From Oceanicoccus sagamiensis (GTDB lineage: Bacteria > Pseudomonadota > Gammaproteobacteria > Pseudomonadales > Dasaniaceae), in assembly GCF_002117105.1 (NCBI RefSeq), contig NZ_CP019343.1:4340001-4404000 (forward strand): a stretch of DNA of 64,000 nt, written 5' to 3'. Below are positions 1 through 64,000 of this stretch, piece by piece. A program made the translations under genes and the position numbers. The notes beneath the pieces are model-generated. The model saw nothing but the letters and a program-made list of their open reading frames with translations. It was not told the DNA's origin and made no database searches. Each line of letters begins with the position of its first letter. Within the stretch, counting starts at the first letter, position 1.

Positions 1-1
1 C

Positions 2-3000
2 CCGGCTATACCAACGCTAAGAGCAATCATCAATGTTAATGATGATGAAACGCTTGAAGATATATACCCAACCCCTTTAACGACCCTGGCCCTGGATATG
101 GCGTCCACGCAAATGGAAGCCGATGAGAGTTTAAACCTGAAGAACGCCCTTGAAGGCTCACAGGAACTGATCTTCGATACTTATGGCCTGGGCCTTGCCG
201 CTGATGCTGAAGAGTTATTTAGCTCTACCCCGGTAGAAACTGATGCAGAAGGCCAAAGCAAAGAAAGAACATTAAATTACCGAACTGTTTCAGAAGTCGT
301 TGCAGCCATTATTATTGATCTCGAAGAGCAAACCGGGACGACTAACAGCGACGATGTCATCAAAGCCTTCGGTGCAGATTTATCCGACGGCACTATCGAT
401 GGTAAATCCGGTGAAGTCGTCATTGAGTCCTTCACGTCTATCTCTGAAGATGATCTACTGGAGACTGTCACACCAGCAGACCCACTATCCTTACCGCTAC
501 CCGGTTCTGACACCTTAACTATCGCGGACCTCAATACCGTTCTAGCAGCAGAAACGGCAGAAATAAACCCTGAAATTGTTGAGCCTAACGAAGAACCAGC
601 AGCGCCTATCACTACCGAAGATACAGCCCCTATTGTACCGGGAACGGATACAGACGGTGACACGGTAGTTGATACCCGAGACGCTTTTCCGGAAGACCCA
701 ACAGAGTCGGTAGATAGCGATAATGATGGCGTTGGTGACAATAGCGACTTTTATCCAAACGACCCCCGAGGCACCAGCATCACCGATCTGGATCGCGATG
801 AAGATGGCGTACAAAATGATGTTGACGACTTCCCCAACGACCCAACAGAAACTGTAGATACTGATGGCGACAATGTAGGTGATAACAGCGACCAATTCCC
901 TGAAAATAGCAGCGAATCCATCGATAGCGATGGCGATTGCGGAACCACCCCTCAACTGGGTGACACCGCGGGTGATAACTGCGGGGATAACAGCGATATC
1001 TTCCCAAACAACCCCTTTGAGCAATCAGACACCGATAGAGACTGTCAGGACTTTCTTGAAGAAGACGACTACTTAACCGAAAGTGCCGGCTCACTAAACA
1101 ATTGCGGTGACAACTCTGATGCCTTCCCTGAAGACCCCTCTGAAACCGTAGACTCTGATGGCGACGGCGCCGGTGATAACAGCGACCTGTTCCCGAATGA
1201 TGCTAGCGAGTCTGCCGATACTGATGGTGACGGTGTAGGTGATAATGCCGATGCATTCCCGAATGACGCCAATGAAACCGCCGATACTGATGGTGACGGC
1301 GTAGGTGATAATGCCGATGTATTCCCTTTTGACGCGACTGAAACACAGGATACCGATAGCGATGGAACCGGCGATAATAGCGACTTCGCACCAACGGATC
1401 CAGCCATCCAAAATATTTGCCAGACAGATATAGCCGACGAAGATAAACCTTCAGAGTGTTTTGATGATACCGACGGCGATAACGTATTTGACGCATTTGA
1501 TGACTTCCCTAATGATATCGCCGCATCAGTCGATAGTGATGGTGATGATTTTCCAGATGCCTGGAATACCGGTTATAGTCAGGAAGACTCTACAACGGGT
1601 TTAGTACTTGATCTGTTCCCTACTGACGGTAGTGAGACTTCCGATAAAGATGGAGACGGCGTTGGTGATAACAGCGACGGTTTCCCAGACAATGCTCTGG
1701 AGTCAGCTGACACCGACGAGGACTGTGCACTATCATTACCCCAATCTGGTGAAGATACGGGTAACGGCTGTGCCGATAACAGCGATCAGTTCCCTCAAAA
1801 CAGCGCAGAGCTTCTGGATGGCGATATGGACTGCGTCATTAGCGGAGGCATCGTCAACAGCGTAACCGGCGTGACCCAATATCTGGGAGCCGATGACGGT
1901 AACTTTTGTGCGGACAACTCAGAGCCCTTCCCTGCCAACCCTGACGAAATCTCTGACACCGACGGTGACTGTGGCGTCGTAGACAAAACCAGCATGACTG
2001 CAGGTGACGGCTGTGGTGATGGCAGCGACCAATTCCCATTCAATGAGAATGAAATTGCAGACAGCGACTTTGACTGTGACACCCTCTACACTCAGGAAAC
2101 CGGGTATCCAAACAACCCCACCTCTGGTGATGGCTGTGCGGATAATAGCGATCAGTTCCCGGAAAACTCTGCTGAAGTTGCTGATAGCGATATGAGCTGT
2201 ACTGAAGAAAGCACCAACAACCCAATCACTGGCGTTAAGCAGTTCTTCGGTAGCACCGCAGGCAATCTGTGTGGCGACGAAACACAACCTGACGACAGCG
2301 ATGGTGACGGCGTTAATGATCCAGACGACCTGTTCACATTCAACAGCAAAGAATGGGAAGACAGTGATCAGGATTGTGATAGCTTCGACAGCAACTATGA
2401 CTACGACGCCGAGGACGCTGGCGATGGTTGTGGCGACAACAGTGATATCTTCCCAGAAAACTCAGCAGAACTGGCTGATTATGATGCTGACTGCGTAGTC
2501 GCGGCCGAAGATACCGTGGTGAATTCTGACAGCGGGATGGCGATCACTCAGTATACGGGTTTAGCGACCGGTAATGGCTGTGGCGATAATAGCGATGATG
2601 CTATCTACATTGGTACAGGCACACTGAACCAGTTCTCTGCAGCTTCCGCTTTTGTTACTGGCATCTATGAAATAGAAGATGACATGGCCAACTCTCTAAA
2701 TGGCACCGATGCTCCACAGTCCATCTCACTGAGCTTTGATGTGGAAATTCTGCCTTCAGTTGATAGAACCAGCTACTCAAGCTCACGCTTGATTCTGAAT
2801 GGCCAGTTCAGCACCAGTAACAATAGCGCAATCCCCAAGGGAACCCGCCAAACCTGGATTTACACTGACGCCATTTACACTAATGACAACAACTCAAGCA
2901 GTGTAACCACTGATCCATGGTACGAAACGGGTACAGGCGTTTATACAGCAGGTACAACGGTTGTTTCAGGCTTCGATATCACCCTTAACAACGTAGGTGC

Positions 3001-3307
3001 CATTGAAGACGTAGCAGCGGGCAGTATCAACATTAACGGCGGAGCCGGTGACACCGGTGACAGCCTGGATGACAAGGCCGCCGACTACCTGAAAATTGGT
3101 GCTCAACTCAGCACGGATGTGCCGGCACTAACCACAGACCCAAACGCGGGCGCAGTCAGGTGTGATAAATCCTGTGATACATTTGATAGAACAAAACTTA
3201 CCTTCGTCACCATTACCCATAATGCTGATGGAACGGTTGACTTAAAATTCAATCTGGTAAGTGGAAGTAATGGTACAGGCTATCTGGTCTATAACGACAC
3301 GCCCTAA
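2..3307 (+). CDS. Secreted TSP3-repeat calcium-binding protein, 5'-truncated by window edge
   Basis: The frame is open from base 2, so the ATG at 98 is probably internal and the true start lies upstream of the window. Residues from about 190 to 840 (counted from that ATG) are tandem Asp-rich thrombospondin type 3 repeats of the form DxDGDGVGDNxDxFP, which bind Ca2+ in known TSP3 proteins. About nine repeats carry an inserted loop of 10-30 residues bracketed by two cysteines. The last 230 residues form a separate, non-repetitive domain beginning near GTGTLNQF. There is no PEP-CTERM tail or other sorting signal at the C terminus. Two copies of a 66-bp unit (from 1214 and 1280) are almost identical. 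Extracellular location is inferred from the repeats and cysteines, because the N terminus is not visible. The gene is followed by a strong terminator. Confidence 0.85.
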   Translation, partial: PAIPTLRAIINVNDDETLEDIYPTPLTTLALDMASTQMEADESLNLKNALEGSQELIFDTYGLGLAADAEELFSSTPVETDAEGQSKERTLNYRTVSEVVAAIIIDLEEQTGTTNSDDVIKAFGADLSDGTIDGKSGEVVIESFTSISEDDLLETVTPADPLSLPLPGSDTLTIADLNTVLAAETAEINPEIVEPNEEPAAPITTEDTAPIVPGTDTDGDTVVDTRDAFPEDPTESVDSDNDGVGDNSDFYPNDPRGTSITDLDRDEDGVQNDVDDFPNDPTETVDTDGDNVGDNSDQFPENSSESIDSDGDCGTTPQLGDTAGDNCGDNSDIFPNNPFEQSDTDRDCQDFLEEDDYLTESAGSLNNCGDNSDAFPEDPSETVDSDGDGAGDNSDLFPNDASESADTDGDGVGDNADAFPNDANETADTDGDGVGDNADVFPFDATETQDTDSDGTGDNSDFAPTDPAIQNICQTDIADEDKPSECFDDTDGDNVFDAFDDFPNDIAASVDSDGDDFPDAWNTGYSQEDSTTGLVLDLFPTDGSETSDKDGDGVGDNSDGFPDNALESADTDEDCALSLPQSGEDTGNGCADNSDQFPQNSAELLDGDMDCVISGGIVNSVTGVTQYLGADDGNFCADNSEPFPANPDEISDTDGDCGVVDKTSMTAGDGCGDGSDQFPFNENEIADSDFDCDTLYTQETGYPNNPTSGDGCADNSDQFPENSAEVADSDMSCTEESTNNPITGVKQFFGSTAGNLCGDETQPDDSDGDGVNDPDDLFTFNSKEWEDSDQDCDSFDSNYDYDAEDAGDGCGDNSDIFPENSAELADYDADCVVAAEDTVVNSDSGMAITQYTGLATGNGCGDNSDDAIYIGTGTLNQFSAASAFVTGIYEIEDDMANSLNGTDAPQSISLSFDVEILPSVDRTSYSSSRLILNGQFSTSNNSAIPKGTRQTWIYTDAIYTNDNNSSSVTTDPWYETGTGVYTAGTTVVSGFDITLNNVGAIEDVAAGSININGGAGDTGDSLDDKAADYLKIGAQLSTDVPALTTDPNAGAVRCDKSCDTFDRTKLTFVTITHNADGTVDLKFNLVSGSNGTGYLVYNDTP

Positions 3308-3322
3308 ACCGCCCCAAGACCC

Positions 3323-3357
3323 AAAAGCCAGTAGCCTTCGCTACTGGCTTTTTTTTG
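3323..3357. terminator. Bidirectional rho-independent terminator
   Basis: A perfect 10-bp stem (3326-3335 with 3340-3349) with a CTTC loop is followed by a T run and preceded by an A run. It lies between the convergent TSP3-repeat gene and a sulfotransferase gene and could serve both. Confidence 0.9.
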
Positions 3358-3365
3358 CCTGGCAA

Positions 3366-4253
3366 TTAATCAAGATCACTCCAATACGTCCCCTGCCGAT
3401 TAAAATGCTGTAACAAGCTAACAGTATCATCCTTTAGCTCGGCGATAATACGTTGCTTTAATGTCTCATCCCACTCCAGGGAAACCTTAAGATCTTCACG
3501 GCCTATTTTATTCTTTCTCTGCAATGTAGACTCTTTGGAGTTTTTATTTTCAGCACTCAAGTCTGGTCTCCATTCAGCATCGATACCCAGAAACCGACAA
3601 ACATCTTGAAAAACAGCAAAGGTATCGTCCACATAGTCCTCAAACCAGACCACCTTGATATCACTCTCTGGGAACACGCCCCTATAAGCCTGGTAAACCT
3701 CCCAATAACGACTGGAATGGATAATGGCAGGTATCTGTAAAACCGCATCATTAATCGACGCAGGAGCCAAAGAGCCGGGCGTTGAAATATGCTCAATATA
3801 AGCGGACACCATACGCTCTATAGGATGACGCACCATATAGATAATTTTGGCTTTGGGTACATGGTGCTTAATGCGGGCTATGGTATGAGGGTGCTGGCGT
3901 ATACGGGAATAGGATGTTGAGGCATCACCAATCGCCAACTCATTTCTGCAGTGACTATACATGGCCAAATACTGCTTATAGCCTTTGGCATAATTCAGGT
4001 CTTCTGAAAAGAAATGCGGTTCTTTGCGTTGCACAATGGCAGCTTCAGGATGTTCAGATAAGAGCGAAGCTAACGAGGTTGTTGCAGCTTTAGCCGCACC
4101 AATAATAAAGAAGTTGGGCTTAGCCTTACCCCCGCGCTGTCGTTTTTTAACCAAAGAAGAAATTCCCAAAAACTTGTTTAATATCAAGTAATACCTGCCT
4201 TTTTTGACCAGTATTACCACCAGCCAACATTGTACAACAAGACAGCAAAACAT
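3366..4253 (-). CDS. Sulfotransferase, heparan-sulfate/NDST type
   Basis: This should transfer sulfate from PAPS to an unknown acceptor. The 5'-phosphosulfate loop is seen as AAKAATTSL (residues about 53-61) after a beta strand FFIIG. The 3'-phosphate motif is seen as RHPIERMVSAY (about 143-153). The length of 295 residues fits the family. The first 45 residues are hydrophobic then basic, which could be a membrane anchor or could mean the real start lies downstream; ATG at 4253 has no clear ribosome binding site. The gene diverges from the methyltransferase gene with only 41 bp between starts, so their promoters must overlap. It flanks a run of other modification enzymes. Acceptor not predictable. 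Confidence 0.8.
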   Translation of the reverse strand: MFCCLVVQCWLVVILVKKGRYYLILNKFLGISSLVKKRQRGGKAKPNFFIIGAAKAATTSLASLLSEHPEAAIVQRKEPHFFSEDLNYAKGYKQYLAMYSHCRNELAIGDASTSYSRIRQHPHTIARIKHHVPKAKIIYMVRHPIERMVSAYIEHISTPGSLAPASINDAVLQIPAIIHSSRYWEVYQAYRGVFPESDIKVVWFEDYVDDTFAVFQDVCRFLGIDAEWRPDLSAENKNSKESTLQRKNKIGREDLKVSLEWDETLKQRIIAELKDDTVSLLQHFNRQGTYWSDLD

Positions 4254-4294
4254 ATACTAGTACATATATCGGCAACATAATAAAATAAACAAAT

Positions 4295-5272
4295 ATGAAT
4301 AAACTTAATAAAAGCCAATGGACCAGCTACTGGCAGGAAAGCGCCGCTATCAATAGCTTTGGGCCCGACAATTACAATGAAGAAATTGCCAGTTTTTGGC
4401 AACATCAATTGTCCGGAAAAAACTACAGTAAATTGCTCGATTTAGCCTGCGGCAATGGAGCCATATCCTGGCTGGCCAACGATATCATCAACACCGAAAA
4501 TCCCACCACTGAAATTACCGGTGTAGATTTTTCCAATATTACCCCATTCAGCAGCCTGAAACGTAAACCTGAAGACTATCCCTTGCTAAATTTTATAGGG
4601 AATACTGATATTGAAGCACTACCCTTTGAGGACAACAGTTACGATGCAGCTATTAGCCAGTACGGTATTGAGTACTCCAACCTGGACAAAACCATAGCTG
4701 AACTATCCAGGGTACTAAAACACAAAAGCAGCCTTTATCTACTTATACATACACATCAATCTGACATTGTAAAACAGTCTACTAAAAGCCTTCAGCAGTA
4801 TGAAACCATCCTGAAACAACTCAAGATCCATGAAGATTTTCAAAGCTTGCATACTATTATAGGCGCCGAGACCAACATGCAAAAAGTAAGAAACAATCCT
4901 GCTTTTTCTCTACAGAGTAAAGTTATCGAAAGTAAACTAATGCCTATCAACCAAATTATTAAATCCAACAACAACCCACCAGCCCTAATTGCTTATAAGC
5001 AACAATTGATTAGTCGATTCTCAGATCAGGCTATTTCCCAGGGCCCTGCCGGTCGAAAAGAATCCATTGAAGCAGCCAGAAGAACATTTAGCGACTATAT
5101 AAAACGCATCAATGACTTGAAAAAAATTGCATTAAGCGACCAGGCTATCAATAAACTTATTGAATCACTCAACGGACAAGGCTTTTCTATTGAAAACCAA
5201 CAGCCACTGAGCCAAGGGAAAATTGAAAATATCGGACTAGCCATCATTGCACACAGAAATCAACCCGCCTAA
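4295..5272 (+). CDS. Class I SAM-dependent methyltransferase
   Basis: A Rossmann-type methyltransferase of 325 residues. The SAM-binding motif I is seen as LLDLACGNG (about 47-55), followed by an acidic motif in GVDFS and a motif IV-like region ISQYGIEY and a RVLK segment typical of the UbiE/Methyltransf_11 group. The C-terminal half is helical and matches nothing I recognise. It is the first gene of a rightward run of five genes (4295-8679) with short gaps or overlaps, so it is probably cotranscribed with the sulfotransferase and hydroxylase genes. Substrate unknown. Confidence 0.75.
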   Translation: MNKLNKSQWTSYWQESAAINSFGPDNYNEEIASFWQHQLSGKNYSKLLDLACGNGAISWLANDIINTENPTTEITGVDFSNITPFSSLKRKPEDYPLLNFIGNTDIEALPFEDNSYDAAISQYGIEYSNLDKTIAELSRVLKHKSSLYLLIHTHQSDIVKQSTKSLQQYETILKQLKIHEDFQSLHTIIGAETNMQKVRNNPAFSLQSKVIESKLMPINQIIKSNNNPPALIAYKQQLISRFSDQAISQGPAGRKESIEAARRTFSDYIKRINDLKKIALSDQAINKLIESLNGQGFSIENQQPLSQGKIENIGLAIIAHRNQPA

Positions 5273-5285
5273 CCGGAACAGTGTG

Positions 5286-6220
5286 ATGCAGACCTCCCTA
5301 AGCCCGCAAGTTAAAAATTTTATGGCGAATTTTGAGCCACATATGTCGGCAAGCAACGTCCTGAGCACCTTTAAAGACCCGGTATTTATTCTTGCGGCAC
5401 CGAGATCAGGTAGCTCACTACTTTTTAAAACCCTCTGCCAAGCCCCTGATATATGGAGTATTGCTAACGAAAGCCATCAAATTTATGCCAACTTTCCACA
5501 CCTTGCCATGGAAAACAGCAACTTTGACTCTGGGGCGCTCGGTAAAAAGCATGCCGATAAAAAAACAGCTACAGCCTTAAGGGCACTCTACGCGGCATCT
5601 ATTGTTAATAGAAACAACCAACGATTTTTCGACCTCCCCCAAAAACCTAAAAACATTATATTTCTTGAAAAAACCCCAGAAACTCTCTAAACATTCCTTT
5701 TCTAAAGTCTATTTACCCCTCAGCAAGATTTATCTACTTACATAGAGACCCAAGGGAAAATATCAGCAGCATAATCGAAGCCTGGGAACAAGGGGAAAAA
5801 AACGGCAAGTTTATCACCTTCAGAAACCTTCCGGATTGGCCCATGCCACACTGGTGCTTATTACTACCAAGAGGCTGGAGAAATATGAAAGGGAGAAGCC
5901 TTGCGGAGATAGCTGGCTTTCAGTGGCAATCCTGCAACGATGCCATTCTCAATGAACTTGAAAAAATCAGCTCAAAAAAGTGGACCACAATAAGCCACCA
6001 AGAATTAACCAGCAACACTAAAGCCACTGTAACTCAGCTATCCAATTTTATCGGCAACCATATTGACGAGCATTTCGATGAGTATATTAGCCATGAACTA
6101 CCACTTTCATCAACGACTATAACAGCCCCCAAAAAAGATAAATGGATGCGGCATAAGAATGAAATAGAAGCCCTACTACCGGGCCTACAAAAAACGACAG
6201 ATAGAATTAATGCGTTATAA
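5286..6220 (+). CDS. Sulfotransferase, frameshifted as sequenced
   Basis: The first part (stop at 5688-5690) carries the PAPS loop AAPRSGSSLL (about residues 37-46) and runs to EKTP. The remainder continues in another frame as NSLNIPFLKS and then YLHRDPREN, the 3'-phosphate motif. One extra C in the run CCCC at 5674-5677 joins the two parts as EKTPRNSLNIPF, which is how this family normally reads. The joined product has about 311 residues. An ATG at 5247 is also in frame, but it overlaps the previous gene; I prefer 5286. Either a homopolymer sequencing error or a recent inactivating deletion would explain it. Two other genes in the window show the same kind of break, which favours error. The gene sits inside the modification-enzyme operon. 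Confidence 0.75.
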
Positions 6221-6250
6221 CAATATAATTAATTCAGGTGACATTTAATC

Positions 6251-6862
6251 ATGAACATTAAAGGCGACTTTATAAAAATAGATGATTTTGATATTACTGA
6301 TATCAAAGCCCGAGTTCTTGATATCTCCGAAGATATCTGGAATGCAGACGCATTTAGACAAAAAACCTTTGAAGTCCATAAACATACACAAACCATTAAA
6401 CTGATTATGGATGAAGACGGCCGACACACAGGACCGACACTCCACCCTATTTATCACGAATTAGAAAATGTTATAACACCGGTAGAAAACTGCATTCGAA
6501 GAAACTATAACAATACGCTTAAAGCAAAAAAACTACGCAAGAAAAACCCTGCAGGCTACTTTATTCGCATGATATTGGTAAGGCTTAATGCCAAGGGTAT
6601 AATACCAAAACATGTTGATACCGGAGAAACATTGATGAAGTGCCATCGTATACACCTCCCCATTATTACCAATGAAAAAAATATTTTCTCGGTTGGTGAA
6701 AGTAGCAAAGCACTAAAAGCCGGCGAAATATGGGAAATAAACAACCGTCACGAACACGGCGTTGTCAACAGCAGTGACGAAGGGCGTATACACCTTATTA
6801 TGGACTACGTTCTTCCTGGTGAAAAAGTTAAAGACACCGATGGCAGCAACCTAACCTGCTGA
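6251..6862 (+). CDS. Aspartyl/asparaginyl beta-hydroxylase-like Fe(II)/2OG dioxygenase
   Basis: A 203-residue protein with the facial triad of the family: HVD (His121, Asp123) and a distal His169 in the string HGVVN. Arg179 in the following strand GRIHLIMDY would bind 2-oxoglutarate. This His-Val-x-Asn then Arg arrangement is typical of the aspartyl/asparaginyl hydroxylase domain (PF05118). Known members hydroxylate the beta carbon of Asp or Asn in proteins, or free amino acids in peptide pathways. No signal peptide or membrane segment is visible, so it acts in the cytoplasm. It begins 30 bp after the frameshifted sulfotransferase and 12 bp before the SET-like gene. Confidence 0.75.
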   Translation: MNIKGDFIKIDDFDITDIKARVLDISEDIWNADAFRQKTFEVHKHTQTIKLIMDEDGRHTGPTLHPIYHELENVITPVENCIRRNYNNTLKAKKLRKKNPAGYFIRMILVRLNAKGIIPKHVDTGETLMKCHRIHLPIITNEKNIFSVGESSKALKAGEIWEINNRHEHGVVNSSDEGRIHLIMDYVLPGEKVKDTDGSNLTC

Positions 6863-6874
6863 GAATAGTTAACA

Positions 6875-8065
6875 ATGGCCCACATAACCTCAGACAACCC
6901 TGAAGCATCTAAAACACTGCAAGAATTGCAGGAACTGGTCATTGAAAATGGTGGGCATATCCACCCTGACATTAACTTTGTTGTTAACAACAATAGCCTC
7001 AGCATTGAAAGCCCATTAAATGCCAGCAACCAGGACCATCTACTCTACATCCCTGATGCCTGCCTACCCTGCTATGATGACTTCGATATCACGCTTAAGA
7101 ATAATGAGATAGCTATATCCCCCAAAAATCAGAGTATTCCACAAAGCCAACAACAGGCCTTCAATTTATTAATAACATTGTTTAACCTGACTAAGAAGCT
7201 CGACGAGCATCGAGAGAACTTCCCAGGTTTATTGCAACCACTACCCGAAGAAATTATCGAACTCCTGGGCAAAAAAGACCCAAGCGCAAAAACGCAATTA
7301 TCTCCACCGGGTAAAACGGCTGAGCAGCACTTGCTCGACAGCTTTTTTCATACAAGATACCTGAGCAGCGTACGACAGAACGGAGAAAGAAAAAGAGTCC
7401 TGCTGCCGATGATTGACTTTATTAATCATAATGCCAACGCCCTACCTTTTACTACAGCCAGAGCAGATAGCGGCAATTTTATGGGTATTATTGTTTGCCA
7501 CTGGAAAGACAGTGACTCATCTCGAGAATGCTTTGTTGATTACTATCCACTCGATCCAATGGCACGCTTTCTTGGTTATGGCTTTGTTGATACCAGCGCT
7601 AACTATATCCAATCCATCCCGCTCTCAATAGTCATAGAGTCAGTGGGCTGCTTGCATATCAATAACAAACTGCCCAAACCGGAAGAACAGAATAAGCTGC
7701 CCACATTTGAAGCTTTCAGCAAAATCGACAACTATCAGCCCTATGTTCAAATCGACCAAAGCGGTAACCTCACCCTGAGCCATCTGGCCATCCCCATCAA
7801 GGACGATGAGACCAAGCACCTGAACCCTGCTATCAAACATGCTATTCAAATGATGTCCGGAAAAAAACTTAAAGGAAAGAAACTCGAACGCCTTGCTCAA
7901 AAAGCGCAAAAGACCCTTATAAGAGAGAATATTAAATACAGCCAAAATGCCTACAAATATCTGGAAAACCGAGACAATAGTGACCTTACTGAAAGTGCAC
8001 TATCCACATTACAGCAGCTCTTCCAGTTTGAACATCAACAGCTATCAAAGTATCTAAAATCATGA
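6875..8065 (+). CDS. SET-domain protein of the Rubisco-LSMT/SETD3-like type (probable protein methyltransferase)
   Basis: Not annotated by any strong motif, but the layout fits the LSMT/SETD family. Near the N terminus, ENGGHIHP (about 25-31) leads to LLYIP (56-60), as in the SET N-terminal lobe. LLPMIDFINHNANALPF (about 176-192) matches the conserved strand ending in Asn-His that binds SAM. A tyrosine-containing segment DYYPLDPMARFLGYGFVD (about 222-239) matches the SET C-terminal signature ending in YGFV. The last 150 residues are helical, as in the LSMT substrate-binding domain. Family members methylate lysine or histidine in proteins. It overlaps the next gene by 4 bp (ATGA), so the two are translationally coupled. 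The assignment is from sequence reading only. Confidence 0.55.
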   Translation: MAHITSDNPEASKTLQELQELVIENGGHIHPDINFVVNNNSLSIESPLNASNQDHLLYIPDACLPCYDDFDITLKNNEIAISPKNQSIPQSQQQAFNLLITLFNLTKKLDEHRENFPGLLQPLPEEIIELLGKKDPSAKTQLSPPGKTAEQHLLDSFFHTRYLSSVRQNGERKRVLLPMIDFINHNANALPFTTARADSGNFMGIIVCHWKDSDSSRECFVDYYPLDPMARFLGYGFVDTSANYIQSIPLSIVIESVGCLHINNKLPKPEEQNKLPTFEAFSKIDNYQPYVQIDQSGNLTLSHLAIPIKDDETKHLNPAIKHAIQMMSGKKLKGKKLERLAQKAQKTLIRENIKYSQNAYKYLENRDNSDLTESALSTLQQLFQFEHQQLSKYLKS

Positions 8066-8679
8066 AAAAGAAAAAAAAGAGCAATCGGAAACGCCTGCTA
8101 GCCGATGAGAAATTTGTTAACGACAGAACTCGCAACGTTGACCCCTTGCAACGAGAAGAGTCTGAACTCACCGAAGAGGAAATTGAAGCACTAATAGAAT
8201 TTGCCGACCAGAAAGCAGTTCAAGGAGAGTTAGAGCATGACCCTGGCAACAATGCCGACAAAATACGCCGCTCTAAAATCATATGGCTACCCAAAGAAGA
8301 CTTCCCCCAGGTTTATAAAAAGTTATGGCGAATGGCACAGAAGGCCAACAAAGAATATCGCTTTGATATAACGATGTTTATTGATGACATTCAAATATCT
8401 TATTACGACGAAAAAGAGGAAGGGTTTTTCCGCTGGCATACGGATATGGACTTCAGCCGAATGTTGAGAAAACTGTCCATATCGGTACCACTTAATCAAA
8501 GCAGTGAGTATGAAGGCGGTGAATTAAAGTTTAACCCACATGGCGAGGAGGTCACCACATACCAGAAGAAAGGCCAAGGAATTATTTTCCCAAGCTTTGT
8601 ACTGCATACTGTCACCCCAGTCACCAAAGGGCGCCGCTACAGTCTGGTCGCCTGGGTCGGCGGACAGCCATTACGTTGA
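8062..8679 (+). CDS. Prolyl-4-hydroxylase-type Fe(II)/2OG oxygenase
   Basis: A 205-residue oxygenase. HTD (His126, Asp128) and His182 in SFVLHTVTPV form the iron site, and Arg192 in KGRRYSL would hold 2-oxoglutarate. EGGEL between them is typical of the P4Hc/PKHD group. The first 15 residues are very lysine-rich, unlike most members. It is the last gene of the rightward modification operon. Its stop overlaps the convergent TPR-sulfotransferase gene by 9 bp. Likely substrates in the family are proline, lysine or other residues in proteins or peptides; none can be named here. Confidence 0.8.
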   Translation: MKKKKKSNRKRLLADEKFVNDRTRNVDPLQREESELTEEEIEALIEFADQKAVQGELEHDPGNNADKIRRSKIIWLPKEDFPQVYKKLWRMAQKANKEYRFDITMFIDDIQISYYDEKEEGFFRWHTDMDFSRMLRKLSISVPLNQSSEYEGGELKFNPHGEEVTTYQKKGQGIIFPSFVLHTVTPVTKGRRYSLVAWVGGQPLR

Positions 8680-10311
8680 GAGACTCTCTCCCAACCCCTC
8701 AAACAAGGGCTGCAAGTGTTGCTCATATCGCTGCCAGCCTTTTAAGGCTTTAGTGTATACCGGCTGGCGAACCTGCAAAAAACTCGGCGTCTGCACACTA
8801 CGCTTGGACTTATGGAACGACAAACATTCCTCTTCAACGTCTAAATTACAATGGTCCAGAATTTTCCTGACATAGACATCCTTATCAGCAACCAACTCTT
8901 CATAATTAACATCTAAAATCTGCCCCGGAAACAGCTCATGCCAATGCCGCATAATATCCTGGTAACAGCGGTAATATTCACCCAGCTCCTTTAAATCAGA
9001 AGCATAGTAATGTCCTTCTGGAAAGCCCTGCATAAAAATGGATACACAGGTAGCTCTTGGGTCGCGCGTACAATGAATGATTTTTGCATTCGGCAGTAAG
9101 GCAGCGATCAAACCAATATATTGAAAATAATGCGGTGTTTTATCGGTGACAAAAGGCTCTCCAGATGGAGCCAAGGCCTTTAGTTTTTGCCAATAATTTT
9201 GCAATAAAGCGGCATTATCCTCACAGCTCAGCGAGTCAACGATTTCCGGATAAGATAAAGGGCCTGCACTTTCCAGTAAAACACCCAGCGCAAAAAACTC
9301 TCCGGCACCGTGAACAAGAGAATGACTGGCAACAATCTGCTCTACCAGAGAGGTTCCAGAACGAGGCATCCCGAGAATAAAAACAGGGCCCTCAGTATCA
9401 CTAGCATGCTGTTTAAGCTTATCAACATAAGTTGAACTGAAAATACGACAAATACTTTCGACATTAGCACGGTAGTCTGGCGGCCCGGTATTCAAGCTCG
9501 CCCTAAGCAATCGATTACCTTCACTATAAAAATGGAAAGACTTATCAAAATCATGCAAATCATCGTAAGCCTTACCCAAACCCAAGGCAGCCATACGCCG
9601 GTCTTCCATTGAGGCAAATGAGTTTTGGTAAAGTGCCTCCATAGCAAGAATATCATCATCGACGGCTTCATGAGGCGATATTGTAGAAAGAATTCTATGG
9701 GCAATACCGCTACGGGGCTCCAGCGTTAAAACCTTTCGGTAAGTAGCCTGGGCATCTTCAATCCGGTTATCTGCTTTGTAAATATCACCCAAAAACAAAT
9801 AGATTTCACAATTAGATGGATCGGCTTTCGCCGCAGTTAACAAAAGGGATTCAGCATTGGCAAAGTCAGACTTGACCATATAGGTTTTAGCCAACTTTAC
9901 CATCGCATCCGTATTACGCGGCTCCAGCTCAAGAACCCGCTCAAAGCACTCTGGCGCCCCGTCCCTTACCACTCTTATATAAATAACACCAAGATGCATC
10001 AAACAGGGGACATGATCAGGGTCGAGCTTCAGAGCATCTTCAAGTAGCTGTATGGCAAGCTTATAGTTCCCTAACTGGTTATACCAAAACATAGCCAATT
10101 CAAATCTGGCTTGCGGCGTTGCAGGATATTTTTCAATGATAAGCTGGCTATTTTTTTCCACTGTTGCCATATCACCCGCCGCTAAGGCATGCTGCAACAC
10201 AGCCATATCAGCGGCAATTTTTGCCAACAATTTTGCGGAGGTTTTTTTCCTTGTAGAGGGCCTTTTGCCTACTGGAGAGTTGCTTTTCTTTTTCTTACTT
10301 TTCTTCACCAT
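8671..10311 (-). CDS. TPR-repeat sulfotransferase
   Basis: The N-terminal half contains TPR-like helix pairs (for example around LLEDALKLDPDH and YRKVLTLEPRSG), preceded by a lysine-rich tail. The C-terminal half is a PAPS-dependent sulfotransferase with FILGMPRSGTSLVE (about residues 312-325) and a 3'-phosphate motif in CTRDPRATCVS. This architecture is common in marine bacteria and resembles tyrosylprotein sulfotransferases in its catalytic part. I chose the ATG at 10311 (MVKKSKKKK); a TTG at 10359 is also in frame but has no ribosome binding site. The TPR part probably recruits a protein partner or substrate. It converges on the hydroxylase operon. Confidence 0.8.
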   Translation of the reverse strand: MVKKSKKKKSNSPVGKRPSTRKKTSAKLLAKIAADMAVLQHALAAGDMATVEKNSQLIIEKYPATPQARFELAMFWYNQLGNYKLAIQLLEDALKLDPDHVPCLMHLGVIYIRVVRDGAPECFERVLELEPRNTDAMVKLAKTYMVKSDFANAESLLLTAAKADPSNCEIYLFLGDIYKADNRIEDAQATYRKVLTLEPRSGIAHRILSTISPHEAVDDDILAMEALYQNSFASMEDRRMAALGLGKAYDDLHDFDKSFHFYSEGNRLLRASLNTGPPDYRANVESICRIFSSTYVDKLKQHASDTEGPVFILGMPRSGTSLVEQIVASHSLVHGAGEFFALGVLLESAGPLSYPEIVDSLSCEDNAALLQNYWQKLKALAPSGEPFVTDKTPHYFQYIGLIAALLPNAKIIHCTRDPRATCVSIFMQGFPEGHYYASDLKELGEYYRCYQDIMRHWHELFPGQILDVNYEELVADKDVYVRKILDHCNLDVEEECLSFHKSKRSVQTPSFLQVRQPVYTKALKGWQRYEQHLQPLFEGLGESLST

Positions 10312-10401
10312 ACCACTATCGAATTTATAATTTAAACGGAGGTCCACCCTTAAAAACAACTTAAGCTGATTTTAGTCTAAACGATCTATTACTTTTTTTG
10401 C

Positions 10402-10433
10402 AAAAAAAAACGCGGGCAAAGCCCGCGTTTTTT
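10402..10433. terminator. Bidirectional rho-independent terminator
   Basis: A 7-bp GC stem (10411-10417 with 10421-10427) and AAA loop, with nine A on the left and six T on the right. On the minus strand it follows the stop of the PEP-CTERM gene. Confidence 0.9.
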
Positions 10434-10448
10434 CAAGCAGTCGACTTA

Positions 10449-11225
10449 TTAAGCGCGACGCTTACGGCCGATACCAGCTAGACCAACAAGAGCTGAACCA
10501 AATAACCATGCTGCTGCAGGTACTGGAACAGGTGATGGAGCAGGAATTGGGTCAATTGCATTACCGCTTCCGGTTAAGCCCATACCAGTATTACCTGATG
10601 GAGAAACAAAGGTAAGCGATAAATCGCTGAAGAATGCATCTTCAAAAACGGTAAATTCAACTTGGTACAAGAAATCCAAACCATCAATGTTGCCTAGAGT
10701 CCAATCACCACTACAGTCTGCACCAGCTTTAGTAGCACAAGATACTGAACCAGCAGTTAGAGAAACGCTAGGAGCACCAGCAACTAGTGCATCATTGACA
10801 GCAGGACCGCCAATACCAGAAGAAACAGTCGCTTCTACAGTGTTATAAGAGAAAGCAGGGTTGGCCAACGCTGAAGTATAAGGAATTACTGTTGAAGTAC
10901 CAGAAGCGTTACCAGTAGTAAAAGTATACTGGGCTGACTCAAAAGTTACTTCCTGCTGAACACCTTTAGGGATACCAGCAGCACCAAAAGTAGAAGTAGC
11001 ACCGTGCAGAGTTAATACAGCACCTGCGAAAGCACCGTTGTCAGCAGAAACAGCAAAGCTGTAATCAACACTAGCACTACCAGTAGATACCAGGTAAGTA
11101 CTAGATACATAAGCTGAAGCATCTAAACGAGTGTCAAGAGTACCGGTAAAAGTAGTAGTCTGAACAGCAGCTTGAGCTGCAACAGAAGCTGCACTAACAG
11201 CAAGAGCAATAGCTAATTTTTTCAT
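10449..11225 (-). CDS. PEP-CTERM sorting domain protein
   Basis: A 258-residue exported protein. It starts with a signal peptide (MKKLAIALAVSAASVAAQAA). It ends with the tripartite PEP-CTERM signal: PVPVPAAAWLF, a hydrophobic helix and a terminal RKRRA, which directs cleavage by an exosortase. No exosortase gene lies in the window. The middle domain has paired cysteines (SVSCATKAGADCSG) and a GIPKGVQQ segment that resembles the C-terminal domain of the TSP3-repeat protein at the left edge. The ribosome binding site GAGGA sits in a hairpin just behind a probable c-di-GMP-I riboswitch. PEP-CTERM proteins are usually linked to exopolysaccharide and surface structures. Confidence 0.85.
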   Translation of the reverse strand: MKKLAIALAVSAASVAAQAAVQTTTFTGTLDTRLDASAYVSSTYLVSTGSASVDYSFAVSADNGAFAGAVLTLHGATSTFGAAGIPKGVQQEVTFESAQYTFTTGNASGTSTVIPYTSALANPAFSYNTVEATVSSGIGGPAVNDALVAGAPSVSLTAGSVSCATKAGADCSGDWTLGNIDGLDFLYQVEFTVFEDAFFSDLSLTFVSPSGNTGMGLTGSGNAIDPIPAPSPVPVPAAAWLFGSALVGLAGIGRKRRA

Positions 11226-11233
11226 TATATTAT

Positions 11234-11252
11234 CCTCGAGGTTTACTCGAAG
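11234..11252 (-). promoter_or_regulatory. Hairpin masking the ribosome binding site of the PEP-CTERM gene
   Basis: On the minus strand CTTCGAG and CTCGAGG pair over 7 bp (one G-T) around the loop TAAAC. The GAGG of the ribosome binding site GAGGA is inside the right arm. It starts where the riboswitch-like element ends, so it could be its translational expression platform. Confidence 0.5.
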
Positions 11253-11362
11253 GGTGACCCGGCTATCTTTTAGTGCTTCCTTGTATATCTACATCCCTTA
11301 ATACTGACTTAAAGACCCTTAGGCTTTCCGTCCCAGCCTCACAACTGGTTTGGCTTTTTCCG
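11250..11362 (-). promoter_or_regulatory. Probable cyclic di-GMP-I (GEMM) riboswitch
   Basis: Read on the minus strand, three conserved GEMM blocks occur in order: AAAAAGCCAAACC, then GGGACGGAAAGCC, then AAAAGATAGCCGGGTCACC. CCAG/CTGG closes the first hairpin between AAACC and GGGACG. TCTTT (after AAGGG) can pair with AAAGA before TAGCCGGG to form the second arm. Compared with Vibrio Vc2 (GGGCAAACC and GACGCAAAGCC) one G-C pair at the ligand site appears swapped to C-G, a compensatory change, while the neighbouring guanine is kept. I did this alignment by eye. The element lies about 25 bp before the PEP-CTERM start. It implies that this surface protein responds to c-di-GMP. Confidence 0.65.
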
Positions 11363-11440
11363 TCTTGTTTTATTGTTTAAGTTTTATTATTAAAAGCGAT
11401 AGACCGCATCGCTCTGTCATTACATAGACACAGTTTTATA

Positions 11441-11456
11441 GTCAATTATGGTGCCA
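11441..11456 (-). promoter_or_regulatory. Possible sigma-54 promoter for the PEP-CTERM transcript
   Basis: The minus strand reads TGGCAC-CATAA-TTGAC, close to the sigma-54 pattern TGGCAC-N5-TTGC, but the final C is A. Transcription from here would include the whole riboswitch-like leader. PEP-CTERM genes are known to be sigma-54 controlled in several bacteria. TTGACT could instead be a -35 box, though no good -10 follows. Confidence 0.3.
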
Positions 11457-11462
11457 CTTTTT

Positions 11463-12287
11463 ATTTTCACTTTATATTTCAATAACATACGATAAGCAGA
11501 GGACCTAAACCCGTAAACTCTCCAATGATTAGGAGCATAGTTGTCAAAAAAGTCGTCGCAGATACCTATAATGACCTATCAATAGGACATATTACCTGTA
11601 TACAACTACCGCATTAATAAGACAGGCGTCTCGAAATATTGACAACTAAAGCCTCGATCAAAAACACTGACTTAGGTCGTTAAAAACCCAAATAACCCAT
11701 TAAGCTACTGATATATATAGCTATTCTATGGAGTTAATGAAATAAATTCTGGCTCTGCTGCATGATTAATGAATGCACGCCAAACAGGCCAAAGCGAATA
11801 ATTCTAAGCCACTGATTTAAAACAAAAAAATCATCTCACACATTAAAAATCAGGGAAAAAAACTCTACTTAGCAAACAATAGGCTGAAAATTAGCGGAAA
11901 CAACGACCAACTTGATTCCTATGCACGCTTTTTTTGATAGCTCGGCCTGGTGGCTTGCTTTATTTTTAAGCCACTTTTTAAAAACAACCCCCAGCGTAAA
12001 TTAATTCGACACTTACATACAATTCAATTATTTTTACGCACCAAAAGTGAGCGCCACCATTCAGACTGGTCCTAAATAAAAACCAAAAAGATTAATAAGG
12101 CATTGATTTTAAAAGATTTTGTCAATAGTCGAAAAAATTAACGCCCTAAGCCATAGCTTTCCATTTTTTCTCTATGCTGAATTCTGATTATTCCTCATTT
12201 TTATATAGCCTCTATATTGGGAATCGACCAATAATTGAGCTATACCTTTAACAGCCCCACCCCCCTTAAAATCTAACGGAGATAGTA
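11463..12287. other. AT-rich intergenic region without a recognisable gene
   Basis: About 820 bp with stops in all frames and no convincing small gene, tRNA or repeat. It must hold the promoter of the rightward acetolactate-synthase-like gene. I see a good ribosome binding site (GGAG, 12279-12282) but no clear promoter boxes. Confidence 0.6.
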
Positions 12288-13925
12288 ATGAAAGCATCTG
12301 ACCTTTTTGTTAAGGCTCTGGAAGCCGAAGGCGTTGAGTATATTTTTGGTATCCCAGGTGAAGAAAACCTGGATATGCTGGAGTCCTTAAGGCACTCAAC
12401 CATCAAGCTGATTTTAACCCGACATGAACAAGCTGCTGGTTTTATGGCTGCCACCTACGGCCGCTTAACCGGTAAAGCCGGTGTCTGTATGGCAACGCTG
12501 GGGCCAGGTGCTACCAATTTTGTGACTGCTGCGGCTTATGCCCAGTTAGGTGCCATGCCCATGTTAATGGTAACCGGCCAAAAGCCGGTCAAATCCAGCA
12601 AGCAGGGCCAGTTCCAGATCGTCGATGTGGTGGATATGATGAACCCATTGACCAAATTCACCCACCAGATTGTTAGCGGTGACAACATCCCCTCAAAAAT
12701 ACGCGAAGCCTTTCGTCTGGCACAGGAAGAGCGCCCCGGAGCGGCTCACCTGGAGCTGCCTGAAGATATTGCCGATGAAGATACCGATGCCCCACTGTTA
12801 GAAATCAGTGACCACCGCCGCCCTATCGCGGAAGAAAAAGGCATTCGCCATGCCGTCGAGATGATCGAGCAAGCCAAAAGCCCCATTATCCTGGTTGGCG
12901 CTGGCGCCAACCGCAAGCTCCCCAGCAAAATGCTAAGCGAGTTTTCTGCTAAAACCGGCATTCCATTTATTACCACCCAAATGGGCAAAGGGGTTATTGA
13001 TGAAAGCAGCGAACTATTTATTGGTAATACCACCCTGTCTGACGGTGACTTTGTCCATCGTGCTATTGACTCCGCCGACCTGATTATTAATGTGGGACAT
13101 GATGTCGTAGAAAAGCCTCCTTTCTTTATGCGCGAAGGCAGCAAAGTCATTCATATCAACTTTAACTCGGCCAAGGTGGACCCGGTCTACTTCCCTCAAG
13201 TAGAAGTGTTAGGTGATATTGCCAATAGTATCTGGCAGATCAAAGAGCGTATTAGCCCTCAAGGCCATTGGGATTTCAGTTATTTTATGACCGTTAGATC
13301 CCATATGGACGCCCATATTCTTGAAGGTGCCGATGATGGCCGCTGGCCCGTCTACCCACAGCGACTGGTGGCCGATATTCGCGCGGCCATGCCTGACGAT
13401 GGCATTATCGCCCTGGACAACGGCGTTTATAAAATCTGGTTTGCCCGAAACTACCGTGCCAAAAAACCCAATACCGTGTTACTCGACAATGCTCTGGCAA
13501 CCATGGGCGCTGGCTTGCCCTCCGCTATGGCCGCCCACCTGGTTTACCCCAATAAAGCGGTAACCGCCATCTGTGGTGATGGCGGCTTTATGATGAACTC
13601 CCAGGAACTGGAAACCGCAGTACGGTTAAATATGCATTTAACCGTAGTGATTTTACGAGACGACGCCTATGGCATGATCAAATGGAAACAGGCCAATATG
13701 GATTTTGCCAATTACGGCCTGGACTACGGCAACCCGGACTTTGTTAAATATGCGCAGAGTTATGGGGCCAAAGGCCACCGCGTTGAAGCAACGGAAGATT
13801 TACTGCCGCTATTAAAACGCTGTCAGGAAGAGCACGGTGTACACCTGATTGATGTGCCGGTGGATTATTCCGATAACGACCGTATCCTGAATCAGGAAAT
13901 CCGCGAACTGAGCCAAAAAATATAA
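12288..13925 (+). CDS. Acetolactate synthase large subunit-like ThDP enzyme
   Basis: A 545-residue thiamine diphosphate enzyme of the catabolic AlsS/IlvB type. The N-terminal domain holds the catalytic glutamate (Glu47 in RHEQAAGFMA) and GQKPVKSSKQGQFQIVDVV, a segment close to AlsS. The ThDP motif starts at GDGG (430-433). The usual Asn about 26 residues on is Asp458 (RDDAYGM), an uncommon change at a metal ligand position. No small regulatory subunit follows, which fits a catabolic or side-function enzyme rather than IlvBN. It is followed after 13 bp by an aldehyde dehydrogenase, so the pair may process a 2-oxo acid to an aldehyde and then to an acid; that is inference. Confidence 0.75.
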   Translation: MKASDLFVKALEAEGVEYIFGIPGEENLDMLESLRHSTIKLILTRHEQAAGFMAATYGRLTGKAGVCMATLGPGATNFVTAAAYAQLGAMPMLMVTGQKPVKSSKQGQFQIVDVVDMMNPLTKFTHQIVSGDNIPSKIREAFRLAQEERPGAAHLELPEDIADEDTDAPLLEISDHRRPIAEEKGIRHAVEMIEQAKSPIILVGAGANRKLPSKMLSEFSAKTGIPFITTQMGKGVIDESSELFIGNTTLSDGDFVHRAIDSADLIINVGHDVVEKPPFFMREGSKVIHINFNSAKVDPVYFPQVEVLGDIANSIWQIKERISPQGHWDFSYFMTVRSHMDAHILEGADDGRWPVYPQRLVADIRAAMPDDGIIALDNGVYKIWFARNYRAKKPNTVLLDNALATMGAGLPSAMAAHLVYPNKAVTAICGDGGFMMNSQELETAVRLNMHLTVVILRDDAYGMIKWKQANMDFANYGLDYGNPDFVKYAQSYGAKGHRVEATEDLLPLLKRCQEEHGVHLIDVPVDYSDNDRILNQEIRELSQKI

Positions 13926-13938
13926 GGAGGTATTGACC

Positions 13939-15366
13939 ATGTTACAAGCACAATATCCTTATTATCTGGCCAATAAAGCCGAGCAGCCAAATACCGACCT
14001 TGATGTCACGGATAAATATACCGGTGAAGTCGCCACTCGCGTGGCGATGGCCGATACCGCTGCTATCAATCGTGCCATTGATGCGGCCACTGCCGCGTCA
14101 GAGCCCATGGCACAAATGCCCGCCTATGAACGGCAAGCCGTGCTTAACCACTGTGTGCGCAGGTTCGAAGAACGCTTTGAAGAACTAGCCATGGCACTAT
14201 GTATAGAAGCCGGCAAGCCGATTAAAGATGCCCGCGGCGAAGTATCTCGGCTGATTGATACCTTTCGTATTGCCGCTGAAGAAGCGGTAAGGATTGGCGG
14301 CGAAGTGATGGAGTTGGAAATAGCACCCAGAGCAAAAGGCTATAGCGGTATGTATAAACGTGTACCGATTGGCCCCTGCTCATTTATTTCGCCCTTTAAC
14401 TTCCCGCTAAATTTGGCGGCACATAAAATTGCTCCAGCGATTGCTGCCGGCTGCCCCTTTGTTTTAAAACCGGCCAGCCGAACGCCCATTGGTGCACTGG
14501 TGATTGGTGAAGTGCTGGCGGAAACGAATTTACCGCCCGGTGCTTTTTCTATTTTGCCCTGCCACCGTGATGGTGCTGATTTATTTACCGTAGATGATCG
14601 TTTTAAATTATTAAGTTTTACTGGTTCCCCGGATGTGGGCTGGGATTTAAAAGCCAGAGCGGGTAAAAAACCGGTGGTATTAGAACTCGGTGGCAATGCC
14701 GCCTGTATTGTCGATCATGATACCGATCTGGACGATGCCGTTGAACGCATTATCTTTGGTGCTTTTTACCAGTCAGGACAAAGCTGTATTGGTGTGCAGC
14801 GGATTATGGTGCACGACTCACTGTATGAAGCGTTTAAGCAGCGCTTTATTACCGCAACCAAAGCGTTAGTGATGGGCGATCCCAAAGATGAAAAGACCTT
14901 TGTTGGGCCGATGATTTCTGAAAGTGAAGCCCGTCGTCTCGATGACTGGATACAGCAAGCCCAAGCCGCTGGCTCGACTATTCTATGCGGCGGCCATCGC
15001 GATGGTGCCATGCTCGACGCCACAGTATTGGAAAATGTTCCCTCAGACTGTGATATCAACACCAAAGAAGCCTTTGGCCCGGTGGCAGTACTGTCATCCT
15101 TTAGTGACTTTGATCAGGCACTTGATGCAGTGAATAACAGTGACTTTGGTTTACAAGCTGGCATCTTTACCCGGGATATATACAAAGCCCAAAAAGCGTG
15201 GAATACGCTGGATGTTGGCGGGGTTGTAATTGGCGATGTACCGTCCTGGCGGGTCGACAATATGCCCTATGGTGGTGTTAAAGATAGCGGTGTCGGCCGT
15301 GAAGGTGTGCGTTTTGCGATTGAAGATATGACCGAGCTGAGAATGATGGTGATTCGAACACCTTAA
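13939..15366 (+). CDS. NAD(P)-dependent aldehyde dehydrogenase
   Basis: A full aldehyde dehydrogenase of 475 residues. The catalytic cysteine is Cys283 in GQSCIGVQR, the general base Glu249 is in LELGGNAA, and SPFNFPLN carries the oxyanion asparagine. FTGSPDVG matches the cofactor-binding loop. I start at ATG 13939, which is 8 bp after a perfect AAGGAGG; an upstream TTG at 13933 is too close to that site. The sequence is nearest to the GapN/lactaldehyde dehydrogenase-like branch. It forms a two-gene unit with the ThDP enzyme before it. The real substrate is unknown. Confidence 0.85.
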   Translation: MLQAQYPYYLANKAEQPNTDLDVTDKYTGEVATRVAMADTAAINRAIDAATAASEPMAQMPAYERQAVLNHCVRRFEERFEELAMALCIEAGKPIKDARGEVSRLIDTFRIAAEEAVRIGGEVMELEIAPRAKGYSGMYKRVPIGPCSFISPFNFPLNLAAHKIAPAIAAGCPFVLKPASRTPIGALVIGEVLAETNLPPGAFSILPCHRDGADLFTVDDRFKLLSFTGSPDVGWDLKARAGKKPVVLELGGNAACIVDHDTDLDDAVERIIFGAFYQSGQSCIGVQRIMVHDSLYEAFKQRFITATKALVMGDPKDEKTFVGPMISESEARRLDDWIQQAQAAGSTILCGGHRDGAMLDATVLENVPSDCDINTKEAFGPVAVLSSFSDFDQALDAVNNSDFGLQAGIFTRDIYKAQKAWNTLDVGGVVIGDVPSWRVDNMPYGGVKDSGVGREGVRFAIEDMTELRMMVIRTP

Positions 15367-15371
15367 GCTTA

Positions 15372-15403
15372 AATCCGGGTGAGTAATGCTACTCACCCGG
15401 ATT
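15372..15403. terminator. Long perfect hairpin between convergent genes
   Basis: A perfect 14-bp inverted repeat (15372-15385 with 15390-15403) with an ATGC loop. No T run follows on either strand, so it may act as a weak terminator or an mRNA-stabilising 3' end. Confidence 0.6.
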
Positions 15404-15417
15404 GATAACCGTAAGAC

Positions 15418-17724
15418 TTAATGAGCCTTTAAATGGGTCACCGTAGCCTGGCTTCCGGTTGGCGAAGCAGACGGGGGCGCTGTCGCAAAGGGCTCTGCTG
15501 AGGGTTCAGCAATAAAGAAACCCTGCGCATAATCGATGCCATAGGTTTTTAATAAATCATAGGTTTTCTGATCACAGACATATTCAGCAACAACCTGCTT
15601 ACCACAGGCTTTGGCGATATCGACCATGGATTTCACCATCGCTCTATCGACCTCATCATCAATAATCCGCTCAACAAACTCGCCTTCGATTTTCACATAA
15701 TCCACCGGCATATTTTTCAGATAAGAAAATGAACTAAAACCAGAGCCAAAATCATCCACGGCAAATTCAAAGCCATGGGAGCGTAGCTTATCCATTTTTT
15801 TACTGGCATTATGAATATTACCCACCGCAGCGCGCTCAGTTAATTCAAACACAATTTGCGACGCTTCTACATCATACTCATTCAGAAAGCCCAATACGCG
15901 GCTTACAAAATCAGGATCAATCATTAGCTGCCCGGAGAGATTGACATAAAAACGAACTTTTTCCCCCGTTTGATTCATGGCCTGCAATGTTTTCATACTG
16001 TTTTTAATCACCCAGTAGTCAATTTCAGTAGCCAAACCAAAGCGCTCAGCAATGGGGATAAACATCATCGGCGGCACAATCTCACCGTTATCACCAATCA
16101 TTCTTAATAGCACTTCATAATTCGGCACTTCAAGATTATCGACACTCACAATCGGCTGGTAATGCAGCACAAATTTATCGTGGGCTAAAGCCTCGGCAAT
16201 ACGATGCGACCAACCGATATCCATTTTATTTTTATCCACCGCTTTGGGCTCATAAAAATGAAAGCGGTTGCGACCCTGTGACTTGGCGGTATAACAGGCC
16301 ATATCAGCATTGGAAAACACATCTTCGGCACTGAGTTTGTCATCATCCATTAATGCCACACCGACGGAGCAATAAATATTGAAGGTCTTGCCCTGTTCAA
16401 TAAATAGAAAATCATACATCGATTTAACAATCGAGTTAGCCACTTCAACGGCACCCTTTTTATCCACATTTCTGGCCAGTACCGCAAATTCATCACCGCC
16501 CAGTCGGCAGACGACATCGTCTTCACGCATTCTATTTTTTAATAATTCAGCAATTTGTATTAACAGACGGTCACCAGAAGCATGACCCAAGGTATCGTTA
16601 ACATATTTAAACTGATCGAGGTCAATAAAAAACAAAGCGCTGGAGCCCTTATCTAATAGCGTTTTCTTACGCTCCTGCTCCATCAATATATTAAAACTGC
16701 GCTTATTAATCAGACCGGTTAAGGCATCATAATCCGCCAGGCGACGCAACTCTTCATCGCGGCCTTTAATGGCCCGAATCGTCGAGTTTAAAGCATTGCT
16801 GATAGCAGCTATCTCTTCATCACCGCCCTTGCCTACCCAGACATTGGTATCACCTTTCGCTAACCGGTCCAGAGGTTCGCGTAAATCCAGCAGAGGTTTT
16901 AAGGCATTTTTGGTCAGGTGACGCCCAACAATAGCGGCAAATAAAAATAACAGAGCAATAAAAAAGCTGCCTTTAACAATACTGTCTACCATATGACTTT
17001 GATAGGCACTAAAATCCAACCCCATATCAATATAGCCAATCACATTGACGCTTTCATCAAGCGGGTTATCCATATCAAAGTCGAGCATATTGTCAGCCTG
17101 CATGGCAACAATAGAAACTGGCGCGATTAAACGCATAAAGGATTGGCTGGTACTGATATCACTGGTAATCGCCAGACCATCTTTTAAATCGGTATCGGAA
17201 TAGTTTTTAAAGGCATCGACATTAAACTCAGGTACCTCGTCAGCCTTGGCTACATCGGAGGTATATTCTGCCAATACACTAACACCGTCTGCGTTATAAA
17301 ATTTGATATAAGCAATTTCTGAAAAATTGCTGACATAGCGCTCTATAGTGACAAACTCTTTACTGTCCTGAGAAATATATAAAGGCGTACTGAGCTCATC
17401 AAGTTTCTTCATCCAGTCACTGGCCTGCTCTTCAAAGGTATTTTGAATAGCGGTACTGGAAACAAACCAGAAGCCGGTGACGGCTATCATATAAACCACC
17501 ACCCCCCAGGAAATTAATAGCGCCTGAAAGCGGCGCACTAAACTGCCGCTTTTCTTCTTAGTCTGGCGCCGACTTAATAATTCTGACTGGCGTAAATAGC
17601 TGACAACAACAGCAATACAACCCTGCCCATAAGCACGAACCGTTGATAAATGTTCGGGCATATCTTTTATCCAGCGGGCCAGAACTGCTGACACAGGCTC
17701 TTTATTAGGCTCTTTATTATCCAT
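15418..17724 (-). CDS. Membrane GGDEF-EAL protein with periplasmic sensor and HAMP
   Basis: Makes and/or degrades cyclic di-GMP. Order: cytoplasmic tail of about 65 residues, TM helix, periplasmic sensor of about 150 residues, second TM helix, HAMP, GGDEF, EAL. The GGDEF motif is intact (CRLGGDEFAV) and is preceded by an inhibitory site REDD at the right spacing. The EAL motif reads EVLLR with the metal-binding glutamate kept. DDFGSGFSS and the closing YAQGFFIAEPS are also present, so both domains may be active. I use ATG 17724; TTG 17739 lacks a ribosome binding site. It lies 21 bp after a substrate-binding lipoprotein gene, which probably supplies the signal to the periplasmic domain. Confidence 0.88.
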   Translation of the reverse strand: MDNKEPNKEPVSAVLARWIKDMPEHLSTVRAYGQGCIAVVVSYLRQSELLSRRQTKKKSGSLVRRFQALLISWGVVVYMIAVTGFWFVSSTAIQNTFEEQASDWMKKLDELSTPLYISQDSKEFVTIERYVSNFSEIAYIKFYNADGVSVLAEYTSDVAKADEVPEFNVDAFKNYSDTDLKDGLAITSDISTSQSFMRLIAPVSIVAMQADNMLDFDMDNPLDESVNVIGYIDMGLDFSAYQSHMVDSIVKGSFFIALLFLFAAIVGRHLTKNALKPLLDLREPLDRLAKGDTNVWVGKGGDEEIAAISNALNSTIRAIKGRDEELRRLADYDALTGLINKRSFNILMEQERKKTLLDKGSSALFFIDLDQFKYVNDTLGHASGDRLLIQIAELLKNRMREDDVVCRLGGDEFAVLARNVDKKGAVEVANSIVKSMYDFLFIEQGKTFNIYCSVGVALMDDDKLSAEDVFSNADMACYTAKSQGRNRFHFYEPKAVDKNKMDIGWSHRIAEALAHDKFVLHYQPIVSVDNLEVPNYEVLLRMIGDNGEIVPPMMFIPIAERFGLATEIDYWVIKNSMKTLQAMNQTGEKVRFYVNLSGQLMIDPDFVSRVLGFLNEYDVEASQIVFELTERAAVGNIHNASKKMDKLRSHGFEFAVDDFGSGFSSFSYLKNMPVDYVKIEGEFVERIIDDEVDRAMVKSMVDIAKACGKQVVAEYVCDQKTYDLLKTYGIDYAQGFFIAEPSAEPFATAPPSASPTGSQATVTHLKAH

Positions 17725-17745
17725 GGTGATCCATTCCAAATAACA

Positions 17746-18732
17746 TTATTGCTCTCCACGTACTAACAGCAACTGCTCAGCAGCGCGCTGGTTAATCTCA
17801 ATCTTTGCCGTCTTAAGCCCAAACACACTTTGCTCAGTGGTGGCTAGCTGCACCTTTAACTGCTCAGCAATTTCGTCGACATCACCACCGACATATAACA
17901 AACCACCGTACTTAAACAGCTGTCGGTTAAACAGCGCAACTTGTTTGCCCTGTTTCATACTTTGCGCCATAAATTCTTTGATACTGCGGCGACTTAATAC
18001 GCGGTTATCCGGCAGCAGCCAAAACCCTTGAATTAAGGGGGCCAACTGCTTGGCTTCATACAACATTTCTTTGTCGTTATTAACCTCCCGATGCAGTACC
18101 ACTACACCATGGTGCTTGGCAGCCTGCTGAATACGGGCGATTTGCTGCTGGTTATTGGGACCAGTAATAATGGCAATATGCTTTAAACCTGGAGTCAGTT
18201 GCTTCCACTCGCTAAACAGTTTTTCCGCTGAGGGCACCATGCTAACGCCGCTAAAGCCCGCTTCAATTAACCCTTCATCCTGATAATTAAAAACCTGTGA
18301 AAAAACCACCCGGCTATCATCCAGACTCTTTGCTCTTAGCGCCGCATTCGAGCCAATCGCTACCACTTGGGAATAGGCCTGTTGCTGTAACTGTGCAACG
18401 ACTTCTACCTGTTGCTGAGGCAATGCGGACAGATAGTAAAGCTGCGTCGGCGTAGTTAACTTAGCGGTTAACAGATCCGCAATCTGCTGTGAGTTTGGGT
18501 TATTTTCATTGAGCAAAATGGCTACAGGTTCTACCACTTTTGGGGCGGGCTGGGGCTTAAGTACTGGAGCTGGCTGGCTAACAGTCTCTCTGGCTGGCAC
18601 TGTCACAGGTTCCGCAACAAGCTTTGCCACAGGCTCAGTGGTGGCACATGCCTGTAAAAGCATCAACACGAGTACCAGCAACCCCTGCCGAGGCAGGACT
18701 AGAGTTCTCGCTGTAAAAAACAAAGACCGCAC
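17746..18732 (-). CDS. ABC-type substrate-binding lipoprotein (PF04392-like)
   Basis: A 328-residue lipoprotein that starts with GTG, with GGAGAG 9 bp upstream. The signal peptide ends in the lipobox LLQAC. The rest has the two-lobed fold of periplasmic binding proteins, seen in AILLNENNPNS, VVAIGSNAALRAKSL and HIAIITGPNNQQQ. No permease or ATPase gene accompanies it. It is cotranscribed with the GGDEF-EAL protein, so it is more likely a sensor partner than a transporter component. A CRP-like site lies about 75 bp upstream. Confidence 0.75.
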   Translation of the reverse strand: MRSLFFTARTLVLPRQGLLVLVLMLLQACATTEPVAKLVAEPVTVPARETVSQPAPVLKPQPAPKVVEPVAILLNENNPNSQQIADLLTAKLTTPTQLYYLSALPQQQVEVVAQLQQQAYSQVVAIGSNAALRAKSLDDSRVVFSQVFNYQDEGLIEAGFSGVSMVPSAEKLFSEWKQLTPGLKHIAIITGPNNQQQIARIQQAAKHHGVVVLHREVNNDKEMLYEAKQLAPLIQGFWLLPDNRVLSRRSIKEFMAQSMKQGKQVALFNRQLFKYGGLLYVGGDVDEIAEQLKVQLATTEQSVFGLKTAKIEINQRAAEQLLLVRGEQ

Positions 18733-19096
18733 TGTAACTAACTCTCCGCTAATAACGTTTTTTTGACTTTTGACAGAGAAATTATAGCCAGAAAACCATC
18801 GCCACTGTGACGTAAATCACGGTAATAATAGACACTCGATAGAAGTTTTATTTATAAACAAAGGATAAATCAGAGTTGCGCAGACTTAAGACCGTGAAAA
18901 ACGCCCAATATCGCCATTTATATGACAGAAATGCAGCATCTGATTTCTGTCACTTTTTATCGCCAACAAACCACCGGCAAGAAAAAATCAGCCTTAGCGC
19001 TGTGACGGAGTCGCGCTTCCCGGCCATCGTTTGCCCTTTCAGAAGCCAGCTTGGCTATACTGGAACCCACAGCCACCACCCCGAGAGAGCCTTATT
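18733..19096. other. Divergent regulatory region
   Basis: 364 bp between the lipoprotein gene and the FimV-N gene. It holds one CRP-like palindrome. Small frames here (for example 18876-19115) lack coding character. Confidence 0.5.
18806..18821. promoter_or_regulatory. CRP/Vfr-like binding site
   Basis: TGTGACGTAAATCACG matches the consensus TGTGA-N6-TCACA except for the final base. It lies upstream of the lipoprotein/GGDEF-EAL pair, which would link cAMP to c-di-GMP turnover. Confidence 0.4.
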
Positions 19097-19498
19097 GTGC
19101 TGCTTTTTTTACTGAACCGGATTATTGCCCGACCCACCTTCACACTGATACTGGGCTTATGCTTTGCCAGTAGTGCCAACAGCCTTGAAGTAGGCGACTT
19201 GACGGTAGAATCATCCCTCGGCGACCCCTTTGCCGCCAGCTTTAACATCAAACACCAGCAAGACCTATCGGAGCAAGAACTGATTATTCGGCAGGCTCCG
19301 ATAGAAATCTACCAGCAAATGGGGGTAGATACTGCCATGCTATATCAGGATTTACGCTTTAGTTTAGGAGAAGATGGCCAGGTAAAAATAACTGGCAAAG
19401 CCCCGATTAAAGAACCCTTTTTAAACTTTGTGGTCCAGGTTGTCTGGGCCGAAGGTGAAATGGTCAGAGAGTTTACCGTGCTGCTTGATCCCTCATAG
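19097..19498 (+). CDS. Stand-alone FimV N-terminal-domain protein
   Basis: A short exported protein of about 133 residues. A signal peptide (hydrophobic run ending CFASSANS) is followed by LEVGDLTVESSLGDPFAASFNI, the start of the FimV/HubP N-terminal domain. It ends after that domain (FVVQVVWAEGEMVREFTVLLDPS). Full FimV proteins carry a LysM domain, a TM helix and TPR repeats, none of which is present. I chose GTG 19097 with GAGAG upstream; ATG 19031 would add 22 unlikely residues. It may bind peptidoglycan or partner pilus proteins. Confidence 0.6.
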   Translation: MLLFLLNRIIARPTFTLILGLCFASSANSLEVGDLTVESSLGDPFAASFNIKHQQDLSEQELIIRQAPIEIYQQMGVDTAMLYQDLRFSLGEDGQVKITGKAPIKEPFLNFVVQVVWAEGEMVREFTVLLDPS

Positions 19499-19517
19499 CA
19501 GCACGGCATTATCAGGG

Positions 19518-20333
19518 CTATTTAGAAAATAAGGATTTAATCGCGTCCACGGTATCATCCTTATCATCGCCCAATTCTTGCTCCAGCTTTTTGTCTAATT
19601 TATTTTTCAGCTCATCTTCTTTCTCTTTAAGCTTGGCTTTAGCCTGAGCCTTGGCTTCATCTTCCAGTAAATCCTGCAAACGGTCTTTTAAGGCCTGATT
19701 TAACTGTTTCAGCAAGGGCCTGACAATCGCGCCAGCCAAAGCCTCAGGTGGCACTCCCGCTTCACCACCAATATTGGCAACACGAATGGCGGGCAGCTTA
19801 ACCGCCGTCTCGCCCCACTGCTCGGTAACCAATTGCGTGGCGCTATTGATAAAGTTGAACTGACCGACTTTGATTAAGATATCGTCGGCAGCTGAATCAC
19901 CAGCCTCGGGCGCCGGTGCGGGTGCTGGTGCAGCGGCCGAACTACCACTATCGAGCCCTTTAAGCAGTGCCTGTACATTGGTGCTTGTACCTTTTTGTTC
20001 GGCGGTAACGCGGGCACCATCAATGGTTATTTCCTGAACGTTAACCACATTATCCAGCATCGACATAATATCGAGATCAACTACGATAGTATCCATCTCA
20101 AACAAATTCGGCGCTTTAAAGCCTTGTGGGTTGGCAATCACCAAACCGGTTAGCTCAGCTCGGCTACTGAGCAGTTGTATATCAACCGCCGCAAGCGTTA
20201 CTGACGTTTTTAAGGCTTTTGAACCGACCTTAACCACAGCCTCCTGAACAATACCGTTGATATTATTGGCGACATAAAATATGCCCGCCGCAATAATCAA
20301 CACCATCACAGCCAATACTTTAAGTAGTTTCAT
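19518..20333 (-). CDS. AsmA-like membrane-anchored protein
   Basis: A 271-residue protein with an N-terminal TM anchor (LLKVLAVMVLIIAAGIFYVA) and a periplasmic beta-rich part. VTLAAVDIQLLSSRAELTGLVIANPQGF matches the start of AsmA/DUF748-type domains. A proline/alanine linker (APAPAPAPEAG) divides the middle. The C terminus is a charged coiled coil rich in K and E. AsmA-family proteins are involved in outer membrane lipid transport and assembly. This one is short and its role is unknown. Confidence 0.65.
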   Translation of the reverse strand: MKLLKVLAVMVLIIAAGIFYVANNINGIVQEAVVKVGSKALKTSVTLAAVDIQLLSSRAELTGLVIANPQGFKAPNLFEMDTIVVDLDIMSMLDNVVNVQEITIDGARVTAEQKGTSTNVQALLKGLDSGSSAAAPAPAPAPEAGDSAADDILIKVGQFNFINSATQLVTEQWGETAVKLPAIRVANIGGEAGVPPEALAGAIVRPLLKQLNQALKDRLQDLLEDEAKAQAKAKLKEKEDELKNKLDKKLEQELGDDKDDTVDAIKSLFSK

Positions 20334-20379
20334 CCTTTTACCCCTATTAAAAAATATATCAATCCGACTATTCGGTCAC

Positions 20380-20760
20380 TCAGATAGCCGTTTTATGATT
20401 GCCATAGAACATAGCCGCCAGTACCAACTCCCAACGTTTTAACATGGCTGAAACGTCTTCACTATGGCAACTATCGTCAATCGATAAACAGCCGGATGTA
20501 GATTTAAGATTATAAATCAGGCCCTGCCACTGCAAGTGATCAAGCTCAACCACCTGCTCTGCTTCAGTCCCAGCTATAATGGCAATAGTCTCTGGCATCG
20601 GCTGGAAGGTATACGCATTATCAGTATCTGTTAAACGAAAACACAGGGCGGGAAGCTCGCGGGCAGCAATAGCCGCTAACAGACCATGACCAGCGGCCAA
20701 TCGACGAGGTAATTCCTGAAGGTGGAAATCATGGAAATCCAACTCTGGAAAATCAGTCAT
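20380..20760 (-). CDS. Conserved-looking hypothetical protein
   Basis: 126 residues, soluble, no recognised domain. It has a good ribosome binding site (AGGA, 8 bp before ATG 20760). The middle reads like a small beta-sheet fold (LCFRLTDTDNAYTFQPMPETIAIIAG). It is 47 bp upstream of the AsmA-like gene on the same strand and diverges from cinA. Confidence 0.6.
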   Translation of the reverse strand: MTDFPELDFHDFHLQELPRRLAAGHGLLAAIAARELPALCFRLTDTDNAYTFQPMPETIAIIAGTEAEQVVELDHLQWQGLIYNLKSTSGCLSIDDSCHSEDVSAMLKRWELVLAAMFYGNHKTAI

Positions 20761-20866
20761 AAGCTATCCTGTTTATGGTGTATTATCGGCGATCATCAAT
20801 GATGCCCAACAAGGCGTTAGATTAACAACGCTAACCAGAGCAGACAACAACTAAACAGCAAACTCT

Positions 20867-22138
20867 ATGAAAATACAATTATTACTGACCGGCAATGAAT
20901 TAATGTCTGGCCATACGGTAGATTCCAACTCCGCGATGATTGCGCAGCAACTGTCAGCCAAAGCCTATAGCATTGCCAGAAAAGTCACCGTGGGTGACGA
21001 CAAGGCCGATCTGCTGGCAGAAATGCAGCAACAATCCAAAGCCGCTGATATATTAATTGTGAACGGTGGTTTAGGACCGACTATAGATGACTTAACCGCA
21101 GAGATATTAAGCGAACTGACCGGGCAAGCGATTGAAGAAAATGCCATTGCCAAACAGCATATTATCGACTGGTGTGAGCGCCGCAAACTGATAGTAAATG
21201 CCGCCAATCTTAAACAGGCGATGCTGCCCACCGGTGTAGAGATTATCCCCAACCCCGTTGGCAGTGCCGTTGGCTTTTCTATTAACCATAATGACTGCCT
21301 GATTATATGCACCCCCGGCGTCCCCAATGAGCTGAGGCCAATGATGGAACAAACCATTGTTGAGCTTATCTGCCAGCGCTTCCCCAACAATGAACAGCTT
21401 TCCACCCTGCGCTTCCAAACCTTTGGGATTGGCGAGTCCACCTTGCAGCAAATGGTCGGGGATAAACTGACGGACTGGCCGGAAGAAGTCGAACTGGGTT
21501 TTCGGGCAGGTATGCCGCTACTGGAAATCAAACTGACTATCCGCAAAGCAGAACACGCCAATCTGCAACAGCAATGCTATCAGCGCTTAAGTGCATTAAT
21601 GGGACACTGTATTGTCGGCCCCGAAAGTACCAATCTGGCGGAAGCGGTGGTGCAGTTATTACAGCAACAGCATGCTCAACTAAGCACCGCCGAGTCATGC
21701 ACCGGCGGCCTTATCGCTTCTGCGATTACCGAAATTGCCGGTGCCTCAGCCGTATTTGAAGCAGGCTATGTCACCTACTCCAATGATATGAAGCAAGATA
21801 TGCTAGGGGTGGATAGCGCTACTCTGGAGCAACATGGTGCGGTTAGTGAACCGGTGGTTATTGCCATGGCCCACGGCGCTATGGAACGCAGCGGTGCCGG
21901 TTACGGTATTGCGGTCTCCGGCGTAGCTGGCCCCGATGGCGGCAGTGATGACAAGCCGGTAGGCACGGTATGGATGGCATGGGGCAGCAAAGCTCAATTA
22001 CATACCCGCAAATTGGTATTAAAGGCTTCACGCAAAGGCTTTCAACAAATGGTCACGGCGATTACTTTAGATTTAACCCGCCGTGAATTATTGGGTATCG
22101 AAGCAGAGCCTCGCTACTTAAGCCGCTACTCACAATAA
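20867..22138 (+). CDS. cinA: CinA: nicotinamide-nucleotide amidohydrolase / ADP-ribose pyrophosphatase-like
   Basis: A 423-residue two-domain CinA. The N-terminal MoCF-like domain begins IQLLLTGNELMSGHTVDSN and contains VNGGLGPTIDD. The C-terminal PncC domain contains LSTAESCTGGLIASAIT, a catalytic serine region, and GIAVSGVAGPDGGS. PncC removes the amide of nicotinamide mononucleotide in NAD recycling. The name comes from competence-induced damage, but no competence genes are near. The AbgT transporter gene follows after 53 bp on the same strand. Confidence 0.88.
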   Translation: MKIQLLLTGNELMSGHTVDSNSAMIAQQLSAKAYSIARKVTVGDDKADLLAEMQQQSKAADILIVNGGLGPTIDDLTAEILSELTGQAIEENAIAKQHIIDWCERRKLIVNAANLKQAMLPTGVEIIPNPVGSAVGFSINHNDCLIICTPGVPNELRPMMEQTIVELICQRFPNNEQLSTLRFQTFGIGESTLQQMVGDKLTDWPEEVELGFRAGMPLLEIKLTIRKAEHANLQQQCYQRLSALMGHCIVGPESTNLAEAVVQLLQQQHAQLSTAESCTGGLIASAITEIAGASAVFEAGYVTYSNDMKQDMLGVDSATLEQHGAVSEPVVIAMAHGAMERSGAGYGIAVSGVAGPDGGSDDKPVGTVWMAWGSKAQLHTRKLVLKASRKGFQQMVTAITLDLTRRELLGIEAEPRYLSRYSQ

Positions 22139-22191
22139 GTAACAACAACAGCCAACAACAGCCATCAATAACCAACACTAAAGAGAAGCTC

Positions 22192-23694
22192 ATGAGTCTT
22201 AATACTTTGCTGCAACGGATCGAACTGGCAGGTAATAAACTACCCAACCCCACTATTCTCTTTATGACCCTGTGCCTGTTTATTCTGTTGCTCTCAGCAC
22301 TCAGCAGCTGGCTGGGTTTATCGGCGGTGCACCCGATTAGCGGCGACACCATCAACAGCGTCAATTTGCTAAGCAAAGAAGGCTTGCACCTTATTCTGAC
22401 CAAGACCGTCACCAACTTTACCCACTTTGCCCCTGTCGGCAGCGTGTTAGTGGCTATTATGGGTATCGGTGTTGCTGAACACTCGGGCTTAATTGCGGCC
22501 GTATTAAAGGCCACCGTCTTAAAAGCCCCCAAGCAATTACTCAGTTTCTTTGTGGTATTAACCAGTGTGCTGTCCAGCTTGGCCATGGATACTGGCTATG
22601 TGGTGTTAATCCCCCTCGCCGCCCTGGTCTTTGTCTCCGCTGGCCGCCACCCTTTAGCCGGTATTGCGGCGGCTTTTGCCGGCGTTTCCGGGGGCTTTAG
22701 TGCCAATATTCTGATCGGCCCGGTGGATGCCATTCTGGCCGGGATATCCACCGAAGCCGCCGCCTTGATTCAAGCAGACTATGAGGTTAACGCGGCGGGT
22801 AATTATTATTTTCTGATTATCTCAACCGTGGTGATTAGCCTGGTAGGCACCTGGGTTACCGAAAAAATTGTCGAACCCCGCCTTGGCAGCTATACAGCAA
22901 ACCATGACTCATCCGTTAGCGATACCTTGCTAGCTCAGGAAAAAGCCGCACTGCGCGCGGTGGGGATTTTTAGCCTGGTGGTGATCGGCTTATTGTTTTG
23001 GGGCCTACTGCCCGAGCACGGCCTGCTGCGCGGCGCAGATAACACCATCCTGCGCTCTCCGTTTATTAAGGGCATTGTCATTATTATCGCCAGCTATGCT
23101 GCTGTCGCCGGTTATATCTATGGCAAAGTCAGCGGCAGCTTTAGCCATAAAGACGATATGGTAAAAGGGATGGAAGCCAGCATGGTAACTATGGCCGGTT
23201 ATTTAGTGCTGATGTTTTTTGCGGCGCAGTTTGTCAGTTATTTTAGCTGGAGCCAGCTTGGGGCTATTGCAGCGATTAATGGCGCAGGCTTGTTAAAATC
23301 CTTAAGTTTGGGTGCCCCCACATTATTGGTGAGCTTTATTGTAATGGCGGCGATGATCAATCTGCTGATTGGCAGCGCCTCAGCCAAATGGGCTCTGTTT
23401 GCACCGATTTTTGTGCCGATGTTTTTATTGCTGGGCATCAGTCCGGAAGCCACGCAAATGGCTTTTAGAATCGGGGATAGCACTACCAATATTATTACGC
23501 CATTAATGCCTTACTTTGGCGTGGTCGTTGCCTTTGTGCAGCGCTATGACAAGGAGGCCGGGATAGGCACCATTATAGCAACCATGCTGCCCTACTCGCT
23601 GGCGTTTTTACTGAGCTGGTCGCTACTACTGCTGGTGTGGATTGTCATGGATTGGCCACTGGGGCCAGGTGCCGGGATTTATATTGCCCAGTAA
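22192..23694 (+). CDS. AbgT-family transporter
   Basis: A 500-residue inner membrane transporter with many hydrophobic helices. NKLPNPTILFMTLC at the start, the segment SSLAMDTGYVVLIPLAALVF, and SGGFSANILIGPVDAILAGIS are hallmarks of the AbgT family (p-aminobenzoyl-glutamate uptake, and sulfonamide or related export in others). The closing GDSTTNIITPLMPYFG also fits. The substrate cannot be set. Its stop lies 3 bp from the stop of phoU on the other strand. Confidence 0.85.
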   Translation: MSLNTLLQRIELAGNKLPNPTILFMTLCLFILLLSALSSWLGLSAVHPISGDTINSVNLLSKEGLHLILTKTVTNFTHFAPVGSVLVAIMGIGVAEHSGLIAAVLKATVLKAPKQLLSFFVVLTSVLSSLAMDTGYVVLIPLAALVFVSAGRHPLAGIAAAFAGVSGGFSANILIGPVDAILAGISTEAAALIQADYEVNAAGNYYFLIISTVVISLVGTWVTEKIVEPRLGSYTANHDSSVSDTLLAQEKAALRAVGIFSLVVIGLLFWGLLPEHGLLRGADNTILRSPFIKGIVIIIASYAAVAGYIYGKVSGSFSHKDDMVKGMEASMVTMAGYLVLMFFAAQFVSYFSWSQLGAIAAINGAGLLKSLSLGAPTLLVSFIVMAAMINLLIGSASAKWALFAPIFVPMFLLLGISPEATQMAFRIGDSTTNIITPLMPYFGVVVAFVQRYDKEAGIGTIIATMLPYSLAFLLSWSLLLLVWIVMDWPLGPGAGIYIAQ

Positions 23695-23697
23695 ACC

Positions 23698-24417
23698 TTA
23701 TTTATCGTTAACTTCGGCTGTCATTTCTTTAATACCGAAATGGCGCACATCCCTGCCTTTGACCAAATAAATCACATGCTCGGCAATATTGCGGGCATGG
23801 TCACCGACTCGCTCCAATGAGCGCAGCGCCCAAATCACATTCATCATCTGGCTGATCGTGCGCGGGTCTTCCATCATAAAAGTAATAATACTTCTTACCG
23901 CCGTGCCGTATTCTTCATCCACCAGCTTATCTTCTTTGGCAACGGCCAGTGCCATATCCACATCAAAGCGGGCAAAAGCATCCAGCGCATCGCGTACCAT
24001 AAAGCCAACATGGTTACCGATATGACGAATTTCTTTATAGCCCCGTGGTGATTCACCGCTCTCAGATAACTGGATTGCTTGCGTGGCAATTTTGCCAGCC
24101 TCATCACCAATCCGTTCAAGGTCAATAACCGCTTTACTGATGGCGATGACCAAACGTAAATCGCTGGCCGCAGGCTGGCGCCGGGCAAGAATACGGGTGC
24201 ACTCTTCATCAATCGATACTTCCATCGAGTTAATATGATTATCGTTTACTTTTACCGTTTCCGCAGACTGGCTATCACCTTCAATTAAGGCGGTAATCGC
24301 ATCACGAACCTGCTGCTCGACCAACCCACCCATTTCCAGCATATGGGTTTTTACGGTATCCAGCTCGGCGTTAAACTGCTGCGAGATATGATGGCTATGT
24401 ACGTCTTTATCGATCAT
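23698..24417 (-). CDS. phoU: Phosphate-signalling regulator PhoU
   Basis: 239 residues made of two helical PhoU repeats. Each carries the conserved metal-binding helix, seen as LERIGDEAGKIA and LERVGDHARNIAEH. PhoU links the Pst transporter to the PhoR kinase and represses the Pho regulon when phosphate is plentiful. It is the last gene of pstC-pstA-pstB-phoU. It begins 17 bp after pstB and has AAGGA 8 bp before its ATG. Confidence 0.95.
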   Translation of the reverse strand: MIDKDVHSHHISQQFNAELDTVKTHMLEMGGLVEQQVRDAITALIEGDSQSAETVKVNDNHINSMEVSIDEECTRILARRQPAASDLRLVIAISKAVIDLERIGDEAGKIATQAIQLSESGESPRGYKEIRHIGNHVGFMVRDALDAFARFDVDMALAVAKEDKLVDEEYGTAVRSIITFMMEDPRTISQMMNVIWALRSLERVGDHARNIAEHVIYLVKGRDVRHFGIKEMTAEVNDK

Positions 24418-24434
24418 GGTTTTATCCTTAGTCG

Positions 24435-25259
24435 TTAACCGTAGCGGCCGGTTATATAATCTTCGGTTTGTTTCTGGGCTGGGTTGGTAAATAATGTATC
24501 CGTATTATCAAATTCAATCAGCTTGCCCATATATAAAAAAGCCGTGTAATCGGAGACCCGCGCTGCCTGCTGCATATTGTGGGTAACAATCACAATCGTA
24601 TATTTCGATTTTAGCTCATTGATCAGTTCTTCGATTTTTAAGGTCGATATCGGGTCCAGTGCGGATGCCGGCTCATCTAATAATAGCACCTCAGGCTCAA
24701 TAGCCACGGTACGGGCAATGACCAAGCGCTGCTGCTGACCACCAGACATACCTAGTGCACTATCATGCAGGCGATCTTTAACTTCATCCCATAATGCGGC
24801 TTGGCGCAGAGACTTTTCTACCGCCTCATCCAACACCCGCTTTTTATTAATCCCCTGAATACGCAAACCATAGGCCACATTTTCATAAATGGTTTTGGGG
24901 AAAGGGTTGGGCTTTTGGAATACCATACCAATACGACGGCGCAGAGAAGCCGCATCCACCCCGCGCTGGTAAATATCTTCACGGTCCAACAGGATTTTGC
25001 CGTTAATTTCACAGCCGTCAACCAAGTCGTTCATCCGGTTAAAGCAACGTAAGAGTGTCGATTTACCACAGCCACTAGGGCCGATAAACGCGGTGACACG
25101 CTGCCGGGGGATATCCAGACTAATATCATGAAGTGCCTGTTTACCACCCTCATAAAACAGATTCAGGTTTTCTACTGACAGGCTGATATCTTCATTGGCG
25201 ATATCCAGCGTCTGGTTAGAACGGCCCATTGTATCCAAGTCTATTGCATGCGTTTTCAC
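24435..25259 (-). CDS. pstB: Phosphate ABC transporter ATPase PstB
   Basis: The 274-residue ATP-binding subunit. Walker A is [11 protein letters not shown], the signature is MSGGQQQRL, and Walker B is [13 protein letters not shown]. The start is GTG (25259) with AAGAGA upstream; the first 15 residues are an extension ahead of the normal family start. It works with PstC and PstA in the membrane. Confidence 0.95.
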
Positions 25260-25296
25260 GGTCGTTGTTCTCTTGTCATCAATCGTTTAAATTTTA

Positions 25297-26988
25297 TTAC
25301 ATTTCCAGCGACTTATACTTTTCGCGCAGATGGTTACGTAAGGCCACCGCGCTAAAGTTTAATAAGGCAATAATAACCACTAACAATAAAGCTGTGGCGT
25401 AAACCAGAGGTCGTGCGGCTTCAACATTGGGGCTTTGAAAACCCACATCATAGATATGAAAACCCAAGTGCATAAACTTCTGGTCTAAATGTAAATAGGG
25501 GTAATTGGCATCCACCGGCAGTGACGGTGCAAGTTTGACCACACCGACCAACATTAACGGCGCGACTTCACCGGCGGCACGGGCCACCGCTAAAATCAAA
25601 CCGGTCATCATCGCAGGGCTGGCCATGGGCAATACCACTCGCCACAGGGTTTCTGCTTTAGTGGCACCCAGTGCCAGACTACCTTCACGTAAGGCGCGGG
25701 GAATACGAGCCAAACCTTCTTCGGTTGCCACAATAACAACCGGCAGGGTTAATAGGGCCAGTGTGAGTGAAGCCCATAATAAGCCGGGAGTACCAAAGGT
25801 GGGCGCAGGCAAAGCCGCTTCAAATAAAACTCGGTCAATTTCTGCACCGAGAAAATAAATAAAGAACCCCAGACCAAACACACCATAAACAATCGAGGGT
25901 ACACCGGCGAGATTATTAACTGCAATTCTTACTGTACGCGTCAGTACTCCTTGCTTGGCGTATTCTCGTAAGTACACCGCCGCAACCACACCAAAAGGCG
26001 TTACCATTACCGACATCAGCAAGACCATCATCACCGTACCAAAAATCGCCGGGAAAATACCGCCTTCAGTGTTGGCTTCACGGGGTTCATCAGTAAGAAA
26101 CTCCCAAAACTTCATCAGATAGGCCAGCGACTTTGCGCCCAGACCCATGGCATTCGGTTGGTTGGCGTGAACCACCATAGCCAACTGAATCTCTACCTCG
26201 GCACCATTAATCGCTTTGGCCGTAATACTATCGCGGTTAATTTGCTGGTATAGCTCGGCTAATTGCTGTTGCAGTACGCTGTATTCCTGGTCCAGTACCG
26301 CACGGTCAGCATTAATATCCGCCAAACGGGTGGCCCGCTCAGTTGAACTTAAACCTTTATTTAGCTCCAAGCCTCGTTCACTTAAACGCAAGCGCTCCAG
26401 CTCATAGTTAATAGCGCCAATAGCGCCTTTTTCAATGCCTTCTATTTGCCCATGCAGGTCCAGAGCGCGGTCAATACGGCGCTGAAATTCAGCCCAGTTA
26501 TTATCCGTCTGAACCCGTTGGCCCTGCTCTTTCACGCCGGTTAAATAACCGTAAAAGTTACCCCACTCGCGACGCTCAATCGTCATAATGGCTTCGGGGT
26601 ATGTTCTATCGCTAATAAAATCTTCAATCACCCAGACAAAGTCGGTACCGGTGACATCGCGGTTACCTTGCTTAATCAGTGTGCGGTCAACAAAGGCTTT
26701 ATCGGTTTCAATTTTTACACCGGCAGATAGCAATTGCTCAAGGGGCACGCTTTCGGTTTCAACAATCTCACCCATAATGCGCTGGCTAGTCTGGCCTGGC
26801 TGGCTGTAATTGGCTTCTAATACATTAGAGGGCCAAAAGTGACCAAAGCCACGCACCGCCAATAACACTAAAATACCAATAACAGCGACCACACTGATAC
26901 TCACCGCAGCGGCATTAATCCAGATAAAGGGATCGCCATTGCGGACCCAATCTCTAACAGATAGTTTTTTATCTTTATCTAAAGTCAT
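25297..26988 (-). CDS. pstA: Phosphate ABC transporter permease PstA, long form
   Basis: 563 residues, about twice the size of E. coli PstA. The extra part is a periplasmic, coiled-coil-containing segment between the first TM helix (about 35-55) and the permease domain (about 310-560). The permease core has the EAA loop, seen in EGSLALGATKAETLWRVVLP. This long form is known from pseudomonads and relatives. The ATG directly abuts the TAA of pstC. Confidence 0.92.
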   Translation of the reverse strand: MTLDKDKKLSVRDWVRNGDPFIWINAAAVSISVVAVIGILVLLAVRGFGHFWPSNVLEANYSQPGQTSQRIMGEIVETESVPLEQLLSAGVKIETDKAFVDRTLIKQGNRDVTGTDFVWVIEDFISDRTYPEAIMTIERREWGNFYGYLTGVKEQGQRVQTDNNWAEFQRRIDRALDLHGQIEGIEKGAIGAINYELERLRLSERGLELNKGLSSTERATRLADINADRAVLDQEYSVLQQQLAELYQQINRDSITAKAINGAEVEIQLAMVVHANQPNAMGLGAKSLAYLMKFWEFLTDEPREANTEGGIFPAIFGTVMMVLLMSVMVTPFGVVAAVYLREYAKQGVLTRTVRIAVNNLAGVPSIVYGVFGLGFFIYFLGAEIDRVLFEAALPAPTFGTPGLLWASLTLALLTLPVVIVATEEGLARIPRALREGSLALGATKAETLWRVVLPMASPAMMTGLILAVARAAGEVAPLMLVGVVKLAPSLPVDANYPYLHLDQKFMHLGFHIYDVGFQSPNVEAARPLVYATALLLVVIIALLNFSAVALRNHLREKYKSLEM

Positions 26989-29249
26989 TTATAAAGAACC
27001 ATACTTCTTGCGTAAACTTTGACGCACAATTTCTGCAATGGTGTTGACCACAAAGGTAAACAGGAATAAAACAAATGCAGCCAGGAACAACACTCGATAG
27101 TGGGAGCTATCCACTTCGGTCTCACCTATTTCAACCGCGATATTGGCCGCCAGCGTACGCATACCTTCAAAGATATTGGCATCCATCACCGGTGTATTAC
27201 CCGTGGCCATTAATACAATCATAGTTTCACCCACAGCTCGGCCCATACCAATCATTAGGGCAGAAAAAATACCGGGGCTGGCGGTAGGAATAACCACACC
27301 GACCAATGTTTGCCAAGGGGTTGCCCCTAGAGCCAACGAACCATAGCTCAGTGATTTGGGGACCGAGAAAATCGCATCTTCGGCAATAGAGAAAATAGTG
27401 GGGACTACCGCAAAGCCCATTGCGATACCGACCACCATAGCATTGCGCTGATCATAGGAAATACCCAGGTCATAGGTTAACCAGGCGCGCATATCGCCAC
27501 CAAAAAATAACAGCTCCAGATTGCCACTGGCCGCTACACAGGCCCAGGCGATAAACATCACAACCGGGATAAGCAATACCGCATGCCAGCCATCGGGCAC
27601 ACGCAGCCTTAGGCTATCAGGCAAGCGACTCCAGCAAAAACCAAAGAGCAAAACTCCAACTGGCATCAGTAAAAAGATACTAAAGACACCGGGAAGATTT
27701 TTTTCAATAAATGGGGCCAGCCATAAACCTGCCAGAAAACCCAAAATAACCGTGGGCAATGCTTCCATTAATTCAATCAGCGGCTTGACCTTACGACGAA
27801 CCACCGGGGTCATAAAGTAAGCGGTGTAGATAGCACCGCATAAAGCCAATGGCGTTGCAATTAACATCGCGTAAAAGGCCGCTTTTAACGTACCAAACGC
27901 TAAAGGAGTAAAGCTGTATTTGGCTTCAAAATCATTATTGGATGCGGAGGACTGCCAAATATAATCAGGCTCAGGATAACTTTCGTACCAGACTTTTTCC
28001 CAGAGTGCCTGCCAGGAGACTTCGGGGTGCTCGTTATCGAGTTTCCAGTAGCTAAACTCACCCTTATCATTTTGTGTTAATAATGCCTTGGCGCGGGGGA
28101 AACCGCTAACTGGCTAATAGTGGATGCTGCATCCGCAATGGATTGGGACAGTAACTGGCGACCAGACGTTGTATAGTAAATGGCTAAGGTATTGTCGCTA
28201 TCAACAGCTAGAAAACCTTTACGGCGATGCTCAGGGGCTGTTAGCTTAATAGCCTTATCGCCACCCTGAAAGCTGCGAATATATTGCAAGCGTGGCGGCT
28301 CACCATCACCGCGCACCATAAACCACTGTTGAATTTCACCTTGATCACTGGAGATCATTAAGGAGATTTCACCCAGCAGAAAACGTACATTGCTCACTTC
28401 GCCTTTATCGATCAAACGGCCGCTATCAACAATCTCTTCGCTATTCAGATTAATAACGCGATAGTCGCCCTGCTTGCTAACGACATAGGCCCAGCGCTGA
28501 TCCGGGCCGACTAATAACCATTCCATATTGATATCAATATCTGGCAGATCAAGTATTTCTTCTTCCAGCACAATTTCTTCAGTCAGAAAATCTTCTTCTT
28601 TAACAAAACGCACCCCTTCAAGCTGGCCATCAACTTCTGCCAGTAATAATAATTGCTCCTCGGTATCGCGAACGGCAATTTTATTAATAACACCCTGACT
28701 GACTGCAATGCTCTCTTCACCGTAGGGGTATTCTATTTGGGGGGTAATCAACCGCTTATCATTGGGGTAGCTGATTTTATAAACCGGCTTGGCTAATAAC
28801 ACATCACCGCCGGTGGCCATCGCCAATAAGGGCTGTTGCTCCGAGTGGAGACTAAAAGCGGTTAATTCAGCAGCCAATGGCAACTGGAATTGCTTGACTG
28901 TTTTGCCGCTATTGGCCGCAAAGAAATCTACCTGACCATTAGACCTAAGCTGAACCGCGACTTCCGCCTGCTCTTCCATCGCCAGATAGAGAGGTTCTGA
29001 ATCTGCTCCCCGCCCCTGCTCCAGACTATAACTGCTAACCGGCTCCAGGCTGGCGCTCTTAAACAGCGGCATAATCTCATATAACAAATAGAAGAATATC
29101 AACAAGATAGCGAGCAAAACCGCCATTCCACCGGCTGTGATGGTGAAATTAGCCAGTTTATCTTTGGTTTTACGCCAGCCACCAAGGCTGTCATCAAAGA
29201 TACTGCTCTTGGCTGCGGATGGGGGCTGTAGGGTATCTGTATTTTGCAT
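26989..29249 (-). CDS. pstC: Phosphate ABC transporter permease PstC, frameshifted as sequenced
   Basis: Two frames make up one long-form PstC of about 753 residues. The upstream frame (29249 to a stop at 28077) holds TM1 and the large periplasmic domain. The downstream frame holds the permease part (TMs, GSLALGATPWQTLVGVV). The frame changes at the run of five G at 28095-28099 (C on the coding strand). One extra C gives AVSPRAKALLTQND and then continues through NEHPEVSWQALW, as PstC proteins do. A sequencing error is the simplest reading, since the rest of the operon is intact. The ATG at 29249 sits about 7 bp after the -10 box of a Pho promoter, so the mRNA may have almost no leader. Confidence 0.88.
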
Positions 29250-29256
29250 GCAAGCT

Positions 29257-29290
29257 ATTCTATGAAAGTAATATGACAGTTATATGACAG
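29257..29290 (-). promoter_or_regulatory. Pho box and -10 of the pstC operon
   Basis: On the minus strand three heptamers with 4-bp spacers: CTGTCAT, CTGTCAT and CTTTCAT. The first two match the PhoB consensus exactly. After the second, 10 bp separate it from TAGAAT, a good -10. The expected start point falls at the ATG. Confidence 0.9.
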
Positions 29291-29320
29291 CAGTATATTT
29301 ACCCCTTTTTTCACTCTCCC

Positions 29321-29390
29321 GTAGGGTGGATTACAATCCACCGGTCATGACGGCTCCTGTATGGGCTTGGTGGATTATAATCCACCCTAC
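29321..29390. repeat. REP/MITE-like inverted repeat
   Basis: A 22-bp arm GTAGGGTGGATTACAATCCA(CC) at 29321-29342 is inverted at 29369-29390 with one mismatch. Each arm is itself a palindrome. Repeats of the form GTAGGGTGGATTA are scattered in many proteobacterial genomes. It lies between pstS and the Pho box of pstC. Confidence 0.6.
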
Positions 29391-29542
29391 TAGAGCCTAC
29401 TTGAAGAGTGAGTGAGAGCTTGGGTTTCACGAGGCTTGTGCCTGCCACCGCATTAGACACACCTATGTTTAAACCCTCCACTATTTATCCCAAACAGCAA
29501 TGCGCCTAAGCGAGAATCACATGGTTTGAGAAAATCGCAGGC

Positions 29543-29604
29543 AAAAAAAAGCCACAGTATCTACCGTGGCTAATACCAAACCAGGAGGGGCTGGTTTGGT
29601 TTTT
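29543..29604. terminator. Tandem hairpin terminator after pstS
   Basis: On the minus strand a 9-bp hairpin (29576-29584 with 29591-29599) is followed by a second (29551-29570) and eight T. The first hairpin is also followed by T on the plus strand. Confidence 0.85.
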
Positions 29605-29626
29605 CAATACAACAAGAGACAGATAA

Positions 29627-30616
29627 TTACAGACCTAACTTAGCCGTTTGCTTGGCAACAACCGCGGCAGGCAGTGGAATATAACCATCTTTAACCACCA
29701 CTTCCTGGCCAGCTTTAGACAATACCAACTTAATAAACTCGCGATCTAAAGGTGATAAAGGCTTATTCGGCGCTTTATTAATATAAACGTAGAGGTAACG
29801 AGATAGAGGGTAATCACCGGTTACCGCATTCTCTGGCGTCGCTTCAATAACCTCCTGGCCGGGCTTTTTACTTAATGGCACAGCGCGAACACTAGACGTT
29901 TTATAGCCAATACCTGAGTAGCCAATACCATTGATAGACGTTGCAACTGACTGCACCACAGAGGCCGACCCTGGCTGCTCGTTTACCGTGTTTTTAAAAT
30001 CGCCCTTACATAAGGCTTTTTTCTTGTAGTAGCCATAAGTACCGGAGACAGAGTTACGGCCAAATAACTGCACATCGCGGTTAGTCCAGGCACCGCTTAG
30101 ACCCGCCTTGCCCCAAGTATCAATATCGGCCGCGCCACCACACTTGCGTGTTGAAGAGAAAATCGCATCCACATCCTGAATGGACATACCTTTGACCGGG
30201 TTATCTTTGTGTACATAAACCGCCAAGGCATCAATCGCTACCGGAACAGCTGTAGGCTTATAGCCGTATTTACTTTCAAAAGCCGCTAGTTCTTTGTCCT
30301 TCATTTTACGGCTCATAGGGCCGATATTTGAGGTACCTTCAGTCAGTGCTGGTGGCGCTGTTGAAGAACCGGCAGCCTGAATCTGAATATTTACATTAGG
30401 GTAAAAACGCTTAAACCCTTCCGCCCATAAAGTCATCAGGTTGGCCAAGGTATCTGAACCCACGCTGGACAGGTTGCCCGATACACCGCTGGCCTTTTCA
30501 TACACAGGCAAGTCAGCGTCCACTTTAGCAGCGGCAGCCGCATTAACGGATAAAAGGCTTGCACCCACCATAGTCAGGGCAAGTGCTGTTGTTCTTAGTT
30601 GTTTATTTATTGACAT
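29627..30616 (-). CDS. pstS: Periplasmic phosphate-binding protein PstS
   Basis: 329 residues with a signal peptide ([20 protein letters not shown]...). The mature part begins with a phosphate-binding fold: [31 protein letters not shown] and NIGPMSRKM, where serine and threonine residues bind phosphate. [11 protein letters not shown] also fits. The start is ATG 30616 with GGAGAT 4-9 bp upstream; TTG 30628 is less likely. It has its own Pho box and its own terminator, so it can be made in excess over the transporter. Confidence 0.95.
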
Positions 30617-30672
30617 CGGTATCTCCAATGATTTATCTAAAAAGTAATGGCTGTTTATTTGTCGATAGGGTG

Positions 30673-30706
30673 ACTATAAAAGCGAATTATTACAGTTGTG
30701 TGACGA
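30673..30706 (-). promoter_or_regulatory. Pho box and -10 of pstS
   Basis: The minus strand reads TCGTCAC-ACAA-CTGTAAT, then 10 bp, then TATAGT. The spacing equals that of the other two Pho promoters in the window. The first heptamer is weak. Confidence 0.7.
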
Positions 30707-30734
30707 TTGATGGGAGAAACTTAAATAGTGTAAT

Positions 30735-32075
30735 TTAAGCTGTATGGGACTGCGCAAGAGCGCGCATACCGGGGAATTCACAGGTAAAGGTACTGCCCTC
30801 ACCTAACGTACTTTTGATTTTAAGCTCAGCCTGATGACGCAATAAAATATGTTTTACGATCGCCAGACCAAGCCCGGTACCGCCAGTTTCAATGGAACGG
30901 CTTTTATCCACCCGATAAAAACGCTCGGTTAAGCGCGGTAAATGGATATCATCAATACCTTCACCGTTATCTTCGACTTCTAAATAGCAGTGTTGGCTAT
31001 CGCCAAACCAACGGACAGTAATTTCGCCATCATGATGACTGTATTTGGCAGCATTCATGACCAAATTGGCAAAGGCACTGCGCAACTCATCGCTATTTCC
31101 CATTAGACGCAGGCTGGCGTCACATTCAAGATGAATAAGACGCTTACCTTTAAAGGCCGCCAGCACTTCTTCTTTAATGGTTTGCAGCATAGGCTCCAAC
31201 TCTATCGGCTGATCCTTGCTATCTTCCGGGATAGACTCCAGCTTAGAGAGCGCCATTAAATCTTTAATAAGCCCTTCCATCCGGTGGGACTGGCCAAGCA
31301 TTTGGTCTACCGCCCGCCGCCAGCGTAATTCATTGGGGTTACTATCAATATTTTGTACATTGCCCTGATTGCCGATATTGTCTGATAAGGTTTCTAAGTA
31401 GCCATTAATCACCGTTAATGGCGTACGCAGTTCATGAGAGACATTGGCAACAAAGTCCTTACGCATTTGTTGCAGGCGATTATTTTCCGTGACATCACGG
31501 GCAAATAAAAGACGGCTGCCGCGGCCGAAATACGAAATATTAATCTGTAATTGGTAATGATTATTGTGCGGCGATTCGATCAATAGGGAATGACTATAAT
31601 CATCCCCTTCAAAATAACGAATAAAATCAGGGGCGCGAATTAAATTGACTAACTGCTGGGATTTATCATCGGGATAACGCAGGCCCAATAATTTTTCTGC
31701 CGCGACATTGCTCCACTCAATATTACCGCGTTTATCGATCATCACCGCACCATCATCTAATGATGCAAAAGAATCCTGTAGATAGTCTACCCAGGCCTGT
31801 AAGCGTGAGCGCTCTTCTTTGCCCTGCCGTTGCAGCCGGTAAATACCATCCAGCACATCCCCCCATAGGCCTTTGCTTTCTGGCGGGTCAGTATCTGTTT
31901 GTTGGGATAACCAGGACTGAACACGCTGTAACTGGAACAGTGTCCAGCCGATATAAGTCAGGGAAGCAAAAAATAGAAACCACGGCAGCAAATCAACAGC
32001 CCAGCCTACAAGCCCTGCCAGCAGCAGTATGATGCCCAAATTACGGCATTCGATTTTCCAATCGACATTGTGCAT
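30735..32075 (-). CDS. phoR: Phosphate-regulon sensor kinase PhoR
   Basis: 446 residues. Two TM helices near the N terminus (LGIILLLAGLVGW and FLFFASLTYIGW), then a PAS domain (DDGAVMIDKRGNIEWSN). The HisKA domain has the phosphorylated histidine in ANVSHELRTPLTV. The ATPase domain has NLVMNAAKYS, DNGEGID and GTGLGLAIVK. There is almost no periplasmic loop, as is normal for PhoR, which reads phosphate through Pst and PhoU. It follows phoB by 36 bp. Confidence 0.95.
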   Translation of the reverse strand: MHNVDWKIECRNLGIILLLAGLVGWAVDLLPWFLFFASLTYIGWTLFQLQRVQSWLSQQTDTDPPESKGLWGDVLDGIYRLQRQGKEERSRLQAWVDYLQDSFASLDDGAVMIDKRGNIEWSNVAAEKLLGLRYPDDKSQQLVNLIRAPDFIRYFEGDDYSHSLLIESPHNNHYQLQINISYFGRGSRLLFARDVTENNRLQQMRKDFVANVSHELRTPLTVINGYLETLSDNIGNQGNVQNIDSNPNELRWRRAVDQMLGQSHRMEGLIKDLMALSKLESIPEDSKDQPIELEPMLQTIKEEVLAAFKGKRLIHLECDASLRLMGNSDELRSAFANLVMNAAKYSHHDGEITVRWFGDSQHCYLEVEDNGEGIDDIHLPRLTERFYRVDKSRSIETGGTGLGLAIVKHILLRHQAELKIKSTLGEGSTFTCEFPGMRALAQSHTA

Positions 32076-32111
32076 TCGTTAGTATTCTCAGCGGTTTCAA
32101 GCTAGTGCAGA

Positions 32112-32837
32112 TCAGGAGTTAGTCGCTGCCTCAGCAGAATAACCCTCTGCTGAAAAACGATAACCGGTACCGCGCACAGTTTGCACTAAATTACCGTAAT
32201 CCGCAGCATCTGTTTCCAGCGCTTTACGCAGACGACGAATGTGAACATCGACAGTACGCTCTTCAACATAAACATTGCCACCCCAGACCTGATCCAGTAA
32301 CTGCCCACGACTATAGGCGCGCTCCTGATGGGTCATAAAGAAACGCAGCAATTTAAACTCTGTTGGCCCCATATTGACGGGCTGCTCATTGACAAAAACA
32401 CGGTGACTGGAAGGGTCAAGCTTTAAGCCCAGCACTTCAATCGCTTTTTCCTGCTCGCCATGGCCAGCCCGGCGCATCACCGCCTTAATTCTTGAAAGTA
32501 GCTCTCTGGGGGCAAACGGTTTGGTGACATAATCGTCGGCGCCCACATCCAGACCCTGGATTTTATTGTCTTCTTCGGTTTTGGCGGTCAGCATAATCAC
32601 CGGCAAAGTAGCCGTCATCTCATCTTTGCGCAGGCGGCGCAGCAGCTCAATACCGCTGCCACCGGGCAGCATCCAATCCAGCAGTACCAGATCGGGAATA
32701 TCATCAACAATAGCCCCATAGGCCTGCTGGATATCCCTCGCCTCACGGCAGTCGTAACCGGCCATTTCCAGCGACATACGGATCATCTCGCGAATTGCCG
32801 CCTCATCATCAACTATGAGTATCGTTTTTCCTTGCAT
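32112..32837 (-). CDS. phoB: Phosphate-regulon response regulator PhoB
   Basis: 241 residues. Receiver domain with acidic pocket (VDDE), phosphorylated aspartate in [10 protein letters not shown] and lysine in [10 protein letters not shown]. The OmpR-type winged helix ends RRLRKALE...[11 protein letters not shown]. It binds Pho boxes, and a Pho box lies in its own promoter, so autoregulation is expected. AGGA lies 6 bp before the ATG. Confidence 0.96.
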
Positions 32838-32870
32838 TGTCCTGCTAACCTTCTTTAACCATTTCTACTT

Positions 32871-32904
32871 ATTAGAAACGGGTTTTATTACAGCAATATG
32901 ACAA
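32871..32904 (-). promoter_or_regulatory. Pho box and -10 of phoB
   Basis: The minus strand reads TTGTCAT-ATTG-CTGTAAT, then 10 bp, then TCTAAT. Each heptamer has 6 of 7 consensus bases. Confidence 0.85.
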
Positions 32905-33022
32905 AGTTGAGGCAAAGGCGCAAATAATGCACAAATGGCCTATACCCGACTATTCAGGACAGGTATTACTGGCAAAAATCGCGTATACTGCGCCGCAATC
33001 GATTATTTAGCCCGACCTGCCC

Positions 33023-35251
33023 ATGAAGCAAAATCAGCAAGCCGCCAAACCACTGTTCTCCTACCGCAAATACTGGGCGGAGTGCTATGGGCCTGCGCCA
33101 TTTTTACCGATGTCACGGGCAGAAATGGACGATTTGGGCTGGGATAGCTGCGATATTATTATTGTGACCGGCGATGCCTATGTAGACCACCCCAGCTTTG
33201 GTATGGCTGTTATCGGTAGAACCCTGGAAGCGCAAGGCTTTCGGGTTGGCATAATCTCCCAGCCGGATTGGCGCTCTAAAGATGCCTTCCAGGCGCTCGG
33301 CAAACCCAATCTCTTTTTTGGTGTAGCCGCCGGTAATATGGACTCGATGATTAACCGTTATACGGCAGACCGTAAGCTGCGCCATGATGACGCCTATTCT
33401 CCCAATGACGAAGGTGGCCGGCGCCCCGACCGCGCTGTCGCGGTTTACTCCCAGCGCTGTAAGGAAGCCTTTAAAGGTGTACCCGTTATTATTGGCTCCA
33501 TTGAAGCCAGCCTGCGCCGAATTGCCCATTATGATTACTGGAGCGATAAAGTACGTCGCTCAGTCTTAATGGACTCCAAAGCCGACCTGTTAGTTTACGG
33601 CAATGCCGAACGAGCCATTATTGAAATCGCCCACCGTATTGCCGGTGGCGAAGAGGCCCACCAGATCAGAGATATTCGCGGCACCGCCTTTGTGCGCAAG
33701 CGAGTGCCGGATGGCTGGACCATTATAGACTCCTCTACCATTGATACCCCGGGCAAAGTCACTCCCCACTTAAACCCCTATGAGGTGAGTGAGAGTGGCG
33801 GCAGTAAGGACTGTGACAAAGACAACAGTAAAGACAGCAGCAAAGACACACAAAGCGATATACAAACTGTCACCATTATTGACCCACTCAGTGCCCGCAA
33901 AAACAAGCTTAACCGCGAAACCAGCGTGATACGCCTGCCGGACTATGAGACCGTCAAAAGCGACCCTGTTTTATACGCCCATGCCTCAAGGGTTCTGCAT
34001 TTGGAAACCAACCCTGGCAATGCCCGGGCTTTAGTACAAAAACATGGTGAGCGGGAAGTTTGGTTAAACCCCCCACCTATTCCGTTAGAAACCGAGGAAA
34101 TGGACGGGGTGTTTGGCCTGCCCTACCAGCGTGTCCCTCACCCCAGCTATGGCGACGCGAAAATTCCCGCCTTTGATATGATTAAAACCTCAGTCAATAT
34201 TATGCGGGGCTGTTTTGGTGGCTGTACGTTTTGCTCTATTACTGAGCATGAAGGCCGTATTATCCAAAGCCGATCGAAAGAATCGATTCTGCAAGAGATT
34301 GAAAATATCCGGGATAAAACCCCGGGCTTTACCGGTATTGTCTCCGACCTTGGTGGCCCGACGGCCAATATGTGGCGGTTAAATTGCAAAAGCAAAACCA
34401 TCGAAGAAAACTGCCGCCGGCTGTCCTGCGTCTACCCCAGTATCTGTAAAAATCTTGATACCGACCAAATGCCACTGGTGGATTTATATCGCGATGCCCG
34501 GGAAATACCCGGTGTTAAAAAGGTGCTAATCGCCTCCGGTTTACGCTATGACCTGGCGGTAGAGACGCCGGAATATGTGCAGGAGCTAGTCACCCACCAT
34601 GTCGGCGGCTATTTAAAAATTGCCCCAGAGCATACCGAAGGCGGCCCCTTATCAAAAATGATGAAGCCGGGTATGGGCACCTATGACCGCTTTAAAAAAA
34701 TGTTTGAAAAATACTCCAAGCTGGCGGGCAAAAAACAATATTTAATCCCCTACTTTATCGCTGCCCACCCCGGCACCACCGATGAAGATATGATGAATTT
34801 AGCACTATGGCTAAAACGCAACGAATTCAGAGCTGATCAGGTGCAGGCGTTTTACCCATCACCGATGGCCAGTGCTACGGCCATGTATTACTCCGAACGC
34901 AACCCACTGAAAAAAGTGGGCCGTAATACCGAGCGCGTCATTACCCCAAGGGGCCACCGCCATCGCCGCTTACATAAAGCGTTTTTGCGCTACCATGATG
35001 CGGATAATTGGCCAATGCTGCGGGAAGCGCTCAAAGAGATGGGCCGTGCCGATTTAATTGGCACCGGGAAAAAGCATTTAATTCCCCCCCATCAACCCAG
35101 AAGCTGGGTGCCCCCCAAAGGGCAGCCTATGTTAAGCCAACATACTGGCTTACCCCCCAGAGCAGATGGCAGCCGTGTTAACCGGAAAAAAACCGCCAAT
35201 AAGCCCAAATCCCGCAGAACTAATGCGGGAACTCCACGCCGGCGCAAATAA
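33023..35251 (+). CDS. ygiQ: YgiQ-family radical SAM protein
   Basis: A 742-residue UPF0313 protein. The radical SAM cluster motif is seen as [11 protein letters not shown] (CX3CX2C, about residue 395). The N-terminal domain begins [29 protein letters not shown], which is highly typical. A serine/lysine/aspartate-rich insertion (near 257-277) and a basic tail rich in R and K are variable parts. The function of YgiQ is not established. The gene diverges from phoB; no strong ribosome binding site is visible before ATG 33023. Confidence 0.9.
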
Positions 35252-35469
35252 GCGCTGCTATCTGCCAGCCCTGCGGATGAGCGGCTAGGTACAAACCACA
35301 ATGCTCAAATCCTAAATTGCCTCTATACTGGTTTTAGGCATAACAATATCAAACATAATAATATGTAGGTTTAGCCTCTATTGCCGATAACTAATATATC
35401 GATTTTAATACGCAGCGTTGTCACTGCGACATACCGATTACAAACAAGATTACCTGCAAGGATTAGAAA

Positions 35470-36768
35470 ATGGCGAGCAATGCCAGATCGGAACAACGGG
35501 ATATCAGCCTGGAAGGAAGACAGAAGCATCTTCTGATCGTAGAAGACAGCAGGCTGGTGGGTAAAATACTGAAACACCTTGCCTCATCCATGCTGCCGGA
35601 TTATACCGTTCACTACGCTACCACCTATAAAGAGGGCTGTGAGCTATTTGAGCAGCACCAACACAATATCTTTGCTGCCATTATCGACCTGAACTTACCG
35701 GATGCCCCCAATGGCGAAATGGCCGGCTACCTATTATCAAATGAACTGCCGATTATTGTGCTCACCGGCAACTACAGCGATGAATCCAGAGAACGCCTAT
35801 TACTATTAGGCGTGGTGGATTATGTCACCAAGGAAAGTCAGTATTCCTACGAGCATGCGATTGGTCTGGTTAGACGATTGGAGAAAAATCAGTCGATAAA
35901 AATCGTTGTCGCAGAAGACTCCCAGGCTCAGCAAATGTTTATCACCTCGCTGCTGGAGCAGCATTTATACCAGGTGATTACCGCTAACAATGGCGCTGAG
36001 GCGCTGGCTATTATCGAACAAGACCCGTCCATCAATCTATTAATTACCGATTATAATATGCCCCAGATGGATGGCTTTGAACTCACCAAGGCACTGCGCA
36101 GAAAATTTAATAAGTCGGAACTGATTATTATTGGCTTATCGGGGGTTGAACAAAAAACCTTATCCGCCCGTTTTATTAAAAACGGTGCCAATGATTTTCT
36201 CTGCAAACCTTTTATTCAGGAAGAGTTTCACTGCCGGGTCACTCATAATATCGAAGCTCAGGAACAGTTAAACCGCATCCGCGAATGGGCCTACCACGAT
36301 GCACTCACCAATTTATATAACCGCCGTTATTTGTTTGACAAGGGTTTGGAACTGCATAAAAATGCGCGTAAAAATGGCGAAGCACTCTCTATTGCGGTGA
36401 TTGATATCGATCACTTTAAGCAGATTAATGATACTTATGGCCATGATGTTGGCGATAAAGTACTGATTGCCATTAGCTCGCTGTTAACCTCATCACTGGG
36501 GGACTACCCCATTATACGAATGGGTGGTGAAGAGTTTTGCATTGTAATGCCCAACAAATGCAATCAGGATGCCTACGATATTATCGATCAATTCCGGGAC
36601 AACCTGGCGGGTAAAACCATAGTGGCAGATCCCAGGATCACCATCACTATTAGCGCGGGCGTAGCATCAGCCCTGCAACAAAGCCTGGATGACCAGATTA
36701 ATGCTGCTGATAAACTGCTTTATCAAGCCAAAGAAGATGGTCGCAACCGCACGGTCAAAGAAACTTAA
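35470..36768 (+). CDS. Response regulator with two receiver domains and GGDEF domain
   Basis: 432 residues: receiver 1 (LLIVEDSRLVG, AAIIDLNLPDA), receiver 2 (IVVAEDSQAQ, LLITDYNMPQMDG, CKPF) and a diguanylate cyclase domain. The catalytic motif is GGEEF (RMGGEEFCIVMP), which is active in known enzymes. The inhibitory RxxD site is absent (SLGD at that position), so feedback inhibition by c-di-GMP is not expected. Receiver 1 has a rearranged phosphorylation region with Asp in IIDLNLPD, but its lysine region reads VTKES rather than KP. No kinase gene is adjacent. Confidence 0.9.
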   Translation: MASNARSEQRDISLEGRQKHLLIVEDSRLVGKILKHLASSMLPDYTVHYATTYKEGCELFEQHQHNIFAAIIDLNLPDAPNGEMAGYLLSNELPIIVLTGNYSDESRERLLLLGVVDYVTKESQYSYEHAIGLVRRLEKNQSIKIVVAEDSQAQQMFITSLLEQHLYQVITANNGAEALAIIEQDPSINLLITDYNMPQMDGFELTKALRRKFNKSELIIIGLSGVEQKTLSARFIKNGANDFLCKPFIQEEFHCRVTHNIEAQEQLNRIREWAYHDALTNLYNRRYLFDKGLELHKNARKNGEALSIAVIDIDHFKQINDTYGHDVGDKVLIAISSLLTSSLGDYPIIRMGGEEFCIVMPNKCNQDAYDIIDQFRDNLAGKTIVADPRITITISAGVASALQQSLDDQINAADKLLYQAKEDGRNRTVKET

Positions 36769-37280
36769 TCGGCTGTAATACTAAACGACTGGCGGGCGAC
36801 AAACTCACCGCGGTAAATCACACTGACCACCCATAAGCCCGGCACCATCTCATAATCTTCAGTAAATACATAAAACGCACCGTTATGGTAGCGACCATCG
36901 GCCTTTAAACGGGCAGCGCTTTGGCGGCTAAAGCCGGTGGATTGATGGCCTAAAAAGTTGGTGGTTAACGGGTGGCTGATTTTAATGTCCACCACCACCC
37001 ATTCCTCGGCGGTGTTGGGGTCATTAATCGCATAATTAAAACCAAATACTCGGTTTTTTTTCAACGCAATAACATCCGTTTTTTCGATAAAGCGCGTATT
37101 GATAACACTTTCATAACCCGCCGTTGACTCGGGATTAAAGGATTGATCGCTTTTATCCAGCAATTGATAGAGCCCATAGTTCTCAATCCGTATAGAGGCG
37201 GTCAAAGGCGCATCGACCCCCGCCGCCGCAAAGCTTGGCAGCGAAGAAAAAACAAGCAGTAAAAAAACAGAAACTCGCAT
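36765..37280 (-). CDS. Exported DUF3859-like protein
   Basis: About 171 residues with a signal peptide (MRVSVFLLLVFSSLPSFAAAG). The pattern of an N-terminal IENYGLYQ strand, FGFNYAINDP, a proline near HPLTTNF and the closing VPGLWVVSVIYRGEFVARQSF fits the beta-sandwich family DUF3859; I assign this from memory. I start at ATG 37280; TTG 37316 would overlap rlmL. It follows rlmL by 8 bp and its stop overlaps the convergent GGDEF gene by 4 bp. Confidence 0.6.
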   Translation of the reverse strand: MRVSVFLLLVFSSLPSFAAAGVDAPLTASIRIENYGLYQLLDKSDQSFNPESTAGYESVINTRFIEKTDVIALKKNRVFGFNYAINDPNTAEEWVVVDIKISHPLTTNFLGHQSTGFSRQSAARLKADGRYHNGAFYVFTEDYEMVPGLWVVSVIYRGEFVARQSFSITAD

Positions 37281-37288
37281 ATCAATGA

Positions 37289-39466
37289 TTAAGCACCATG
37301 CCGTATAAACCAGCATTGATGTATTTTCTTTGAACGCTGAAAATCCTTATCCAGTGACCAGTCGGTTTTATTCTCAATAGTGAATTCAGCCAGAGCCTCA
37401 CTGTCGAGGCTAAATTTGCGCTGATTATTGGAGAAAATCAACACACCGTCTGCTGATAGCAACTTCATGGCATCCTGAATAATACCGACATGGTCGCGCT
37501 GTATATCCAGTGTCGCTTCCATCTTTTTCGAATTGGAAAAGGTCGGCGGGTCCAACAAGATCAAATCATACTGATTGTCGCAGGTTTTTAACCACTCCAA
37601 TACATCCGCGCGAATCATGCGGTGCTGAGTTTCACTAAGGCCGTTAAGGGCCATATTCTTTTTTGACCATTCCAAATACGTACTGGAAAGGTCGACGCTG
37701 TCGGTAAAAGTCGCGCCGCCCAAGGCCGCATGTACGCTGGCGGTCGAAGTATAGGAAAATAAATTTAAAAAGCGGTTACCCTTGGCCAGCTCAGCAATTT
37801 TTAACCGCACCGGCCGGTGATCTAAAAATAGGCCGGTATCCAGATAGTCCTTCAAATTGACCAATAGTTTGGCCTGCCCTTCTTTGACTTCAAATAGCTC
37901 ACCGCTCTCTTCCTGTTTGCGGTATTGACTGCTGCCCTTTTGACGATTGCGCTGCTTTAGCACCACATACTTACTATCAACCTCCAGTGCCACAGGGATA
38001 GCTGCTATCACATCATTTAAGCGCTGCTCTGCCGCGGCCGGGTCCACTTTAGCTGGAGCTGCATATTCCGCCACATGGACCCAGCCCTCGTAATAGTCGA
38101 CTGCAACAGCATATTCCGGCATATCGGCATCATAGAGCCGGTAGCAACTGATCTCCTTGTTCTTTAACCACTTGCTCAAGTTCTTTTTGTTTTTCCGCAG
38201 GCGGTTGGCAAACATGCGGGCGCCATCGCCTAGATCATCCAGCGTTTTCCTGGCAATCGGGGCACCTACCTGACGGCTACTATCATGGACAAAGGACGCC
38301 TCGCTAATATCAAAATTTAATAATTTACTGGGAATAGCCCCATTAAACATTTGGTATTGTTTGATACTGCGAATACCCATCTGCTTGCCAAGATCCGGGT
38401 TGCCGGTAAAAACACTGGCCTTCCAACCAGCAAACTCGGACTTTAAACGCTGCCCCAAATGACGATAGAGGTGAATCAGCGAAGACTCATCCCCCAAACG
38501 CTCTCCATAAGGGGGATTGGTCACCACCAGCCCTCTGGCAATATCCGAGTGCGTGGGTTTAACAAATTTAGACAGCTCTTTACGCAGCACTCTAACTTTG
38601 CCGTTTAGCCCTGCCCGGTCAATATTTTCCTGAGCACTTTCCAATGCCTTGGGACTGGCATCATAGCCGCGAATTTCTGGCCATTGGCGATTTTTGGCCT
38701 GTAACTCCATCGCCTCCGCTTCATCGACCAGTTGCAGCCAACCATTGGCATCGTGGCCTAACCAGCCATCAAAACCCCAGTGTTGGCGAAACAAGCCCGG
38801 GGCGATATTGGCCATCATTAGTGCGCCTTCTATTAATAAGGTGCCGGAACCACACATAGGGTCTAACAGTGCCCCACCCTGTGCAGCAATACCTGGCCAG
38901 TCAGCACGCAGTAATATAGCGGCCGCCAGATTTTCTTTCAGCGGTGCACTGCCACCACTAAGACGGTAACCGCGACGGTGCAGGCTCTCACCGGACAAAT
39001 CGATACTAATCACCACTTTGCCTTTGGCTACCCGAACATTCACCCTTACATCGGGTTTGTCAGTATCAACATTGGGGCGGCGCTCATGCTTTTGCATAAA
39101 GTCATCAGCAATTGCATCTTTGGCCTTTAAGGCCCCAAAGTGACTGTGGTTGATATCCCTGAGCTTGCCCGAAAAGTCGATAGCAAAGGTGCCATCGACA
39201 GCCAAATGCTGGCCCCAGTCTATGGCTTTAACCGCCGCATACAGTTCATCGGCGTTATAACAATCAGCGGTACTCACCGGCATAAGGACTCTGTTAGCCA
39301 GGCGAGACCATAAACAGGCGCGATAGGCGACGGTTAATGGCCCCTCAAAATGCACTCCGGCAACGGTTTCTTTGACTTTAGTGGCACCCATGCTGCGGAT
39401 CTCTTCCAACAGCAGGGATTCCAGGCCTTTGGGGCAGGTGGCAAAATAGCTAAGGGGCTGGGACAT
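37289..39466 (-). CDS. rlmL: Fused 23S rRNA methyltransferase RlmKL
   Basis: 725 residues, the normal size of the gammaproteobacterial fusion. The N-terminal half (RlmL: m2G2445) has a THUMP domain and the motif NPPYGERLG. The C-terminal half (RlmK: m7G2069) has FLNLFSYTSTASVHAA as SAM motif and LLDPPTFSNSKK as catalytic motif. It modifies the large ribosomal subunit RNA. No rRNA genes lie near. The ATG at 39466 has a weak ribosome binding site. Confidence 0.95.
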   Translation of the reverse strand: MSQPLSYFATCPKGLESLLLEEIRSMGATKVKETVAGVHFEGPLTVAYRACLWSRLANRVLMPVSTADCYNADELYAAVKAIDWGQHLAVDGTFAIDFSGKLRDINHSHFGALKAKDAIADDFMQKHERRPNVDTDKPDVRVNVRVAKGKVVISIDLSGESLHRRGYRLSGGSAPLKENLAAAILLRADWPGIAAQGGALLDPMCGSGTLLIEGALMMANIAPGLFRQHWGFDGWLGHDANGWLQLVDEAEAMELQAKNRQWPEIRGYDASPKALESAQENIDRAGLNGKVRVLRKELSKFVKPTHSDIARGLVVTNPPYGERLGDESSLIHLYRHLGQRLKSEFAGWKASVFTGNPDLGKQMGIRSIKQYQMFNGAIPSKLLNFDISEASFVHDSSRQVGAPIARKTLDDLGDGARMFANRLRKNKKNLSKWLKNKEISCYRLYDADMPEYAVAVDYYEGWVHVAEYAAPAKVDPAAAEQRLNDVIAAIPVALEVDSKYVVLKQRNRQKGSSQYRKQEESGELFEVKEGQAKLLVNLKDYLDTGLFLDHRPVRLKIAELAKGNRFLNLFSYTSTASVHAALGGATFTDSVDLSSTYLEWSKKNMALNGLSETQHRMIRADVLEWLKTCDNQYDLILLDPPTFSNSKKMEATLDIQRDHVGIIQDAMKLLSADGVLIFSNNQRKFSLDSEALAEFTIENKTDWSLDKDFQRSKKIHQCWFIRHGA

Positions 39467-39936
39467 GAAATAGAAAACCTGGTCGTTAATCGGACTGTGT
39501 ATGCAATGCTGCCATCATCGGCAGTGCACTTAGACTATATAGTGATAAACAAACCTAAAAGGGCTGTCAGTAAGGAATAGTTTACATTTTGCTCAAGGCT
39601 AAGCAATTGATTTAAAAGAACTATTTTTAATGCTTGGCGTCATTTTCATGTCTCGCCAAAACGCCAAAAATTCAACAGTCGACAGCATCAAGTAGTTTTG
39701 CTTAGATTAGCTTGTGAGCGCTGCGCGATTCTACCAATTCCAGCGCCTCACCACTACTAACAATAAACAAAGATTTTTAACCTGAAATAACTAACTAAAG
39801 GAATCAGAAAATCAGCTCTACTTTCCAACCACCACTGACTGAGAAATAGCTCACGCTGAACGCGGAACTATTGCGCTGCTGTGGTGCTCAATATGTTGTG
39901 TTAAACGATGAAAACAAATAGAACGAGGCTTATTCT
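39467..39936. other. Intergenic region upstream of rmf
   Basis: 470 bp between divergent rlmL and rmf. I find no gene, RNA or strong promoter match. Long leader regions are usual for rmf, which is controlled by growth rate and ppGpp in E. coli. Confidence 0.5.
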
Positions 39937-40140
39937 ATGAGAAGACAAAAACGCGATATGGCTGAACGAGCATTTTCCAAAGGCTACCAGGCAGGCTCCA
40001 CTGGCCGTCATAAAGAAACCTGCCCCCACGATAATGGTGCGGTTCGCCAACAATGGCTAACCGGTTGGCGCGAAGGGCGCACCGACCAATGGGATGGATA
40101 TACCGGTGTCTCAGGCATCCACAAAATGGAAATGCATTAA
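39937..40140 (+). CDS. rmf: Ribosome modulation factor RMF
   Basis: 67 residues. MRRQKRDMAERAFSKGYQAG, then GRHKETCP and QWLTGWREGR match RMF along its whole length. RMF joins 70S ribosomes into inactive 100S dimers in stationary phase. The C-terminal 15 residues extend past the E. coli protein. A GAGG box lies about 10 bp before the ATG. A strong terminator follows. Confidence 0.93.
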   Translation: MRRQKRDMAERAFSKGYQAGSTGRHKETCPHDNGAVRQQWLTGWREGRTDQWDGYTGVSGIHKMEMH

Positions 40141-40171
40141 CGCTACTTCCAACCACACACCCAAACAAAAA

Positions 40172-40195
40172 GGCCCGCTGTCAGCGGGCCTTTTT
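40172..40195 (+). terminator. Rho-independent terminator of rmf
   Basis: An 8-bp stem GGCCCGCT/AGCGGGCC (40172-40179, 40183-40190), loop GTC, five T. Confidence 0.92.
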
Positions 40196-40205
40196 GTTGA
40201 AGCAA

Positions 40206-40231
40206 GTCATGCCCGCAAAGGCGGGAATGAC
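40206..40231. repeat. Small dispersed-type inverted repeat
   Basis: GTCAT-g-CCCGC-aaag-GCGGG-a-ATGAC. This resembles the CCCGC/GCGGG REP-like hairpins seen between genes of many proteobacteria. Only one copy lies in the window. Confidence 0.45.
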
Positions 40232-40243
40232 AGTACTAATTCA

Positions 40244-40438
40244 CTAAATTCTCATCGAAGATATCAACCGCCCCAATGTATTTTTGTTAGCTGATCTAGC
40301 ATCTCCACGATCACTGGCACGGCGCCCCTTTAGCATACCCTGCAAGCGCTCAGGCAGTTCATCATGGGCCGACATACCCGCATCACGGGCCAGAGATACC
40401 AGGGTTTCAAGACTTACTTCTGCAGTATTACGTTGCAT
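40244..40438 (-). CDS. Small hypothetical protein
   Basis: 64 residues, charged (MQRNTAEVSLETLVSLARDA...). GAGAG lies 9-13 bp before ATG 40438, which supports translation. No family recognised. It may be a regulator or toxin/antitoxin-like protein, but nothing shows it. It converges on rmf. Confidence 0.45.
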   Translation of the reverse strand: MQRNTAEVSLETLVSLARDAGMSAHDELPERLQGMLKGRRASDRGDARSANKNTLGRLISSMRI

Positions 40439-40549
40439 AACAGACTTCTCTCTTGTTATTTTCTGTTGTTATTTTTATCTACAATACGAGTAGCCCGTCA
40501 CAGAAACCAGTGATTTTTACGGTTAGTAAAACGGTAAAATTACGGCTTT

Positions 40550-41854
40550 TTAAACTTGATCAGCACGGGGGGTTTTAACATAAACCCAGACGGCACAGAG
40601 TAAAACCAGACAATTAACAACAGCCATCATCGTAAATGGCGTGGTTGGGCCAACAGCATCGAATAAGCGGCCACCAAAAAACGTGGCCAATAAGATACCA
40701 AGCCCCCCAGACAGACTAAATACGCCCATCACCGCGCCACGATTTTCCAGCGGCGCCTCCTGGCCAATTAATGCCATGCCAGCAATCACCGTAGAGATTT
40801 CGCCAATACCCAAAAACACACAGGCAATAAAGATAGAGTTATCAAAAGGGTCACTCATTGTTCCCATCGTAAAATAGGCCGCCGTTGCCAGTGCAAAAGC
40901 AATGCACACCATAAAGTGACGGTTAAAGCGGTCACAGAGAAAGCCCATAATGGCGGCCCAAAATAAAGCCGTACCCTGCACCGCCGCCACCATCAAACCA
41001 GCGCGTTTTAAGCCATCACCGGAACTTAAACCGGCTGTCTCACTGGAAATCACTACCCATAAAGTCATATAGGTACCCACTATCACCAAATCACCGCGGG
41101 AGGCAAAGGCCACAAAATATGACAGGGCAATACGAGGGTTATTGCTGGCCGCCGCCAGGCCCTTTTTAAAGCGAACTAAAATGGCTTCACGTTCGGTATC
41201 CTCAGCCACTCGCCCAGGCTTGATCATAAAAAACAATAACACCATCACGCAGACTATCAGGCCGGAAATCGACCACAAAATATATTGCCCTGCCTCAGCG
41301 GCGCTAACGCCAAATGTGCCCTGAAAGAAATTCGGTAACTTACCTGCCTGCAAAGCCAGCAATGCCATACCGACCCCGGTTAATACGCTGGCCAGGCCTA
41401 AAAATTTCCCGCGGGATTTTTCATTCGGTATATCGGCAAGTAATACCGTCTGCATAGCTGCAATAGCTGCCGCACCCAAGCCAATAATGGCGCGGAATAA
41501 AAAGATCTCTGGCCGGCTATCTGCCAGCGGATATAACCAATATCCCAGAGCAATTATGAATAAACCCGCAAGAATAATAATACGCCGCCCAATATTGTCT
41601 GACAGCGCCCCCAAAAAACCCATCATGCAAATAATAATAAATTCATGCATAGCCGCCAGCGAACCGGTCAAGGCACCCTGCTCCCCCCTGGGGATATTAA
41701 ATACTTCAGTAAATAAATAAGGCTGAATAAAGTTAGTAAACGACATCAATGGGATGCAAAAAAATGCTGCGATTAAAACCCCTGCTGCATTGAGCCGACT
41801 AAAACCACTGGCCAGGCTTATAGTAAGAAAAGTTTTAGCGGTTGATTGCGACAT
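40550..41854 (-). CDS. MFS transporter
   Basis: 434 residues with about 12 TM helices. The MFS signature is seen between TM2 and TM3 as GFLGALSDNIGRRIIILAG. The C half has GFLCDRFNRHFMV. An N-terminal cytoplasmic segment of about 25 residues precedes TM1. Substrate not predictable. The gene diverges from the lamin-tail protein gene; a palindrome lies between them. Confidence 0.85.
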   Translation of the reverse strand: MSQSTAKTFLTISLASGFSRLNAAGVLIAAFFCIPLMSFTNFIQPYLFTEVFNIPRGEQGALTGSLAAMHEFIIICMMGFLGALSDNIGRRIIILAGLFIIALGYWLYPLADSRPEIFLFRAIIGLGAAAIAAMQTVLLADIPNEKSRGKFLGLASVLTGVGMALLALQAGKLPNFFQGTFGVSAAEAGQYILWSISGLIVCVMVLLFFMIKPGRVAEDTEREAILVRFKKGLAAASNNPRIALSYFVAFASRGDLVIVGTYMTLWVVISSETAGLSSGDGLKRAGLMVAAVQGTALFWAAIMGFLCDRFNRHFMVCIAFALATAAYFTMGTMSDPFDNSIFIACVFLGIGEISTVIAGMALIGQEAPLENRGAVMGVFSLSGGLGILLATFFGGRLFDAVGPTTPFTMMAVVNCLVLLCAVWVYVKTPRADQV

Positions 41855-41956
41855 TGGCAGACACCTGATTGTTATTATTTATTAGCCTTAGTTTAACTGA
41901 AAATACGTCAAGAAATGTTTAGATTGCATTTTAAATCGTATTTGATATATTGGCTT

Positions 41957-41973
41957 TGCCTAATGATTAGGCA
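41957..41973. promoter_or_regulatory. Perfect palindrome, possible operator
   Basis: TGCCTAA-TGA-TTAGGCA, a perfect 7-bp inverted repeat between the divergent MFS and lamin-tail genes. It could bind a dimeric regulator of either gene. No regulator gene is adjacent. Confidence 0.45.
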
Positions 41974-42006
41974 CTAATGGATTAACCACACATAAGGAAT
42001 ATGACT

Positions 42007-42663
42007 ATGCAGTTATTAGTATCTTCACGCTGTTCCCGGCGTATCTTAACGATCAGCTCCATCGCACTTTTCTCCCAGCTTTCACTAGCTGCCATTTTTC
42101 CTGGCGACCTGCTTATCACTGAAATGATGGCCAACCCTGACGCCGTCAGCGACAGCCATGGCGAATGGTTTGAGATCATTAATACCACGCCTAATCCCAT
42201 TGATCTCAATGGCTTACTACTAAAAGACAAGGGCTCCAAACAACATACGATCAACAGGACAATGCCTTTATGGATTAACCCCAGTGAGTATTTTGTGTTG
42301 GGGAGAAATGCAGATAGCTCTGTGAATGGCGGCTATAGCTCTGATTACACCTATAGCGATTTCACTCTGGGCAATAGCAGCGATGCCATTATTCTGGAGT
42401 TTAATGGTGCTGTGATCGACAGCCTTGTCTATAGCAGCTCCATATTTGGTACTGCGGGTAATAGCATTGAACTCATTAGCGGAGGCTATGCCCTGACCGC
42501 AGCCAACCTGACCTATGGCGCAGGCGATATAGGCACCCCCGGCAGTGCGGGCAGCTATAGCCCTGTTACCGAGGTGCCGATTCCGGCAGCTGGATGGCTG
42601 TTTGTTACGGCCTTGTCGGGTGTGGTGATAGCCCGTAAACGGTCACAAACAAAGTCAGCATAG
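42007..42663 (+). CDS. Lamin-tail-domain protein with PEP-CTERM-type tail
   Basis: 218 residues. A signal peptide ends near SLAAIF. The lamin tail domain follows: LLITEMMANPDAVSD, GEWFEIINTT, DLNGLLLKD, SEYFVLG, and IILEFNGAVIDSL. The C terminus is VPIPAAGWLF, a hydrophobic helix and KRSQTK, the same form as the PEP-CTERM tail of the protein at 10449-11225. I start at ATG 42007, since AAGGA is too close to the ATG at 42001. Bacterial lamin-tail proteins are exported and of unknown use, often on phosphoesterases. Confidence 0.8.
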   Translation: MQLLVSSRCSRRILTISSIALFSQLSLAAIFPGDLLITEMMANPDAVSDSHGEWFEIINTTPNPIDLNGLLLKDKGSKQHTINRTMPLWINPSEYFVLGRNADSSVNGGYSSDYTYSDFTLGNSSDAIILEFNGAVIDSLVYSSSIFGTAGNSIELISGGYALTAANLTYGAGDIGTPGSAGSYSPVTEVPIPAAGWLFVTALSGVVIARKRSQTKSA

Positions 42664-42730
42664 GGTTTGCCAGCCACTGCTCATTGATGACGGTGACTGG
42701 TCTCAAACTGATAAACACTTAACTAACACT

Positions 42731-42762
42731 CTGATCAGTTCGTTGATCAACTCCCTGATCAG
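42731..42762. repeat. Three TGATCA palindromes at 12-bp period
   Basis: TGATCA occurs at 42732, 42744 and 42756, exactly 12 bp apart; the outer two are CTGATCAG and the middle one TTGATCAA. It lies just before a small basic reading frame. Confidence 0.5.
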
Positions 42763-42784
42763 TATTTCGATAAGGATATCTATT

Positions 42785-42955
42785 ATGCAGCACCATAAAA
42801 AAGCCACTAACAACGACCACACCTTCCGCCAAGCCGTAGCCCATAAAGGAGAATTGCATTTTATTTGCAGTAAAAAAGCAAAACATAGACAAGCTAAAAA
42901 AAATGCTAAACACTATACAAAAAGCACTGACAAGAACCACAGAAAACGTCGATAA
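42785..42955 (+). CDS. Possible small, very basic protein
   Basis: 56 residues, rich in K, R and H (start MQHHKKATNNDHTFRQAV, end KNHRKRR), with two lysine-rich segments. AAGGA lies 10 bp before the ATG, and a hairpin follows the stop. No family recognised. The basic charge suggests binding of nucleic acid. Coding is plausible but unproven. Confidence 0.4.
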   Translation: MQHHKKATNNDHTFRQAVAHKGELHFICSKKAKHRQAKKNAKHYTKSTDKNHRKRR

Positions 42956-42971
42956 TAAAACGCATAACCTC

Positions 42972-42997
42972 GCTCCTGCTTAGGCGGGAGCACGTTT
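42972..42997 (+). terminator. Hairpin with short T run
   Basis: GCTCCTGC/GCGGGAGC (42972-42979, 42984-42991; one G-T pair), loop TTAG, then ACGTTTTC. Confidence 0.55.
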
Positions 42998-43213
42998 TCT
43001 ATACGTGAAGAGGATAAGCAGGCCATAAGCAACTACGCCAAGAAAAAGAACGGCTTATAAAGCAACTGCAACAAGCTGGTATCGAGCCAAATCTCTAAGC
43101 CTGTCCTTTATAAGCCTGTCCATGCCTCTCCCCGTATAACAGCTTAGTGCGTTATCGGCCATATACCTGTAAAATACCGCCTCCCTAACACAGCAGCACT
43201 GGACAATCAGACC

Positions 43214-44848
43214 TTGAAAACAGTATTCCTCGGTAAAACCCTCTCAGGCCCTTTCACTATCCCATCGGGCATTGTTACCTGCTCAGCGCCGATTATTCAG
43301 GCGTTTTTTGACCAAATCCCTGAAGTGGGCGTTTTGACCACCAAGAGTATTGGCCCCACGCCAAGAGCTGGCTACCGTGAACCTATTCTGAGCCAGTATT
43401 CTCCGGGGAACTTTGTCAATGCCGTTGGGCTAACCAACCCCGGTGCTGAGCGCTCGGCAGAACTGATGGCTGAGCTGACCATTCCAGAAGACCGTTTTTT
43501 GCTGATCTCTATCTTTGGCGGCAGTGTTGACGAATATGTTGAAGTGGCCAAAATCATGGCCCCCCATGGAGATGGCCTGGAGCTCAATCTCTCCTGCCCC
43601 CATGCCAAAGGTCTGGGTATGGCCATGGGGCAAGACCCTGATCTGGTAAAAGAAATCGTCGCGGCGGTTAAAGCAGCCGTTGATATACCTGTTGTCGCCA
43701 AGCTCACCCCCAATGTGCCGAATATTGGCGATATAGCCAAAGCCGCAGAACAAGGCGGTGCCGATGCCATTTGTGCAATTAATACTCTGGGGCCAGGCAG
43801 CCACCATAGCCACGGTGCTCCGGTATTAAGTAACGGCCTGGGCGGCATGTCCGGCAAAGGGGTACTACCTATTGCCCTAAAATGTGTGAGTGAAATCGCA
43901 GAAGCCGTTAGCTGCCCGGTTATCGGCTGTGGCGGGATTAGCAGTGCTGACAACGTGCGCGCCTTTAAAGGTGCTGGCGCCAGTATCTTTGGTATTGGCT
44001 CTGCACTAGTGGGTATGACCACTGAGCAAATTGGCAGCTACTTTACCACACTCACGGCTGACCTTGAGCGCGGTACAGAACAGGCTGAATCATTAGTTCG
44101 CTATGATATTGATATGGGCTTTGACCCTGTTACTCTGGTTAAAAACGAAAAAGTCAGTGCCGATATTTCTATTCTTACCTTTGATAAAAAAGTCGGCGTA
44201 CAAGCCGGTGAATTTATCTTTCTCTGGATTCCCGGTTTAGGCGAAAAGCCGTTTTCTGCGCTGACCGATGACCCGTTCTCACTGGTAGTCATTAATCTCG
44301 GTGAGTTTACCGACCAGTTGATTAAACTGGAAGCCGGTACTCAGGCCTATGTTCGTGGCCCCCATGGTATTCCCGTGCAGCCCCCCGAAAACGCGAAAAT
44401 TATGGCCGTTAGTGGTGGCACCGGTTTAGCGGCGGTTTACCAAATTGCTCGAGATCTGGGTGGCGAAGGCGATAACAAGGCGGAAATCTTTGTTGGTGCG
44501 CGCAGTGCTGACCGCTTGTACTTCACTGACGAATGTGAAGAGATCAGCACCCTGCATATTGCCACCGATGACGGTAGCCGAGGCCACCATGGCTTAGTGA
44601 CAGAAATGCTTCGTCAGCGACTGCAAGCCCTATCACCGGAGCAGTTAGATCAGTTGTATTTTTATAATTGCGGACCCGAACCTATGGTCCATGCTGCGGT
44701 CGCGGTACAAAAAGAGTTTTGCCGGGACGAGCAAATCCATAGTGCTATCGACTATCTAACCAAATGTGGTGTGGGTATCTGCGGCGCCTGTAATGCGCCG
44801 GACGGTAGAAGACTCTGTGTTGATGGGCCGTTTTTAGCGGCGGGTTAA
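43214..44848 (+). CDS. Fused dihydroorotate dehydrogenase B (PyrD-PyrK-like) oxidoreductase
   Basis: 544 residues. Residues 1-310 are a FMN barrel of the DHODH type 1 / dihydropyrimidine dehydrogenase group: LELNLSCPHAKG with the catalytic cysteine, AKLTPNVPNIGDIAKAAEQGGADA, and CGGISSADN. Residues 320-544 are a PyrK-like ferredoxin reductase with FAD and NAD domains and a [2Fe-2S] motif KCGVGICGACNAPDGRRLCVDGP. In other bacteria these are two genes, pyrD and pyrK. The start is TTG 43214. Most gammaproteobacteria use quinone-linked PyrD, so a separate role in pyrimidine breakdown is possible. Stop overlaps the convergent DUF2835 gene by 4 bp. Confidence 0.8.
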   Translation: MKTVFLGKTLSGPFTIPSGIVTCSAPIIQAFFDQIPEVGVLTTKSIGPTPRAGYREPILSQYSPGNFVNAVGLTNPGAERSAELMAELTIPEDRFLLISIFGGSVDEYVEVAKIMAPHGDGLELNLSCPHAKGLGMAMGQDPDLVKEIVAAVKAAVDIPVVAKLTPNVPNIGDIAKAAEQGGADAICAINTLGPGSHHSHGAPVLSNGLGGMSGKGVLPIALKCVSEIAEAVSCPVIGCGGISSADNVRAFKGAGASIFGIGSALVGMTTEQIGSYFTTLTADLERGTEQAESLVRYDIDMGFDPVTLVKNEKVSADISILTFDKKVGVQAGEFIFLWIPGLGEKPFSALTDDPFSLVVINLGEFTDQLIKLEAGTQAYVRGPHGIPVQPPENAKIMAVSGGTGLAAVYQIARDLGGEGDNKAEIFVGARSADRLYFTDECEEISTLHIATDDGSRGHHGLVTEMLRQRLQALSPEQLDQLYFYNCGPEPMVHAAVAVQKEFCRDEQIHSAIDYLTKCGVGICGACNAPDGRRLCVDGPFLAAG

Positions 44849-45063
44849 AGTCTTTCAACCCCGCTAAATTTGCCGCCATGATCAAACTGGATACGAAAGC
44901 TGCCTTTCACGCCGGTATGAGTAATAAAGCGCTGCAAAATATTAGCGGGGAAACGCACACTGCGACCATCTCTACTGTGGGTAGACACCACGGCACCGGA
45001 AAACTGGTAGTGCTTGATAAACTCATCGGCTGAGATCGAAATATCAACTATTACTGTGTGCAT
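44845..45063 (-). CDS. DUF2835 family protein
   Basis: 72 residues. The pattern YQFSGAVVSTHSRDGRSVRFPANILQRF, GVKGSFRIQFD matches the small proteobacterial family DUF2835. Function unknown. ATG start at 45063. Confidence 0.75.
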   Translation of the reverse strand: MHTVIVDISISADEFIKHYQFSGAVVSTHSRDGRSVRFPANILQRFITHTGVKGSFRIQFDHGGKFSGVERL

Positions 45064-45072
45064 AACTTAACT

Positions 45073-45133
45073 ATTAACAACAACTCTATTAACAACAACT
45101 CTAATTAACAACAACTCTAATTAACAACAACGA
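45073..45133. repeat. Tandem 15-16-bp repeat
   Basis: About four copies of ATTAACAACAACTCT, the last one diverged, in the gap between the glutamate dehydrogenase and DUF2835 genes. Two copies have one extra A. Confidence 0.8.
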
Positions 45134-45186
45134 CTTTACCAACTATTTGCTAGCGACTACCTAGCTACAATCTATCGACAACCTAG

Positions 45187-48100
45187 CTAAGTCACCTCAC
45201 CATACTTACTACTCTGCGCCATATCTAACAGCTCTCGTATAGCAACAGAATACATGGCAAATTCGTGGACTTCTGTGGCATGCAATTCTGCCAGCATAGT
45301 GCGCCAGCGATCAACTAATAAATGCTGCTGCTCCATCCAGCGCTCAATACAGGCTTCAACATCACCCTTCTCGCAAATATGCCGCATGGCCCCCTCAGTC
45401 AAGGTCCGCAACTGCCATTCAAGGTCATCACGGTATGTTTCTCTTGCCATCGCCTGCCAGTAATTATCAATTTTTAAATCTGAGATTTGCTTGGCAAACC
45501 AATCCAGCTCAAGCCTGTCAGCCAGGCAGAAAAATAAATCCGCCACCTTGGCCGGGGGCGCATCCATCGACTGTGAGGCCTCAATAATACCCAAAAATGG
45601 GTAAAGCTCACGAACACTGGCAATGGCACTGGCTAGCTGCTCTGGCACGCCCTGTGAAATATAACGCTGGCAAATATTGTAACGAATATCCTTTAAGTCA
45701 CCACGTAGCAGCGAGGGTAATACTTCGTGTAAATCACTCACCGCCTGCTTAAAGTTAGCGACTTCAATCGTCGGCTCAATTAAGCCGCGGCGATTGCGAA
45801 TAAACCAACGGCTGGCACGGCGTACCAAACGCATTAATTCGGACATCAGTTCAGTTTGGACTTCAGAGGTCACCTTATAATCCAGCGCCTCGATCTGCGC
45901 CCATAAATTGGGCATATCAAACACATCCCTGGCCGTCACATAAGCTCGCACAATATCACTGCTATTAGCGCCAGTTGACTGAGCCAGACGATCAACAAAG
46001 GTAATGCCCATATGATTAACCATATCATTGGCTAATTGGGTGGCGATAATCTCTTTGCGCAAACGGTGGTTATGCACCAGGGTATTAAAATCATCACGCA
46101 AGCGCTGGGGAAAAGCGGTTTCCACCGCAGCCAGCATATATTGATCATCAGGAATACTGGTATCAGCCAACTCCTCTTTAAGCTCTGACTTCACATAGGA
46201 AATCAGCACGGATAACTCAGGCCGCGTCAGACCTTTGCCCGATGCTCTGCGCTCCTGCAAAGCTTCTTCTTCAGGAATAAACTCAAGCGCCCGGTTTAAT
46301 TTGCCACTGGCCTCAAGTGTGCCAATTAAACGCCGGTACTCACCACTGCGAACAAAGGCATCGCTCTCCGCCATACTGAGCGCCCCGGTTTGGCGATAGT
46401 TATTTTCCAATACCAACTCAGACACACTCTCCGTCATTTCTTCGAGTAGAATATTGCGCTGCTTCTCGGTCATTTCATCATTGGCAACCACTTCGTTCAG
46501 CAAAATTTTGATATTCACTTCGTGATCCGAGCAATCAACGCCTGCCGCATTATCAATAAAGTCAGTATTGGAACGGCCGCCGAGTAGCGCAAACTCAACC
46601 CGGGATAATTGGGTTACCCCAAGATTACCGCCCTCACCAATCACCATGCAGCGCAGGTCTTTAGCATCAACGCGCAAAACATCGTTGGCTTTATCACCCA
46701 CATCAGCATGAGACTCACTGCTGGCTTTAACATAAGTGCCAATACCGCCATTCCACAGCAAATCAACCGGCGCCTTTAACACGGCTGTCAGTAGTGCATT
46801 AGGGGTTAATTTTGTCTCGGCTATATCAAAGCGCTTTTGCATTTCAGGGGAGATAGCAATGGACTTGGCTGAGCGCTTAAAGATCCCGCCACCGGCTGAT
46901 ATCAGCGCGCTGTCATAGTCTTCCCAACTGGACCGGGGCATTTCAAATAAACGTTTGCGCTCAACAAAACTGGCCGCCGAATCGGGATTGGGATCAACAA
47001 AAATATGCATATGGTTAAAGGCACAGACTAATTGGATATGTTCAGAGAGCAGCATGCCGTTACCAAACACATCGCCCCCCATATCGCCAATGCCCACCAC
47101 GGTAAAATCAGTGTCCTGCACATTGACCCCTAGCTCCCTAAAGTGGCGCTGCACGGACACCCAGGCACCTTTGGCGGTAATACCCATTTTTTTATGGTCA
47201 TAGCCAGCGCTGCCACCGGAGGCAAAAGCATCCCCCAGCCAAAAGCCCGCATTGATTGACAGCTGGTTGGCAATATCAGAAAACGTGGCGGTACCTTTAT
47301 CCGCCGCCACAACCAGATAAGTATCATCCTCATCCTTGCGGATAACCTGCTGCGGAGGCACCACACTGCCCTCGATTAAATTGTCAGTCAGGTCCAGCAA
47401 ACCCTGAATAAATATTTTATAACAGGCTATACCCTCTTGCTGGAAAGCTTCACGCCCGCCATCGGTAGGCAACTGCTTGGCCACAAAACCACCCTTGGCC
47501 CCCATCGGTACAATCACGGCATTTTTAACCTGCTGGGCTTTTACCAGGCCTAGCACCTCGGTACGAAAATCTTCCTGACGATCCGACCAGCGCAGGCCAC
47601 CGCGAGCAACCTTGCCGCCGCGTAAGTGCACACCTTCTACACGGGGTGAATACACAAAAATTTCAAACATCGGTACCGGTAGTGGTACATCGGGAATAAG
47701 GCCGGGCGATAATTTAAACGAAAAATAAGGATGGGATTGGCCATCGGCAGACTGTTGAAAATAATTGGTTCTTAAGGTGGCTTTAATCAGTGCTAAATAC
47801 TGCCGCAGGATACGATCTTCACTGAGGTTTTCAACATCGTCCAACGCCGTAATAATCGACTGCTCCAAGTCTTGCTCAGCCTGTACACGCTCATCTTCAG
47901 TACCTGCCCAATCACAGGAAAAGCGAATATTAAATAACTCAACAATGCTGGCGGTTAACACCAGGTGATTACACAGGGTCTCGGCAATATAATCGCCACT
48001 GAAATTAAATTGGATTTGCTTCATATAACGGGAATAGGCCCGCAACATAGCAATGGCACGCCAATCTAAACGGGTACCCAGAATTAACTTATTAAAGGCA

Positions 48101-50055
48101 TCGCTCTCTGCATCGCCAGACCAGATACGGAGAAAAGCCTGTTGAAAAGCCTCGGTGACATTTTGTAAATCAATATGGGTATCCAAGCCATAGGTCAAAC
48201 GGAATTCATGGACCCAAATACTTTTACCGTCTTTGCGCTTGATACCATAGGGGTGCTCACTTTCAACCCGCAGGCCCAGGTTTTCTAAAATAGGCATAAC
48301 ATCTGACAGTGATAGCGATGTATCCAAATGAATTAATCGAAAATGCACTGTTTCCTGGGCATCCCCCAAACGACGATAAAAGCTCATTTCAATATCGCCA
48401 TCACCATTCATTCTGGCTATTTTACGAATATCATCAATTGCCGCTCGAGGTTCAAAATCATCACGGTAACCAGGCCCAAAAGCATCGCCATAGTTATCTA
48501 ACAACTGTGAGCCCTGCTCATCACCAAACTCTTCGATCAGGTAATTCTTTAAATGCTCTTTCCAGGACATAGTCACTTTAACGACTTCCTCTTCTAGTGC
48601 TTTTGAATAAACGGTAATTTCATGTTCGGGATCAACCCGCAACACAAAATGGGTACGGGACAAAATGGACTCAGAAAAATAGGTAGTAAACTCACACTCT
48701 TTGGCGCCAAAGGCTTCACGCAGCAAGGCTTCCAGTTTGATTCGCAGCTCCGTGTGATAAATATCCTTGGGCATATAGACCAGACAGTTAACAAATTTTC
48801 TATAAACGTCATAGCGAATAAATAAGCGAACCTGGCGTCGCTCCTGAATTTTATTCACCGCCATGGTGGTCGCTAATAACTCTTTCACACTGCTCTGGAA
48901 TAATTCATCCCGGGGAAAAACATCTAACAAGCGTGATAAATCTTTACCTTCATGGCTTTCAGGGTCTAAACCAGAACGGTCCAACACTTCCTTCACCTTG
49001 CCGCGAATCAGGGGAATCAAGGTGGGAGTCAGGTTATAGACCTTGGCGGTATACATCCCTAAAAAACGATGTTTGGCAATTATCCTGCCCTGCTCATCAA
49101 AGCAACGCAACATCACATAATCAGGGTATACCAAGCGATGAACCCGTGACCGAATGGAGGACTTGGCAAACACCAGCGACCGCTCCATCAGCGCCTCAGG
49201 GCTAGCCGCTGACTTAATCGAGTTATACACATCGGTACTACCCAGTGACTGCCTTTCGCGCAACAAACCCAACGCCGAACCTTTAACCCGCGATACCTGT
49301 GGCTCGTTGTCGCTGTACTCTACCTGTAACTTCTCGTAGCCCAGAAAAGTAAAGTGCCCATCAATCATCCATTGGATAAACTCTGGTACATCGTTATTGA
49401 TGATATTGTCTTTAGTAGGCAGTTTTTTAGCATCGGCAAGGGCCTGTCTGGCACTTTCCGTCATCGCCTCAAAATCATCCACCACCAGTGTGACTTCGGC
49501 CAATATCTCGTTAAGCGTTGCGGTGATTTCCGCCAACTCATCCCGGTCGGTACAGCGGCCAATTTCAAGATAGAGCAAAACCTCATCACCCAGTTGGCAA
49601 TCAGCGGGGGCTTTCATCACCGTACGTGCTGGCAGCAACTCGCGCAATTGGTGCTGCTTATCGCGTAGCATTGAAAAAATAGTGCCGTGTAAGGTATGGA
49701 TAACGATATTGCGGCGGTTAAGTTCGCCGCGAATAGATTCGGTAATAAAGGGCGTATTGCGGGCGATAATAGCAATCACCGTACGGCCAAGCTGCCAGCC
49801 ATGCTTCTGGTAATCCGGGTTAAATACCCGCACCTTGGGTGAGGCAATATTATGCTGTTGAATATAGGCCCAACTGCCCATCATGGCAGCACCAAGCTCC
49901 GAGGCCTCCCGCTCCATAATATCGTCAGAGGCATAACCGGCGAAATATTGGCGAGTAAAATCCGCTACCTTCGCGGCTTCATCTGCCGACAGACGCTCTT
50001 GCAAATGGGCGATTATTTGTGCAACCAACCTGTCTATTCCCTGATTTATCACCAT
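45187..50055 (-). CDS. gdhB: NAD-specific glutamate dehydrogenase, 180-kDa class
   Basis: 1622 residues, the usual size of the large NAD-GDH class (PF05088), which oxidises glutamate to 2-oxoglutarate and ammonia, mostly for catabolism. The N-terminal third holds regulatory ACT-like regions. The catalytic domain is at about 720-1260, with RGGKVARGGLRWSDRQEDFRTEVLGL, MGAKGGFV (substrate lysine), VVGIGDMGGDVFGNGML (NAD site) and GGGIFKRSAKSI. The end is a helical extension. AGGA lies 9 bp before ATG 50055. It diverges from the MoxR/Bat operon. Regulation is likely allosteric. Confidence 0.95.
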   Translation of the reverse strand: MVINQGIDRLVAQIIAHLQERLSADEAAKVADFTRQYFAGYASDDIMEREASELGAAMMGSWAYIQQHNIASPKVRVFNPDYQKHGWQLGRTVIAIIARNTPFITESIRGELNRRNIVIHTLHGTIFSMLRDKQHQLRELLPARTVMKAPADCQLGDEVLLYLEIGRCTDRDELAEITATLNEILAEVTLVVDDFEAMTESARQALADAKKLPTKDNIINNDVPEFIQWMIDGHFTFLGYEKLQVEYSDNEPQVSRVKGSALGLLRERQSLGSTDVYNSIKSAASPEALMERSLVFAKSSIRSRVHRLVYPDYVMLRCFDEQGRIIAKHRFLGMYTAKVYNLTPTLIPLIRGKVKEVLDRSGLDPESHEGKDLSRLLDVFPRDELFQSSVKELLATTMAVNKIQERRQVRLFIRYDVYRKFVNCLVYMPKDIYHTELRIKLEALLREAFGAKECEFTTYFSESILSRTHFVLRVDPEHEITVYSKALEEEVVKVTMSWKEHLKNYLIEEFGDEQGSQLLDNYGDAFGPGYRDDFEPRAAIDDIRKIARMNGDGDIEMSFYRRLGDAQETVHFRLIHLDTSLSLSDVMPILENLGLRVESEHPYGIKRKDGKSIWVHEFRLTYGLDTHIDLQNVTEAFQQAFLRIWSGDAESDAFNKLILGTRLDWRAIAMLRAYSRYMKQIQFNFSGDYIAETLCNHLVLTASIVELFNIRFSCDWAGTEDERVQAEQDLEQSIITALDDVENLSEDRILRQYLALIKATLRTNYFQQSADGQSHPYFSFKLSPGLIPDVPLPVPMFEIFVYSPRVEGVHLRGGKVARGGLRWSDRQEDFRTEVLGLVKAQQVKNAVIVPMGAKGGFVAKQLPTDGGREAFQQEGIACYKIFIQGLLDLTDNLIEGSVVPPQQVIRKDEDDTYLVVAADKGTATFSDIANQLSINAGFWLGDAFASGGSAGYDHKKMGITAKGAWVSVQRHFRELGVNVQDTDFTVVGIGDMGGDVFGNGMLLSEHIQLVCAFNHMHIFVDPNPDSAASFVERKRLFEMPRSSWEDYDSALISAGGGIFKRSAKSIAISPEMQKRFDIAETKLTPNALLTAVLKAPVDLLWNGGIGTYVKASSESHADVGDKANDVLRVDAKDLRCMVIGEGGNLGVTQLSRVEFALLGGRSNTDFIDNAAGVDCSDHEVNIKILLNEVVANDEMTEKQRNILLEEMTESVSELVLENNYRQTGALSMAESDAFVRSGEYRRLIGTLEASGKLNRALEFIPEEEALQERRASGKGLTRPELSVLISYVKSELKEELADTSIPDDQYMLAAVETAFPQRLRDDFNTLVHNHRLRKEIIATQLANDMVNHMGITFVDRLAQSTGANSSDIVRAYVTARDVFDMPNLWAQIEALDYKVTSEVQTELMSELMRLVRRASRWFIRNRRGLIEPTIEVANFKQAVSDLHEVLPSLLRGDLKDIRYNICQRYISQGVPEQLASAIASVRELYPFLGIIEASQSMDAPPAKVADLFFCLADRLELDWFAKQISDLKIDNYWQAMARETYRDDLEWQLRTLTEGAMRHICEKGDVEACIERWMEQQHLLVDRWRTMLAELHATEVHEFAMYSVAIRELLDMAQSSKYGEVT

Positions 50056-50292
50056 ACCAGTTCCTATTTCTTGAACGATGTAAGAGAAGTTGCAGCTTAA
50101 GGGCCATTATTAGCCAATATTTGCTTTAAAAGTTTAGCTTAAGCTACCGATTTTGATAGAAATTTGTACAATAGCCTGCGGAGTTGGAACTTGTACCAGA
50201 CATAGAGTCAAAAGACTCCTTATAAGACACAATTGGGGAATAAATCCCCACCCTGCATTCACAATATTTAGTAACGGAAGCCAAACCTTAGT

Positions 50293-51258
50293 ATGAGCGA
50301 ACAGAATACGATCAATCTTTTAAAGCACTGGTTGGAAAGCCAGATTATTGGCCAGGAAGCACTGGTCGAGCGACTGCTGATTGCCCTATTGGCCAATGGC
50401 CACTTACTGGTCGAGGGTGCACCGGGGCTAGCAAAAACCAAAGCGATCAAAACTCTGGCCGATGGTATTGAGGGAGACTTTCACCGCGTTCAGTTTACCC
50501 CGGATCTATTACCCGGGGATGTCACCGGTACTGACGTCTACCGCCCAGAAGATGGCAGTTTCCAATTTCAGCAGGGGCCTATCTTTCATAATCTGGTACT
50601 GGCGGATGAGATCAACCGCGCCCCCGCCAAAGTCCAGTCAGCGCTGTTAGAAGCAATGGCAGAGCGGCAAGTCAGCGTGGGCAAAACCACCTACCCTCTC
50701 CCTGAACTGTTTTTAGTCATGGCTACACAAAACCCCATTGAACAGGAAGGCACCTACCCGCTACCCGAAGCGCAGTTAGATCGCTTTCTAATGCATGTGC
50801 GGGTGGATTACCCCCGTGTGGATGCAGAGCGAAAAATCCTGCAATTGGTCCGCGATGAATCCATCAATAAAGCAGAACCGTTAGCAACACCAGAGCCGGT
50901 ACTGCAACAAGCTATTTTTAGCGCAAGGCAACAGATTTTGGCTTTACACTCAGCCCCTGCAGTTGAGGAATATATTGTGCAACTGATTATGGCCAGCCGT
51001 GCCCCCGCTAACTACAGCAGTGAGCTGGCTTCCTGGATTGACTTTGGCGCCAGCCCGCGAGGCACTATTGCCCTTGATAGCTGCGCCCGTGCTCATGCCT
51101 GGATCAATGGCCGGGACTTTGTTAGCCCGGATGATGTGCAGGCCGTTGCCGCCGATGTACTGCGCCACCGCCTGATCTTAAGCTTTGAAGCCGAGGCCAA
51201 CGGGATTAGCGCCGACCATGTTGTCGAAGAGTTGCTCAGGCAAGTTCCAGTCGCTTAG
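50293..51258 (+). CDS. MoxR-family AAA+ ATPase
   Basis: 321 residues. Walker A is EGAPGLAKTKA, Walker B is VLADEINRAPAKVQSALLEAMAE, and sensor 1 is MATQNPIEQEGTYPLPEAQLDRF. It has the AAA lid. MoxR ATPases act as chaperones with VWA proteins. First gene of a six-gene operon (MoxR, DUF58, DUF4381, two VWA, BatD). Confidence 0.93.
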   Translation: MSEQNTINLLKHWLESQIIGQEALVERLLIALLANGHLLVEGAPGLAKTKAIKTLADGIEGDFHRVQFTPDLLPGDVTGTDVYRPEDGSFQFQQGPIFHNLVLADEINRAPAKVQSALLEAMAERQVSVGKTTYPLPELFLVMATQNPIEQEGTYPLPEAQLDRFLMHVRVDYPRVDAERKILQLVRDESINKAEPLATPEPVLQQAIFSARQQILALHSAPAVEEYIVQLIMASRAPANYSSELASWIDFGASPRGTIALDSCARAHAWINGRDFVSPDDVQAVAADVLRHRLILSFEAEANGISADHVVEELLRQVPVA

Positions 51259-51271
51259 AGGCTAACCCAGC

Positions 51272-52243
51272 ATGGCAATCACCCCTCATCACAACAGATT
51301 AGAGCAACGCCTAAGCGGCGCTTATATCGACCTGGACGATATGATTAGCGCCCGCTTTGCCGCCAAAGACCTTAAACTGCAACAGCGCCGTAAAGCCCTG
51401 AGCCTACTGGCGGGACCGAATAAAACCAACTTCCGTGGCCGCGGTATCGACTTTGAAGAAGTCCGTGCCTACCAGGCCGGCGACGATATTCGTACCATTG
51501 ACTGGCGAGTAACCGCCAGAAGCGGCAAGGCTTATACCAAACTGTTTCAGGAAGAACGCGAACGGCCCATGCTAGTGGTAACCGACCAGCGCCAATCCAT
51601 GTTTTTTGGCAGCCAAACCTGCTTTAAATCCGTCATGGCCTGTTATCTGGGGGCTTTAATTGCCTGGTCAGGTCTGCAAAACAGCGACCGCGTTGGTGGC
51701 CTGGTGTTTGGCAATCAGCGGCAACAGGAAATCCGCCCTCGCCGCAGCCGGCAATCCGCACTGGCACTGATTCATTTAATGCTGGAGTTTAACCAAGCAC
51801 TCAATAAAGACAGCGGCCTCAACGTTTCCTCCGCCCAGCGACTGGAAGAAGCACTGATTGAGTTACGCCGTATCGCCCGACCCGGCAGCACGATTTATAT
51901 TATTAGCGACTTTGCCGGTTTTAATGATGGCGATATTCTCAAGCATTTACATCAACTATCCCGGCACTGCGAAATAACCGCCCTAACTGTGGTAGACCCA
52001 TTGGAAAAACAACTACCACCGCCGGGCCAATATACCGTTACCGATGGTAGCCAACGCCATCAAATCCATACCGGTAGCAGCAAGGCGCAACACCACTACG
52101 CACAACAATTTGCCGCCCGCCAAGAAGATTTAAAACAGCAACTGGGGAAACTCGGTATTCCTCTGATTGAAATCTCCACCGAGCAGCCACCTTTGCAGCA
52201 TTTACTCCGCTACTATGGCACCGCCACAGGAGTAAAACGTTAG
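51272..52243 (+). CDS. DUF58 domain protein
   Basis: 323 residues, soluble. FRGRGIDFEEVRAYQAGDDIRTIDWRVTARSGKAYTKLFQEERER is summarised by its key stretches GIDFEEVR and DDIRTIDW, the DUF58 signature. A VWA-like fold follows (MLVVTDQRQSM). It starts 13 bp after moxR and overlaps the next frame. Confidence 0.92.
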   Translation: MAITPHHNRLEQRLSGAYIDLDDMISARFAAKDLKLQQRRKALSLLAGPNKTNFRGRGIDFEEVRAYQAGDDIRTIDWRVTARSGKAYTKLFQEERERPMLVVTDQRQSMFFGSQTCFKSVMACYLGALIAWSGLQNSDRVGGLVFGNQRQQEIRPRRSRQSALALIHLMLEFNQALNKDSGLNVSSAQRLEEALIELRRIARPGSTIYIISDFAGFNDGDILKHLHQLSRHCEITALTVVDPLEKQLPPPGQYTVTDGSQRHQIHTGSSKAQHHYAQQFAARQEDLKQQLGKLGIPLIEISTEQPPLQHLLRYYGTATGVKR

Positions 52244-52245
52244 TG

Positions 52246-52734
52246 ATGCCTGAGCAAGACCCACTCGCACAATTACGGGATATTCATTTGCCAGATGCGA
52301 TTAGCGCCTGGCCGCCTGCGCCGGGGTGGTGGTTACTGCTGGCGATAATTATTGCCCTATTGGCTTTTGGCAGCATTTACTGGCGTAACTATTTACAACG
52401 TAACCGCTACCGCAAACACGCCTTACACGCTCTGGTATTACTAGACCGAGAAAACCCCAGCGATTATCTACAGCAATTAAACCGCCTATTAAAACAAACC
52501 GCTCTGGCTGGTAAGCCCCATAGTGATATTGCCGGTTTAAGCGGCCAGCAATGGCTCTCATTTCTGGATACCACCGGTGGTAGCACCGACTTTAGCCAAG
52601 GGGCCGCCAAAGCCCTGGAGTATGGCCCCTATACCCCTCAGGTTAGCGAACTCAATACTACCGAGCTACAACAGATTGCCGAGCAATGGATTAAACAGCA
52701 CGATTTAAGACGGAGTGCCAAGCCGTCATGCTAA
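52246..52734 (+). CDS. DUF4381 membrane protein
   Basis: 163 residues. Start LAQLRDIHLPDAISAWPPAPGWW, then a TM helix (LLLAIIIALLAFGSIYW) and a cytoplasmic helical domain (GLSGQQWLSFLD). The DUF4381 family is found only in this operon type. GTG 52243 could also start. Confidence 0.88.
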   Translation: MPEQDPLAQLRDIHLPDAISAWPPAPGWWLLLAIIIALLAFGSIYWRNYLQRNRYRKHALHALVLLDRENPSDYLQQLNRLLKQTALAGKPHSDIAGLSGQQWLSFLDTTGGSTDFSQGAAKALEYGPYTPQVSELNTTELQQIAEQWIKQHDLRRSAKPSC

Positions 52735-53777
52735 CGTATGAATTGCCATGGGTTATCTATTTACTACCATTGCCCTTGCTGGCCTTTTGGTTATTACCCA
52801 AAGCCAAACAACAACAGGCCGCCGTTCGAGTGCCCTTTTATCAGCAACTTTCCGGCCTGGAACAACCAGGCACGGAGGCCATCAGCCAGCGTAAATTAAG
52901 ACTGAGCTCACTGGCATTCATCTGGTGCGGTTTACTTGCAGCCGCCTCCGGCCCCACCTGGATTGGCGACCCTATCAGCCTGCCCGCCAGTGGCCGTGAT
53001 TTATTATTGGCCGTTGATCTCTCCGGCAGCATGAACATTGAAGATATGGTGGTCCGCGGCAAACAGGCAGCACGAATTACGGCGGTAAAAGCTGTGCTCA
53101 ATGACTTTATCCAACGGCGCAAAGGCGACCGCTTAGGCTTAGTGTTATTTGGTAGTCAGGCCTATGTGCAAGCCCCTCTTACTTTTGACCGCACCACCGT
53201 ACAGCGCTTTATGAAAGAAGCACAAATTGGTTTTGCCGGTGAACAAAATACCGCCATTGGTGATGCTATTGGTCTATCAGTAAAACGACTGCGTGATCGG
53301 CCCGGTGATCGCCATGTTATGATTCTACTAACCGATGGCCAAAATAACGGCGGTGAAGTTAAACCTATTCCTGCGGCAAAACTGGCGGCTGACAATAATA
53401 TTGTTATCTATACGGTTGGGGTTGGCGCCGACGAGATGGTCACCAAGGGAATGTTTGGCAGCAGCTTTGGTTCACGCCGAGTTAACCCCTCCGCCGACCT
53501 CGATGAAAAAACGCTACAGCAAATTGCCGATATGACTGGCGGCAAATATTTTCGCGCCCGCAACCCGGAACAGCTATTAGACATTTATCGCATCCTGGAT
53601 GAACTCGAGCCGGTTGAAGACAAGCAAGAAACCTTTAGGCCACAAAAAGCCTTATTCTATTGGCCGCTGGCCTTTGCCTTAGGCTTAAGTGGTTTATTGG
53701 CAGTGGGGTTATTACCCTGGCGATTATGGTGGTCTGCCCTGACGGATAAGCCTCTGGCTGCGGAGAACAACCGATGA
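52728..53777 (+). CDS. VWA-domain membrane protein (BatA-like)
   Basis: 349 residues. TM at the N terminus (WVIYLLPLPLLAFWLL), a second TM, then a VWA domain with MIDAS motif DLSGSMNIEDM and TDGQNNGG, and a C-terminal TM (LAFALGLSGLLAVGLL). BatA-type proteins bind metal through MIDAS and work with MoxR. Overlaps the previous gene by 7 bp and the next by 4 bp. Confidence 0.93.
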   Translation: MLTYELPWVIYLLPLPLLAFWLLPKAKQQQAAVRVPFYQQLSGLEQPGTEAISQRKLRLSSLAFIWCGLLAAASGPTWIGDPISLPASGRDLLLAVDLSGSMNIEDMVVRGKQAARITAVKAVLNDFIQRRKGDRLGLVLFGSQAYVQAPLTFDRTTVQRFMKEAQIGFAGEQNTAIGDAIGLSVKRLRDRPGDRHVMILLTDGQNNGGEVKPIPAAKLAADNNIVIYTVGVGADEMVTKGMFGSSFGSRRVNPSADLDEKTLQQIADMTGGKYFRARNPEQLLDIYRILDELEPVEDKQETFRPQKALFYWPLAFALGLSGLLAVGLLPWRLWWSALTDKPLAAENNR

Positions 53778-55617
53778 GCCCGCAGCTAATCCTTGATCAG
53801 TTTCATTTTTTGCGGCCAGAGTGGTTGCTGGCCATTATCCCTGCCACCTTACTGGCGCTGTTCTTCTGGCGACAAAAAAGCAGCGCCGCTAATTGGCGTG
53901 GTGCTATCAACCCGCAACTGCTGGATCACTTGATTGACGGCGGCAGTCAACGAGTGGCTCGATGGCCCTGGTTGTTGCTATTACTGGTCTGGGTAACGGC
54001 ATCCATTGCCATGGCTGGCCCCACCTGGACCAAACTCCCTCAGCCCATTCATAAAAAACAGGATGCCCTGGTCATTGTGCTCGACCTGTCACTGTCGATG
54101 CTGGCGGAAGATATTAAACCCTCGCGATTGGTAAGAGCCCGCCATAAAATCCTTGATATATTAGCCCAACGAGAGGAAGGCCTAACCGCCCTGATCGCCT
54201 ACTCTGGTGATGCTCATATTGTTTCGCCACTGACCGATGATAACCCCACCATTGCCAATCTGACCCCGGCCCTGGCCCGGGGATGATGCCAGTATTTGGC
54301 AGCGATCCAGTGGCGGCTCTAACCATGGCCAAGCAATTATTTAGAAATGCAGGCGTCAGCAATGGCCGCGTATTACTGATTACCGATGGCGTAACAGACA
54401 ATGATGTGGATGATATTGACAACCTGCTTAGCCGCAGTGGCTATGAACTATCGATTATGGGAGTTGGCACACCCGATGGCGCACCGATACCAGCAAGGTC
54501 CGGTTTTCTCAAAGACGACAACGGCAATATTATTGTGCCGCAATTGCAGCGCTCACGGCTGGAACAGCTGGCCAAGTATAATAGCGGCCGTTATACCGAT
54601 ATCAGCCTAAACGATAATGATGTGAGCTTTCTCTTAACCAAACTGACCACCGAACTTGAAGATAATACGGTACTGACCGAACGGGAATTTGATCAATGGC
54701 ATGACCGCGGCCCTTTACTGGCCCTGGCCTTATTACCCTTCGCTTTGCTGGCCTTTCGCAGAGGCTGGCTATTGATATTGCCGCTATTGATCATGGTGCA
54801 ACCGCAAACCAGCCATGCCTTTGAATGGCAAGACCTCTGGCAGCGAGCCGACCAGCAAGCAGCCAAAGCGCTGGAGCAAGGCGACGCAAAAGCCGCAGCC
54901 AAACTGTTTAAAGACGAGCAATGGCAAGCCAGCGCCAACTATAAAGCCGGCGATTTTAAAAACGCCGCCCAGCAGTTTGCTCAACAAGACAATGCTACCG
55001 GCCACTATAATCGTGGCAACGCCCTGGCTAAAGCCGGTCAACTGGATAAGGCGATTGCCGCCTATAATAAAGCCTTAACACAGCAACCGGATATGGAAGA
55101 CGCTGCCTTTAATAAGCAATTGCTGGAACAACTTAAACAACAGCAAGAGCAACAACAAGAACAACAGCAGCAAGAAAACCAGGACGGCGAACAATCCGAC
55201 GAAGAGAGCCAGGACTCAGAACAGCAAGACCAACAGCAAGGTGATCCACAAAATCAGGACAGCGAACAACAACAAGACGACCAGCAAGACAGCGAGCAAC
55301 AGTCCCAACAGGACCCACAAGAGAATCAGGATCAGCAGGACTCTAAGCAAGATAGCGAACAGCAAGACGCTGAAGAGTCAGAGCAAGAGCAACAACAGCA
55401 AACAGAACAAAGCGAAGAGGAACAGCAGCAAAGCGAGCAACAACAGGCTCAAGCCTCAGAGCAAGATCAACAAAGCCAACAGGAAAAGCAAGCTATGGAG
55501 CAATGGTTACGGCAAATTCCCGACGACCCTTCTGGCCTGCTACGTCGCAAATTTAATCATGAATCACAAGTTCGCCAGCAGCAGGGTGAAACTCAACGGG
55601 AGCAACCACAGTGGTAA
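53774..55617 (+). CDS. VWA and TPR protein (BatB/BatC-like), frameshifted as sequenced
   Basis: One protein of about 614 residues is split into two frames. The first (to 54286) has TM helices, a MIDAS motif DLSLSMLAED and stops after TPALARG. The second begins MMPVFGSDPVAAL. One extra G in GGGG (54280-54283) joins them as TPALARGMMPVFGSDP, the normal BatB reading. After the VWA domain come TM helices, TPR repeats (GHYNRGNALAKAGQLDKAIAAYN) and about 130 residues very rich in Q, E and D, then a short conserved tail (QWLRQIPDDPSGLLRRKF). Probably a sequencing error. GGAG lies before ATG 53774. Confidence 0.88.
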
Positions 55618-57302
55618 TGCAGCGTTCTATCGTCGCTTTTATTATCCTTATTGTCTTTAATATGGCCGTCACCGCGGCGGAGCCTGTCGCCAGTATCGAC
55701 CGCAGCGTCATTGCCATCGACGACACCCTGACTCTAAAGATACGTATTAATGATGGCGGTTCTTATGGTGGACCGGATTTAAGCCCGGTAAAAAACACGT
55801 TTTATGTGTTAGGTAATAGTCAGAGCAGCCGCCATATGATTCGCAATGGCAAATCAGAGTCCTGGACCGAGTGGGTAATTACCCTCATGCCCAAGCGCAA
55901 AGGTCGATTAGAGATCCCCTCAATAAATGTCGACGGGCAACGGACCCAACCCATCTCTGTGGTAGTACAGCCCAGCATCCCAACACCCGGCGGCAGCTTA
56001 GAGCCGGTGTTTGTGGAATCGGAAGTGGATACCAGTAGCGTCTATGTGCAGCAACAACTTATCTATACCTTGCGGATTTTTCAATCTGTTCAGCTCGACA
56101 ATATGAATATTACCGAGCCAGAATTTGATAATGCCGCGATGGAAAAGCTGGGCCAAAATTCTTTTCAACGCCGTATCCAGAACTCCCCTTATCGCGTCCA
56201 TGAATTACGCTATGCAATTTTTCCACAGCAGACCGGTGAGCTAATTATCCCTGAACTGGTCTTTACCGCCAACGAAGCCCTTGCCCGCCGCTCGGTATTT
56301 AGCCTGCCCGGCCAGGGGCAACGGATTAGGAAAATGACCCAGCAGCATACCATTAAAGTCAAAGCCCCACCTTCAAGTTTTACCGGCGATACCTGGCTAC
56401 CGGCCAAATCCCTTAAGTTGATTGAAACCTGGAGCAGCAGCCCTGGCAATATCACTGTGGGTGACTCTATTACGCGCAAAGTCACTATTGAGGCCGAAGG
56501 ATTATTGGATTCACAATTACCCCCACTCAGTTTTAGCCCAATAGAAGGGGCTAAGTTTTATCCCGATAACGGCAGCAGCGAAACCACCGCCACCGACAAA
56601 GGCACCCTATCAACTCGAGCTGATAGCGCCGCGATTATCCCCACCCGTGAAGGGGAAATCACCCTGCCGGAAATACGGCTACAGTGGTGGGATACCAAAG
56701 CCAGAAAAATCCGTGAAGCTGTAATTCCGGCCAGCACGCTAACCGTTAAACCGGCGTTAAATAATACTCAGGGCAATAGCACGCCACTGGCTATGGATCA
56801 CAGTCTACCAACGTCCCCGCTTTCAACCGTCGCCACCGGCAACCCCAGTCAAAACCTGCTATGGCAAAGTATCGCCGCGGGCTTTGCTTTAGCCTGGCTG
56901 ATAACGCTGTATCTGTGGTGGCAATTAAAGCGCAATAACCGTGTCGATAGCACACCCGATACAGTGATCATTGAAAAAGTGCTGTCCGAAAAACAGGCTT
57001 TTAAGCAACTCAGCAAGCTCTGTCGCAATAATGATATTCAAGCCGTGCGCCCGGCACTGGTTGAATGGGCAAGAAGCTACTGGCCTGAGCATAGCATTCA
57101 AAGCCTGCATGATATTCAGGGCCACAGCGATCACCCCTCTTTTAATAGCGCCCTGACGCAACTGGATAATGCGCTCTATGGCAGTCAACAGGACAGTAGT
57201 TGGAGCGGTGAGAGTTTATTATCAGTAATTAAACTGATAAGGGACAGTGGTAAGAGCAAAGCTGTTAAGGCGGAGCATTTAAAGCCTTTGTACTCCAATT
57301 AG
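55611..57302 (+). CDS. BatD family protein
   Basis: 563 residues. Signal peptide (FIILIVFNMAVTAAEPVASIDRS), beta-sandwich domains (DDTLTLKIRIND, RKGRLEIPSINVDGQ, LIIPELVFTA), a TM helix (SIAAGFALAWLITLYLWW) and a cytoplasmic tail. This is the BatD architecture (oxygen tolerance in Bacteroides by name; a role in envelope stress is likely). GTG 55611 has GGGAG 8 bp upstream. Last gene of the operon. Confidence 0.9.
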   Translation: MVMQRSIVAFIILIVFNMAVTAAEPVASIDRSVIAIDDTLTLKIRINDGGSYGGPDLSPVKNTFYVLGNSQSSRHMIRNGKSESWTEWVITLMPKRKGRLEIPSINVDGQRTQPISVVVQPSIPTPGGSLEPVFVESEVDTSSVYVQQQLIYTLRIFQSVQLDNMNITEPEFDNAAMEKLGQNSFQRRIQNSPYRVHELRYAIFPQQTGELIIPELVFTANEALARRSVFSLPGQGQRIRKMTQQHTIKVKAPPSSFTGDTWLPAKSLKLIETWSSSPGNITVGDSITRKVTIEAEGLLDSQLPPLSFSPIEGAKFYPDNGSSETTATDKGTLSTRADSAAIIPTREGEITLPEIRLQWWDTKARKIREAVIPASTLTVKPALNNTQGNSTPLAMDHSLPTSPLSTVATGNPSQNLLWQSIAAGFALAWLITLYLWWQLKRNNRVDSTPDTVIIEKVLSEKQAFKQLSKLCRNNDIQAVRPALVEWARSYWPEHSIQSLHDIQGHSDHPSFNSALTQLDNALYGSQQDSSWSGESLLSVIKLIRDSGKSKAVKAEHLKPLYSN

Positions 57303-57320
57303 GCGCCTGCCTAATGGTAT

Positions 57321-57352
57321 CGATTGCTGGTTTAAGCACTGGCCAGCAATCG
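57321..57352. terminator. Hairpin between convergent batD and receptor genes
   Basis: A perfect 10-bp stem CGATTGCTGG/CCAGCAATCG (57321-57330, 57343-57352) with a 12-nt loop. TTATT follows; the T run is weak. Confidence 0.6.
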
Positions 57353-57365
57353 TTATTAGATCGTT

Positions 57366-59579
57366 TTAGTATTCATACCTTATAGCCACACCAGCAGAGC
57401 GTGGTTCGCCATAGGCATGTACAACGGAGACTTCAAAATTAAACGATGAAACTACATATTCTTCATCCGTTAAATTTTTACCCCACACCGCCAAGCTTAA
57501 CTGACCATAATCCCCCGAGGACAAAGGTATCTCTGCCAACTCGGCCCTGGCGTTAACCAGTAGATAACCGTCCGGGTGGGCCTTACCTCCCGAGTACCAA
57601 TGGTTGTAATCGGATGACGAGACAACATCCAAATGCCCCGTTAACAAACCGACCTTAAAACGTGGCCACTCATAATCCACAGTAACAGCGCCCACATGTT
57701 GCGGAGTTTGAGTCAGCAGAAATTTCTCCGGAGCATTATTAGCCAAGGGGTTGGGCTGCGGTGAGAAATCGCCATTTAAATAGGTATAACTAAGCCCTAG
57801 CGTTAGCCCGGCCAGTGGCTGCAACACCAAATCGACTTCAGCCCCCTCTACCGTTACGGTATCGGATGAATTGATGGTTTCACTGATGGTTAAATCATTC
57901 GGGTCGAAGATATCGATAAACATACCCTCGTAATCGGTACTAAATAGCGCGGTATTAATAATCAGACGGTTATCCCAGCCCTGAAGCTTCATACCCAACT
58001 CAATTAATTCCACCTCTTCATGTTCATGAGGCACCAAATCCCTGGAACGGGAATTGATACCGCCACTGCGATGAGCGTTACTCCACTTTGCATAGGTAGA
58101 GATTGTCTCCGTCCAGTGATAGTTAAAAGTAATGGAGGGGTCTGTTTGATCGTTATCGGAAACACTAAAAGGTTTATACTCGCCCGAGGTACGAGCTCCC
58201 GATTTATTTTCATGGGTATAACGAGCACCGAGCGTTATTTCCAGCTGGTCATCCAGTACCGGAGGGGTCCAGGTGGCCTGACCATAAATTGAGGTGGATT
58301 CAAGTTCGGTTTCTATCATTCTGGCTGGCGAAACCGCATCGATAAATACATCATAATTAGTAATCGGCACAATCGGTGTTAAGGGGGTACCAGTAATCAA
58401 ACCAAAAACATCCAGTGAAAAGAACTGCTCTAAGGACTCATCGGTTTCTTCTTCAAAGTAATAAACACCCGCCACCCAATCCAGGCGGTCCATACGTCCC
58501 CAGAAACGAAACTCCTGAGAAAACTGCTGCTGATCCATATCATTAACTTCTACCAAGCCATTAAAGTAAGCGGAGCCAGCCCAGTTATTTCGCGTTTTAT
58601 CTTCAAGCTCCCGATAAGATGACAGTGATAAAAAGTTCAGCGAATCTGATAATGCCCAATCCACAGAGAAACTATGGAATTGTTGCTCCGAGCGGGTGGG
58701 CTCCAGGGGAGAAACCGGAAAACGCGTCTTACTCTGCCGCCCGCCTTCATCGCCAAACAAGCCCAAATTATCGATATAAAACTGATAATAAACCTGGGTG
58801 ACTTCAGTATCGCTATCATTATAGGTATAGCCCAAGATCAGATTATCCGAGGCATTAAAGTCAAAACTTATGCGGTAACCATCTTTATCATAAGCGTTGT
58901 AATCATGCTCTCCTGGGGCCGTATTATTAACCCAGCCGTCCCGCTCGGTATGCAGATAATCGATTTTGGTGGCAATACCTGCCCATAGGGGTAAATCGAT
59001 ATGCGTATCGTGACTCTGCAAATTATCACTACCCAACTCCAGCCCCTGACGAATACCAAACTCACCAGCCGGACGCTTTGATACAAGATTAATAGCCCCT
59101 GCTGTAGCATTGCGCCCGTAAAGCGTTCCTTGCGGACCTCGCAACACTTCAATACGCTCCAGTTCTGCCAGCTCAAAATTTAAGCCATGCCCTCTTCCGA
59201 GGTAAATTTCATCCAGATAGACAGCAACACTGGTGTCTCTGGAAGGTGTCGCCACATCACCAGGGCCATTACCTCTTATCGCCATAACCAGAGTTGAGGG
59301 AGAAGCTGCATAGGGATTAATATTTAAGGAAGTCACAGTGCCTGCTAATAAATCACTCAGGCTGCTGATACCTTGTTGTAGCAGTTGCTGTTCTGATAGT
59401 ACGGAAATTGCAATGGGAACCTCTTGTAACAGCTCTTCCCGTTTTTGTGCAGTAACAACAACCTCTTCGATTGTATAGGGTGCTGAATGTTTTCCTGTTG
59501 GAGAGAGCTGAGAGACAGCTAGAGAATAATTGGAACCAAGAAACAGTAATAAAAGAATAACGCTAATCTGTAAACGCAT
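57366..59579 (-). CDS. TonB-dependent outer membrane receptor
   Basis: 737 residues. Signal peptide MRLQISVILLLLFLGSNYSLA, TonB box region YTIEEVVVTAQKRE, plug domain with VYLDEIYLGRG and LERIEVLRGPQGTLYGRNATAGAINLVS, and a 22-strand barrel that ends in YEY with a terminal aromatic residue. The type is like those that take up sterols, aromatics or plant-like compounds (iron-free) in marine bacteria; the ligand cannot be read. I start at ATG 59579, with AGGGA 10 bp upstream. A LuxR-type regulator gene is upstream in the same direction. Confidence 0.92.
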   Translation of the reverse strand: MRLQISVILLLLFLGSNYSLAVSQLSPTGKHSAPYTIEEVVVTAQKREELLQEVPIAISVLSEQQLLQQGISSLSDLLAGTVTSLNINPYAASPSTLVMAIRGNGPGDVATPSRDTSVAVYLDEIYLGRGHGLNFELAELERIEVLRGPQGTLYGRNATAGAINLVSKRPAGEFGIRQGLELGSDNLQSHDTHIDLPLWAGIATKIDYLHTERDGWVNNTAPGEHDYNAYDKDGYRISFDFNASDNLILGYTYNDSDTEVTQVYYQFYIDNLGLFGDEGGRQSKTRFPVSPLEPTRSEQQFHSFSVDWALSDSLNFLSLSSYRELEDKTRNNWAGSAYFNGLVEVNDMDQQQFSQEFRFWGRMDRLDWVAGVYYFEEETDESLEQFFSLDVFGLITGTPLTPIVPITNYDVFIDAVSPARMIETELESTSIYGQATWTPPVLDDQLEITLGARYTHENKSGARTSGEYKPFSVSDNDQTDPSITFNYHWTETISTYAKWSNAHRSGGINSRSRDLVPHEHEEVELIELGMKLQGWDNRLIINTALFSTDYEGMFIDIFDPNDLTISETINSSDTVTVEGAEVDLVLQPLAGLTLGLSYTYLNGDFSPQPNPLANNAPEKFLLTQTPQHVGAVTVDYEWPRFKVGLLTGHLDVVSSSDYNHWYSGGKAHPDGYLLVNARAELAEIPLSSGDYGQLSLAVWGKNLTDEEYVVSSFNFEVSVVHAYGEPRSAGVAIRYEY

Positions 59580-59768
59580 AATGGCTTTCCCTGCATATAG
59601 TGAGACGAAAAATATTGATACGATAAAACACAACCAAACAACGCTCGCGGCTAGCCGAAAGCATCAACAGTTTGTAACCAGATGAAATTATTTTCCGCCA
59701 ATCTTTGCTGGGGATTTTATTATCAGTTGCTATTCGTTGTAGCAGTTATTAATCGTCATAAAGACCGA

Positions 59769-60548
59769 TCAATCCTGCGCAATCAGACCCAACCTAACCG
59801 CCTCAAAAACGGCACCAGCCATCGTTGAAACCCCTAATTTTGCCTTGATTAATTTACAATAAGATTTAACCGTAGATTCCGTTAACCGTGCATAATCAGC
59901 CGCCTGCTGCTGAGTCATAGAGTACTTCCCCATCGCCTCCAAAATAGCCAGCTGCTTATTCGTTAAGCTATGCGTCTCTTTGATATCATCTATAGGCAGA
60001 AAATCAGACTGATTTAACAGTTCAAAAACAATATTTAGCAGGCTGGTTATCTTTGCCCGACGATCCAGTACCAAACGTTTAAAGTCTTCGGGTTTGGTCG
60101 CTTCAGAAACAATAGAAAAAATCATTTTTTTGTCGGGCCGGTACTGGAAAGGGCTGCAAAAAGAGTCATAGAAACTGTAATCCGCCATTAGATTATAGGA
60201 TTGCATGGTCGTTTCAAATTGACTTAGCCTAACCGGGCTGATTGAAATATATTCATAAATATCTGAATAGTACATGGGCGCCGAAGACAAACTGATGCAT
60301 TCATTAGCCAAATCACCCCGACCCAACTCCTCAGCCACATAGGTAGCCAACAGGGTCTTTGGCATTGTTGACAAAATACACTTCAAATCCAGGTCATTAC
60401 CAACAACGGTAATATCAAAATTTGAAAAATCCAAATCAGACATGATTTTTTGAGTGACTTGAGTAAAAGATTTTGGTGTTCTCGCCATCCTTAATACATG
60501 TAGCGACTCTTCCTTGAACGATTTTAACTCTTTGGAGATACTATCCAT
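59769..60548 (-). CDS. LuxR-type transcriptional regulator
   Basis: 259 residues. The C terminus is a LuxR helix-turn-helix: TNKQLAILEAMGKYSMTQQQAADYARLTESTVKSYCKLIKAKLGV contains the turn and recognition helix (about 190-235). The first 170 residues resemble the size and layout of an autoinducer-binding domain, but I do not see its key residues with certainty. No LuxI gene is present, so it would be a solo regulator. It probably controls the receptor gene 190 bp downstream. Confidence 0.7.
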   Translation of the reverse strand: MDSISKELKSFKEESLHVLRMARTPKSFTQVTQKIMSDLDFSNFDITVVGNDLDLKCILSTMPKTLLATYVAEELGRGDLANECISLSSAPMYYSDIYEYISISPVRLSQFETTMQSYNLMADYSFYDSFCSPFQYRPDKKMIFSIVSEATKPEDFKRLVLDRRAKITSLLNIVFELLNQSDFLPIDDIKETHSLTNKQLAILEAMGKYSMTQQQAADYARLTESTVKSYCKLIKAKLGVSTMAGAVFEAVRLGLIAQD

Positions 60549-61161
60549 GACAATATAAAACCTTTTTATTCCTTACCCCTAATTACCAATCATCAGTGTT
60601 AGACTTCCTCTCTAACATGTATCCTTTTTACTGCGCTCCCAATACCCAGCAGTCACCTATACCTATAGTAGCAGTAGCTACAACCACAACCACAACCACA
60701 ACCACAACCACAACCACAACAGTAGTCACAACGACAGGCTATAACCAAGACCATTAGCCATAGAAAAAATAAACAATGATTCAGGACGAAAATTTACAAA
60801 AAAGGGAAAAAACCAAAGCAAAAAAGTAAAGAGGCGTAGTTGACTTTCAATACCCGCCACTAAAACCTGTCGTTAATAACACTCAAATAAATCCCTTATT
60901 TTCTTGCATTAACCTGCTCTTCACAGAAGAAACAGTTGGCAGGATACTAAACCAGTCCATCTAACAGAACAATAACGGCACAATCATTAATTCAATCTGG
61001 CTTAACTATTTAAACCTTTTAATCCAGGGTACTTATAAGCAAAAAAGATTGTACCCACCGCTAACTGAGCAGTAATGCCAGATAGAAAGACAGGTTGATT
61101 TAGCGCCCAACAAAAAGGCGTATTGGGTCAGGGGGAGCAGAGCCGCCCAACGGGAATAAAC
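60549..61161. other. Intergenic region with hexamer repeat
   Basis: 613 bp between the CysH and LuxR genes, both leftward. No gene recognised. Contains a microsatellite (60680-60720). It must hold the promoter of the LuxR gene. Confidence 0.6.
60680..60720. repeat. ACAACC hexamer microsatellite
   Basis: Almost seven perfect copies of the 6-bp unit ACAACC (41 bp). It lies 132 bp upstream of the LuxR-type gene, so copy number might alter its expression. Confidence 0.9.
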
Positions 61162-61791
61162 TTAAGCTGAAGTATGCAAGCCGCACTCGCGGCCATCTTC
61201 CACTTTGGTAGGGTCGAAATAGTGACGACAGCTGGGCAGCTCATTATTGTCCATATAATCTTGCACCTGCTCTTCACTCCAATAGAAAAACGGCGCTACC
61301 TTTAAAATACCGCGGTTATCAATAGAGAGGATATCCAGGCTTTTTCTAAACTCCGTCTCTTCGCGACGAATACCGCTAACCCATACTTCAGGCTGCAAAT
61401 CATCCAGTGCTTTTTGAAAAGGCTCCAGCTTTACCTGACGAGTAAATTCTTCATGCACTTCCGGGTCATCATCCGGATGCGGAATACCACCCATAATGGC
61501 GTTGCGACGCTCGGCGGTCCACTGGGGGATATAAATCTGCATATTGGGCTGAAGCTTATCCATAATGACTTCCGCCACCCGGTAGGTATCGGGGACGTTA
61601 TACCCACTATCAACCCACACCACTGGAATCGTATTATCTGCTTCAACAATCACATTTAGCATGGCCGCAGCATTGGGAGCAAAACTGGTGGTGGCAATAA
61701 CTGTCTTACCCAAGCCAGTAGCCCAGCGCACAATCTCCACAGGCGATAAGTCCTTTAATTGCTGATTTAATGTATCCAGATCCAAACTCAT
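61162..61791 (-). CDS. cysH: Phosphoadenosine phosphosulfate reductase family protein CysH
   Basis: 209 residues. Nucleotide-binding loop ATTSFAPNAAAM, substrate motif VVWVDSGYNVPDTYR, GIRREETEFRK, and C-terminal catalytic cysteine in ECGLH. CysH reduces PAPS (or APS) to sulfite with thioredoxin. It is shorter than E. coli CysH (244), and its loop differs from the usual SFGxQS form. The extra cysteine pairs of APS-type enzymes are absent, so PAPS is more likely. Start at ATG 61791; the GTG at 61800 is less likely. No other cys genes are adjacent. Confidence 0.85.
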   Translation of the reverse strand: MSLDLDTLNQQLKDLSPVEIVRWATGLGKTVIATTSFAPNAAAMLNVIVEADNTIPVVWVDSGYNVPDTYRVAEVIMDKLQPNMQIYIPQWTAERRNAIMGGIPHPDDDPEVHEEFTRQVKLEPFQKALDDLQPEVWVSGIRREETEFRKSLDILSIDNRGILKVAPFFYWSEEQVQDYMDNNELPSCRHYFDPTKVEDGRECGLHTSA

Positions 61792-61992
61792 GCGATTCAC
61801 AGTGTCTTAGGGTTAATTCAAAAACTGACCATTCAGGCCTTTTGTGCCCAAACAGGGTCGGCGACTATACTGCAAAGTGCCAATAAAATCCAATAAACCC
61901 AATAAAATCAGTTAGTTATAAGTTATCGAGCTAAGCTTATAACAAAAAGTTTTTTTATAATGTATTTAATTAAGGCACTCAGCACAGCCACC

Positions 61993-62436
61993 TTACTGAC
62001 TGATATTGTCTTTTACCTGAGCCAACAGCTCTGTAGCCCGCTCAATATCTGCGGCCTTTAATCTTCCGGCAGCGGTTTTAGCCCAATCCAATTCCCTTTC
62101 CCTGAGGCTAACCAGTGCCCTCTCCCCTTTGGTGGTTAGTTGGATAAGTCTGGCGCGCTTATGACCCGGGTTATCCACCAGGCTAATAAAGCCTTTTTGC
62201 TCCAGAGCAGACACAAAACGCTGCACGGTCTGTGGCTTTAACTGCATTCTGCGGGCAAGGTCAGAGGCGGTTAAGGCCTTTTCAGCCGATGACACAATGC
62301 CCAGCACGCCCCAGCGTGAACTGGTTAGATCAAGGTCTTTGGTTAATTGATCACCCTGAAGTTGCAGCCTTTGGGATAGCTGTAAGGTCTCAACAATCAA
62401 GCCAAGTAGTAATTCCGCACGGTTAGTCTCTGCCAC
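61993..62436 (-). CDS. MarR-family transcriptional regulator
   Basis: 147 residues. The winged helix reads LTASDLARRMQLKPQTVQRFVSALEQKGFISLVDNPGHKRARLIQLTTKG; its recognition helix is QTVQRFVSALE. Starts with GTG 62436 (AAGGA 6 bp upstream); a TTG six bases earlier lies directly on that site. It diverges from the DUF1838 gene; two palindromes lie in the gap. Confidence 0.85.
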   Translation of the reverse strand: MAETNRAELLLGLIVETLQLSQRLQLQGDQLTKDLDLTSSRWGVLGIVSSAEKALTASDLARRMQLKPQTVQRFVSALEQKGFISLVDNPGHKRARLIQLTTKGERALVSLRERELDWAKTAAGRLKAADIERATELLAQVKDNISQ

Positions 62437-62510
62437 AGTCAATCCTTATTATTGAAAGCCGCCATCAAGGCCCAGGGATATTAGGAGAGTATAACGCCGG
62501 AATAGTAAAT

Positions 62511-62550
62511 TTGCAGCATGCTGCAATATTTGACAGCATGCTGCAATATT
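62511..62550. promoter_or_regulatory. Double palindromic operator with -35 box
   Basis: TTGCAGCATGCTGCAA (62511-62526, perfect) and CAGCATGCTGCAATATT again at 62534-62550, exactly 20 bp apart. TTGACA, a perfect -35, lies at 62530-62535, so the second copy sits in the promoter spacer. Probable binding site of the adjacent MarR protein. Confidence 0.75.
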
Positions 62551-62594
62551 GGCACACTCCCTTATATCACCCAATTACCCATAAAGAGGTAGCT

Positions 62595-63560
62595 ATGTCT
62601 TTTACGCCGAATTTAATCCGCCAGTATATGGCGCCAAACTCTGATGCTTCATCTGCGGGCGGGCCTGGCGGCCACAGCGGTCACTCGTTGGATTTCACCA
62701 TTCCAAAAGATAACCTCTATGCTTTTGGCAAACTCTGGTTTAGCTTTGATGACAAACCCTGTATTGCCGCTTTTCACGGTTTAAACTTTGGCATGGTGGG
62801 CGACCAGCGGCTAAAACCTCTATTTGGCTACACCGGTTTTGGTATGTTCCAATCCAAGCTGCTAGACAATGGCAATGTGCGTATTCGCGGTAAAGAGGTA
62901 GGGTATTTTAATGACCCTATCACCGGCGATATTTTAGAAACCTGGGACAATCCATACACCGGCGAAACGGTGGAAGTGTTTAACTTTCTCAACGATGCTA
63001 TTCGCGGTGAACTGACACCTGAAATGCCGAAGTTCCAGTTTGGCGATGCGGATGATGCCCCCACCCTAATGAATGAAGGCACGATCAAAACCCGAGAAGA
63101 TGGCTCAGCACCTTTTATTTTGCCTTGGGAACGCTACGGGGATAATGTCATGCTGGCCTGGGACTATACCCACCGCTATAAAAACCCGGTGACCAAAGAT
63201 AAATGGCCCAAAGCCCATACCGGCACCTATATTAATCCTTCTGAGCATTTTACCTTTCAGACCAATTATGACCGACTGGCAGACCGCTCTATCCCCTCGG
63301 CGGATTTTGCCTGTGGCTTCTCACGTATGTCACCCTGGTGGCCCTGGATGAAAATGGGCGGCAGCGGTGTTGAAGGGATGATCTTTGGCCGCATGAATTC
63401 CCATAAGAGCAATCAGGGCTTAACGGATGTGCCACCCAAAGTATTGGCCTATACCGAAAAGCATCACCCTGAATATTTAGAAGCCCCCGATGATTGGGAT
63501 GATGGCTTCCCTAAAGGCACTTGGGAGTCTTATGCGGAGCATGTACCGCCTGAAGTCTAA
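62595..63560 (+). CDS. DUF1838 family protein
   Basis: 321 residues, soluble. KLWFSFDDKPCIAAFHGLNFG, SKLLDNGNVRIRGKEVGYFNDP, DNPYTGETVEVF and GRMNSHKSNQGLTDVPP fit DUF1838, a family of unknown function. Starts at ATG 62595 with GAGG 7 bp upstream; the earlier ATG-like frame start at 62511 lies in the operator. It is divergent from the MarR gene and likely under its control. Stop overlaps the next convergent gene by 4 bp. Confidence 0.8.
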   Translation: MSFTPNLIRQYMAPNSDASSAGGPGGHSGHSLDFTIPKDNLYAFGKLWFSFDDKPCIAAFHGLNFGMVGDQRLKPLFGYTGFGMFQSKLLDNGNVRIRGKEVGYFNDPITGDILETWDNPYTGETVEVFNFLNDAIRGELTPEMPKFQFGDADDAPTLMNEGTIKTREDGSAPFILPWERYGDNVMLAWDYTHRYKNPVTKDKWPKAHTGTYINPSEHFTFQTNYDRLADRSIPSADFACGFSRMSPWWPWMKMGGSGVEGMIFGRMNSHKSNQGLTDVPPKVLAYTEKHHPEYLEAPDDWDDGFPKGTWESYAEHVPPEV

Positions 63561-64000
63561 TCGGCTTTATTGGCAGGAGCCCCACTCGGGCTCCTGTAAA
63601 ACCACTTCAACCGTTTGTCAGGTATCTGTTTAAATAAATGTGCAAACAATATTATCACCAACAAACTAAACGCCAACCTCCCCCATAATATGGTCGTTAG
63701 ATCCGCCCCCAGTAAAAGAATTAACAGAGTATCTTCAATCAGGCTGTGACATAAACCTAAAAAGGCCATGGTCATAAAAATATCTTTGCCGCCAATACTG
63801 CCGGAGCGAGCCTCTCTAATCAGCAAACCACCGCCAAAGGATAGTCCCAGCGTTAAGCCAACTAACATAATATTACTGGCTTTTACCCCTATACCCAGAG
63901 CCCTGAGAAAAGGCTCAAGCACTAGATGAATCAAACGCTCAATACCTAACAGGCGTAGAATACGAATCAGTAAGGTCAAACCTGCAATAATAAGTAGTGC
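63557..64000 (-). CDS. Nucleoside-recognition (Gate) domain-like membrane protein, 5' end beyond window
   Basis: The frame is open to the end of the window, so the start is outside. The visible 147 residues hold three or four TM helices. SNIMLVGLTLGLSFGGGLLIREARSG and MAFLGLCHSLIEDTLLILLLGAD resemble Gate-domain proteins (YjiH/SpmA-type), which may transport nucleosides or ions. The assignment is from the pattern of glycine-rich helices and the conserved His-Ser-Ile-Glu. Confidence 0.6.
   Translation of the reverse strand, partial: ALLIIAGLTLLIRILRLLGIERLIHLVLEPFLRALGIGVKASNIMLVGLTLGLSFGGGLLIREARSGSIGGKDIFMTMAFLGLCHSLIEDTLLILLLGADLTTILWGRLAFSLLVIILFAHLFKQIPDKRLKWFYRSPSGAPANKAD

Follow-up and report, generated by a model that had tools for sequence, protein, structure and literature searches.

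Seven consecutive genes at positions 3366 to 10311 of the window, the 64,000-nucleotide stretch of Oceanicoccus sagamiensis DNA analysed here, raise the question whether neighbouring hydroxylation, methylation and sulfation enzymes act together, and on what. The original prediction was of one tailoring pathway acting on a ready-made peptide or protein, which the TPR part of one sulfotransferase would recruit. The gene positions and most family assignments were upheld (Table 1), but one sulfotransferase gene, ST2, is split by a frameshift and the SET call for another gene product received no profile support.

Gene content of the island

As predicted, three sulfotransferase genes (PF13469/PF00685; one of them frame-split) were found together with a class I methyltransferase and two different hydroxylases, one of the Asp/Asn type and one of the 2OG oxygenase type. 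Five of the seven genes lie on the plus strand, and the 396-aa gene overlaps the 2OG oxygenase gene (OG3) by 4 bp. Neither a core biosynthesis gene nor a glycosyltransferase was found among the island genes scanned, again in line with the prediction. GC content is low in AspH (0.391) and MT (0.401) when set against the window (0.471).

The island extends upstream of the window, where a sulfotransferase-like gene (PF00685, 21.4 bits against a required 22), another PF05118 hydroxylase (AspH2), a TonB-dependent receptor and a carbamoyltransferase (PF02543/PF16861) were located. The best NCBIfam match of the receptor was the TonB-siderophore family, under its cut-off. Identity between AspH2 and the AspH proteins of islands L160, L110 and L185 is 43-50% across ~315 aa. 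One domain is common to the flanking PEP-CTERM-type protein and the end of the TSP3-like protein, the latter being a candidate substrate or a bystander.

Table 1. Features of the island and its flanks (positions in the window).
Feature	Position	Strand	Evidence or remark
TSP3-like Asp-rich exported protein, 1229 aa	98..3307	+	Start upstream of window; lipoprotein-type signal, by eye
ST1, PAPS sulfotransferase	3366..4253	-	PF13469 1e-18, PF00685 5e-15
MT, class I methyltransferase	4295..5272	+	PF08241
ST2 first piece, frameshifted sulfotransferase	5286..5690	+	PF13469 27.9 bits on ORF 5247-5690
ST2 second piece, other frame	5691..6220	+	34% to intact G063 homologue
AspH, Asp/Asn beta-hydroxylase family, HxD...H motif	6251..6862	+	PF05118 3e-12
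SET/LSMT-like protein (assignment unsupported), 396 aa	6875..8065	+	Homologues only, no profile match
OG3, 2OG-Fe(II) oxygenase (PKHD/P4H-like)	8062..8679	+	PF13640
TPR-sulfotransferase	8671..10311	-	PF13469 3e-44 and TPRs; resembles protein-tyrosine sulfotransferases
VPLPA/PEP-CTERM-type exported protein, flank	10449..11225	-	Tail scores just under curated cut-offs

The frameshift in ST2

In this assembly ST2 is not one open frame, the break falling between the 5′ and 3′ PAPS motifs. The first piece alone matches a sulfotransferase profile and presumably holds the 5′-PAPS-binding part, assigned by its motif; the second piece alone gave no match. The ST2 profile aligns to both pieces, and the homologues in genomes G063 and G285 are intact. 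In the same window pstC is also split, at ~28095, and a relative is open across that break, with 99% identity on one side and 89% on the other. An assembly indel is therefore as plausible for ST2 as a pseudogene.

Conservation of the seven-gene set

At the same site in a genome of the same genus (G003), a TonB receptor, a TSP3-like protein (homologous in part, with 34% identity across 371 aa), a TPR-sulfotransferase and a PEP-CTERM gene were found; ST1, MT, ST2, AspH, the SET-like gene and OG3 were absent from that site. A broken OG3 homologue is located elsewhere in G003. The island was also absent from the stretches examined beside gltA in G001, G002 and G009. One conserved pathway of seven genes was rejected, only the TPR-sulfotransferase of the seven being present at the G003 site.

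The SET label of the 396-aa protein derives from motifs taken to be of that type. The protein had no Pfam match at E<=1 and no NCBIfam match at E<=0.1. A three-row profile retrieved no PDB sequence at E<=10, and the single sequence retrieved only an unrelated phage protein (E=0.55), so that the SET/LSMT identity was not borne out by Pfam, NCBIfam or PDB profile searches. Scanning genome contigs with this protein alone gave no relative. The gene occurs in 2 of the 390 genomes of the order, the window genome counted, with a paralogue in its own genome and a frame-broken homologue in G063. An OG3 paralogue adjoins the SET-like paralogue (C1:2.752 Mb of the own genome). A SET-2OG core was considered and dropped: the two genes are linked twice in their own genome, but G063 has the SET-like gene without that 2OG gene (20 kb read) and G039 the 2OG gene without SET.

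Other members have scattered relatives. ST1 shares 34% identity across 113-122 aa with the divergently placed ST1 of L185 and L110, and MT has a near-full-length relative (21% over 321 aa, 2e-14) adjoining ST2-AspH in L160. Two more recur singly in related islands: L016 has a relative of the SET-like gene, and L110 a different hydroxylase of the PF13640 family.

Linkage of AspH and ST2

Linkage was assessed in 85 ST2-type loci using all open frames, AspH within 1.5 kb being counted as adjacent. AspH was fused to ST2 in 29 loci, adjacent in 41 (40 on the same strand) and undetected in 15, so that the two were linked or fused in 70/85; the window pair is adjacent (5286-6862). The loci are not all independent because the ST2 proteins of seven pairs are at least 85% identical. 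An order-wide search with ST2 gave 9 of 390 genomes at E<1e-60, four of which were already known; in the five new ones AspH was adjacent (4) or fused (1). Among weaker ST2 relatives AspH was found in 0 of 4 neighbourhoods, seven further weak genomes lying outside this count. Triple fusions AspH-ST2-DUF4915 were found in G225, L179 and L188. Distances between AspH and ST2 proteins were correlated (r=0.71, 67 pairs), with 0 of 2000 permutations as high. Going by record titles, relatives of the pair occur in several phyla, and a TPR-sulfotransferase is a frequent companion. Linkage above chance is thus present for the AspH-ST2 pair, and the seven genes as a set are without such support. Conserved linkage in unrelated strains, named beforehand as support for a pathway, accordingly stands for AspH and ST2, often joined by the TPR-sulfotransferase, but not for all seven.

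Further neighbours of ST2 vary. A TonB receptor was found in 21 of the 85 loci and in 3 of the 14 that carry SEC-C (see below). Trp_halogenase-type genes occur in eight ST2 loci, some also with a TonB receptor. This recalls the TonB-receptor clusters with tryptophan halogenase, a pattern on which a literature search returned nothing; unlike in those clusters, a halogenase is not part of the window. Adenylation- or ACP-like neighbours were noted by eye in some loci, several of them lacking AspH.

SecB and SEC-C in related loci

In 7/85 loci AspH and ST2 are separated by a gene for a SecB paralogue (PF02556 checked by Pfam in three of the seven); one such island is that of Sphingomonas hylomeconis (L143). 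Each of those seven genomes has two SecB genes, one being that of the island, versus one in each of seven comparison genomes. In six of the seven SecB loci the gene immediately after ST2 encodes a relative of GH20 hexosaminidases (Pfam run for L117 only). In 14/85 loci ST2 ends in a SEC-C motif, present also at the AspH C-terminus in 12 of the 14 (Pfam checks on single proteins); Shewanella colwelliana (L172) carries such a pair. No locus has both an island SecB and SEC-C, 21/85 have either and 64/85 neither. In the window island and in L004 the enzymes carry no SEC-C and no SecB gene is present; the only SecB found in the window genome is at C1:1206732. Three SEC-C islands are window-like in layout, L160 with MT-ST2-AspH followed by a TonB receptor, and L110 and L185 with a divergent ST1, ST2-AspH, TPR-ST and a TonB receptor. 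SEC-C (PF02810) and SecB (PF02556) belong to SecA/SecB export targeting; in these relatives they are tied to modifying enzymes and not to the translocase.

Family relations of the core enzymes

AspH scored 46.9 bits against PF05118 (curated cut-off 22.6). Its residues H121, D123 and H169, in an HxD...H arrangement that we take to be the Fe(II)-binding motif, are shared with G063 and were conserved in 59, 65 and 64, respectively, of 67 AspH proteins from ST2 loci. In an AspH profile search against PDB, L-proline cis-4-hydroxylase was the only solved relative at E<=0.01. The PF05118 family includes human ASPH, proline hydroxylases and lipid A hydroxylases such as LpxO; the island enzyme has the family's motif and differs in being paired with or fused to a sulfotransferase.

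For the ST2 profile, polyketide-type sulfotransferases (CurM and another polyketide-synthase one) were nearest in PDB, ahead of protein-tyrosine sulfotransferases (TPST). The CurM/olefin-synthase sulfotransferase domains sulfate a beta-hydroxyl. CurM, however, is part of a polyketide synthase, whereas the island has none and the hydroxyl would come from the hydroxylase partner. TPR-ST matched TPST at 4e-6 and 1e-5, and a relation to TPST was found for both the TPR-ST and ST2 profiles, at weak to moderate E-values; tyrosine specificity is putative. RaxST is a bacterial TPST. In contrast to TPST, the island enzymes appear cytoplasmic (no export signal was seen) and are linked to a hydroxylase, with an additional SecB link in relatives.

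Discussion

Our preferred reading, to which we give a probability of roughly one half, is that AspH and ST2 form the core of a two-step modification of SecB-held exported proteins before Sec export, with a candidate substrate and putative chemistry. It builds on three observations: AspH and ST2 are conserved as neighbours or as one fused protein, relatives show the SecB and SEC-C ties, and relatives of the accessory genes recur in related islands. AspH would hydroxylate a residue, most likely at the beta position of Asp or Asn, and ST2 would then move sulfate from PAPS onto the hydroxyl so made. Both would act in the cytoplasm on preproteins kept unfolded by SecB, the likeliest substrates being the neighbouring TonB-dependent receptor and other exported proteins. 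ST1, MT, the SET-like protein and OG3 may be accessory enzymes that come and go. The window island, with its frameshifted ST2 and with neither SEC-C nor a local SecB, would work like its relatives. These features of the window weigh against the reading, as do the 15 ST2 loci and the neighbourhoods of weaker ST2 relatives in which no AspH was found, the 64 loci with neither SecB nor SEC-C, the low number of loci with a TonB receptor, and the solved structures nearest to ST2 and AspH. Modification of SecB-held preproteins would explain why cytoplasmic enzymes lie beside secreted proteins, and the ties in relatives favour an exported protein as the ready-made substrate.

The main rival, which we consider rather unlikely, is that the target is a metabolite, either free or bound to a carrier (amino acid, peptide or siderophore), which is hydroxylated, sulfated and methylated, and is imported or sensed by the TonB receptor. 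The closest solved relatives of ST2 and AspH, the adenylation- and ACP-like neighbours and the siderophore-type receptor match all point that way, but the scanned island genes lack a core biosynthesis gene, and SecB paralogues and SEC-C tails are hard to fit with a small molecule. Were the substrate a small molecule, the island would represent known tailoring in another form and be less new. The SecB and SEC-C ties, with the missing glycosyltransferase, also argue against transfer of sulfate, carbamoyl and methyl groups onto a surface polysaccharide or part of lipid A; we regard such decoration as very improbable, even with the upstream carbamoyltransferase, the GH20 relative in SecB loci and the lipid A hydroxylases of PF05118 in its favour.

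An improbable account overall is a turnover hot spot that collects independent genes, with no joint system beyond chance. The low GC of AspH and MT, the other content of the G003 site, the lack of an island beside gltA in three genomes and the rarity of the SET-like gene agree with it, and it is plausible for the seven-gene set, but for AspH-ST2 it is contradicted by their linkage or fusion in most loci.

Within the preferred reading, a more specific proposal is possible, if doubtful: AspH-ST2 may produce O-sulfated beta-hydroxy-Asp or -Asn (~+95.95 Da), an undescribed modification, on SecB-held outer-membrane or other exported preproteins, recruited through SEC-C tails or a dedicated SecB paralogue, and the window would be an elaborated version with extra methyl-transfer and second-hydroxylation steps. 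A literature search, with subscription papers mostly outside its scope, returned no paper that we recognised as dealing with AspH paired with a sulfotransferase, with DUF4915, or with SecB alongside sulfotransferases. One article concerns a SEC-C motif in a mycobacterial protein (PMC6032435); in another, the gut aryl-sulfate sulfotransferases are of another family and the sole mention of SecB concerns signal peptides (PMC10932419). If the proposal is true, proteins bound for export by way of SecB would be edited before they are translocated, by enzymes that either bear the same SecB-binding tag as the translocase or come with a SecB of their own; both the site and the chemistry would be new for protein modification.

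Gene content and turnover of the site

The original prediction had read seven genes as one pathway tailoring a ready-made peptide or protein. All seven were present at the predicted position, and Pfam supported ST1, the first piece only of ST2 and the TPR-sulfotransferase as sulfotransferases, MT as one class I methyltransferase, AspH as a PF05118 Asp/Asn hydroxylase and OG3 as a PF13640 2OG oxygenase. The 396-aa gene does overlap OG3 by 4 bp, but its reading as a SET protein found no profile support in Pfam, NCBIfam or PDB. A frameshift interrupts ST2 between what we take to be its two PAPS motifs, while its relatives are intact. A pstC-like gene is also in two frames; its relative in genome G002 is open across the split (99% and 89% identical on either side), which is probably an assembly indel. 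Because this gene of the same window is also split relative to an open relative, an assembly indel is plausible for ST2 as well.

The end of the Asp-rich TSP3-like protein and a PEP-CTERM-type protein have a common domain (27% over 147 aa, pairwise E 9e-9), and two related exported proteins thus flank the island. The window occupies C1:4340001-4404000 of the 4.47-Mb single-contig genome, and the island extends beyond it on the upstream side. The equivalent site of G003, of the same genus, lies between gltA and TPP/ALDH genes and carries a TonB receptor in two pieces (53-79% identical), a TSP3-like protein (34% over part), a TPR-sulfotransferase (31%) and a PEP-CTERM gene matching in its tail only. 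BLAST found no ST1, MT, ST2, AspH, SET-like gene, OG3, ST4, AspH2 or carbamoyltransferase at that site; a broken OG3 homologue is located elsewhere in G003. No island gene was found in the 9-10 kb beyond gltA in G001, G002 and G009, and GC content is low in the middle genes (AspH 0.391, MT 0.401, versus 0.471 for the window). Gene content at this site therefore turns over.

Coordinates of features in the window and in related stretches
Feature	Location	Remark
TSP3-like protein, part inside the window	window 98-3307	
PEP-CTERM-type protein	window 10449-11225	
pstC-like gene	window 26989-29249	split at about 28095
VWA/BatA-BatB-like genes	window 52728-55617	apparent interruption 53777-54283 (ORF list only)
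Upstream stretch L004	C1:4325001-4345000	gltA, ST4 (sulfotransferase-like), AspH2 (second PF05118 hydroxylase), TonB-dependent receptor, carbamoyltransferase, start of 1229-aa TSP3-like protein
Second SET-like/OG3 pair	2.752-2.755 Mb (L003 8409-12094)	28% and 43% identical
Neighbours of G063 SET-like gene	within 9 kb	TPR-sulfotransferases, one also broken; AspH (44%); ST2 (43% and 34% to its two pieces); second PF05118-like gene; beta-propeller-like gene
Small secreted-looking protein, G063	L016 18402-18974	adjoins AspH
Small secreted-looking protein, G285	L066 4783-5319	adjoins AspH

The window genome carries a second SET-like/OG3 pair, followed by a 407-aa protein that is possibly a double 2OG protein, its sole Pfam match being sub-threshold. 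Apart from that paralogue, a search of 390 genomes of the order found the SET-like gene in two: the window genome itself and G063, which belongs to another family and has a frame-broken copy. The beta-propeller-like gene of G063 had no profile match. The small secreted-looking proteins of G063 and G285 are homologous (26%, 1e-6) and represent a possible substrate.

Conservation of AspH and ST2

The AspH profile matched 34 of the 390 genomes (E<=1e-12), and neighbourhoods were retrieved for 20 of these. They contained a TonB receptor (15), a propeller-like gene (13) and a TPR-sulfotransferase (12), the receptor and propeller profiles having been seeded partly from those same loci. All three accompany AspH in L069-L074, L077, L081-L083 and L085, from several families of the order. 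In L068, AspH occurs with an ST4 relative and two HprK-like genes.

The ST2 profile matched 20 of the 390 genomes at E<=1e-12, nine of them at E<1e-60. Four of the nine were known already from the AspH search; of the remaining five, G017, G169, G146 and G261 have AspH as the neighbouring gene and G225 has it within the ST2 protein itself. AspH was not seen in the four genomes inspected among the 11 weaker ones.

The ST2 alignment was scanned against 84,980 species, each represented by a single genome, and the best 80 of 398 relatives were kept, by record title from Proteobacteria, Cyanobacteria, Planctomycetes, myxobacteria and others. Of these 80, 28 have AspH fused to ST2 and 37 have it adjacent, while in 15 it was undetected. 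Following removal of three seed-genome duplicates (L116, L122, L127) and addition of eight order-search loci, the 85-locus set comprised 29 fused, 41 adjacent and 15 without AspH; ST2 was >=85% identical in seven pairs of loci. Adjacent pairs lay on one strand in 40 of 41 cases, and triple AspH-ST2-DUF4915 fusions were found in G225, L179 and L188. AspH and ST2 distances correlated (r=0.71, 67 pairs; reached by 0 of 2000 permutations), which common ancestry alone would also give. The seven genes are not conserved as a set, but they contain a widespread hydroxylase-sulfotransferase unit, fused or adjacent in 70 of 85 loci.

Tryptophan-halogenase-type genes were seen in ST2 loci L125, L130 (up to five in a row), L134, L135 (the one on which Pfam was run), L138, L139, L150 and L158.

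Island L160 shares the window's MT-ST2-AspH order and carries a SEC-C motif on ST2, plus two TPR-sulfotransferases and a TonB receptor. The MT of L160 (21% over 321 aa, 2e-14) was the sole relative of the window MT at E<=0.01 among the other loci compared. In L110 and L185 a divergent ST1 (34% over 113-122 aa) accompanies SEC-C-bearing ST2-AspH, alongside a TPR-sulfotransferase and a TonB receptor; L110 additionally has a PF13640 hydroxylase. AspH2, which has no SEC-C tail, shares 43-50% identity with the AspH of these islands across about 315 aa. In the Peristeroidobacter/Steroidobacter loci L144, L148 and L192, a TonB receptor, TPR-sulfotransferase and fused AspH-ST2 are present, and ST4 adjoins another AspH.

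Export-chaperone ties and candidate substrate

In seven loci a SecB homologue lies between AspH and ST2 (PF02556 confirmed on the three of the seven examined with Pfam), with a TonB receptor upstream in six; the L117 stretch ends too early. Each of these genomes encodes SecB twice, with one of the genes at the island's position, versus a single gene in each of the seven genomes used for comparison, among them the window's. Directly behind ST2, six of these islands (L117-L121, L123) have a GH20 hexosaminidase relative, which in L143 lies elsewhere in the locus.

In 14 other loci SEC-C is found at the C-terminal end of ST2, and in 12 of these on AspH likewise, by a count using an in-house profile trained on sequences of this kind; Pfam confirmed it on L107 ST2 and AspH, L178 ST2, L160 ST2 and L185 AspH. 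A single TPR-sulfotransferase (L195) has it at the N-terminus. None of the 85 loci combines island SecB with SEC-C, and 64 have neither. TonB receptors, found in 21 of the 85 loci and in 3 of the 14 with SEC-C, are thus not a universal substrate.

Among solved structures, ST2 comes closest to CurM and a second polyketide-synthase sulfotransferase, with protein-tyrosine sulfotransferases ranking next. Domains of the CurM type transfer sulfate to a beta-hydroxyl, a group that some PF05118 enzymes introduce on Asp/Asn. By this analogy, the simplest inference is that AspH would install a hydroxyl that ST2 would then sulfate. The chief rival is tailoring of a small molecule. SEC-C is the SecA tail, which binds SecB, and the two distinct links to SecB, by island gene and by SEC-C, argue for unfolded preproteins as candidate substrate. 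Literature searches found no description of such a unit with an export-chaperone link. Judged by sequence, the hydroxylase-sulfotransferase unit is, in some relatives, putatively linked to the export chaperone.
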